NCBI GenBank assembly: GCA_902812365.1
Contig: CADDZC010000043.1
Location: forward strand, 1-34,281
DNA length: 34,281 nucleotides
Source of the DNA: Acidobacteriota bacterium
GTDB lineage: Bacteria > Acidobacteriota > Terriglobia > UBA7540
Reading direction: 5' to 3'
Of the stretch, positions 1 through 34,281 are shown piece after piece. Position 1 is the first letter of the stretch. Every line of letters begins with the position of its first letter. The notes under the pieces were generated by a model. It did no database searches. It was not told the DNA's origin and saw only the letters and a program-made list of their open reading frames with translations. Made by a program: the position numbers and the translations under genes.

Positions 1-73
1 TTGGTGTAAGTGATTGAAAACAGGAGGGGAGAAAAGACAGGCGAGGGGCGGGGCGCGGGACAAAGCCACTAGG

Positions 74-87
74 TTGATGAAAATCAA
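74..87. promoter_or_regulatory. Perfect FNR/CRP-family palindrome (TTGAT-N4-ATCAA)
   Basis: The sequence TTGAT-GAAA-ATCAA matches the FNR/ANR consensus exactly and is a perfect 5+5 inverted repeat. FNR-type regulators bind this motif to control anaerobic or redox-responsive genes. The nearest gene visible, the amidohydrolase, starts about 350 bases downstream, so the target may equally be a gene beyond the left edge on the minus strand. The remaining bases from 1 to 437 show no convincing gene, RNA or strong promoter; open frames there look like accidental GC-rich frames. A 14-base match can occur by chance. Confidence 0.4.
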
Positions 88-437
88 CAGGATAGCTATT
101 TTGTAGCCGAATCCGATCCCGTCCCGCCTTCCATCCCACTTCGACGCCGGCTCGATGACGGAAAATTTGTTGGTGCGAAAGCGAGGAAGGTGTAAGGTGG
201 TTCGTCGCACGGCGGCCAAGACCAAATGCCTTCAAGATAGGAGCGTGCACCCGCTGAAGAAGGTAACCCCGACCAAGGAGCAGCCCGGAGCAGTATTGGG
301 AAGGCGAGTCCATGCGGAATTTTGTGACGCCGCCGGAGGCGCTGCCGTTCGACGGCTGGGCTGCGGGAGCCTGGCTCCTTTTGTGAGCTGGAAGGCCAGC
401 GGGCTGCTTCCGGTCTTATCCCAATCGAGGAAAGACT

Positions 438-1754
438 ATGACACGTGCTGTGTTGCGGACGAGCCTGGCAGCGCTTCTGCTCACCTGTGCGGTTCGCACG
501 CCTGCGCAAAACGCTGCTGCGCCGAAGGGTACGATCGCGATTCGGGCGAGCCGGGTGCTGGACGTCAAGATGGGGCAATATCGCGCCAGCCAGATTATTG
601 TGATCGAAGGGGAGCGCATCCAGGAGATCGGAGACGCAGCGGAGATCGAGTCCCACATTCCGCCGGGCGCCCAGGTGATCGACCTGGGAAGAGCCACAGT
701 GCTGCCCGGCCTTATTGACTGCCACACCCACCTGACGATGTCGCCGTACCTCGGAGCGTACCGGGCGCTCAGCCTTTCGGTGCCCCGCGAGGCGCTGCTC
801 GGGGCCCGCAATGCGCGGGCAACGCTCGAGGCCGGCTTCACGACGGTGCGCAACGTCGGCGCCCGGGGCTTCGCCGACGTGGCTCTGCGCGACGCCATCA
901 ACGCCGGGGACGTGCCGGGTCCGCGCATGCTGGTCTCGGGCCCGCCGCTCTCGATTACCGGCGGCCATGGCGATATCAACCTGCTCGCGCCGGAATTTGA
1001 CGCCAGCGCCGACGGGGTGGCCGATAGCGTGCCGGCGGTCATCGCGAAAGTCCGCTGGGACATCAAGTACGGCGCCGATGTGATCAAGTTCATGGCCTCG
1101 GGCGGCGTGCTCTCGAAGGGCGACAACCCGGCGCTTGAGCAATACAGCCCCGAGGAGATGCGCGCCATCGTCGCCACCGCTCACGGGCTCGGCCGCAAGG
1201 TGGCGGCCCACGCTCACAGCGCCATCGCCATCCGCGACGCCGCCGAAGCGGGCGTCGATTCCATCGAGCATGGCAGCTTCATTGATGCGGATGGCATCCG
1301 CGCCATGAAGCAGCACGGCACTTACCTCGTCCCTACGCTCTACCTGATGGACTGGTTCATGGAGAACTACCCGAAGATGGAACTCACCGAGGACATGATC
1401 GAGAAAGCCAGGGTGGTGATGCCGGCGGCGCGGCAGAACGTCGCGCGGGCCTTCCGCGAAGGCGTCAGGGTGGCATTCGGCACGGATGCGGCGGTCTATC
1501 CGCACGGGCTGAATGCTCACGAGTTTCCGGTGATGGTCAAGCTGGGGCTGACGCCGCTTCAGGCCATCCAGGCGGCTACCATGAACGCCGCCGACCTGCT
1601 CGGCTGGCCGGACCGCGTGGGAACGCTCGAGCCGGGCAAGCTCGCCGACCTGATCGCGGTCGAGGGCGATCCGCTGGCCGACCCAAGCGTCCTCGAGAAC
1701 GTGAAGTTTGTGATGAAGGGCGGCGTGGTTTATAAGAATCAGACGGCGCGGTGA
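438..1754 (+). CDS. Secreted metal-dependent amidohydrolase (imidazolonepropionase/prolidase-like)
   Basis: A 438-residue amidohydrolase-superfamily enzyme, expected to hydrolyse an amide, imide or dipeptide-type bond with a metal centre; the substrate cannot be told. Seen: an N-terminal signal-like segment (residues 1-25, hydrophobic run ending near APAQ/TPAQ), the metal-binding HxH pair H96/H98 in LIDCHTHL, K217 in VIKFMASGG (candidate carboxylated lysine), H258/H260 in AAHAHS, H278 in SIEHGS and D350 in FGTDAAV. All the residues expected of the binuclear family are present. The ATG is preceded by GAGG at 427-430 with good spacing. It is followed at once by a serine hydrolase on the same strand, so both may form one unit of exported hydrolases. 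A long open frame on the opposite strand is a codon-bias shadow. Confidence 0.9.
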   Translation: MTRAVLRTSLAALLLTCAVRTPAQNAAAPKGTIAIRASRVLDVKMGQYRASQIIVIEGERIQEIGDAAEIESHIPPGAQVIDLGRATVLPGLIDCHTHLTMSPYLGAYRALSLSVPREALLGARNARATLEAGFTTVRNVGARGFADVALRDAINAGDVPGPRMLVSGPPLSITGGHGDINLLAPEFDASADGVADSVPAVIAKVRWDIKYGADVIKFMASGGVLSKGDNPALEQYSPEEMRAIVATAHGLGRKVAAHAHSAIAIRDAAEAGVDSIEHGSFIDADGIRAMKQHGTYLVPTLYLMDWFMENYPKMELTEDMIEKARVVMPAARQNVARAFREGVRVAFGTDAAVYPHGLNAHEFPVMVKLGLTPLQAIQAATMNAADLLGWPDRVGTLEPGKLADLIAVEGDPLADPSVLENVKFVMKGGVVYKNQTAR

Positions 1755-1870
1755 CGCTGCTCGGACCACTCCTTCGTTCCCTTCCGGGTTCAGGAAGCGG
1801 TGAGGCAGCATCGAAACTTCAGCTTGAAAGGCAAGCGCGCAGTGAAATCAATCCGCGGAGGAGAAGCTCA

Positions 1871-3196
1871 GTGCGACGAAGACTAATCCTAGCGATGTGG
1901 GCAGCGCTGCTGCCTTGGCCAGTTCTTTCAGCTCCGCTTCAAGCCGTAAAGGCGCGGCCGGAAATGGCGGGTGCGATCACCGCCCGGCCTGAGGAAGTCG
2001 GCCTGTCGTCCGAGCGCCTCGACCGTATCGCCAGCGCGATCCAGCGCAGCATCGACGAGGGCAGAATCGCCGGCGCCGTCAGCCTGGTGGCCCGCCAGGG
2101 CAAGATTGTTTACTTTAAGGCCGCGGGCATGGCCAATCGGGAAACCAAAACGCCGATGCGGACGGACGCCATCTTCCGCATCTGCTCGATGAGCAAGCCG
2201 ATCACCAGCGTCGCGGTGATGATGCTCTATGAAGAGGGGCGGTTCACGCTGAACGAGCCGGTCTCCGACTTCATCCCCGAGTTTAAAAACGTGAAGGTGC
2301 TCGATCCGCCCTGGCCGCAGGATAAGACGTCGCCTCCCGGCGCCACGGTGCCGGCCAAGCGCCCCATCACCATACGCCACCTCCTCACCCACACCTCCGG
2401 CTTGACCTACCAGTGGAATCCGCGCCTTGGGAAGGCTTACATCGACGCGGGCATTGGCGCGGGGCTGCTGCAACAACCGGGGACGATCGGGGAGGCGGTG
2501 AAGAAGCTGGCCGGAATACCCCTCCTGTTCCAACCCGGCGACCTTTGGGAATATAGCCTGGCGGATGACGTGCTCGGCTACCTCGTCGAGGTCGTCTCGG
2601 GCATGCCGCTCGACCGCTTCCTCGAGGAGCGCATCTTCAAACCGCTCGGCATGAAAGACACCGAGTTTTTCCTCCCCCCAGAGAAGGTAGGCCGGCTCGC
2701 CACGGCTTACACGTATGACCCCGAGAAGGGACTGCAGCCGATTCTGGATGGCCAGACGGTGAGGGAGGGCCAGTTCTCCTATTCGGCGGACTATCCCTAC
2801 CGCGGCCCGCGTACTTACTTTTCAGGCGGCGGAGGGCTCTGTTCGACAGCGCAGGACTACTACCGGTTCTGCCAGATGCTGCTGAATGGCGGCGAGCTCG
2901 GCGGCACGCGCCTGCTCAGCCGGAAATCTATCGAGCTGATCAGCCAGAATCACGTGCAGGGCAAAGCGGACGATTTGGGTTACGGCCTCGGCTTCGGCGT
3001 GATCAGCGAGCCGAAGTTTCTCACCGAGCTCGGCTCCTTGGGTTCGTATTACTGGGGCGGCTTCTATTACACCTCCTTTGTGATTGACCCGAAGGAGGAC
3101 ATGGTGGTCGTCTTCATGGCGCAGCTCCACCCAACGGGCGGGCTCGATCTCGACCGCAAGGCGATCCTGCTGCCCTACCAGGCGATCATGAGGTAG
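1871..3196 (+). CDS. Secreted beta-lactamase-family serine hydrolase (class C / EstB-like)
   Basis: A 441-residue serine hydrolase of the beta-lactamase/transpeptidase-like superfamily. Such acidobacterial proteins are usually esterases or D-aminopeptidase-like enzymes rather than true lactamases. Seen: signal peptide at residues 1-21 (hydrophobic core, then LSAPLQA), the SxxK nucleophile motif S106-M-S-K109, the Y228-S-L element that replaces the class C YxN, and the C-terminal GFYYTSFVIDPKED segment typical of the family. The frame opens earlier, with a GTG at 1751 overlapping the end of the amidohydrolase, but the GTG at 1871 is preferred. It has GGAGGAG just upstream and gives a proper signal peptide, whereas the longer version would bury that signal behind 40 arginine-rich residues. 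Substrate unknown. Confidence 0.88.
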   Translation: MRRRLILAMWAALLPWPVLSAPLQAVKARPEMAGAITARPEEVGLSSERLDRIASAIQRSIDEGRIAGAVSLVARQGKIVYFKAAGMANRETKTPMRTDAIFRICSMSKPITSVAVMMLYEEGRFTLNEPVSDFIPEFKNVKVLDPPWPQDKTSPPGATVPAKRPITIRHLLTHTSGLTYQWNPRLGKAYIDAGIGAGLLQQPGTIGEAVKKLAGIPLLFQPGDLWEYSLADDVLGYLVEVVSGMPLDRFLEERIFKPLGMKDTEFFLPPEKVGRLATAYTYDPEKGLQPILDGQTVREGQFSYSADYPYRGPRTYFSGGGGLCSTAQDYYRFCQMLLNGGELGGTRLLSRKSIELISQNHVQGKADDLGYGLGFGVISEPKFLTELGSLGSYYWGGFYYTSFVIDPKEDMVVVFMAQLHPTGGLDLDRKAILLPYQAIMR

Positions 3197-3330
3197 CATC
3201 GGCTTCGCGGCGGCGCCGGAGGAGCTCGGCGAAAGGAGATCTCTCGGAGTCCGTTCACTGGGCGCAGGGAAGGAAAGAGGCGGGCAGAATGGAAGGCGAT
3301 GGGCCCGACTCTTCATCCGCCGCTTGGGGG

Positions 3331-3403
3331 TTCGACGGCCTCACGGCTCACCCTCCGGCCCGTTCTAAACCGATTGGGTGAGTCGATGATGGGCGCCGTC
3401 GAA
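3331..3403. repeat. Distant 9-bp inverted repeat between two convergent genes
   Basis: TTCGACGGC at 3331-3339 has its exact reverse complement GCCGTCGAA at 3395-3403. It lies in the 257-base gap between the serine hydrolase and the convergent MFS gene, where a bidirectional terminator could sit, but the 55-base loop and absence of a T run make this weak. I see no gene in the gap. Confidence 0.2.
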
Positions 3404-3453
3404 GGCTTGAGATCGGCCCGAGAGGGCTTGCTCATGACGCGAGGAAGCCGGAG

Positions 3454-4623
3454 CTACCCGCCGGCGGCTTGCGGCTCGGCGATGTGCGTGGCGAGAAGGA
3501 TGGCGACCAGGGCGGTCATCCCGGCGCACAAGCTCGTCACCGCCAGGTAACCGTGGCGCTCGTAAAGGAATCCACCGATGAAAACGGCTGCGCCGATGCC
3601 GAGTTGCGAACAGATATTGCGCAGCGCCACGAAGGATCCCCGTTCGTTGGCGGGGACCATCTCCGTCACCAGCGCCGTGATGGGGCCCTGCCGAACCGCG
3701 ACTCCGACGCCCACCGCGCCCACGGCGGCCAGCAGCCCGGCTCCCCACGGCAGAAGCGGCACCAAGAGCAGGGCCGGCGCCAAGAAAACATTGCTCGAAA
3801 TTGACACCCAGCGCTTGCCAAAACGATCGGAAAGCGCGCCTCCAGCCGGGGAGCTGATCACGGCCAAGCCGCCCCCGAGGGCAAAAACCAGGCCAATGGC
3901 TGTCGTCGAGAGGCCAAAGCTGCGCTGCAGCCACGCGCCCAGATAAGTGAGGAAACTGACAAGGCCGCCGGAAACCAGAAACGCAATACCGAGCATGGCG
4001 GAGGTATCCCGGCGGGCGAGGAAGGCCCGAAAGATCCGCCATGTTTCCCCGAGTTTCTGCGGAGTCGAGTGGGCGGCGACGCGATCCTCAGGCAAGGTGA
4101 GGGAGGCCGCCGCCGTCAGAGCGCCCAACACCGTGAAACCGAGGAAGACGCGACGCCAGCCCGCCCGATCCGCCATCAGCCCGGCGAGCGGAACAGCCAG
4201 AGGAGCCGCAAAATAGGCCGTCGAGATCCAACCCATGGCCTTGCCTCGCACCCGATAGATGAACCAGTCACCGGCAAACGCGATCGCGCACGTGGACAGG
4301 GATCCGGCCGCCAGCCCCGTCAAGGCCCGTGCCGCGGCCAGGCCCGTGAAACTGGATACCCCGGCGGCTGCCGCCGAGGCCAGAGCAAACAGGAGCGCGC
4401 CACCGCGCAGGAACGGACGCCGGCCGTAGCGGTCCGACAGCGACCCGACGAAAAAGGAGGCCAGCGCCGCCGCCAGAGAGTAGAACACCACGAGCAGACC
4501 GACGGTCTGGACCGTCTGGTGCAGAGAGGCGCCGATGAGCGGGAACAGCGCCGGGAGCACTTGGTTATCGGCCAGGCCTAAAAACAAGAGGGAGAAAAGA
4601 TCGACGATGACAAGGAAATCCAT
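3454..4623 (-). CDS. MFS transporter (drug/metabolite efflux type)
   Basis: A 389-residue integral inner-membrane protein with about 12 hydrophobic segments, expected to move a small molecule by proton antiport. Seen: the hallmark loop 2-3 motif in GSLSDRYGRRPFLRGG (residues about 59-75), the matching loop 8-9 repeat GGALSDRFGKRW in the second half, and the internal duplication of two six-helix bundles. The length is normal for the family. It lies 91 bases downstream of the AhpD-like gene on the same strand, so the two may be co-transcribed; efflux plus a redox protein would suit a detoxification role, but this is inference. The substrate cannot be predicted. Confidence 0.88.
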   Translation of the reverse strand: MDFLVIVDLFSLLFLGLADNQVLPALFPLIGASLHQTVQTVGLLVVFYSLAAALASFFVGSLSDRYGRRPFLRGGALLFALASAAAAGVSSFTGLAAARALTGLAAGSLSTCAIAFAGDWFIYRVRGKAMGWISTAYFAAPLAVPLAGLMADRAGWRRVFLGFTVLGALTAAASLTLPEDRVAAHSTPQKLGETWRIFRAFLARRDTSAMLGIAFLVSGGLVSFLTYLGAWLQRSFGLSTTAIGLVFALGGGLAVISSPAGGALSDRFGKRWVSISSNVFLAPALLLVPLLPWGAGLLAAVGAVGVGVAVRQGPITALVTEMVPANERGSFVALRNICSQLGIGAAVFIGGFLYERHGYLAVTSLCAGMTALVAILLATHIAEPQAAGG

Positions 4624-4714
4624 AAAGACGTCCGGTCATCAGCGCCGGGGCCCCATTGCTGGCCCGCCGTACGGCCGCCCGCCCGTGCATTCCCTGGCCG
4701 GCCGGCTCCCTGGG

Positions 4715-5056
4715 TTATTCAAAGTGATGGAGATCGAGCTTGATGGCGGCCCGGTCGGACATGTCCATCACGCCCGCGGCCGCAATGCCAATGGCCACCA
4801 CCAGCGCATCGCTGATCTCTTGTTTGGTTGCGCCCACTTCGAGGGCTTTTTTGATGTGGCCCTCCAGGCACCCTTCGCACTTGGCGACGGCGGAGGCGGC
4901 GACGGCAATCAGCTCCTTGGTTTTCAAGTCGAGCGCGGTCGGCGTAAAGTAGCTCTCCTTGTAAAACTTCTTGTAAATCTCGCGGAACCGCGGCTCGACC
5001 ATGCTCATCGAGGGCGGAGTTTTCTTGGCCATGGTTTGGATATCATCGTCACTCAT
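4715..5056 (-). CDS. AhpD-like / carboxymuconolactone decarboxylase family protein
   Basis: A 113-residue all-helical protein of the CMD/AhpD family. Seen: the AhpD signature as ELIAVAASAVAKCEGCLEGH, with the redox CxxC pair (CEGC), the upstream Glu and the His three residues after the second Cys. In AhpD these make the peroxidase-reductase active site, so a thiol-redox or alkylhydroperoxidase-type role is more likely than gamma-carboxymuconolactone decarboxylation, which lacks the CxxC. The ATG at 5056 is preceded by GAGGAG at suitable spacing; a later in-frame ATG (MAKK) has no such site. An extended -10 promoter lies about 130 bases upstream. The MFS gene follows. Confidence 0.88.
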   Translation of the reverse strand: MSDDDIQTMAKKTPPSMSMVEPRFREIYKKFYKESYFTPTALDLKTKELIAVAASAVAKCEGCLEGHIKKALEVGATKQEISDALVVAIGIAAAGVMDMSDRAAIKLDLHHFE

Positions 5057-5185
5057 ACTGGCGGCGCTCCTCGTCAGGCGGAATCACTTATCAGTTGCCG
5101 AAATGCCGTGTCGAGTTGCCCTCAGGAGCCCGATTTTCTCGTTTCCGACCGGCCGGAGCCGCCCGGCGGCACTGGGCAGCTTCGG

Positions 5186-5194
5186 ACTATAACA
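5186..5194 (-). promoter_or_regulatory. Extended -10 promoter for the AhpD-like gene
   Basis: On the minus strand this reads TGT-TATAGT, an extended -10 element (TGN plus a 5/6 hexamer) without a clear -35 box. Transcription would begin near 5180, giving a leader of roughly 120 bases before the ATG at 5056. Confidence 0.4.
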
Positions 5195-5221
5195 CGAGCA
5201 CGCCCGGGCATTCATCTCGCC

Positions 5222-5258
5222 AGCCGGAGCGGCGAGGAGCCGGATGCCCGCTCCGGCT
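5222..5258 (-). terminator. Hairpin at the end of the LytS-type kinase gene
   Basis: AGCCGGAGCGG at 5222-5232 pairs perfectly (11 bp) with CCGCTCCGGCT at 5248-5258 across a 15-base loop. It begins inside the stop codon of the kinase gene and is a likely 3' end structure. There is no T run, so it could be a processing or Rho-assisted end rather than a classical intrinsic terminator. Confidence 0.45.
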
Positions 5259-6639
5259 ACGGCCTCAGAGGCCTGACGCGAGCCGGCGAGGAAGCGATTT
5301 CGGCCGCGGCGGCGCGCTCGGCGGGCAGGACTTCGGGAATTTCGAAATGAATGGTTGTGCCCTTGCCCGGTTGGCTGTCGATTTGCAAGCGGAATTCGTG
5401 TCCATAGAGCACCTTCAGCCGCTCGCTGACATTGCGGATGCCGATGCCGGATTCATACATCCCAGAACGTTTTTCAGGCGCGATGCCCACGCCGTCATCG
5501 CTGACCTCGATCATCAGCCGGCCGTTTCGGCGGTGGGCGCGCAGCGTAATGGTGCCGCCTTCCACCTTGGGTCCGATGCCGTGTCGAATGGCGTTCTCGA
5601 CCAGAGGCTGCAGAATCATGCTGGGCACCATGGCGTCATAAGTATCGGGGTCGATCTCTTTGCGGACCTCGAGCTTGTCGCTTCCGAAACGGACGACTTC
5701 AATCGAGAGATAATCGTCAATAAAATCCAGCTCCTGGCGCAGGGGAAGAAAGTGGGCCTGGACTTTGAGGCGGCGGCGGAGAATGTTCGAGAGCTTGAGC
5801 AGCACCGTGCGGGCCGTATCAGGATCAAAGCGGATGAGCGAGGAGACGGTATTGAGGGTATTAAAAAGGAAGTGGGGATTGATCTGGCTAATCAGGGCGT
5901 CCACGCGGGCCTGCATCAGGGCTCGCTCCTGGTCTTCCAGCTTCTGCTCGATGCGCGTGTTGTTCCAGATGCGGATGGGCAGCCCCACTCCGATCAGGGT
6001 TCCCAGCACAATCAGCGTCTCGGTGAGCGGGGCGAGGGGGCGAGGAGAATCCAGCGCGAAGAGGAGCTTCCCGTTGACCAGCCGGCTCACCGTCATGCGC
6101 GCCAGTTCCAGCAGCGCGCAAATCAGAGCGAACAAGACCTGCCAGTCCAGGGCGGGGCGGCGGAACCGCCACCGGATGGAGCGGAATAAAGCGAGATCGA
6201 TGAAGGGAGAGAATTTCCAGATGGCTTCTTTGTCGGGGCAAACCCAGCGTGCCGAACCGGCCACCAAAGCGTAGAGCACGGCCATGGGCGCGGCGAGAAT
6301 CTCATGCTGGGGCAGCAGGACGGCGGGCAGGCTGACCATCATTCCCGTAACCAAGCCCACGATGGTGCCGCCTAACAGCCCCGCCAGCACGGTGATTTCC
6401 AGGCTCAAGTCCGCGCCTTCGTATCCAGCCAGCAGCCGGGTAAAGACGCCCAGCATGAACGGGAAGCCCAGAAAGGCCGCAAACAGAAGTTTCTGCTGGG
6501 GCGTCCTCTGCTCCACAAAGATCAGGCGCCGAAAGCGCCCGAAGCGGGCGATGATGCTGGCCAGCGAGGCAATGACCCCCAGCTTGATCAGCAGCGTGAC
6601 GAGAACTTGCGTGGTTGGGCTGGTTACACTCGGGTGCAT
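5257..6639 (-). CDS. LytS/YehU-type sensor histidine kinase
   Basis: A 460-residue membrane sensor kinase. Seen: five or more hydrophobic segments in residues 10-225, resembling the 5TM LytS receptor module (LSLEITVLAGLLGGTIVGLVTGM); a short coiled segment at 228-245; the His_kinase signature SQINPHFLFNTLN with the phosphorylated H256; and an ATPase domain with N box LVENAIRHG (346-354), G1 DDGVG (381-385) and G2 around GIGIRNV (398-404). Kinases of this type normally phosphorylate a LytTR-domain response regulator, but none is in this window. The gene starts 20 bases after the thiS-like gene, so the two are probably co-transcribed. The signal sensed is unknown. No strong ribosome site precedes the ATG, which suggests coupling to the upstream gene. 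Confidence 0.9.
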   Translation of the reverse strand: MHPSVTSPTTQVLVTLLIKLGVIASLASIIARFGRFRRLIFVEQRTPQQKLLFAAFLGFPFMLGVFTRLLAGYEGADLSLEITVLAGLLGGTIVGLVTGMMVSLPAVLLPQHEILAAPMAVLYALVAGSARWVCPDKEAIWKFSPFIDLALFRSIRWRFRRPALDWQVLFALICALLELARMTVSRLVNGKLLFALDSPRPLAPLTETLIVLGTLIGVGLPIRIWNNTRIEQKLEDQERALMQARVDALISQINPHFLFNTLNTVSSLIRFDPDTARTVLLKLSNILRRRLKVQAHFLPLRQELDFIDDYLSIEVVRFGSDKLEVRKEIDPDTYDAMVPSMILQPLVENAIRHGIGPKVEGGTITLRAHRRNGRLMIEVSDDGVGIAPEKRSGMYESGIGIRNVSERLKVLYGHEFRLQIDSQPGKGTTIHFEIPEVLPAERAAAAEIASSPARVRPLRP

Positions 6640-6659
6640 CGGGCGACTGGGCCGGCTGA

Positions 6660-6938
6660 TTAAGGCCGGGGGCGCGCCGGCCGAACCTCTTCAGGGCCGG
6701 CTCCGCCTCCGACAAAGTGTACCACTTCGAGCCGGTCACCCGGCAGAACCGGGGTCACCGGCCACTGACGACGGGGCACGAGCTCGAGATTGCGCTCCAC
6801 CGCCACCTGATCGGCAGGCAGCTCCAGCCATTCGATTAGACGAGCCAGAGTCAGATCCTTCGGGACCTGCCGCTCCTCTCCGTTTAGCCGGACGACGATC
6901 AGCAGATCGCTGGTGCCGTTGGCCGATCCTTCAGGCAT
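6660..6938 (-). CDS. thiS: ThiS-like ubiquitin-fold sulfur carrier with C-terminal extension
   Basis: A 92-residue protein whose middle matches ThiS, the sulfur carrier of thiazole (thiamine) synthesis. The line [13 protein letters not shown] corresponds to the ThiS core INxxxVPRxxW, and [15 protein letters not shown] to the normal C-terminal end. ThiS must end in Gly-Gly so that the tail can be adenylated and thiocarboxylated; here 13 residues ([13 protein letters not shown]) follow the glycines. It also has about 10 extra residues at the N terminus. Either the tail is trimmed or this carrier has another role. No thiG, thiF or thiC lies nearby; the neighbours are a sensor kinase downstream and a divergent microcompartment operon. 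The ATG is preceded by GAGGGGAAG. Confidence 0.75.
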
Positions 6939-6965
6939 ACCCAGAGCTTCCCCTCGACGATCGAC

Positions 6966-6980
6966 ATTTTAGGATATCCT
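6966..6980 (-). promoter_or_regulatory. Possible thiS promoter with adjoining 10-bp palindrome
   Basis: On the minus strand TAAAAT (6966-6971) is a 5/6 match to a -10 box about 27 bases before the thiS-like ATG. Directly next to it is the perfect palindrome AGGATATCCT (6971-6980), which could bind a regulator. No clear -35 was found and the start point would fall very close to the ribosome site, so this is tentative. Confidence 0.25.
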
Positions 6981-7010
6981 GGAGGCGACGGGGAGGAAAG
7001 ATTGGGGCCG

Positions 7011-7050
7011 GTTGCAGGCCGGTTGACAGCGCTGCAACAGAGCTCATAAC
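7011..7050 (+). promoter_or_regulatory. Promoter and candidate operator of the microcompartment operon
   Basis: TTGACA (7023-7028), a 16-base spacer and CATAAC (7045-7050) form a good sigma-70-type promoter about 35 bases ahead of the aldolase ATG. The -35 box is bracketed by a perfect 7-bp inverted repeat, GTTGCAG (7011-7017) and CTGCAAC (7032-7038), whose half-sites are 21 bases apart centre to centre, about two helical turns. That arrangement suits a dimeric repressor; the regulator is not identified. Confidence 0.5.
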
Positions 7051-7085
7051 GTGACGATGTCGGCTGGGATGGCACAGCGACCAGG

Positions 7086-7868
7086 ATGAGGACCGAGAGC
7101 GAACTGCGACGGGATATCGTGGAGGTGGGCCGGTGGATTCACCGCCAGGGATTGGTGTCAGGTTATGACGGCAATATTTCCGCCCGACTCGACCGGCACC
7201 GCATTCTCGCCACACCCACCACGATCTCCAAGGGCATGATGCAGCCGGACGACTTGGTTATTGTCGACTATGACGGCCAGAAGATTTCTGGCCATCGCCA
7301 TGTGACCAGCGAGATCGCCATGCATCTGCTGATCTACCGGCGCCGCCCCGACGTCAACGCCGTCGTTCATGCCCACCCCCCGACCGCCACCGGTTACGCC
7401 GCCGCCGGCCTGCCGCTCAACAAAGCGTTAGTGTCGGAGGTGGTCCTCTCCTTCGGATGCATTCCTCTCGCCCCTTACGGGACGCCTGGAACGGCCGAGC
7501 TTACGGAAGCCCTCGCGCCCTTGGTTGCCACCTTTGACGCCATTTTGATGGCCAATCACGGGGTTGTCACCTTCGGTGCCGACCTGATGCGCGCTTATCT
7601 GCGCATGGAAACGGTCGAGCATTTTGCCAAGATTTCGCTCGTCACGGAGCTGCTCGGCCGTCAGGCCTTGCTCTCCTCGGCGGAAGTCGATAAACTGCTG
7701 GCGGCACGAGCCAGTTACTTCGGCGCTGGAACGCCGGCGATCGAGCGCAGTGCGGTTTGCCCGGTCACGGGGGGCGAAGCCGGACGATCGGAGCGGTTTT
7801 GGGTCTCGCGGGAGGAACTGGAAGAGCTGGTGGCCGAAGCCAGTCGAAGGTCAAACGCCCAGAGTTGA
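7086..7868 (+). CDS. Class II (Zn) aldolase, microcompartment signature enzyme
   Basis: A 260-residue class II aldolase of the FucA/RhaD/AraD family. These cleave a sugar phosphate such as fuculose-1-P or rhamnulose-1-P into DHAP and lactaldehyde. Seen: the GYDGNISARL loop (26-35), catalytic Glu E76 in TSEIAMH, and Zn ligands H95 and H97 (VVHAHPP) and H158 (ANHGV). The domain ends near residue 215. A linker and a charged amphipathic helix (VSREELEELVAEASRR) follow, like the encapsulation peptides that carry enzymes into microcompartments. It is the first gene of the shell operon, 70 bases before BMC-H, which strongly suggests that lactaldehyde is made inside the shell, as in known planctomycete-type fucose/rhamnose compartments. 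Exact substrate unproven. The ribosome site is weak. Confidence 0.88.
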   Translation: MRTESELRRDIVEVGRWIHRQGLVSGYDGNISARLDRHRILATPTTISKGMMQPDDLVIVDYDGQKISGHRHVTSEIAMHLLIYRRRPDVNAVVHAHPPTATGYAAAGLPLNKALVSEVVLSFGCIPLAPYGTPGTAELTEALAPLVATFDAILMANHGVVTFGADLMRAYLRMETVEHFAKISLVTELLGRQALLSSAEVDKLLAARASYFGAGTPAIERSAVCPVTGGEAGRSERFWVSREELEELVAEASRRSNAQS

Positions 7869-7938
7869 GACCGGCGGGCGGGAGAGCGGGGCGAGCGGGC
7901 AGGGGGCGTGATTTTTGACCTGTCCTTCGGAGGTGTTG

Positions 7939-8223
7939 ATGGGTGAAGCTTTGGGCATGATTGAAACGCGGGGTCTGGTGGCCATGATCGAAGCCTCCGA
8001 CGCGATGGTGAAAGCGGCCAAGGTGACATTGGTAGGCTGGGAGAAGATTGGCTCGGGTTATGTCACGGCGCTCGTTCGGGGTGACGTGGCTGCCGTGAAA
8101 GCGGCGACTGACGCTGGCGCGGCTGCCGCCCGGCGGGTCGGCGAACTGATCGCCGTCCATGTGATTCCGCGGCCCCACCCGAGCCTCGAAGATACGCTGC
8201 CGATTGGGCGAGCCGACCAGTAG
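7939..8223 (+). CDS. BMC-H shell hexamer protein
   Basis: A 94-residue single-BMC-domain protein (PduA/EutM/CcmK type) that forms hexagonal tiles of a microcompartment shell. Seen: the opening [26 protein letters not shown], the pore loop KIGSGYV (residues 36-42, S39 lining the central pore as in PduA-like proteins), [14 protein letters not shown], and the C-terminal IPRPH tail. Length is typical. The ATG at 7939 has a textbook ribosome site GGAGGTG (7929-7935); an in-frame TTG upstream is not needed. It is the only BMC-H here and no BMC-T trimer is present. Confidence 0.95.
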
Positions 8224-8358
8224 CCGGCCGTCGGCACCCCGTGCTCGGTTGGAGGTCGCGTCCACGCCGAGTTCTGCCGGCAGGGTGGAGGCTGCGGGAG
8301 GACGAACAGGCGAGCGGAAAACAACCCGCGGGCCCTTCTCTGATGGGGATCAATTTTT

Positions 8359-8658
8359 ATGTTATTAGCCCGGGTCGTCGGGACGGTGGTGGCAACCCGA
8401 AAGGATCCCCGCCTTGAGGGTAAAAAACTCTTGATCGTCACGCCGCTCACTGCCGAACAGGTCGAGAGCGGCAAAGAGGCTGATGCGCCTGGCCAAGCCA
8501 GCTACCTCGTGGCCGTGGATACCGTGGACGCCGGTTACCGGGAAACGGTGATCATTGTTCAAGGCAGCTCGGCGCGCATGGCGTCAACGTGCAAGGACTG
8601 TCCCGTCGATACCGCCATCGTGGGAATTGTGGACACGGTCACATTGGGAGGCGGGTAG
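8359..8658 (+). CDS. BMC-P shell pentamer protein 1 (EutN/CcmL family), Cys pair
   Basis: A 99-residue EutN/CcmL-family protein that caps the vertices of microcompartment shells as pentamers. Seen: the family start MLLARVVGTVVATRKDPRLEGKKLLIVTPL, a variable acidic loop near residues 35-50, YLVAVDTVDAGYRETVIIVQGSSARM, and PVDTAIVGIVDTV at the end. The loop before PVDT, normally of the TKDKPVD kind, reads TCKDCPVD, giving a CxxC pair close to the five-fold axis in known structures. Preceded by a 135-base gap after BMC-H, with GGGGAT as ribosome site. The following two genes are paralogues with clearly different sequences. Confidence 0.93.
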   Translation: MLLARVVGTVVATRKDPRLEGKKLLIVTPLTAEQVESGKEADAPGQASYLVAVDTVDAGYRETVIIVQGSSARMASTCKDCPVDTAIVGIVDTVTLGGG

Positions 8659-8732
8659 GCCTTGCTGGTGAGTTCCTCAATGGGAGGCCGGCCGGGTTCG
8701 CGCGGATCATTTCGCCGGTCGGGAGCAACGCT

Positions 8733-9002
8733 GTGTTTCTCGCGCGCGTCGTCGGCACGGTTGTTTCGACGGTCAAAGACCCTTCGCTGGAGAGCAAAAA
8801 GATTCTCGTTATTCAGCCTCTCGACCGAAGCGGCCAGGACCAGGGTGCGAAACTGATCGCGCTCGACAGTGTGGGAGCAGGAGCCGGTGAGATCGTCTAT
8901 TACTGCCGTGGCCGCGAGGCCAGCTTTCCCTGGTACCCGGATGAAGTGGCAACGGAGGCGACGATCGTGGGCATTGTGGACAGGATCGACGGAGTACGCT
9001 GA
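8733..9002 (+). CDS. BMC-P shell pentamer protein 2 (EutN/CcmL family)
   Basis: An 89-residue EutN/CcmL-family vertex protein. Seen: MFLARVVGTVVSTVKDPSLESKKILVIQPL, a central LIALDSVGAGAGEIVYYCRG and the end ATIVGIVDRIDG. It lacks the usual SSAR segment and has REASFPWYPDEVATEAT instead, so its pore-side loop differs from its two neighbours. The GTG at 8733 is chosen because it aligns with the family N terminus and has GGGAG about nine bases upstream; the open frame extends 48 codons further upstream, but that stretch only overlaps the end of BMC-P 1. Three non-identical pentamers suggest specialised vertices, a feature also known from other aldolase-type compartments. Confidence 0.92.
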   Translation: MFLARVVGTVVSTVKDPSLESKKILVIQPLDRSGQDQGAKLIALDSVGAGAGEIVYYCRGREASFPWYPDEVATEATIVGIVDRIDGVR

Positions 9003-9055
9003 GACTGGAAATCGCCGAATCAGCCCTGAACTTGGCGAGTTGAAAGTGCAAAAAG

Positions 9056-9328
9056 ATGCTGATGGGTAAGGTCGTGGGCGACATTGTCGCCACGCAAAAG
9101 GCTGCGAGCCACAGCGGTCGGAAGATTCTTATCGTACAGCCGCTTCATCTCGACGGCACCGAGCGGGGTGAGGCGGTGCTGGCTCTCGATGCTGTGGACG
9201 CCGGCTTGGGTGACCACGTGCTGGTGGTTACCGAAGGCTGGAGCGCCACGAGTGCCGTCGGGCGCGAGCATGCTCCGATCGATATGGCGATCGTCGGGAT
9301 TATTGATTCGGTCGCGCTTGGTTCTTGA
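9056..9328 (+). CDS. BMC-P shell pentamer protein 3 (EutN/CcmL family)
   Basis: A 90-residue EutN/CcmL-family vertex protein. Seen: MLMGKVVGDIVATQKAASHSGRKILIVQPL, VLALDAVDAGLGDHVLVVTEGWSA and PIDMAIVGIIDSVALGS. The ATG at 9056 gives the longer form; a second in-frame ATG at 9062 (MGKVVG) would match the family start equally well, and neither has a strong ribosome site. It lies 53 bases after BMC-P 2 and is the last recognisable shell gene. Confidence 0.93.
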   Translation: MLMGKVVGDIVATQKAASHSGRKILIVQPLHLDGTERGEAVLALDAVDAGLGDHVLVVTEGWSATSAVGREHAPIDMAIVGIIDSVALGS

Positions 9329-9342
9329 TCGGGTTGTGTCCT

Positions 9343-9675
9343 ATGAAACTGAGTTGGCTCCGACTGCTGGCGCTCCTTTGGCTCGGCTGGTACATTAGCG
9401 GGCCGTTGTGCGAAACGGTGGACACCTGGGACGCGCCTCACGAGGAGCTTCGAGATCTCGCTTTCAATGCCGGCGGAGCGCTCGGCTTGATGGCGGCGGC
9501 CTTCTCCGCGGGAGCGGCGGTGCTGCGGCGGAAGGTACGCCAGCTCTGCCGCGCTGCCGCGCGCTGCCGCCGCCGCGCGCCGTGCCGCGGGGCGTCCCTG
9601 GTTGAGCGGTGCGTGCTTTGGTCGCCTTCGCCGCTGTTCGCCAATCTTTCGTTTCACCCTTATCTGCGAATTTAG
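9343..9675 (+). CDS. Small membrane protein of unknown function, end of the BMC operon
   Basis: A 110-residue protein that I cannot assign. Seen: a hydrophobic N-terminal segment (LRLLALLWLGWYISGPLCET, about residues 5-25), a short acidic stretch (VDTWDAPHEELRDLAF), a second hydrophobic segment (NAGGALGLMAAAFSAGAAVL), and then an arginine/cysteine-rich tail. Two transmembrane helices with a hairpin topology are likely. It follows BMC-P 3 by 14 bases on the same strand and is probably in the operon. The tail is coded by a low-complexity GC run and could be imperfectly maintained, so the true end of function may be near residue 65. The 158 bases to the next gene show no clear feature. Confidence 0.6.
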   Translation: MKLSWLRLLALLWLGWYISGPLCETVDTWDAPHEELRDLAFNAGGALGLMAAAFSAGAAVLRRKVRQLCRAAARCRRRAPCRGASLVERCVLWSPSPLFANLSFHPYLRI

Positions 9676-9833
9676 ATCTCGCCTGACTTCCCGCCTCGGA
9701 AGTTACGGATCGCTGCGCACAGGCTCTCAGACTGGAACGTGCAGGCTCGTTCAGGTCTCGGACGCGATGCGTCAGCTTTGTAAAAAGCCGCCTCTTCTGG
9801 TCACGGTAACGCCAACCTGCCACGGAAGGCATC

Positions 9834-12788
9834 ATGATTTCCGGACGTCGTATTGCGTCGCGGACCCGATCGCTGCAAGTCCGCTTGGCCACAAGCTTCA
9901 CGGCCGTTCTGTTGGCGGGTATGGCCAGTCCGCCCGGGCTGATGGGTCAAACCCAGGAGATCGGCGCTACCCTGAAGGGCATGGTCGAGGACGCGAGCGG
10001 TGCCGCCATAGCCGGAGCAACGGTCACGGTGCGCAGCGAAGCGACGAATCAGATCCGAACCGCGGTGACGAACGAGCAAGGATTCTTTCAGATCGCGCGC
10101 GTCCCGATTGGAAATTACACGGTGCGGGTGGAGCGGCCTGGCTTTGCGCCTTACGTCCACGCGGGCATCCGGTTCTCGATCGGCCAAACCGTGCAACTCA
10201 GCATCGCTTTGCTTCCGGCCAGCGTAACCTCCCAAGTCACCGTCACGGCGCAACCGCCTCCGCTCGACGTGTCCGAAACCCGTTCCACCACCATCGTGGA
10301 CCGGGAACGGATTGAGGAGCTTCCGGTACGCACGCGCAACTCTCTCGATTTCGTCTTGCTGGCCCCTGGAGTCGCAGCATCGGTTCCGACGAATTCAGCC
10401 GCCGGGACAGCGCTCGGCGCCAGCGGGTTCATTTTCGGTGGGTTGCGAGCCCGCAGCAACAACGTCTCCATCGACGGCCTGGACAACAATGATGAATACT
10501 CCGGCGCCAGCCGCACCGAGCTCTCACCGGAAATTGTGCAAGAGTTCCAGGTGGTGAATAACGGACTTTCCGCCGAGTACGGCGGAGCCTCCGGCGGGTC
10601 CATCAACGTCGTAACTCGGGACGGGACCAACCAACTCCACGGTGACGCCTTCGTCTTTGCCCAAACGGGCGCATTCGACGCTCGGGATCCCATCGAGAGC
10701 GAACCCCTCCAACCGCTGCTCGCCCGCTACCGAGCCGGCGTCGCGAATGGCGGGCCCGTGGTCAGAGATCGCACGTTTTATTATGCGGCTTTTGAGCAGG
10801 AATATAAGAGAACCCAAGACAGTTCCGACATCGATCCCGGCCTGGCCACGGCGATTAACCGCTTCTTGTCTTCCGGTGCGCTGCAGCGCTTGCCCACTCG
10901 GCGCCTCACCTTGGGTTTGTTTCCTGTGGCGCGGGCCGAAACGGAAGCGTCCGGTAAGCTGGATCATGCGATTAACGACCGCGATTCTCTAATGATGCGC
11001 TATGCATTCACGAACAATCGTGAAGCCGGAGACGCCTTCAACACCGATGGCCTAACCGACGCCACGGGCAGGGGATCAAGCTTCACCGCAGATAACGCGC
11101 TCGCCGGATCCCTGGCCTCGCTTCTGTCGCCGCGCGCCGTGAACGACTTGCGCTTTCAGGTAGCGGCGCGCCGCGTGACACTGCGCACGAATGCGCAGTC
11201 GGGTCCGGGAATCGAAATCAACGGGCAGGCGTTCTTCGGTCGGCCGTACGAGGGAAACAGCAACCGCCGCGAAAACCATCAGGAGGTGACGGACACTCTG
11301 GCACTCAGCCGTGCGGCTCACCTCTGGAAGCTGGGCGGGGCGGCCAATCATGTCCACCTGAGCGCGAAGGTGCCCGATGGCTTTGGCGGAATATTTATCT
11401 TTCCGACGCTCGAGGACTTTTTCTCCGGTAACCCCGATCTCTTTCGTCAGGCCTTTGGGGACCCGACCACCCGGTATGGCGTCACCAGCTATGGGGGCTT
11501 TATCCAAGACCATTGGTCCGTGACCCGCAAGCTCACAGCCGATTTAGGCGCGCGCTATGATTTTGAGCGCCTGCCGTCCGGTTTCCATCAAGACGCCCGC
11601 AACGTTAGCCCCCGAGTTGGGCTGGCCTTCAGTCCGGCCGAGCGCTGGGTTGCGCGCGCCGGTTTTGGGATATTTTATGACCGCTACGTGCTCGCAAACT
11701 TAAACCGCGCCGTGGAAAAAGATGGCCGGCGAGGGTTCGAGCAAGCGGCCGACGGCTCGGCCGCAGCCACCGTCTTTCAACACACGGATGGCGGGGCGGC
11801 GCCGATGCCGCTCGTCGGCCTGCCAGTCTCGGTGTATCAGCCGGACCCCCGCTTGGCGACCCCTTACAGCGAGCAGTTTAACATGGGGATCGAACACGAG
11901 CTTTCCACCAATCTATCAATCGGCGTCGATTATTTGCGTGTCCGAGGCGTGAAGCTATCGCGGACGCGGAACGCCAACCTTCTGCCGCCCGCCGTACTCT
12001 CCGTCCAAAACGCGTCCAGCCTGGGCGTGTTCGATCCGTCGCCCCAGCAGTTGGGTCGATCGGTCTTCGGTCCGGGCCGACGCGATCCCAGGTTCGACGT
12101 GGTGGATCTTCTCGAGGATTCCGCGAGTTCCTCCTATGAAGGTCTTTCCTTGACGCTGAATCGGCGGATGGCTGACGAGATCGAATTTGCCGCCAGCTAT
12201 ACGCTCTCGAGGACACTCGACGATGCTTCGGACTACGACGAGCAGCCCGAAAATCCTTACAACCTCCGGCGGGAGTGGAGCGTCTCGCGCAACAGCCAGG
12301 CCCAGCGCTTGGTATTCGACGGCCTGTTCGATCTACCTTTCGGCGACGAGCCTTCTGCACGTTCTGCATCCGGGAGGCGCTCGCCGGTAACTTCCAGCGC
12401 GCAACTCGTTGAGCGCGCTTTGGCTCACGTGGAGCTCGCTTCGATCATCACGTTGGGAAGCGGCCGACCGGTTAATGCGCTGACCGGGCTCGACTCGAAC
12501 CGTAGCAAGCCTTTTCCACTCTCGGCGCGCCCTTTGGGCTTCCGGCGCGATAGCCTGCGCACGCCGGGGATTGTGGATATCGATCTTCGCGTGCTCAAGT
12601 ACTTCCCCGTCGGGAGCCAGGCGCACCTGGACCTCGTGGTTGAATGCTTTAATCTGCTCAATCATACTAACGTCAGTGAGATCAATCCTTTTTACGGCAA
12701 CGAAGCTGCTCCTCTACCCGACTTCACGCATCCCATCGAAGTTCTCAACCCTCGCCAGATCCAGTTTTCGGTCGACTTCGAGTATTGA
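9834..12788 (+). CDS. TonB-dependent receptor, Oar-like, with carboxypeptidase-regulatory-like domain
   Basis: A 984-residue outer-membrane protein of the acidobacterial Oar/TonB-receptor type, expected to import large or scarce nutrients or to work in surface adhesion. Seen: signal segment (about 18-40, with TSFTAVLLAGMASPPGLMGQ), a beta-sandwich regulatory-like domain (about 44-130: GMVEDASGAAIAGATVTV, GFFQIARVPIGNYTVRVERPGF), a plug domain (about 145-260) and a barrel ending in the aromatic residue of FSVDFEY, the usual outer-membrane insertion signal. A GGAAGG precedes the ATG. It lies after the microcompartment genes on the same strand, so it might feed sugars to that pathway, but the 158-base gap leaves this open. 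No TonB box was defined with confidence. Confidence 0.88.
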   Translation: MISGRRIASRTRSLQVRLATSFTAVLLAGMASPPGLMGQTQEIGATLKGMVEDASGAAIAGATVTVRSEATNQIRTAVTNEQGFFQIARVPIGNYTVRVERPGFAPYVHAGIRFSIGQTVQLSIALLPASVTSQVTVTAQPPPLDVSETRSTTIVDRERIEELPVRTRNSLDFVLLAPGVAASVPTNSAAGTALGASGFIFGGLRARSNNVSIDGLDNNDEYSGASRTELSPEIVQEFQVVNNGLSAEYGGASGGSINVVTRDGTNQLHGDAFVFAQTGAFDARDPIESEPLQPLLARYRAGVANGGPVVRDRTFYYAAFEQEYKRTQDSSDIDPGLATAINRFLSSGALQRLPTRRLTLGLFPVARAETEASGKLDHAINDRDSLMMRYAFTNNREAGDAFNTDGLTDATGRGSSFTADNALAGSLASLLSPRAVNDLRFQVAARRVTLRTNAQSGPGIEINGQAFFGRPYEGNSNRRENHQEVTDTLALSRAAHLWKLGGAANHVHLSAKVPDGFGGIFIFPTLEDFFSGNPDLFRQAFGDPTTRYGVTSYGGFIQDHWSVTRKLTADLGARYDFERLPSGFHQDARNVSPRVGLAFSPAERWVARAGFGIFYDRYVLANLNRAVEKDGRRGFEQAADGSAAATVFQHTDGGAAPMPLVGLPVSVYQPDPRLATPYSEQFNMGIEHELSTNLSIGVDYLRVRGVKLSRTRNANLLPPAVLSVQNASSLGVFDPSPQQLGRSVFGPGRRDPRFDVVDLLEDSASSSYEGLSLTLNRRMADEIEFAASYTLSRTLDDASDYDEQPENPYNLRREWSVSRNSQAQRLVFDGLFDLPFGDEPSARSASGRRSPVTSSAQLVERALAHVELASIITLGSGRPVNALTGLDSNRSKPFPLSARPLGFRRDSLRTPGIVDIDLRVLKYFPVGSQAHLDLVVECFNLLNHTNVSEINPFYGNEAAPLPDFTHPIEVLNPRQIQFSVDFEY

Positions 12789-13131
12789 TCGGCCGTGGAG
12801 GCAGTTCGCGAGGTCTTTAGAAGAGGGCATCGGAACTTCCTGGGCTCGCTCAGAACGATGGTTGGTGCTTTCGGTGGAGCGTCAAAATGGGGATCCAGTC
12901 TGTGACATAACACCTGCGTCACATTCCTGGAGCAGACGAGCCGTCCGGCTTGAAAGTCGCGGAGGGAGACCGATGGCGGCCGACTGGAGGGCTACGTGGG
13001 CCCTGGGCCGCTCTGCGCCCGAGCCTCGGCTCTGCGGCAGCACAGTGAGGATCATTCGCCTGCAGGCGGCGCAGAATGGGTTGTCAAAACGGCGGCAATC
13101 GAGTATCTATAAATTGTCTGCATAAAATTGC
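12789..13131. other. 343-base gap between the TonB receptor and argR
   Basis: I see no gene here. It holds an imperfect CRP-like pair, TGTGAC (12901-12906) and GTCACA (12918-12923), a perfect 6-bp inverted repeat with an 11-base centre, which is wider than a standard CRP site. Its right end carries the argR promoter region and a possible ARG box, listed separately. Confidence 0.5.
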
Positions 13132-13134
13132 ATG
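13081..13134 (+). promoter_or_regulatory. argR promoter region with possible ARG box over the start codon
   Basis: TTGTCA (13081-13086) can serve as -35, with AT-rich candidates TATCTA (13104-13109) or TATAAA (13108-13113) as -10. Immediately downstream TGCATAAAATTGCA (13119-13132) has 4+4 outer inverted symmetry around an AT-rich centre, like the ARG boxes bound by ArgR, and overlaps the argR ATG. That would allow autorepression. Spacing of the -35/-10 pairs is imperfect, so the promoter part is less certain than the box. Confidence 0.45.
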
Positions 13135-13581
13135 GATAAGCTCTACCGCCGCAATCAAATCCTTGACCTCCTGCGGTCCCAAGCGGTCGCCACGCAGCTC
13201 GAGTTGCGCCGGAAGCTCGCCGCGCGCGGCATTCGCGTGACCCAGGCCACGGTGTCGCGCGACGTGGAAGAAATGGGTCTAATTAAAACGCGTGAGGGTT
13301 ACCGTTTGCCGGACGCGTCGGCACCCACGGCCGTTCCCGCGCAGCCGACTCTCTCAATGATCTTGAAGGAGTTTCTGCGCGAAACACGCCAGGCCGCGAA
13401 TCTGGTTGTTCTGCGCACGCACCCGGGCAACGCCCACACCGTGGCGTCAGCGCTGGACGCCGCCGAGTGGCCCGACGTGGCGGGCACGGTAGCCGGTGAT
13501 GATACGATCTTTGTTGCCACCCAGGGTCCGCGGCAGGCGGCGCGAGTGCGCCGACGTATTCAACAAGCCGTGAAATCCTAG
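13132..13581 (+). CDS. argR: Arginine repressor ArgR
   Basis: A 149-residue arginine-responsive regulator. Hexameric ArgR/AhrC with bound arginine represses arginine synthesis. Seen: N-terminal winged helix-turn-helix (residues 3-65) with the recognition helix VTQATVSRDVEEMGLIK, and a C-terminal hexamerisation/arginine-binding domain (about 75-149) with GNAHTVASALD and GTVAGDDTIFVAT, both family signatures. The length is typical. No ribosome site is visible before the ATG; with the likely promoter so close, the mRNA may have a leader of only 10-15 bases. It precedes argG by 64 bases, giving an argR-argG-argH cluster as in several phyla. Confidence 0.93.
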   Translation: MDKLYRRNQILDLLRSQAVATQLELRRKLAARGIRVTQATVSRDVEEMGLIKTREGYRLPDASAPTAVPAQPTLSMILKEFLRETRQAANLVVLRTHPGNAHTVASALDAAEWPDVAGTVAGDDTIFVATQGPRQAARVRRRIQQAVKS

Positions 13582-13645
13582 TCGGCCGCCGAAGGGGCGT
13601 GGCCATTTCCTGGATCGTTTCTTATCGGGGAAGAGGGAAGGACTT

Positions 13646-14922
13646 ATGACTGTAATCGAACGTTCCGTTCCGCGTATTCGCCGCGTCGTACTCGCTTATT
13701 CTGGGGGGCTCGACACGTCCATTATTATCCCGTGGTTGCGGGAAAACTATGGCTGTGAGGTCTACGCGATGGCTGGAGATGTCGGCCAAGGCGAGGACTA
13801 CCAAGCGCTCAAACAGAAAGCGCTGAAGACCGGGGCGGCCAAGGTTTTTGTCGAGGACCTGAGGGAGGAGTTCATTACCGGCTATTTGTGGAAAGCGGTC
13901 CAGGCGGGGGCGATTTACGAGGGCAAATATTTGCTGGGTACTTCCTTGGCCAGGCCGGTGCTGGCCAAGCGGCAGGTGGAAGTGGCGCTCGCCCAGGGCG
14001 CCGACGCTCTTGCTCACGGGTGCACGGGCAAGGGGAACGACCAAGTGCGCTTCGAACTCGCCTATAAGGCTCTCGCGCCACACCTCAAAGTGATCGCGCC
14101 CTGGCGGGAGTGGTCGATCAAGTCACGGGAAGATGCGCTGGAGTATGCGCGGCGACATAACGTTCCGGTGCCAGTGACGAAAAAGGATCTGTATAGTCGC
14201 GACCAGAATATTTGGCACTTGAGTCACGAAGGGGGTCCGCTGGAAAGCCAGTTGGGCGAGCCTCCCGAGGATGCCTGGAAGCTCACCGTGAATCCCCGTC
14301 GCGCTCCGGACAGCGAGACGACAGTCACCATCGGATTTGAGGGAGGCGTGCCGGTGTCGGTGAACAGACGTCGGCTGGCGCCACTTCGCCTGCTCCAAAC
14401 TCTGAATCGAATCGCTGGCGAACACGGCGTAGGGCGGACCGACATCGTCGAGAATCGGTTCGTAGGCATGAAATCCCACGGTGCGTACGAGACCCCGGCG
14501 GGAACCCTGTTGCACGCCGCCCACCACGAGCTCGAGACACTGTGCCTTGACCGGGACACCCTTCACTACAAGCAGCAAGTGGCGCTGCGTTACGCCGAGC
14601 TGGTCTATTACGGCCAGTGGTTCACGCCTTTACGGGAAGCTCTCGACAGTTTTGTCCAGACCACACAACGCTACGTTACCGGTGAAATCGTATTGGGCCT
14701 TTGGAAAGGCTTGGTGCGAGTACTGGACCGTCGCTCTCCATACTCACTGTACGATACCAGCATCGCCGGATTCACGATGGGCAGCGACTATGACCAGCGC
14801 GATGCCGCGGGCTTTATCAACCTTGTCGGCCTGCCCATCCGCCTCCTGGCCGCCAAACACCGAGAGGCCGGGCGCGGCGGGCGGCGCCGGAAAGCTGCGG
14901 CCAGCCGGCGGAGGAATCCAGA

Positions 14923-14926
<4 letters not shown>
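13646..14926 (+). CDS. argG: Argininosuccinate synthase
   Basis: A 426-residue enzyme joining citrulline and aspartate with ATP to argininosuccinate, the penultimate step of arginine synthesis. Seen: the ATP-pyrophosphatase loop YSGGLDTS near residues 13-20, GDVGQGEDY, LGTSLARP (citrulline/aspartate region), AHGCTGKGNDQVRFE, and IVENRFVGMKSHGAYETPAG. Length is slightly above the usual 400 because of a C-terminal basic tail (residues about 405-426, GRGGRRRKAAASRRR), possibly a consequence of the overlap with argH. The ribosome site GAGGGAAGGA precedes the ATG. Its last four bases overlap the argH start (ATGA), so the two are translationally coupled. Confidence 0.96.
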
Positions 14927-16331
<1,405 letters not shown>

Positions 16332-16335
<4 letters not shown>

Positions 16336-17735
16336 CAGCGGACGATTTTTTGTCGGTGGTGGGTCACGTTCCGGGTGGCGTTGCGGGCGTCGACCACGAG
16401 GCGGGCATGGCGGGTGATGAATTCGTAGTCATAGATCGAATGGTCGGTTGAAATCACCACGGCGTCATAGCTTTCCAGAGTGCGCGCGGTCAGTTCCACG
16501 GAGCTCAGGTGAGTAAAGTCATATTCGCGCATCTTGTGGAGACGGGGGAAATACGGATCGTTGTAATCCACCGAGGCACCTCTCTGCTCGAGAAGCCGCA
16601 TGATGCGCAGCGAGGGGGACTCGCGAAGGTCATCGATGTCTTTTTTGTAGGACACGCCGAGCACCAGGATGCGTGCGTCCTGTAGGCACTGCTTGCGGCG
16701 ATTGAGAGCTTGTGCTAGCGAATCGACGACGTACGCCGGCATCGCCGTGTTGATCTCACCGGCGAGCTCGATAAAACGGGTGGGAAAATCGTATTCGCGG
16801 GCTTTCCAAGTCAGATAAAAAGGGTCGATGGGAATGCAGTGGCCACCCAATCCGGGCCCGGGATAAAAAGCCGTAAAACCAAACGGCTTGGTTTTGGCAG
16901 CCTCGATGACCTCCCAGATATCAATCGCCATGTGCTGGCACAGCATTTTCAATTCGTTCACTAAGGCGATATTCACGCAGCGATAGATATTCTCGAGCAG
17001 CTTGGTCATTTCTGCCGTGCGCGCCGAACTGACTACCAGGGTGCGGTCAAAAACCTGACCGTAAAGAGCGGCGGCGGCCGCTGCGCTTGGGCCGTTGACT
17101 CCGCCGATGATTTTGGGAATCTCATGGGTTCGAAACTGTTGGTTACCCGGATCTTCGCGTTCAGGCGAAAAGGCCAGGAAAAAATCAACAACGTCCGTCG
17201 AGTGGCTGTCGGCCGTCGCGGACGCCGACGCGTAAGGCAGGACCGGGCAGCGAAGTCCCGATCTTTCAAGGATCGGCAAAACGACCTCCTCGGTCGTGCC
17301 GGGGTAGGTTGTGCTTTCGAGAACAATGAGTTGTCCCGGCCGCAGGTACGGACGGATGGCCTCCGCCGTGGCACGCACGAAGGACAAATCAGGCTCACGA
17401 TGGGCATCAAGAGGCGTCGGAACGCAAATCAGAACGGCGTCCGCATGGCGCAGTTCCTCGTAACGGTGGGTGGGATGGAAGCGTTGGGAATCCAGGCTAT
17501 CCCTGATCGCCGAGTTGGGAATGTGCCGAATATAACTCTCTCCTCGCGCCAGTTTCTCAATTTTGCTCGCATCGATATCAAAACCCGTCGTGACGAGGCC
17601 TCGACGCGAGAACAGCAACGCCAGTGGCAAGCCGACATATCCCAGCCCGATAACACCCACCCGGGTGGTCTTGTTGCCGAAAATCGCCGCCGGCTGCGGA
17701 ACATGACGGCTCACCTCGGCCTCGTCAAATGGCAT
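16332..17735 (-). CDS. Nucleotide-sugar dehydrogenase (UDP-GlcNAc/ManNAc or UDP-Glc 6-dehydrogenase)
   Basis: A 467-residue NAD-dependent enzyme that oxidises the C6 alcohol of a UDP-sugar to the uronate, a precursor for surface polysaccharide. Seen: Rossmann motif GVIGLGYVGLPLAL (27-40), CVPTPLD (104-110), STTYPGTTEE, the AFSPEREDPGN segment (188-198), EMTKLLENIYR (242-252), and the catalytic Cys C300 in GPGLGGHCIPIDP. The GxCIPxDP form and the FSPERxxPG motif favour the WbpA/UDP-N-acetylhexosamine branch over UDP-glucose dehydrogenase, but the sugar is not certain. The frame is open to 17870; the ATG at 17735 is chosen for its GAAGGAG ribosome site and because the Rossmann fold then starts at the expected place. 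Its promoter is divergent from the PASTA gene. Confidence 0.9.
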
Positions 17736-17781
17736 CGCTGCTCCTTCGCAAGACGTTGTTCGCGAGAAGTTTAAGCGAGCC

Positions 17782-17790
17782 ATTATAGCA
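17782..17790 (-). promoter_or_regulatory. Extended -10 promoter of the UDP-sugar dehydrogenase gene
   Basis: On the minus strand TGC-TATAAT is a consensus -10 hexamer with a TGN extension. A start near 17775 gives a leader of about 40 bases with the GAAGGAG ribosome site. No good -35 box is seen, as expected for this promoter type. Confidence 0.55.
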
Positions 17791-17890
17791 CTGGCGATGA
17801 GGGCACCTACGCGCAGCCTGACTTTGGTTTCGGCCTGCCTCACGGTGTCCCGCCAGCGCCGCCCCCACAAGCTTTGGTACGATAGGATCC

Positions 17891-18658
17891 GTGGCGCTGG
17901 TACAACGAATCCGCGCGCTGTTTCGGCTGTTCGTGCTGTTCACCGTTCTCGTGGCGGTGGCTTTAATCAGCGCCATCACCACGATTCGGCTGACGATCCA
18001 CAGTGGTCAAGAAAACATGCCAGATTTTACCGGTGCCTCGCTGGCTGAGGCTCAGCGGCGCGCCGCCCTGATGGGTTTAGGCGTCAAAATCGAGGATCAT
18101 GTGTACAGCGAAAAATATCCAGCGGATCACATCATCTCCCAAATCCCCGCCCCCGGAACCCGTGTCAAAGCCGGCCAGGATGTACACGTGTTGGTCAGCC
18201 TCGGCCGCCCTCACATTACGGTGCCGGACCTGATCGGTTCGAGCGTTCGTGCCGCCGAGATCACCGCGATGCAGCGCGGTCTCGCGCTGGGCGACGTGGC
18301 AAAGATTCACTGGACCGGCGCCGCCGCCGACCAGGTGGTGTCACAAGAGCCTCCTCCGGCCACAACCGACGTCCGCAGCCCCGCCGTCAATCTTCTGGTC
18401 TCCGCCGGCGATGCTACTCCCGCCTTTGTATGTCCCAGCTTCATCGGCATGAACATTGCCGAAGCCCGCCGAATCGCCGCCAGCGCCGGTTTCAAGGTGG
18501 GAACAGTCACACCCATCAACATCGCTCCCGGCAACTCCGCGGGCCTTCCGGCAACCGGCGGAAAGAGTCTGCCGAGCGGTACCATCCTCATCCAGCGGCC
18601 GCCCGCGGGGAGCAAAATTGCGCCGGATACCGTGTTGGAATTTCAGATCGCGCCCTAG
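17891..18658 (+). CDS. Membrane-anchored protein with three PASTA domains
   Basis: A 255-residue protein with one N-terminal transmembrane helix (residues about 12-34, LFVLFTVLVAVALISAITTI) followed by three PASTA repeats: about 41-107 (MPDFTGASLAEAQRRAALMG), 109-173 (VPDLIGSSVRAAEITAMQRG) and 176-253 (CPSFIGMNIAEARRIAASAG). PASTA domains bind peptidoglycan fragments or act as spacers, usually on Ser/Thr kinases or penicillin-binding proteins. Here neither a kinase nor a transpeptidase domain is attached, so it may be a stand-alone wall sensor or partner protein. GTG start with a short AGGA just upstream; a TACGAT at 17878-17883 could even place transcription at the start codon. Divergent from the UDP-sugar dehydrogenase gene. 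Confidence 0.85.
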   Translation: MALVQRIRALFRLFVLFTVLVAVALISAITTIRLTIHSGQENMPDFTGASLAEAQRRAALMGLGVKIEDHVYSEKYPADHIISQIPAPGTRVKAGQDVHVLVSLGRPHITVPDLIGSSVRAAEITAMQRGLALGDVAKIHWTGAAADQVVSQEPPPATTDVRSPAVNLLVSAGDATPAFVCPSFIGMNIAEARRIAASAGFKVGTVTPINIAPGNSAGLPATGGKSLPSGTILIQRPPAGSKIAPDTVLEFQIAP

Positions 18659-18714
18659 CTCCTTCGCGGAAACCGATCCCGCGGGTGCCGGCGGTTTCGG
18701 CTCTGTTAGCCACA

Positions 18715-18723
18715 TGATATAGT
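18715..18723 (+). promoter_or_regulatory. Extended -10 promoter of the EAL-HDOD gene
   Basis: TGA-TATAGT is an extended -10 box about 38 bases before the GTG start at 18761, with GGAG between them. The -35 region is poor (TTTCGG at 18695-18700). Confidence 0.45.
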
Positions 18724-18760
18724 ATCTCCGAAGTGAACAGAGCGTCCCTGGAGCCGGGCC

Positions 18761-19978
18761 GTGGGTCACAGCCGATTTGTAGCGCGTCAGCCCATCTTTG
18801 ACCGGCACCAGAACGTCTGCGCGTACGAACTACTCTTTCGTTCCGGTTTCGAAAATTTTTACGTTCATGCCGACGGAGATGCCGCCTCCAGAACCGTCAT
18901 GGATAATTTCTTCTTCGTTGGCATGGAAACACTCACCGAAGGCCGAAAGGCGTTTATCAACTGCACGCGGGAGGTGCTGGTTAAGGGCCTGGCTTCTCTG
19001 CTCCCTCGCCAGCGAGTCGTACTGGAGATTCTCGAAGGTATCGAACCGGACGTCGAGGTGGTTGACGCCTGCCAGCGGCTCAAGCAGGATGGTTACACGA
19101 TTGCCTTGGATGACTTTACCGAGCCGATCCGTTGCGGAGCGCTCGTCGAGTTGGCGGACATCATCAAGGTGGATTTCTCGCTGGCCGAGGATGAAACGCG
19201 GACGGCGCTGGTGCGGGACTTGGCAAGGCCCGGCCTCAGCTTTCTGGCCGAGAAAGTGGAGACTCAAGATGACTTTAACCTGGCTCGCACCATCGGCTAT
19301 GAGTACGCCCAGGGCTACTTTTTTTCCAGACCGCAAGTCGTCTCCAGCCGTGACGTACCGAGCTTCAAGCTCAACTATCTGCGTATTCTGCAGGAGGTCA
19401 GCCAGCCCGATCTGGAGCTGGGTCGCATCGAAACCCTCATCAAACAAGAGGCCTCGCTGTGTTTCAAACTGCTGCGCTACCTCAACTCCGCGCTGTTCGG
19501 ATTTGTGGGTGAGGTGAAGACCATCCATCACGCGCTGCGGCTGCTGGGCGAGCGCGATTTGCGCCGCTGGGTCTCGGTCGTGGCCATCGAAACGATGGCT
19601 CAAGATAAACCTGCAGAGCTCGTCGTCAGTTGCCTCGTTCGGGCGCGATTTGCGGAACTGCTGGCGCCTCACGCCGGCCTCGAGCCACACCGGGAGAATC
19701 TGTTCCTAATGGGGCTTCTCTCTCTGATGGGTGCTATTCTTGACCAGCCGATGGCATCGATTCTTCACCATCTTCCCGTATCGAAACCCGTGAAGAGTGC
19801 GCTGTTAGAGAACCGGGGGCCGCTCAGCCCCGTCTACCAGTTAATCCTGGCCCAAGAGACGGCAGACTGGAACGCCGTCGCCCGGATCGCCTCGGAGCTC
19901 CGTCTGAGCGACCAAAAAGTAACGGATGCTTACCTCGCTTCCGTTGCGTGGGTGCAAAGTATTTTTCGCGCCGCATAA
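18761..19978 (+). CDS. EAL-HDOD signalling protein (YuxH-like)
   Basis: A 405-residue cytoplasmic signalling protein. Residues about 3-195 form an EAL domain (cyclic-di-GMP phosphodiesterase fold) and about 200-395 an HDOD domain. Seen in EAL: YELLFRS in place of ExLxR, FINCT, LEILEGIEPD, ALDDFTEP, DIIKVDFS, AEKVET and YAQGYFFSRP. Many acidic and Lys ligands are kept, but EAL reads ELL and the loop DDFGTG reads DDFTEP, as is usual for the YuxH group, so catalytic activity is doubtful. It may instead bind c-di-GMP or act through protein contact. HDOD proteins often take part in stress, motility or DNA-uptake control. GTG start with GGAG about ten bases upstream. Confidence 0.88.
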   Translation: MGHSRFVARQPIFDRHQNVCAYELLFRSGFENFYVHADGDAASRTVMDNFFFVGMETLTEGRKAFINCTREVLVKGLASLLPRQRVVLEILEGIEPDVEVVDACQRLKQDGYTIALDDFTEPIRCGALVELADIIKVDFSLAEDETRTALVRDLARPGLSFLAEKVETQDDFNLARTIGYEYAQGYFFSRPQVVSSRDVPSFKLNYLRILQEVSQPDLELGRIETLIKQEASLCFKLLRYLNSALFGFVGEVKTIHHALRLLGERDLRRWVSVVAIETMAQDKPAELVVSCLVRARFAELLAPHAGLEPHRENLFLMGLLSLMGAILDQPMASILHHLPVSKPVKSALLENRGPLSPVYQLILAQETADWNAVARIASELRLSDQKVTDAYLASVAWVQSIFRAA

Positions 19979-19995
19979 GCCGGCACGGCCCCCGC

Positions 19996-20025
19996 CCCGA
20001 GCCGCCGCGCCCGCGCCGGCTCGGG
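19996..20025. terminator. Hairpin between convergent EAL-HDOD and hom genes
   Basis: CCCGAGCCG (19996-20004) pairs perfectly with CGGCTCGGG (20017-20025) over a 12-base loop, in the 58-base gap between two convergent genes. It could end transcription from both sides, although no T run follows on either strand. Confidence 0.45.
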
Positions 20026-20036
20026 CGCGCCTCTCC

Positions 20037-21404
20037 TCAGGGCAATTCGGCGAAGGGCATGACTAGGGGTGGTTCGGCAAGGAATGGCAGGCGGGAGATT
20101 TCCTGGACGGCCCGGGACAGGTGGCGCTCCCGCGTCGGCTCGAGCGTCATGACGAAGGGCAAGCGGCTCTTCGAGGGCGCCGGCTCCTGAAGAACCGAAT
20201 CAATGTTGATGCGATGGCGCGCGAAAATTCCGCACACTCGGGCCAGAATCCCGGGCCGATCGCGCACCACCAGACGCAGATAAGCCGCCGCCACAATTTC
20301 GCCGGGCGGGGCCACGCGCGCCGGTTGCCACCTTGCGTAGCCGAGCGGCGTTACCGTGCTTCCCCCGGCTACCATGGTGCGCGCGATCTCCACCACGTCC
20401 GAGAGAACGGCGACACCGGTAGGCTCCCCCCCCGCGCCCCGTCCCGTCATCATCGTATGGCCACCCTTGTTGCCTTCGAGGAGCACCGCGTTCGTTGCCC
20501 CCGGTATGCCGGCCAGTTGCGAACCGCGCGGCAACATCATCGGCCGCACGAAGATATGAAGTTGCCCTCCGCCGCGCCGCGTCGCCCCGGCAATCAGCCG
20601 GATCGTGCGATTGAGCCGATGGGCATAAGCGAAGTCGATGGGCTCGATGCGCCGAATGCCTTGCACCGGAATTTCCCTCACCTTCACCGCTTGGCCAAAG
20701 CAGATCATGGCGAGGATGGCGATCTTGTAGCGGGCGTCGTAGCCCTCAATGTCGAAGGTTGGATCCGGCTCGGCGTAGCCCTTCTGCTGCGCTTCGGCCA
20801 GCGCCTCACCGAACGGACATTGCCGGCGCTCCACTTCGGTCAGGATGTAGTTGGTCGTACCGTTCAGAATGCCGAAGACGGCCGTGAAGTGCTCGCCCGC
20901 CAACCCTTCGCGGATGGCGTGCAGGATCGGTGTTCCGCCCGCCACACAGGCTTCGATGCCCAGATTGACTCGGTAACGGCGGCTGCGCTCGACGAGTTCG
21001 ACGCCGTACTCGGCCACCAGTTGCTTGTTGGCGGTCACCAGGTGCTTGCCGGCAGCAAGGGCCGCGAAGGCGATGGCCCGCGCCGTCGCCAGCTGGCCGA
21101 CCAACTCCACGACAATATCGATGCGGCCATCCCGGACCACCTCCCGCCAATCGGTGGTGGTCTGCACCTGTGGCCCGAGCCAAGACAGATCCTGGTGATG
21201 GATGCGACGCGAGCAGATCGTCCGGAGCTCAAGGCGGCATCCGAGCCGGCGCTCGATCTCGCGCCGGTGCTCCAGCAGGACCTTGATCGTTCCCGTACCG
21301 ACGGTGCCGACTCCAATGACGCCGAATCCGATGGTGCGGCGCCCGTAACCGGGCACGGGAGGCGGCTCGAATGCGCCGTGGGTGGTCTTCGGAGTTCTCC
21401 GCAC
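20037..21404 (-). CDS. hom: Homoserine dehydrogenase
   Basis: A 455-residue NAD(P)-dependent enzyme reducing aspartate semialdehyde to homoserine, the branch point to threonine and methionine. Seen: Rossmann motif GVIGVGTVGTG (about 24-34), ANKQLVAEYG, the catalytic region GIEACVAGGTPILHAIREGL and FGILNGTTNYIL, EAQQKGYAEPDPTFDIEGYDARYK (substrate and catalytic Lys), and a C-terminal ACT domain (about 365-440) that normally gives threonine feedback inhibition. A TTG at 21449 opens the frame, but the GTG at 21404 is preferred. It has GAGG ten bases upstream, and the longer start would place a perfect hairpin inside the coding region. Last gene of the mnmE-side cluster; it probably also has its own promoter. 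Confidence 0.92.
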   Translation of the reverse strand: MRRTPKTTHGAFEPPPVPGYGRRTIGFGVIGVGTVGTGTIKVLLEHRREIERRLGCRLELRTICSRRIHHQDLSWLGPQVQTTTDWREVVRDGRIDIVVELVGQLATARAIAFAALAAGKHLVTANKQLVAEYGVELVERSRRYRVNLGIEACVAGGTPILHAIREGLAGEHFTAVFGILNGTTNYILTEVERRQCPFGEALAEAQQKGYAEPDPTFDIEGYDARYKIAILAMICFGQAVKVREIPVQGIRRIEPIDFAYAHRLNRTIRLIAGATRRGGGQLHIFVRPMMLPRGSQLAGIPGATNAVLLEGNKGGHTMMTGRGAGGEPTGVAVLSDVVEIARTMVAGGSTVTPLGYARWQPARVAPPGEIVAAAYLRLVVRDRPGILARVCGIFARHRINIDSVLQEPAPSKSRLPFVMTLEPTRERHLSRAVQEISRLPFLAEPPLVMPFAELP

Positions 21405-21422
21405 TGGCAATGATCCTCGATG

Positions 21423-21443
21423 AATCCGGCGCGACGCCGGATT
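21423..21443 (-). promoter_or_regulatory. Perfect hairpin in the hom leader
   Basis: AATCCGGCG and CGCCGGATT form a perfect 9-bp stem with a 3-base loop, just before the ribosome site of hom and just after an extended -10-like element (TGT-TATATT on the minus strand, 21448-21456). It would sit at or near the 5' end of the hom mRNA. It may stabilise the transcript or act as an end for mnmE read-through; no T run follows. Confidence 0.45.
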
Positions 21444-21494
21444 TCCCAATATAACACACCTCGCGCCGCGCTCCCCTAAAGGCCGGGGTCGCCA

Positions 21495-22868
21495 CTACTT
21501 CCCGACGCAGAAGGTGGAGAAGATCGCTCCCAGCACGTCCTCGACGGTGGTCGCGCCGGTCATTTCGTCGAGAGCATGGAGGGCGTCGTAGAGGTCCAGC
21601 AGCAGCATCTCGTGGTGAACGCGCCCCAAGGCCGCTCGGCGGGCGCGTTCGAGCGCCGCCACGGCCTTCTTGATGAGTTGTTGATGGCGGAAGTTCGTGA
21701 TCAGTTCGCCTTCCGACCCGCAGCCGCCGGGAGCTGCGACCTCGAGGATGGTTTTTGCCAGTTCGTCAATTCCCTGCCCGGTTCGAGCGGAAGTCCAAAC
21801 CATCGGCAACCCTTCGGGTGCGCCGGTTGTGCCCGAGGGGAGAGGTGGAGGGAGTAAATCGCACTTGTTGCTGGCAATCAGCAGTGGGCCGAGAGGCTTG
21901 ATCTGCTCCAATAGTCTCTTATCCTCCGCTTGCCAGCCTTCGGAAGCGTCAATGACCAGCATCCGCAGGTCGGAGTCGGCGATCGCCTGCCGCGTTTTTT
22001 GCACGCCGATATTCTCAACCTCGTCAGTCGTCTCGCGGATTCCGGCCGTGTCAACGAAGCGCAGGGGGATGCCGCCGACCGAGGCGCTCTCGGTTATCAG
22101 GTCGCGGGTCGTTCCGGGCCATGGTGTCACAATGGCGCGCTCTTCGTTCAGCAGGCGGTTGAACAGGCTGGATTTTCCCACGTTAGGACGGCCGACAATG
22201 GCCAGGGTTAGCCCTTCGCGGATCATGCGGCCGTATTGGTAGCTTGCTAGCAGCCGGCCCAGGTCGGCCAGGATCGCGTCCAGGGCGGTACCGATATCCC
22301 CCCATTCCAAGACGGGCACATCGTCTTCAGCAAAGTCGATTCCGGCTTCCAGCCGGGCAACGAGGTCGAGAAGCGCTCGCTTGTGGGGTTGGAGTCGCTG
22401 GGAAACCGAACCTGCCAACTGTTCGGCTGCCACGCGGGCCTGGTAGAGGGTTCGCGCTTCGATCAGGTCGCGGATCGCCTCAGCCTGCGTAAGGTCGATG
22501 CGACCGTTCAGGAACGCCCGCTCGGTGAACTCGCCGGGTTCGGCGACCCGAGCGCCGGCGGTCAGGCAGCGGTCCACCAGATAACGCAAAATGACGGGCG
22601 AGCCGTGGCAGGAAATTTCAACCACATCTTCGGCGGTATAGGAGCGGGGCCGCGGGAAAAAGGTGACAACGACCTCGTCGAGGAGGCGTCCCGATTCGGG
22701 ATCGGTAAACCTGCCAAGGGTAGCGCGACGGGGTTCGAGCGGCAGCTTGGCGAAGTCAATCAAGGCCTCCACGATGGCGAGGGCGCGCGCTCCGGAAAGC
22801 CGCACGACGCCGATTCCGCCTCGCCCGGGCGGCGTGGCGACGGCGACAATGGTGTCGGGGGATAGCAT
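21495..22868 (-). CDS. mnmE: tRNA modification GTPase MnmE (TrmE)
   Basis: A 457-residue GTPase that, with MnmG, installs carboxymethylaminomethyl on the wobble uridine of certain tRNAs. Seen: N-terminal folate-binding domain (1-120, DTIVAVATPPGRGGIGVVRLSG), helical domain, and an inserted G domain with P-loop GRPNVGKSSLFN (about 221-232), G2/G3 in TPWPGTTRDLI and DTAGIRE, and G4 NKCD. The C-terminal signature CVGK carries the essential Cys at residue 454. All key elements are intact. It follows khpB by 28 bases in the conserved rpmH-rnpA-yidD-yidC-khpB-mnmE order. mnmG is not adjacent in this window. No strong ribosome site before the ATG. Confidence 0.96.
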   Translation of the reverse strand: MLSPDTIVAVATPPGRGGIGVVRLSGARALAIVEALIDFAKLPLEPRRATLGRFTDPESGRLLDEVVVTFFPRPRSYTAEDVVEISCHGSPVILRYLVDRCLTAGARVAEPGEFTERAFLNGRIDLTQAEAIRDLIEARTLYQARVAAEQLAGSVSQRLQPHKRALLDLVARLEAGIDFAEDDVPVLEWGDIGTALDAILADLGRLLASYQYGRMIREGLTLAIVGRPNVGKSSLFNRLLNEERAIVTPWPGTTRDLITESASVGGIPLRFVDTAGIRETTDEVENIGVQKTRQAIADSDLRMLVIDASEGWQAEDKRLLEQIKPLGPLLIASNKCDLLPPPLPSGTTGAPEGLPMVWTSARTGQGIDELAKTILEVAAPGGCGSEGELITNFRHQQLIKKAVAALERARRAALGRVHHEMLLLDLYDALHALDEMTGATTVEDVLGAIFSTFCVGK

Positions 22869-22896
22869 GGAACTCGGGCCGCGTTATCCAGGCAGC

Positions 22897-23460
22897 CTAA
22901 CGGCGATCCGGGCCGGCGGAGTTGCGCCCAAGCGCGGCGGGAATAATCACCAGCCGACGTTCGGCCCCGTAACCCTGGCTTTCGGTGCGCACGTCGGAAC
23001 GCTCTCGGAGAGCGAGGTGAACAATGCGGCGCTCGCGGGCCGTCAACCGCTCCAGGGGAAAAGGGGCGCCGCTTTCGAGCGCGCGGTCGGCTGCGACTTG
23101 TGCCATCAGTTTTAGTTCCTCGCGGCGCAGCCGCCGGAACTGGTGGCAATCGAAAGTGATCTTGGTGAACAACTCCTCTTCCAGGCGCACCGCCTTCAGC
23201 ACAATGTACTCGAGCGCGTTCAGCAGTTCGCCATTGGCCTCGACCAGCAGATCGGAGTCCGGTCCGGAGAAGTCCACCACCAGCTCCGGAGCTTCCAGAT
23301 CGGCCTCCGGAGAGGTCAACCGCCGCATCGTGAAGCTCAATTGGAAGCCGCCCCGCGCGATGATGGTATTGAGCAGCGCTTCAATGGGAGCGCGATAGCT
23401 CTCGAGCTCGCGCGCCGGCGGCCGGTCTTGGGACGCGGGTTGAGCGGCCTCTGATCCCAC
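22897..23460 (-). CDS. khpB: KhpB/Jag RNA-binding protein (KH and R3H domains)
   Basis: A 187-residue RNA-binding protein of the Jag (SpoIIIJ-associated)/KhpB family, which acts with KhpA in several bacteria in RNA binding and in controlling cell elongation or division. Seen: KH-like core (about 25-115) with SGPDSDLLVEANGELLNALEYIVLKAV, a modified GxxG loop, and a C-terminal R3H domain (about 120-187) with LTARERRIVHLALRERSDVRTESQGYGAERRLVI. The N-terminal Jag_N domain of Firmicute proteins is absent. GTG start only six bases after the yidC stop, with its ribosome site GAAGGAG inside the last codons of yidC, indicating tight coupling. Confidence 0.9.
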   Translation of the reverse strand: MGSEAAQPASQDRPPARELESYRAPIEALLNTIIARGGFQLSFTMRRLTSPEADLEAPELVVDFSGPDSDLLVEANGELLNALEYIVLKAVRLEEELFTKITFDCHQFRRLRREELKLMAQVAADRALESGAPFPLERLTARERRIVHLALRERSDVRTESQGYGAERRLVIIPAALGRNSAGPDRR

Positions 23461-23466
23461 TGCGGG

Positions 23467-25212
23467 CTACTCCTTCACTCCTACGGGCTTCGGCGGCTGC
23501 TTGGGGCGGTCTCCAGCCGCCGGCGAAGCAGCCGCCTTCTGAGGCAACGGCATAAAGCGGTTGATGATCAGCTGCTGAAAAATGCCGACCACGCTGGCCG
23601 CCAGATAATAGAGTACCAGACCCGAGGCCAGGCGATAAAAAATGAAGCCGATAAAGATCGGCATCAACATCATCATGCGCTGTTGGCCGGGGTCGGCGGT
23701 GGGGGTGGGAGTGATTTTCTGCTGGACGAAAGTCGCGATGATCATGATCGTGGGCAGAACCGCCAGGGGGATTCCGGCAAGGTGGCAAGTGTCGGGCATG
23801 GAGAGGTCTCGAACGCAGCCGAACCAGGGCGCGTGCCGCAGCTCAATAGCCGTCTCCAGCAGCTCATAAAAGCCGTACAGAATCGGAATTTGCAGCGCCA
23901 TGGGCAAGCATCCACCGAGCGGGTTAATGCCGTGCTCCTGGTATACCTTCATGATCTCCTGGTTCATGCGCTGCTTGCGAGGGTCGTTGATCTTATACTG
24001 CTTGTATTTGTCCTGAATGCTCTTAATGATCGGTTGCACCTTCTGCATTTCCTGCGCGGAGCGGATGCTCTTCAGCTTGAGAGGAAAGAGGGTGAAGTTG
24101 AGGATGACGGTCAGAATGACGATGGCCCAGCCCCAATTGTGCGCCCAGTGGTCGTAAATGTAGCGAAGGCCCAGAAAGAGAGGCTTGGCGATAAAGCTAA
24201 ACCATCCAAAGTTGACCAGACCGTCCAGGTTGGGTTGCGCCGCCCGCAGGACGTCCAGATCCTTGGGAGCCACGAGCAGGCGAAAGCTCAAAGGCTTAGC
24301 TTGCAAGGTTCCGAGCCGGGCCTCGAGCAGATGGGGAAGATCCTTTTCCTTTCCATTGGGAGGATGCCATTCTGGGCTGCTGAAACGAAACTCCGTTTCC
24401 GGAGAATCGGGTAGGAAGACACCGACGAAATATAGGTCTTCGAGGCCCGCCACGGTGAAGGGTCCCGGAACGAGGCGCGGTTCCTTCACCTTTTTCTGGG
24501 GTACGGTCGTGAAGTCACCGGGGTCACCGTATACCGCCATGCTGTGGGAGGCCTCGACGCTGGGCGGCAGAGAATTGTCCCCGAAACCGCCGGGCCAGGC
24601 AACTTCGACGGGTAAATCACCCCGGCCGTTGAAAACTCGGACCGACACGTGGACCTCATATCCCCTCCCAAACGAGAAGGTCTTCTTAACCGCCGTGGCG
24701 CCGTCACTGTACGTAAACTCAACTGTAACCGGAGCTTTGAGGCTTGGCCCCGTGGCGCTGGAAGCGTAAACGGCATGATTCACCTTATCCGTTAGCAAGG
24801 GGTCGGCAAGAGTGAGGCTCATCGGGTAGCCCAACTGCGCACAGGCCAGTTGATTGATGACATCCAGCGGCCTCTCCTCCGCATCACGGTATCTCTTGAG
24901 AATCCAATGTCTTATGACTGCTCCTTGGGTTGACATCGTGATGCGGTAATCGTCGTTTTCCACCGTGAGTTCTTGCACTTTTTGCCCTTGCTCCACGGGA
25001 AGCGGTGGAAAAGCTTTCTGTCCCGTCGGCCCCGATGTCGGATTCGCGCTGGCCACGCCACCACCTTGGGCTTGGGTTCGTGACGTTGGGCTGGCCGGAG
25101 AAGTGGGTGCGGACGGCCGACTTGGCGGCGTCTTGAACACTAAGGCTCGCCAAATGAACAAGATCAGGAATGCCAGCAGGAATGCCAGCAGAATGCGCTT
25201 ATTGTCGTCCAT
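23467..25212 (-). CDS. yidC: Membrane protein insertase YidC
   Basis: A 581-residue inner-membrane insertase that helps fold and insert membrane proteins, alone or with SecYEG. Seen: first transmembrane helix (residues 5-24, RILLAFLLAFLILFIWRALVF), a large periplasmic beta domain typical of Gram-negative YidC (about 75-340), and the Oxa1 core from about 355 with further helices. The core includes LFPLKLKSIRSAQEMQKVQPII, the cytoplasmic helical hairpin KQRMNQEIMKVYQEHGINPLGGCLP, and FYRLASGLVLYYLAASVVGIFQQLIINRFM. The charged C-terminal tail is short. Length fits Gram-negative YidC. It follows yidD after a 169-base gap with an AT-rich stretch, so an extra promoter is possible. Confidence 0.96.
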   Translation of the reverse strand: MDDNKRILLAFLLAFLILFIWRALVFKTPPSRPSAPTSPASPTSRTQAQGGGVASANPTSGPTGQKAFPPLPVEQGQKVQELTVENDDYRITMSTQGAVIRHWILKRYRDAEERPLDVINQLACAQLGYPMSLTLADPLLTDKVNHAVYASSATGPSLKAPVTVEFTYSDGATAVKKTFSFGRGYEVHVSVRVFNGRGDLPVEVAWPGGFGDNSLPPSVEASHSMAVYGDPGDFTTVPQKKVKEPRLVPGPFTVAGLEDLYFVGVFLPDSPETEFRFSSPEWHPPNGKEKDLPHLLEARLGTLQAKPLSFRLLVAPKDLDVLRAAQPNLDGLVNFGWFSFIAKPLFLGLRYIYDHWAHNWGWAIVILTVILNFTLFPLKLKSIRSAQEMQKVQPIIKSIQDKYKQYKINDPRKQRMNQEIMKVYQEHGINPLGGCLPMALQIPILYGFYELLETAIELRHAPWFGCVRDLSMPDTCHLAGIPLAVLPTIMIIATFVQQKITPTPTADPGQQRMMMLMPIFIGFIFYRLASGLVLYYLAASVVGIFQQLIINRFMPLPQKAAASPAAGDRPKQPPKPVGVKE

Positions 25213-25381
25213 AGATCAAAAAACCTAGTTAACCATAACTTGCTCAACAACTTAGGCTGATTTTATCCGGTCGCCAGCACCGTCCCTCCAACCGCTACGC
25301 TTTGGCGCGATTGCCCTTGCTGGTCGCTGGGCATCGAAGACACAAATTCCCTATAAGTCATTCTTCTTTAAATAGATGTGC

Positions 25382-25687
25382 TTACTCCATGCGCGTCCGA
25401 TGATTCTCTTCTTGGCCCTGGCTTCCACTTCCGCTGTTCGCGCAGGTTGGCGAGTTCCGATCTTCCGGCTGATTCCTCAGCGGCACGGGATCCCATCCGA
25501 ACCCTCCAAACGGCTGACACCTGATTACCCTCTGAACGGCCAGCGCCAATCCTCGCTTCAGCCCCCACTCTTCGATCGCCTGAAAGGCATAGTTCGAACA
25601 GGTTGGATGATAACGGCAGGACGACGGCAGGGTAGGGGATACGGAAACCTGGTAAAAGCGAATCATCGCCAGCGCCACCGACTTCAT
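25382..25687 (-). CDS. yidD: Membrane protein insertion efficiency factor YidD
   Basis: A 101-residue YidD-family protein that assists YidC-dependent insertion at the inner face of the membrane. Seen: an amphipathic N terminus (VALAMIRFYQVSVSPTLPSSC) and the family Cys residues in SSCRYHPTCSNYAFQAIEEWG and VIRCQPFGGFGWDPVP. The frame is open far upstream, through rnpA, but the ATG at 25687 matches the family start and overlaps the rnpA stop by one base (TGATG), a typical coupled arrangement. The last 30 or so residues (SGSGSQGQEENHRTRME) are a hydrophilic tail beyond the usual domain. Confidence 0.94.
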   Translation of the reverse strand: MKSVALAMIRFYQVSVSPTLPSSCRYHPTCSNYAFQAIEEWGLKRGLALAVQRVIRCQPFGGFGWDPVPLRNQPEDRNSPTCANSGSGSQGQEENHRTRME

Positions 25688-26061
25688 CAGGCCTCGGATT
25701 TGGATTCCGGGGAAACCGCCGGAAATAACCCCAAAACTTCGCGGGTGAGGCTCAAAAAGGGTGCTTCGGCCGCCGCCTTGCGCGGGTTTAAGACTACGTC
25801 CCAGCCGCCGGCAATCCGGTGCCGCTGGACGCGGAAGATTTCCCGAAGCCGACGCTTGATGCGGTTGCGCACAACCGCATTCCCTACCGCCTTGGGCACG
25901 GTTATGCCCAGCCGCGTATAGGATAATCCATTGGAACGGAAAAAAGCGGTGCATAGCGGCGCATTTCGGCGCCGCCCTTCCTCGTAAACCCGCCGAAAGT
26001 CCTTTCGGCTTAACAGCCGCAGTCGCTTAGGGAAGGAATGGGGCGCCTTCCCAACACTCAT
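25687..26061 (-). CDS. rnpA: Ribonuclease P protein component
   Basis: A 124-residue basic protein subunit of RNase P, which trims the 5' leader from pre-tRNA together with the RNA subunit. Seen: [19 protein letters not shown] near the N terminus, [26 protein letters not shown] with the signature RNR motif that contacts the RNA, and [12 protein letters not shown]. The ATG overlaps the rpmH stop by four bases (ATGA), and its own stop overlaps the yidD start, so the three genes are translationally linked. The RNase P RNA gene was not seen here. Confidence 0.96.
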
Positions 26062-26192
26062 GGCGTCAGACGATACCGACCCTTTTGTCGCCGGCGTTTC
26101 AATACCTTGCGACCGCCCGGGGTCCTCATGCGAATCCGAAATCCATGCGTCTTCGCGCGCCGTCTCCGATTAGGTTGAAAGGTGCGCTTCAA
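26058..26192 (-). CDS. rpmH: 50S ribosomal protein L34
   Basis: A 44-residue ribosomal protein of the large subunit, too short for most length cut-offs. Translation from TTG at 26192 gives (M)[21 protein letters not shown] and ends with [16 protein letters not shown], matching L34 from end to end. No ATG is available at the family start, so TTG initiation is clear, with GAGGAT about ten bases upstream. The stop overlaps the rnpA start (ATGA). rpmH heads the conserved rpmH-rnpA-yidD-yidC-khpB-mnmE cluster. In many bacteria dnaA and oriC lie next to rpmH, but neither is seen here. Confidence 0.95.
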
Positions 26193-26238
26193 GCTTCTGG
26201 ATCCTCTTCTGTGCAGCCCACAATGGCTTTACTCAACC

Positions 26239-26268
26239 ACCATACGGGAGTCGGGTTGGAAAAGTCAA
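26239..26268 (-). promoter_or_regulatory. Promoter of the rpmH operon
   Basis: On the minus strand TTGACT (26263-26268), an 18-base spacer and TATGGT (26239-26244) form a sigma-70-type promoter about 47 bases ahead of the rpmH TTG. It lies between the end of the upstream lipoprotein gene and rpmH. Confidence 0.5.
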
Positions 26269-26286
26269 GCGGCGTGATCTCGCGAT

Positions 26287-26312
26287 GGCCAGCGCCGCAT
26301 CAGGCGCCGGCC
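26287..26312 (-). terminator. Hairpin at the end of the sugar-binding lipoprotein gene
   Basis: GGCCAGCGCC (26287-26296) and GGCGCCGGCC (26303-26312) form a 10-bp stem with one G-T type wobble and a 6-base loop, beginning at the stop codon of the lipoprotein gene and placed just before the rpmH promoter. No T run follows, so termination strength is uncertain. Confidence 0.45.
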
Positions 26313-27328
26313 TAAGGGGTCACCTGGCCGGGACGGGGGATGAAGTTGCTTTCTGCCGCCTGGTAGGCGCTCAGAGTGTTCTTGTCGACAACGCCAATGC
26401 CTGTATCGACCAAGGTGGGAAGTGGAGATGCCGGAGCCGTGCGCCAGTCCTTGAATTCATGTACAACGTTATGGTGGAGATCATCCAGAAACCGCAGACC
26501 GTAAAAAGCCATGGTGTATGGCTTCTGAGCGATGGAGGCTACAATGGCCCCTCGTGAAATCCAATCGAGCGTCTCGGGATCCTTATCCATGGCCAGTATG
26601 GGTACTTTGCCGTCCAGATTGAGCCGATGAAACGCGTCGGCGGCGCCAGATCCCCCCGAAGCTTCAAGGCTGAGCACCCCATCAAAGTCTTTGTGGGCGT
26701 TCAGGAGGGCAGAAATTCCGTCGTCAGCCTTTCCTGGATCGCCGTTGTCATTGATAACCTGGAAAATTTTCATCTTTGGATATCCGGCAAATACGTCTTT
26801 CACTCCCCGCAGGCGCTCGTCCAGATTCAGCTGTCCGGGGATCGTGACAATCACCACTAGGCCTTCGCCATTCAACGCCTGGGCGAGCCGCCGCGCGCTG
26901 GCTTGGCCGGCGCGAAAATTGTCGGTGCCGATGAACATCAGCCGGCGCGAGCCGGGGCAGTCGTTGTCGATGCAGATCACCGGAATTCCTTCACTGACAG
27001 CCTGATCGATCGCCGACTTGAAAATTTCGGATTGTGCCGGCGACACCAAAATGCCATCAGGGTGCATGGCCAGGGCGTCCTTAAACGCCTGCAGTTCCTG
27101 CTGGGGCGAATAGGTATCCGGTCCCGTAAAGTCAGACTTAACCCCGAATCCCAGTTGCTTGATGGCGTCCGCCCAGCCGGCCTTGGCTTCCAGCCAGTAA
27201 GGCAACTTGATGTTATTCGCCACGAATATATAGTTCTCGCCTTGGTGGGGGGCTTTGCCGCAAGAAGCGAGGAACAGTGCCGCCGGAACCAGGAAAAGAA
27301 CGGTCAAGGGTCGTTGGGCTCGTCTCAT
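26312..27328 (-). CDS. Sugar-type periplasmic binding lipoprotein (ribose/LacI-like fold)
   Basis: A 338-residue substrate-binding protein of the ribose/xylose ABC class. Seen: lipoprotein signal with lipobox LASC and C23 as the lipidated residue, then two lobes: IFVANNIKLPYWLEAKAGWADAIKQLG, DGILVSPAQSE, IPVICIDNDCPGSRRLMFIGTDN (ligand-pocket strand), DGVLSLEASGGSGAADAFHRL and DPETLDWISRGAIVASIAQKPYTMAFYGL. No permease or ATPase gene is next to it, so it is either a solitary binding protein serving a distant transporter or a ligand sensor. The leader carries an 11-bp hairpin directly before the ribosome site (GAGAGGATGG). Ligand unknown, most likely a sugar. Confidence 0.9.
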   Translation of the reverse strand: MRRAQRPLTVLFLVPAALFLASCGKAPHQGENYIFVANNIKLPYWLEAKAGWADAIKQLGFGVKSDFTGPDTYSPQQELQAFKDALAMHPDGILVSPAQSEIFKSAIDQAVSEGIPVICIDNDCPGSRRLMFIGTDNFRAGQASARRLAQALNGEGLVVIVTIPGQLNLDERLRGVKDVFAGYPKMKIFQVINDNGDPGKADDGISALLNAHKDFDGVLSLEASGGSGAADAFHRLNLDGKVPILAMDKDPETLDWISRGAIVASIAQKPYTMAFYGLRFLDDLHHNVVHEFKDWRTAPASPLPTLVDTGIGVVDKNTLSAYQAAESNFIPRPGQVTP

Positions 27329-27342
27329 GGGCCATCCTCTCT

Positions 27343-27370
27343 CGCCGGCCGCCCAACAAGGCGGCCGGCG
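27343..27370 (-). promoter_or_regulatory. Strong GC hairpin in the leader of the binding-lipoprotein gene
   Basis: CGCCGGCCGCC (27343-27353) and GGCGGCCGGCG (27360-27370) form a perfect 11-bp stem with a 6-base loop. On the mRNA it ends about 15 bases before the ATG, abutting the ribosome site. It could control translation or protect the transcript. The rest of the 273-base gap between this gene and the divergent rel gene shows no other clear feature. Confidence 0.5.
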
Positions 27371-27601
27371 TCCGCGATACGCTCGTCACCGCAAAGCCTT
27401 TTCTTGACGGCCCCCGAGATTATCACAAAACGTCAAGAGCGTCGTGCGGCTGAGCAGCGCCAACCCTCCCTTCACGGCGGGCGACGCCCATGCCGATTCG
27501 GTCCCCCGACTCCGAAAAGGGTGACCGGTGGGGAAAAGGCTTCTTTGCCGGGCCGGACAATTCCCGCCGGGATTTCGCTGTTAAAATAAGGGATGGAAAC
27601 C

Positions 27602-29746
27602 ATGATCGAATTCGACGAAATCGCCCGCAAGGTTCAGAGCTACCGTCCCGGCGACGACCTGCAACTATTACGGCGGGCATACGAATTCAGCGTCGCCGAA
27701 CACCGCGCCCAAAGGCGCCTGTCAGGTGAACCGTACGTCTCCCACCCTTTGGAAGTGGCGAACATCCTGGCCGACATGAGGCTGGATGTGGTTTGTCTGG
27801 CAGCCGGCATGCTGCACGACGTCGTGGAAGACACGACCGCCACCGCAGAAGTGGTGCGCGAGGAGTTCGGCCCGGAGGTGGCCCGCATTGTGGAAGGCGT
27901 CACGAAGATCAGCCGGCTCGAGTTTTTCAGTCCGGAGGAAAAACAGGCTGAGAACTTGCGGAAGATGGTCTTGGCGATGGTGGATGACATCCGCGTGGTG
28001 CTCGTCAAGCTGGCGGATCGCCTTCACAACATGCGGACTCTCGAGTTCGTGCCGCCCGAAAAGCGGGAGCGAATTGCCCGCGAAACGCTGGAAATTTACG
28101 CCCCTATCGCCCACCGGCTGGGTATGGGGAAGGTGCGAGGGGAACTGGAGGACTTGGCCTTTCGTTTCCTGGAGCCGGAAGGCTTTGCCGAGGTTAAAAA
28201 GGCGGTGGAAAGCCGGCGCAAAGTCAGCGAAGACTTCCTCGCCGAGGTGCGCGCGCAGGTGGAAACGAAGATGCAGCAGTATTCGATCCCGGCGCGCGTA
28301 GAGGGTCGCATTAAGCGGCTGTACAGCATCTGGCAAAAGCTGCAGCGCCAGCACATCGGCATCGATCAGGTCTACGATCTGCTGGCCATCCGCATCATCA
28401 CCGATTCGGTCAGGAATTGTTACGCGGCGCTCGGCGTCATTCACAACACCTGGCGGCCGGTGCCGGGTCGCATCAAGGATTTCATCGCCATTCCCCGCCC
28501 CAATCTCTACCAGTCGCTCCACACCTCGGTCATCGGTCCCCACGGCCAGCCCTTCGAGGTGCAGATTCGCACCGAAGAGATGCACCGTTTGGCCGAGGAA
28601 GGCATTGCCGCGCACTGGAAGTACAAGGACGGCAAAGCCCCAGATCAACAAGACGAAGAGCGCTTCGCCTGGCTGCGCCATCTCGTCGAGTGGCAACAGG
28701 AGATGCGGGATCCGGGGGAGTTTCTCTCGACGCTTAAGATTGACCTCTATCCGATGGAGGTTTACACCTTTACGCCGAAGGGCAAGGTGATCGTGCTGCC
28801 GCGGGACGCCACGCCCATCGACTTCGCTTATGCCATCCACACGGAAGTCGGCCACCGCTGCGTGGGCGCCCGGGTCAACGGGCGCTTGGTGCCCCTCAAA
28901 TACCGCCTGCGCAATGGCGACATTGTGGAAATCCAGACCCAGGCCAACCACACGCCGAGCCGCGATTGGCTGGCTCTGGTCAGAACTTCGCGAGCGCGCA
29001 ACAAGATCAAGCACTGGATCAATATCGCCGAGCGGCGCCAGGCTATCGAGATCGGCAAAAAGCTGCTCGAAAAGGAAGCCCGCAAATACGGCGTCGCCCT
29101 GAAGGATATCCCGGCGGAGGACTATAAGCGCGTGGCCGGGGACTATGGCTGTAGTCAGACTGAGGATCTGCTAGCCTCGCTCGGCTACGGAAAATTCTCT
29201 GCCCGGCAGGTTCTGGCCAAGCTCGCGCCGACCGTGCCCGCAGAACCCGAGTCCACCGCGCGTCTTTCCAGCGTGGTTCGGCGGGTGCTCGGCCTTGACC
29301 ACGAAATCGCCATCCAGGTGCAGGGCCACAATGACCTGATGGTTTATCGCGCCAAATGCTGCAACCCCATTCGGGGCGAGCCGATCGTGGGGTATGTGAC
29401 GCGCGGCAAGGGTATCGCCGTCCACTCCAAGTCCTGTCCGAATGTCCAAAACCTGATGTACGATGCGGACCGCAAAATTAATGTGGAATGGACCGGACCG
29501 AAGTATGGCCTCTACCCCGTTAAGCTCAACCTGACCACGGAAGACCGCCAGGGGCTGCTGGCGGAGGTGACGTCGGTAATCTCCGGCGTGCGCTCGAATA
29601 TTCAAAATATCGAGGCGCGAACCGGCGACAACCACGCCTCGATCGACGTGACGCTGGACATCGTAGACGTGCAGCACCTTGCCAAGATCATGTCGTCGCT
29701 GCGGAAGATCGAGGGAGTGTATGAAGTAAAGAGGGTGCTTAGTTAA
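27602..29746 (+). CDS. rel: Bifunctional (p)ppGpp synthetase/hydrolase Rel
   Basis: A 714-residue long RSH enzyme that makes and degrades the alarmone (p)ppGpp. Seen in order: HD hydrolase domain (about 25-180: VSHPLEVANILADM, GMLHDVVEDT with the metal-binding His-Asp, KLADRLHNMRTL); synthetase domain (about 230-350: GRIKRLYSIWQKLQRQ, YDLLAIRIIT, RPNLYQSLHTSVIG, FEVQIRTEEMH); TGS domain (about 385-450: YTFTPKGKVIVLPRDATPIDFAYAIH); the Cys-containing zinc-finger-like region AKCCNPIRGEPIVG; and a C-terminal ACT domain. Both catalytic centres look intact. The ATG at 27602 is preferred to the one nine bases earlier because AAGGGATGG lies at proper distance only for the later start. Convergent with rpmB. 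Confidence 0.96.
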   Translation: MIEFDEIARKVQSYRPGDDLQLLRRAYEFSVAEHRAQRRLSGEPYVSHPLEVANILADMRLDVVCLAAGMLHDVVEDTTATAEVVREEFGPEVARIVEGVTKISRLEFFSPEEKQAENLRKMVLAMVDDIRVVLVKLADRLHNMRTLEFVPPEKRERIARETLEIYAPIAHRLGMGKVRGELEDLAFRFLEPEGFAEVKKAVESRRKVSEDFLAEVRAQVETKMQQYSIPARVEGRIKRLYSIWQKLQRQHIGIDQVYDLLAIRIITDSVRNCYAALGVIHNTWRPVPGRIKDFIAIPRPNLYQSLHTSVIGPHGQPFEVQIRTEEMHRLAEEGIAAHWKYKDGKAPDQQDEERFAWLRHLVEWQQEMRDPGEFLSTLKIDLYPMEVYTFTPKGKVIVLPRDATPIDFAYAIHTEVGHRCVGARVNGRLVPLKYRLRNGDIVEIQTQANHTPSRDWLALVRTSRARNKIKHWINIAERRQAIEIGKKLLEKEARKYGVALKDIPAEDYKRVAGDYGCSQTEDLLASLGYGKFSARQVLAKLAPTVPAEPESTARLSSVVRRVLGLDHEIAIQVQGHNDLMVYRAKCCNPIRGEPIVGYVTRGKGIAVHSKSCPNVQNLMYDADRKINVEWTGPKYGLYPVKLNLTTEDRQGLLAEVTSVISGVRSNIQNIEARTGDNHASIDVTLDIVDVQHLAKIMSSLRKIEGVYEVKRVLS

Positions 29747-29855
29747 GTGGTCCGTTTAGCCAGGGCCACGCGGGAGTCTCCAGTGGCCGCCCCTCCGCCC
29801 AAACGCTCGATTTCTCGCCCGCGCTCCGCAAGCCGGCCATCCGCGAGGAACCGAC

Positions 29856-30041
29856 TTACTTAGCGACCTTGCCGGACCGGATGCAAGTTGTGCAGGCCAG
29901 AAGCGTTCGCGCGGCACCGTTCACCACCGCCCGCACGCGGCGGAGGTTCGGCTTCCAGCGACGGCTGGTCACGTTATGGGCGTGGCTGATCCGATGTCCG
30001 AAGACGGGACCTTTGCCGCAAATCTCGCAAAACCGCGCCAT
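29856..30041 (-). CDS. rpmB: 50S ribosomal protein L28, zinc-binding form
   Basis: A 61-residue ribosomal protein. Seen: [23 protein letters not shown], then [36 protein letters not shown]. The four cysteines C5, C8, C50 and C53 make the zinc-ribbon (C+) form of L28; organisms with low zinc often carry a C- copy as well, which is not seen here. The frame opens further upstream, but the ATG at 30041 has a near-perfect ribosome site AGAGGAGGTT and matches the family start. Confidence 0.96.
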
Positions 30042-30093
30042 AATTTCAACCTCCTCTAAAAGAACGGCTCGCGTTCGTGCCGCCTTTCTTAAC

Positions 30094-30102
30094 ACTATAA
30101 CA
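30094..30102 (-). promoter_or_regulatory. Extended -10 promoter of rpmB
   Basis: On the minus strand TGT-TATAGT, with a start expected near 30088 and a leader of about 47 bases holding the AGAGGAGGTT ribosome site. No good -35 box is seen. The same nonamer precedes the AhpD-like gene. Confidence 0.5.
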
Positions 30103-30148
30103 GATTCGGGCCCGCCGGTGACGGGCGGCCGGGTGGCGTTCTCGCGGA

Positions 30149-31126
30149 TCACCCCAGCCACTCGGGATTGTGGGCGGTGCCGTCGAACATCGACGTGGTT
30201 TTAAATGGTTCGTATTGTCCGGTGCGGGCGGCAGCCTCGGTTTTAGCCAGCAGGGCTTCGACGGTCACGCCATCCATGGGCCGGAAGGTTCGGGCCGCCT
30301 CGATGGCCTGGTCGAGCCTTTCCATGCTGTCGCAGCCCGTAATGACCACCGATGTCGGCAGATTCAGAGCATAATGCAAGCACTCGACGGGAGTGACTAG
30401 GCCACTCTTCAGCACCCAACCATCGCCCAGGGGCTTCATTCCCAACACCGCGATCCCGCGCTCGACCAGCTTGGGAACCACCTCGAGCGCGAAGCTGCGA
30501 AAGTGGGCGTCCATGACGTTGAGCGGCAGCTGGCAGGAATCGAAGTGGAATTGGTGCTGGGCTGCCAACTCCAACATGCGCAGGTGGACCAGCGGGTCTT
30601 TATGGCCGGTGAATCCGATGTAGCGGATTTTACCGGCCCGCTTGGCTTCCTCCAGCGCTTCCAGGGGGCCGCCGGGCGCGAAGAAGCGGTCGGGGTCTTC
30701 CATCCGGATATTTTCGTGGTACTGGATCAGGTCCAGGTGATCGGTTTGCAGGCGTCGCAGCGACTCGTCAATCTGCCGCGCCGCACTCTCCCGGGTGCGG
30801 CCGTCAAATTTCGTCATCAAAAAGACCTTCTGCCGATAGCCGTCGCGGAGCGCTTGGCCCATCCGGCGTTCGCTCTCACCGCCGTTATAGTCCCAGCAGT
30901 TGTCCATAAAGTTGATGCCGCGGTCGACGGCGCTGCGAATGATGCGGATGCTCACGGCGGCGTCTTTGGGCACGCCGATGTGATAGCCGCCCAGACCGAT
31001 CGCCGAGACGCGTTCTCCGGTCTTGCCGAGGGTTCGATAGATCATGCCGCCGGACTCCGCCTGGGCCGGAGCGGCAGCGGCCGTGGCCAAGCCCGCCAAA
31101 ACTCCTAAAGCCTCCCGTCGATTCAT
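30149..31126 (-). CDS. Tat-exported aldo/keto reductase
   Basis: A 325-residue NAD(P)H-dependent aldo/keto reductase. Seen: N-terminal twin-arginine signal [23 protein letters not shown], then the barrel [22 protein letters not shown]. The catalytic tetrad is present as Asp and Tyr in [14 protein letters not shown], Lys in FLMTKFDGR and His in [12 protein letters not shown] folded, cofactor-loaded enzyme exported by Tat to the periplasm fits this signal. The ATG at 31126 is chosen because it starts exactly at the Tat motif; the frame opens nine codons earlier. It sits downstream of a DapA-family lyase and a GntR regulator on the same strand, suggesting sugar or sugar-acid breakdown. Substrate unknown. 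Confidence 0.9.
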
Positions 31127-31180
31127 TGGCAACCCCGCGGCGCGGCGCCTCAATCCCCCGCGGCCGCGCCTCCAGCCGCT

Positions 31181-31209
31181 CTTATAGCGCTATTGCCTAG
31201 GCTTTGCAA
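31181..31209 (-). promoter_or_regulatory. Promoter of the aldo/keto reductase gene
   Basis: On the minus strand TTGCAA (31204-31209), a 17-base spacer and TATAAG (31181-31186) form a plausible sigma-70-type promoter with a start near 31174, about 48 bases ahead of the ATG at 31126. Confidence 0.45.
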
Positions 31210-31280
31210 GTGACTTTTGCATGCCGGCCAGAGCGCCGGCAACGCTTGCCCGCGATGAAACGGTGAACGGGAATTTGCAG

Positions 31281-31298
31281 CCCGGTGTGGACACCGGG
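31281..31298 (-). terminator. Palindromic hairpin after the DapA-family lyase gene
   Basis: CCCGGTGT-GG-ACACCGGG is an 8+8 perfect inverted repeat about 30 bases past the lyase stop codon; in RNA it would fold as a 7-bp stem with a 4-base loop. A second GC hairpin, GCCGGC-N6-GCCGGC, follows at 31222-31239. Neither has a T run. They may end the lyase transcript before the reductase promoter. Confidence 0.4.
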
Positions 31299-31329
31299 TT
31301 GCCGCCGAGGATGCGTGCGAGTTGCGCTG

Positions 31330-32253
31330 CTATGAAAAGCGTGGCAGCCAGCGAGCCAAGCGCCGCGCGTGGCCCGCGATCTCGGCCCGTTCGGCAGCAT
31401 CGAGGTGATAGGCGGGCTCTCGGCAAGACGCTCCGGGAAGGATACCGCGCAAAACCAGCAGCTCCTTTTCACACGCAATCAACATTTCAATCGATTGCAT
31501 CATAAAGTTCAACAGCGGCAGAAGCTCCGCATGGAGGGCACGCGCCTCTCCGGAAGCCTTCTCGGCCAGCAACCGCCAGAGGTGAACAAAAGCAAACGCC
31601 AAGGAAACGGTGGGCATGCAGCCCGCCACGCCTCGGTCGGAGTCGTGGGGCAAGTGGAGCCCCATGTAACCGACCAGACTCCGCAGGCATCCGCCGGAAG
31701 CTTCCCGCAGCCGCTCAATCAGGGGGCCGGACGGGAGGAGGTCCACCTTGACGTGAGTGAAATTGGGGCACTCGCGCTGCGCGGCCAAGAAGAATTGCAG
31801 GTCGAGGGTCCGCCCGGTCTGGAGCGGCGAATATTGTACAATCAGCGGCGCAGGCGCGATCGCCCGGGCCAGGGTTCGGATGTGTTCGAGGGTGGCGTCG
31901 GTGGGAGGGTTGAGAAAGAAAGGGGGAATCACCATGACGGCCCCGGCTCCCGCATCAACGGCGTGACGGGCTTGTTGCACGGCGAGGTGAGTGGCGTGTT
32001 CCGGCACGGAGACGATGACCGGGACGCGCCCCGCGCTGTGACGAAGGCTCAGCTTGGTGACGGTTTCCCGCTCCCGGTCAGACAGCTTGTAGTATTCGCC
32101 GGCCAAGCCGAACAGCGCAAGGGCTTGGACGCCATCCGCGATGGCTGCATCGATCAATCGCTGTAAAGCCTCGAAGTCGATGCTTCCGTCCGCGGTAAAG
32201 GGCGTGGCGAGAATCGGAATAATTCCGTTCAGTGCGGCGGCGGCGGTCTTCAT
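31330..32253 (-). CDS. DapA-superfamily (NAL/KDG-type) aldolase or dehydratase
   Basis: A 307-residue TIM-barrel enzyme of the dihydrodipicolinate synthase/N-acetylneuraminate lyase superfamily, which uses a Schiff-base lysine to cleave or form 2-keto acids. Seen: GIIPILATPFTADGSIDFEAL at the N terminus, catalytic Tyr Y141 in IVQYSP and Schiff-base Lys K169 in THVKVDLLPSG. The usual G-T/S-T-G-E loop reads GLAGE (49-53), so the Thr residues needed for true DapA proton relay are missing. It is therefore not lysine-pathway DapA but more likely a catabolic lyase or dehydratase for a sugar acid. It lies 88 bases after the GntR regulator on the same strand. Confidence 0.85.
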   Translation of the reverse strand: MKTAAAALNGIIPILATPFTADGSIDFEALQRLIDAAIADGVQALALFGLAGEYYKLSDRERETVTKLSLRHSAGRVPVIVSVPEHATHLAVQQARHAVDAGAGAVMVIPPFFLNPPTDATLEHIRTLARAIAPAPLIVQYSPLQTGRTLDLQFFLAAQRECPNFTHVKVDLLPSGPLIERLREASGGCLRSLVGYMGLHLPHDSDRGVAGCMPTVSLAFAFVHLWRLLAEKASGEARALHAELLPLLNFMMQSIEMLIACEKELLVLRGILPGASCREPAYHLDAAERAEIAGHARRLARWLPRFS

Positions 32254-32341
32254 GGGCTCCTGGGGGCCGCTTCTTCCTCACCCTCTCGAACATCGGCGGT
32301 GCCGTGAAGGGGATGGTAGGAAGGATCGGGCGCATAAGCAA

Positions 32342-33118
32342 TTAAGAATCCGGGGAAGGCATGACGTCAAAAAAGAACGGGATATGGTCGCGGAGGGAAG
32401 CTTCGAGTTCCCACCGGTCGTAAAGCTCGAGTCGCTCCCGCAGGCTGCTCTGGATGTGTTCGGAGACCAGGCGCGAGGCTCGCCGCGGGTCCTGCTCGAC
32501 CACAGCCTGGAGTATCCCGGCGTGCTCTTGATAAATCTTTTCCAATAAAGCCGCGTCGTGTCCTTCGCGCCGCATGGCGAAGATGCGAATGAGCAGCCGC
32601 GTATCGTTGACGAGCTTCAGGATGCGGCCGTTAGCGGCCAGCCGGATCAACAAAGTGTGAAAACCCAGATCATAGGCCACGAAGCGAGACATTCCCACCC
32701 GGTCAAGGGCCGGCTGGCCCGACTGGAGCAGGTGTTCTTTGAAGGAGCGGATCGAGTTGTTCAAGGAGGTCAACTTGGCCAGATCAAGCTGTCGGAGCGG
32801 GTGAGACGCGGCTTTGCCGACGGCATAGGTTTCCAGGGCCTCCCGTAGTTCATAAAGATCAATGATGTCCTGCCGCGTCAGTTTGGCGACGACCGCTCGG
32901 CGGTTGGGAGTCTGTTCGACCAGCCCTTCGGCAGCGAGTTGCGTAAGCGCTTCCCGAATCGGGGTGCGACTGATACCGAGTTCCTTGGCCAGGGTGACTT
33001 CAGAGATGGCGGCACCGGCGGTAATCACTCCCGAGGTTATTTTCTGATGAATATGAAGATAGGCCCTCTCCCGAGCTGAGCGCGAAGCGCGTCCTCCGGC
33101 CGGGCTTTCAGCGTTCAT
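32342..33118 (-). CDS. GntR-family regulator with FCD domain (FadR subfamily)
   Basis: A 258-residue transcription regulator. Seen: winged helix-turn-helix (residues about 15-80) with ISEVTLAKELGISRTPIREALTQLAAEGLVEQTPNRRAVV, and an all-helical FCD ligand domain (about 85-235) with the metal ligands D150 and H154 (YDLGFHTLL), H199 (YQEHAGIL) and H221 (VSEHIQSSL) all present. Such regulators usually respond to a carboxylated sugar or organic acid. The ATG at 33118 has GGAGAGGGT just before it; the frame opens 47 codons earlier without family similarity. It heads lyase and reductase genes and faces a divergent TonB-dependent receptor, whose promoter carries a likely operator. Confidence 0.93.
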   Translation of the reverse strand: MNAESPAGGRASRSARERAYLHIHQKITSGVITAGAAISEVTLAKELGISRTPIREALTQLAAEGLVEQTPNRRAVVAKLTRQDIIDLYELREALETYAVGKAASHPLRQLDLAKLTSLNNSIRSFKEHLLQSGQPALDRVGMSRFVAYDLGFHTLLIRLAANGRILKLVNDTRLLIRIFAMRREGHDAALLEKIYQEHAGILQAVVEQDPRRASRLVSEHIQSSLRERLELYDRWELEASLRDHIPFFFDVMPSPDS

Positions 33119-33268
33119 ACCCTCTCCATTCGGGAAATCATGGCACAGAACCACTCGGCGGTTGGCCGATTTTTTCGGATATTGAAGCGCCGGCTGAAAA
33201 CTCCAGCAGGAGCCGAGGGCGGATACGCCGCGCCATGCGGCGAATCGCCCGGACGTCAAAATTTCTTC

Positions 33269-33297
33269 TTGACATGGGGGACGCTCTTCAAGATACT
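33269..33297 (+). promoter_or_regulatory. Promoter of the right-hand TonB-dependent receptor gene
   Basis: TTGACA (33269-33274), a 17-base spacer and GATACT (33292-33297): a consensus -35 and a 4/6 -10 at ideal distance. Transcription would start near 33304, giving a leader of about 113 bases before the ATG at 33417. It lies in the 298-base gap between the divergent GntR and receptor genes, which holds no other gene. Confidence 0.65.
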
Positions 33298-33304
33298 CAT
33301 CCTA

Positions 33305-33332
33305 CATCATGTCGACAGTGGTCGACAAGATG
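33305..33332. promoter_or_regulatory. 28-bp inverted repeat, candidate GntR/FCD operator
   Basis: The arms CATCATGTCGAC (33305-33316) and GTCGACAAGATG (33321-33332) match in 11 of 12 positions around a 4-base centre. The repeat lies exactly at the predicted transcription start of the TonB-receptor promoter, where a bound repressor would block initiation. GT-xx-AC cores are typical of FadR-subfamily operators, and the GntR/FCD gene is the divergent neighbour. Confidence 0.6.
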
Positions 33333-33416
33333 TGTTTTTGCGAGGAGCGGAAGGCGATTTTCAACCTAAGTTTAATCTCACGATTAGGCGGTGCCAACCA
33401 AGCCGAGGAGGAAACC

Positions 33417-34281
33417 ATGGTCGGGAAAATGACCACAGGCGTGCGGATAATCATGCTTGTCCTGGTGTGGGCGGGCGGCCTGCGAGCGCAGTTCATACCG
33501 GGTGGAAACGTGGCGGTTACGGTGAAAGATCCCACTGGGGCCCTCGTTCCCAACGCCGTCATCACCCTGACCAATACCCAAACTGGCGTCGTCGTGGATT
33601 CGGCGAAGTCCGGTAAGAACGGAGAAGCACTCTTTCGGACGGTGCCTCCCGGGACGTATCGGGTTCAGGTTACAGCCCAAGGCTTCCGGACTGCGGTACA
33701 GGAGAACGTACCGGTGTCGGTAGGGCAGGCCACGACCGTGGATGTGACGCTGAGCGTCGGCAGCACCAGCCAAACGGTTACGGTGACCGGGGCTACTCCG
33801 GTTTTGAATACCGTTTCAGGAAGCGTGGGGACGGTCATCAGCAATACCTTGATTCAAAATCTACCGCTCGGCGGGCGCAACCCGATGATGCTGGAGTTCC
33901 TGGTGCCGGGGGTGAGTTGGGGTCTGGGAGCGCAATTCGGAGATATGAACTTCTTCGGGACGAACGGCGTCGCGCAAGGGCTTGGAACTTTTCAGTCCTC
34001 TTATATCTCTATAGGGGGCAGCAACACGCGGCAAAATGCGTTCATGCTGGACAGCACGCAGAACAACCATAACGAGCAGATCGGCTTTGTGCCTAACGTC
34101 GACCAAGTGCAAGAGTTGAGCGTGCTGCCCAATGCCTATGACGCGCAGAACGGGGTAGGGGCCACGACGATCGTTGCTGTCACTAAGAGCGGCACTAACC
34201 AGTTCCACGGCAATCTCTTTGAGTTCGTTCAGAACGACATCTTCAATGCCAACAATTTCTTCGCCAATCTTGCCGGCAAGC
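33417..34281 (+). CDS. TonB-dependent receptor, Oar-like (partial, runs off right edge)
   Basis: The first 288 codons of an outer-membrane receptor; the rest lies beyond the window. Seen: signal peptide (VRIIMLVLVWAGGLRAQ), a carboxypeptidase-regulatory-like beta-sandwich (about 28-118: VAVTVKDPTGALVPNAVITLTN, FRTVPPGTYRVQVTAQGF), VTVTGATPVLNT, and the plug domain with QNLPLGGRNPMML, ISIGGSNTRQNAFMLDS and QELSVLPNAYDAQNGVGATTIVAVTKSGTNQFHG. The ATG has GAGGAGGAAA close upstream. By position it is the uptake partner of the GntR-lyase-reductase group. It shares architecture with the receptor at 9834-12788 but is not a near-copy. Confidence 0.93.
   Translation, partial: MVGKMTTGVRIIMLVLVWAGGLRAQFIPGGNVAVTVKDPTGALVPNAVITLTNTQTGVVVDSAKSGKNGEALFRTVPPGTYRVQVTAQGFRTAVQENVPVSVGQATTVDVTLSVGSTSQTVTVTGATPVLNTVSGSVGTVISNTLIQNLPLGGRNPMMLEFLVPGVSWGLGAQFGDMNFFGTNGVAQGLGTFQSSYISIGGSNTRQNAFMLDSTQNNHNEQIGFVPNVDQVQELSVLPNAYDAQNGVGATTIVAVTKSGTNQFHGNLFEFVQNDIFNANNFFANLAGK

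Follow-up and report, generated by a model that had tools for sequence, protein, structure and literature searches.

At one end of a contig from a soil acidobacterium, genes for a GntR/FCD transcription regulator and a lyase of the DHDPS/NAL superfamily lie next to a divergent TonB-receptor-type gene, and we give about an even chance to the explanation that, taken as a whole, this locus combines GntR-repressed uptake with one step of sugar-acid catabolism. The lyase carries a glutamine where DapA has its tyrosine, appears to be related to the dehydratase KdaD, and, judging from its sequence, dehydration is a likelier reaction for it than aldol cleavage. In kind, the locus looks like an ordinary sugar-use locus, small, catabolic, and responsive to its substrate. 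The four genes at this contig end, which include an aldo/keto reductase, are not one conserved unit.

Gene content and contig edge

The window analyzed here, 34,281 nucleotides in length, is the whole of contig C43, so the receptor gene is truncated at position 34281. A search by contig overlap for sequence past this position found no other overlapping contig, and the homologous contig of genome G001 ends at the base homologous to the same break. All four genes named in the sequence-only reading are present (Table 1), and the regulator and the lyase are encoded on the same strand, separated by 88 bases. Among the matches listed for the open-licence literature, nothing concerned this locus.

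Table 1. Features at the contig end, with positions in the window
Feature	Position	Strand	Evidence
Tat-type aldo/keto reductase, a neighbor probably outside the unit	30149..31126	-	PF00248 (Pfam), 113 bits; other contexts elsewhere
DHDPS/NAL-superfamily lyase, Gln type, KdaD-like	31330..32253	-	PF00701 (Pfam), 106 bits; residues, tree, profile and fold searches
GntR/FCD transcription regulator	32342..33118	-	PF00392 and PF07729; start ATG at 33118, ORF open upstream to 33259
Sigma-70-like promoter of the receptor gene, TTGACA-17-GATACT	33269..33297	+	Consensus scan and conservation
Probable operator of the GntR/FCD regulator, tandem TGTCGACA / GGTCGACA	33310..33327	.	GTCGAC conservation; downstream of promoter
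TonB-receptor-type outer-membrane protein, N-terminal part	33417..34281	+	CarboxypepD_reg and OMP_b-brl_4; gene cut by contig end

A KdaD-like lyase

The lyase had been read as keeping the Schiff-base lysine and the tyrosine of its superfamily while replacing the GTTGE loop with GLAGE. Residue alignment confirmed the loop replacement (residues 49 to 53) and the lysine (Lys169, aligned with Lys161 of DapA and with the KdaD lysine), but the position of DapA Tyr133 is taken by Gln140 (VQYSP versus LYNVP), and the visible tyrosine is the next residue; this error changes the likely chemistry of the enzyme. One residue is inserted after the lysine (K-V-D versus K-E), and the acidic residue of the resulting K-x-D is Asp171.

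Three known functions were rejected for the lyase. As the earlier reading had it, this is not the DapA of the lysine pathway: it has GLAGE for the GTTGE loop and Gln140 for Tyr133, and it scores 84.5 bits against the NCBIfam dapA cut-off of 206. A different gene, on contig C72, probably encodes this genome's DapA; it scores 323 bits to PF00701 and has the GTTGE loop. NanA was rejected because glutamine replaces the catalytic tyrosine and NanA falls outside the Gln branch of the tree; the KDG/KDGal aldolases of the YagE and YjhH type were rejected on the same two grounds.

In the KdaD of Azospirillum brasilense (3fkk, 7c0c), which passages of PMC9795676 describe as a dehydratase without aldol cleavage, Gln143 replaces the tyrosine and Glu173 is the base. 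A tree of 67 rows, built with the Gln/Tyr and K-x-acidic columns left out, placed all 41 Gln rows, KdaD included, in one branch (support, 100/99), and the remaining 26 rows have tyrosine. The lyase lies within the Gln-type branch and outside the KdaD pair, which forms a branch of its own (100/100). Members of this clade come from Acidobacteriota, rumen Firmicutes, Actinomycetota, one haloarchaeon, and one E. coli plasmid; the position of Asp171 is also Asp in L077, L078, L038, L079, L226, L228 to L231, and L236, and L227 and the rows from rumen Firmicutes have Glu there. The best profile match of the lyase was 7c0c/3fkk (2.4e-53; next other enzyme, 6.4e-47), and 3fkk/7c0c also ranked best by E value in a fold search with the lyase model (pLDDT, 92.7). 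By superposition, the Tyr-type protein 3na8 matched no worse than KdaD: it had a TM score of 0.93 by target length at 31% identity, and KdaD had 0.88 to 0.89 at 26%; 3na8 also ranked first in a single-sequence search.

We regard the lyase as KdaD-like because of Gln140, Lys169, the K-x-D arrangement with its extra residue, the top profile and fold matches within a common DHDPS fold, and the shared tree branch. We do not call it KdaD, since Asp171 replaces the catalytic Glu173. This replacement, together with GLAGE in place of the ANFSE loop, means that its reaction may differ from that of KdaD, and its gene neighbors differ as well.

Regulator, receptor, and candidate operator

The regulator scores above the Pfam cut-offs for both FCD (61.1 bits) and GntR (57.7 bits), and the receptor fragment matches CarboxypepD_reg (71.5 bits) and then positions 1 to 31 of the 838 of OMP_b-brl_4, where the contig ends. 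The proposed association of FCD regulator and TonB receptor held up: the divergent pair recurs in two other genera (G001 and G014), whose regulator orthologues, 84% and 71% identical, respectively, each adjoin an orthologous receptor. Both spacers conserve the TTGACA block and GTCGAC, the latter in tandem in G001 and single in G014, and a promoter consensus scan found two promoters in the region versus 0.5 in shuffles.

The tandem site is a candidate, and on motif conservation a probable, operator of the regulator. GTCGAC stands upstream of the regulator in 19 of 31 regions, versus 2.6 expected, and is absent in 12, a count that is partly circular in that the motif was first noticed in the spacers of G000, G001, and G014 and in G068, all among the 31 (15 of 27 without these four). 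Upstream of other receptors in the genome of this contig, the frequency was 3 of 27. A genome-wide search for a wider regulon found the tandem GTCGACNNNNGTCGAC at one place in 3.5 Mb, which is uninformative alone because the reversed control pattern gave the same count. Among the matches listed in the open-licence literature on GntR/FCD regulators, none had TGTCGACA.

DHDPS-family genes lie within 1.5 kb of the regulator at 13 of 30 loci including the window (12 of 29 others). All 11 that were read of those 12 are Tyr-type, so the regulator may answer to a different substrate. It probably controls the TonB receptor, an outer-membrane importer. DgoR, a FadR-family GntR repressor of D-galactonate genes that binds inverted repeats at the promoter (PMC7674646), is a comparable GntR-superfamily repressor of sugar-acid genes; unlike there, the candidate site here has GTCGAC as its core and is flanked by a TonB receptor gene as the target.

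We propose that the GntR/FCD repressor would bind the tandem TGTCGACA-type operator directly downstream of the divergent receptor promoter and, when bound, would control both the receptor and its own operon, in which the lyase would be the second gene. A sugar acid, or the 2-keto-3-deoxy derivative of one, would serve as effector. In the cytoplasm, Lys169 of the KdaD-like DHDPS-superfamily enzyme would form a Schiff base with a 2-keto-3-deoxy sugar acid, which, because the aldolase tyrosine is missing, would most likely be dehydrated and not cleaved between carbons, with Gln140 and Asp171 standing where KdaD has Gln143 and Glu173. The two enzymes whose genes usually adjoin this lyase, a sugar-acid dehydratase and a dehydrogenase, would be encoded elsewhere in the genome, with candidates on contigs C88 and C60.

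Neighbors of lyase relatives and possible substrate

Within 7 kb, 12 of 15 other loci of this lyase group hold a sugar-acid dehydratase gene of either the IlvD/Edd or the enolase type, and 9 of 15 hold an SDR gene, counts for which some queries came from these same loci. Identical queries gave 0 and 6, respectively, at 29 control loci, which were weaker, mostly Tyr-type matches from other organisms and were added after the main count. The nearest relatives of the lyase sit in clusters that also hold rhamnosidase genes, together with genes for an enolase-type dehydratase, a lactonase-like protein, and an SDR. In this contig, the lyase gene adjoins neither a sugar-acid dehydratase nor an SDR gene. 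On C88 of the same genome, an enolase-type gene has L-rhamnonate dehydratase as its best NCBIfam match (239 bits; cut-off, 393), and the best solved match of the adjoining SDR is 6d9y, a putative L-KDR 4-dehydrogenase according to passages of PMC11199699.

A 2-keto-3-deoxy sugar-acid type of substrate is therefore likely for the lyase, in keeping with the oxidized sugar or 2-keto acid proposed from the sequence, and by analogy the enzyme possibly catalyzes one step of a non-phosphorylative, L-rhamnose-like sugar-acid pathway. Two results speak against a rhamnose reading: the L078 enolase has proteins named galactonate dehydratase or mandelate racemase as its closest solved relatives, and the IlvD-type clusters (rumen Firmicutes, E. 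coli plasmid) also carry 2-keto-3-deoxygalactonokinase genes. The substrate guess draws on neighbors of lyase relatives at 46 to 59% identity. As portrayed in parts of PMC11199699 and PMC3870299, the non-phosphorylative L-rhamnose and L-fucose routes via L-KDR or L-KDF share SDR, lactonase-like, enolase-superfamily dehydratase, and rhamnosidase genes with the relatives' clusters; in those routes, unlike in our proposal, an aldolase cuts or a 4-dehydrogenase oxidizes L-KDR/L-KDF, and those parts name no Gln-type DHDPS enzyme.

The aldo/keto reductase

The catalytic tetrad of the AKR family is D, Y, K, H, and these residues of the reductase line up in the alignment with 9yeb. The window protein has RR-E-A-L, a weak twin-arginine match, and RR-x-hydrophobic-hydrophobic occurs in 27 of 29 orthologue N termini (from 28 loci, with L152 lacking an N terminus); in the other 2, the called start codon lies within the protein. 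The closest reductases of related genomes (59 to 75% identical) share the twin-arginine start, with a stronger RR motif than the window copy. Judging from these N termini, the family looks Tat-exported. We also considered that the AKR may be a lactaldehyde reductase or a sugar dehydrogenase replacing the SDR; the AKR is probably exported, and the relatives of the lyase lack it.

Alternative explanations

It had been suggested that receptor, regulator, lyase, and Tat reductase form one unit in which the substrate is partly processed outside the cytoplasm. The reductase and the lyase are on the same strand and could share a transcript, since the 203-base gap between them (31127-31329) holds neither a terminator-like nor a promoter-like site on the minus strand; the apparent export of the reductase family and its weak likeness to L-galactose dehydrogenase would also fit an enzyme altering the substrate in the periplasm. 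This suggestion fails because the genes do not co-occur in relatives. The reductase is scattered over 56 of 121 genomes, including this one (E <= 1e-60), in other contexts where seen, with no lyase or regulator match (E <= 1e-8) at the 29 orthologue loci L134 to L162 (flanks of about 1.5 kb) or in seven wider contexts (L181 to L187), and it was found within 7 kb at 0 of the 15 other lyase loci. We rejected it as part of a conserved unit; joint action of the four genes is very improbable, and the reductase is probably an unrelated neighbor. An unlikely but more serious objection is that the lyase, too, adjoins a self-contained regulator-receptor pair by chance, with no functional tie. G001 and G014 have the pair without the lyase, and such receptors abound, with 56 PF25183 matches in this genome (several per gene in places). 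Among 399 genomes of the class, with the best few candidates per genome scored (lyase, E <= 1e-45; regulator, E <= 1e-55), 3 had both lyase and regulator, only the source genome had them on one contig, and in 0 of the 398 others was the lyase beside this regulator. Chance is countered by the shared strand and short distance of lyase and regulator, by the DHDPS-family genes at the other regulator loci, by G068, with GTCGAC sites before the receptor gene and before the DHDPS gene, and by a receptor nearby at 3 of 5 acidobacterial lyase loci.

An aldolase for a 2-keto-3-deoxy sugar acid (e.g., L-2-keto-3-deoxyrhamnonate or -fuconate), yielding pyruvate and L-lactaldehyde, is a possible if doubtful identity for the lyase, with Gln140 or the shifted Tyr141 standing in for the usual tyrosine. 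An L-KDF aldolase of the DHDPS superfamily was reportedly described by Watanabe in 2020, and the base of our lyase is Asp, not Glu. The relatives' clusters would also suit this reading, as a known non-phosphorylative deoxyhexose pathway needs a cleavage step (PMC11199699, in part). The aldolase tyrosine is, however, absent from all 41 Gln-type tree rows, and the only such row for which we saw a described activity is KdaD, which by the cited passages of PMC9795676 performs no aldol cleavage. Dehydration remains our preferred reading.

Implications for Gln-type lyases and FCD regulators

More speculatively, the whole Gln-type clade (K-x-acidic, EYYKL-type loop) might dehydrate 2-keto-3-deoxy 6-deoxyhexonates (L-KDR, L-KDF) to 2,5-dioxohexanoate, an idea that we consider improbable. 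If true, "route 2", the dehydratase route that passages of PMC11199699 give as specific for pentose, would have a branch for deoxyhexoses as well. One dehydrogenase accepts L-KDP as well as L-KDR, as stated in part of PMC6336799, so activity of a KdaD relative on L-KDR is stereochemically plausible. Apart from this idea, our main reading gives a testable function to a group of enzymes named only "dihydrodipicolinate synthase family protein" in the plasmid records seen. The residue rule (Gln for Tyr, K-x-acidic) cautions against annotating such proteins as aldolases or DapA. For FCD regulators adjoining acidobacterial TonB receptors, the locus offers a candidate operator core, GTCGAC, often as TGTCGACA, and with it a possible regulon theme.

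Layout of the locus

The genome is assembled into 123 contigs (3.5 Mb), and the window is the whole of one of them, C43. Reading right to left along the minus strand, genes for a GntR/FCD regulator, a DHDPS-family lyase, an aldo/keto reductase, and ribosomal protein L28 follow one another, with gaps of 88 bases between regulator and lyase and 203 bases between lyase and reductase start; divergent from the regulator, the plus strand encodes the N-terminal part of a TonB-receptor-type protein, approximately 288 codons long. The closest relative of the lyase is in G030, a genome of the same family. The window also holds a sugar-binding protein gene (Peripla_BP_4, 185.6 bits), and no ABC transporter genes were read adjoining it. 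On contig C7, an OMP_b-brl_4 family receptor gene is fragmented into several parts and shows stops and changes of frame; it is probably a pseudogene.

Positions of features in the window and in compared sequences
Sequence	Position	Strand	Feature
Window	26312-27328	-	Lipoprotein-like sugar-binding protein
Window	30149-31126	-	Tat-type aldo/keto reductase
Window	31330-32253	-	DHDPS-family lyase, Gln-type
Window	32342-33118	-	GntR/FCD regulator
Window	33310-33327		Tandem site, probable operator
Window	33417-34281	+	TonB-type receptor, cut by contig end
C7 (own genome, G000)	23615-26353		Probable receptor pseudogene
L176 (G001, another genus)	10310-11174		Receptor DNA aligned with window receptor
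L179 (G068)	9637-11625		Adjacent receptor, regulator, and Tyr-type DHDPS genes
L171 (E. coli plasmid pWP4-S18-ESBL-07_1)	~162-170 kb		Gene cluster with Gln-type lyase

Active site and relationships of the lyase

In a residue table of the lyase, E. coli DapA, NanA, YagE, and YjhH, and the structure sequence of L-2-keto-3-deoxyarabonate dehydratase (KdaD), the Schiff-base lysine is Lys169, Gln140 stands at the place of DapA Tyr133, and K-V-D is found where DapA has K-E. The sequence-only reading had the lyase keeping the catalytic tyrosine, but the tyrosine it saw lies one residue further on. Excerpts of the KdaD literature describe Gln143 as replacing the tyrosine and Glu173 as the base, not conserved in other DHDPS/NAL enzymes (PMC9795676), with the catalytic glutamate also named as distinguishing KdaD (PMC13398020). 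The glutamine is common to KdaD and the window's lyase group, whereas the window group has Asp at the place of the KdaD Glu; rumen Firmicutes members have Glu there.

Among solved structures, a single-sequence search with the lyase ranked 3na8 first and KdaD second, and a profile of ten Gln-type sequences ranked KdaD first. A confident structure model likewise ranked KdaD first by fold E-value, although 3na8 superposes on it at least as well, and all DHDPS structures are close. In a maximum-likelihood tree of 67 rows, with columns around Tyr133 and Lys161 excluded, the 41 Gln-type rows, including KdaD, form one branch (100/99), and the remaining 26 are Tyr-type. Within this branch, the window groups firmly with L077 (100/93) and then L078 (100/98); a wider clade adding rumen Firmicutes, Streptomyces, Embleya, Halocatena, and the E. 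coli plasmid, with L079 inside, is less firm (94/94).

Gene neighborhoods of lyase relatives

Within 7 kb (E <= 1e-8) of the lyase at 15 other loci (14 from the clade plus L079; several with short flanks, L038 having only 67 bases on one side), a sugar-acid dehydratase was found at 12, either IlvD/Edd-type (L039, L040, L042, L043, L045, L171, L172, and L175) or enolase-type (L078, L243, L041, and L173). An SDR was present at nine (that of L175 just 33% identical), a TonB receptor at three (L037, L038, and L243), and the window's regulator type at one (the E. coli plasmid, 28% identity). The same queries on 29 control loci with weaker lyase matches (L046 to L074), which come from other organisms, are in several cases short, and are Tyr-type where included in the residue table, gave no sugar-acid dehydratase, no receptor, and six SDRs. 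This control links the lyase group with the dehydration of sugar acids. Two further wide contexts differ: L244 carries both an enolase (54%) and a receptor, L246 neither.

Pfam matches include SDR, GH78 rhamnosidase, and alpha-galactosidase-type domains adjoining L037, enolase and SDR in L078, IlvD/Edd in L039, DgoK in L040, and an alpha-L-fucosidase domain in L043. The L243 row reads receptor, rhamnosidase-like, MBL-like, lyase, and enolase, the MBL-like gene being assigned by visual inspection and from its similarity to the L078 protein, itself without a Pfam match. In Halocatena (L173), an enolase-type gene accompanies one annotated as alpha-L-rhamnosidase. Because L-rhamnonate dehydratase is the best NCBIfam match of the L078 and L243 enolase-type proteins only below cut-off, the SDRs are only generally sugar-dehydrogenase-like (NCBIfam), and the solved structures nearest the L078 enolase (3stp, 3sqs, and 3ssz; named galactonate dehydratase or mandelate racemase) come ahead of rhamnonate dehydratases, the rhamnose reading of the group is a leaning that falls short of proof.

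The E. coli plasmid, typed conjugative, carries a cluster of 2-dehydro-3-deoxygalactonokinase, aldolase, transporter, IlvD-type dehydratase, Gln-type lyase, and FadR/GntR genes; among 5426 E. coli genomes, its lyase gene occurs in one, the plasmid itself.

Regulator, receptor, and operator-like site

Across 399 genomes of the class, the regulator (E <= 1e-55) occurs in 32 and the lyase (E <= 1e-45) in 15; three have both (G000, G334, and G363), on one shared contig only in G000. With the window counted in, the 1.5 kb around 30 regulator loci held a DHDPS-family match at 13 (partial at L216) and a receptor-like match at 11, some of the latter just 25 to 30% identical. Active sites were read in 11 of the 12 non-window DHDPS genes, and all were Tyr-type. 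The pairing of regulator and DHDPS-family enzyme therefore recurs, but with an enzyme of a different type, which loosens the tie between the lyase and the window regulator. Since the neighbor control and the active-site reading pull opposite ways, we left the odds of the readings unchanged.

Regulator orthologues in G001 (84%) and G014 (71%) are each divergent to a receptor 92% and 64% identical, respectively, to the window's; the next receptors among the matches listed reach at most 39%. Lyase and reductase were absent beside both pairs in the contig stretches read. A TTGACA block and GTCGAC are kept in the three spacers, most of whose remaining sequence differs, and of 64 six-base palindromes GTCGAC alone occurs in three or more of four spacers. 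In 31 regulator upstream regions (350 bases each, upstream of the aligned start), GTCGAC occurs in 19, where shuffles give an expectation of 2.6 and the runner-up palindrome reaches 8, and in 15/27 when the four motif-suggesting loci are left out; TGTCGACA occurs in 16/31. Other receptors of the same genome have GTCGAC in 3/27 upstream regions. The window's tandem site lies just downstream of the -10 box, a position that would suit a repressor.

At L179, GTCGAC precedes both receptor and DHDPS gene, making this the clearest place for the regulator-operator idea. Regulator orthologues of another family, f10, also have TGTCGACA sites, some within longer palindromes (L208, L210, L211, L212, L217, L219 to L222, and L224), and nearby Tyr-type DHDPS-family genes are 42 to 46% identical to that of L179; these loci may form a regulon of their own.

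The window and G001 receptor DNA is 94% identical over 812 bases, climbing to 98 to 100% over the last 165, whereas the regulator genes share 77% and the reductase genes 69%; both contigs stop at the same homologous base. This likeness would be explained by a recent exchange of the receptor gene or by a break in the assembly where sequence is shared.

Reductase and candidate pathway genes

The reductase is present in 56 of 121 genomes (E <= 1e-60), and a twin-arginine pattern is found in 27/29 orthologue N-termini. A four-gene unit with periplasmic processing, as proposed earlier, is not supported: the reductase was absent within 7 kb (E <= 1e-8) at all 15 other lyase loci, and neither lyase nor regulator was found at the 29 reductase orthologue loci or in seven wider contexts. 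It is a conserved, probably exported enzyme and most likely has its own role.

Elsewhere in the genome, contig C88 has an adjacent SDR and enolase-type gene; this enolase and the L078 one share 46% identity (best NCBIfam match of the C88 enolase L-rhamnonate dehydratase, below cut-off), and the best solved match of the SDR is 6d9y, described in an excerpt as a putative L-2-keto-3-deoxyrhamnonate 4-dehydrogenase (PMC11199699). IlvD/Edd-type genes on C60 and C44 are 45% and 36% identical to that of L039, and four GH78-type matches exceed the Pfam cut-off. The C88, C60, and GH78 genes, none linked to the window, make a pathway conceivable. The locus itself looks like an ordinary regulated one for uptake and catabolism.
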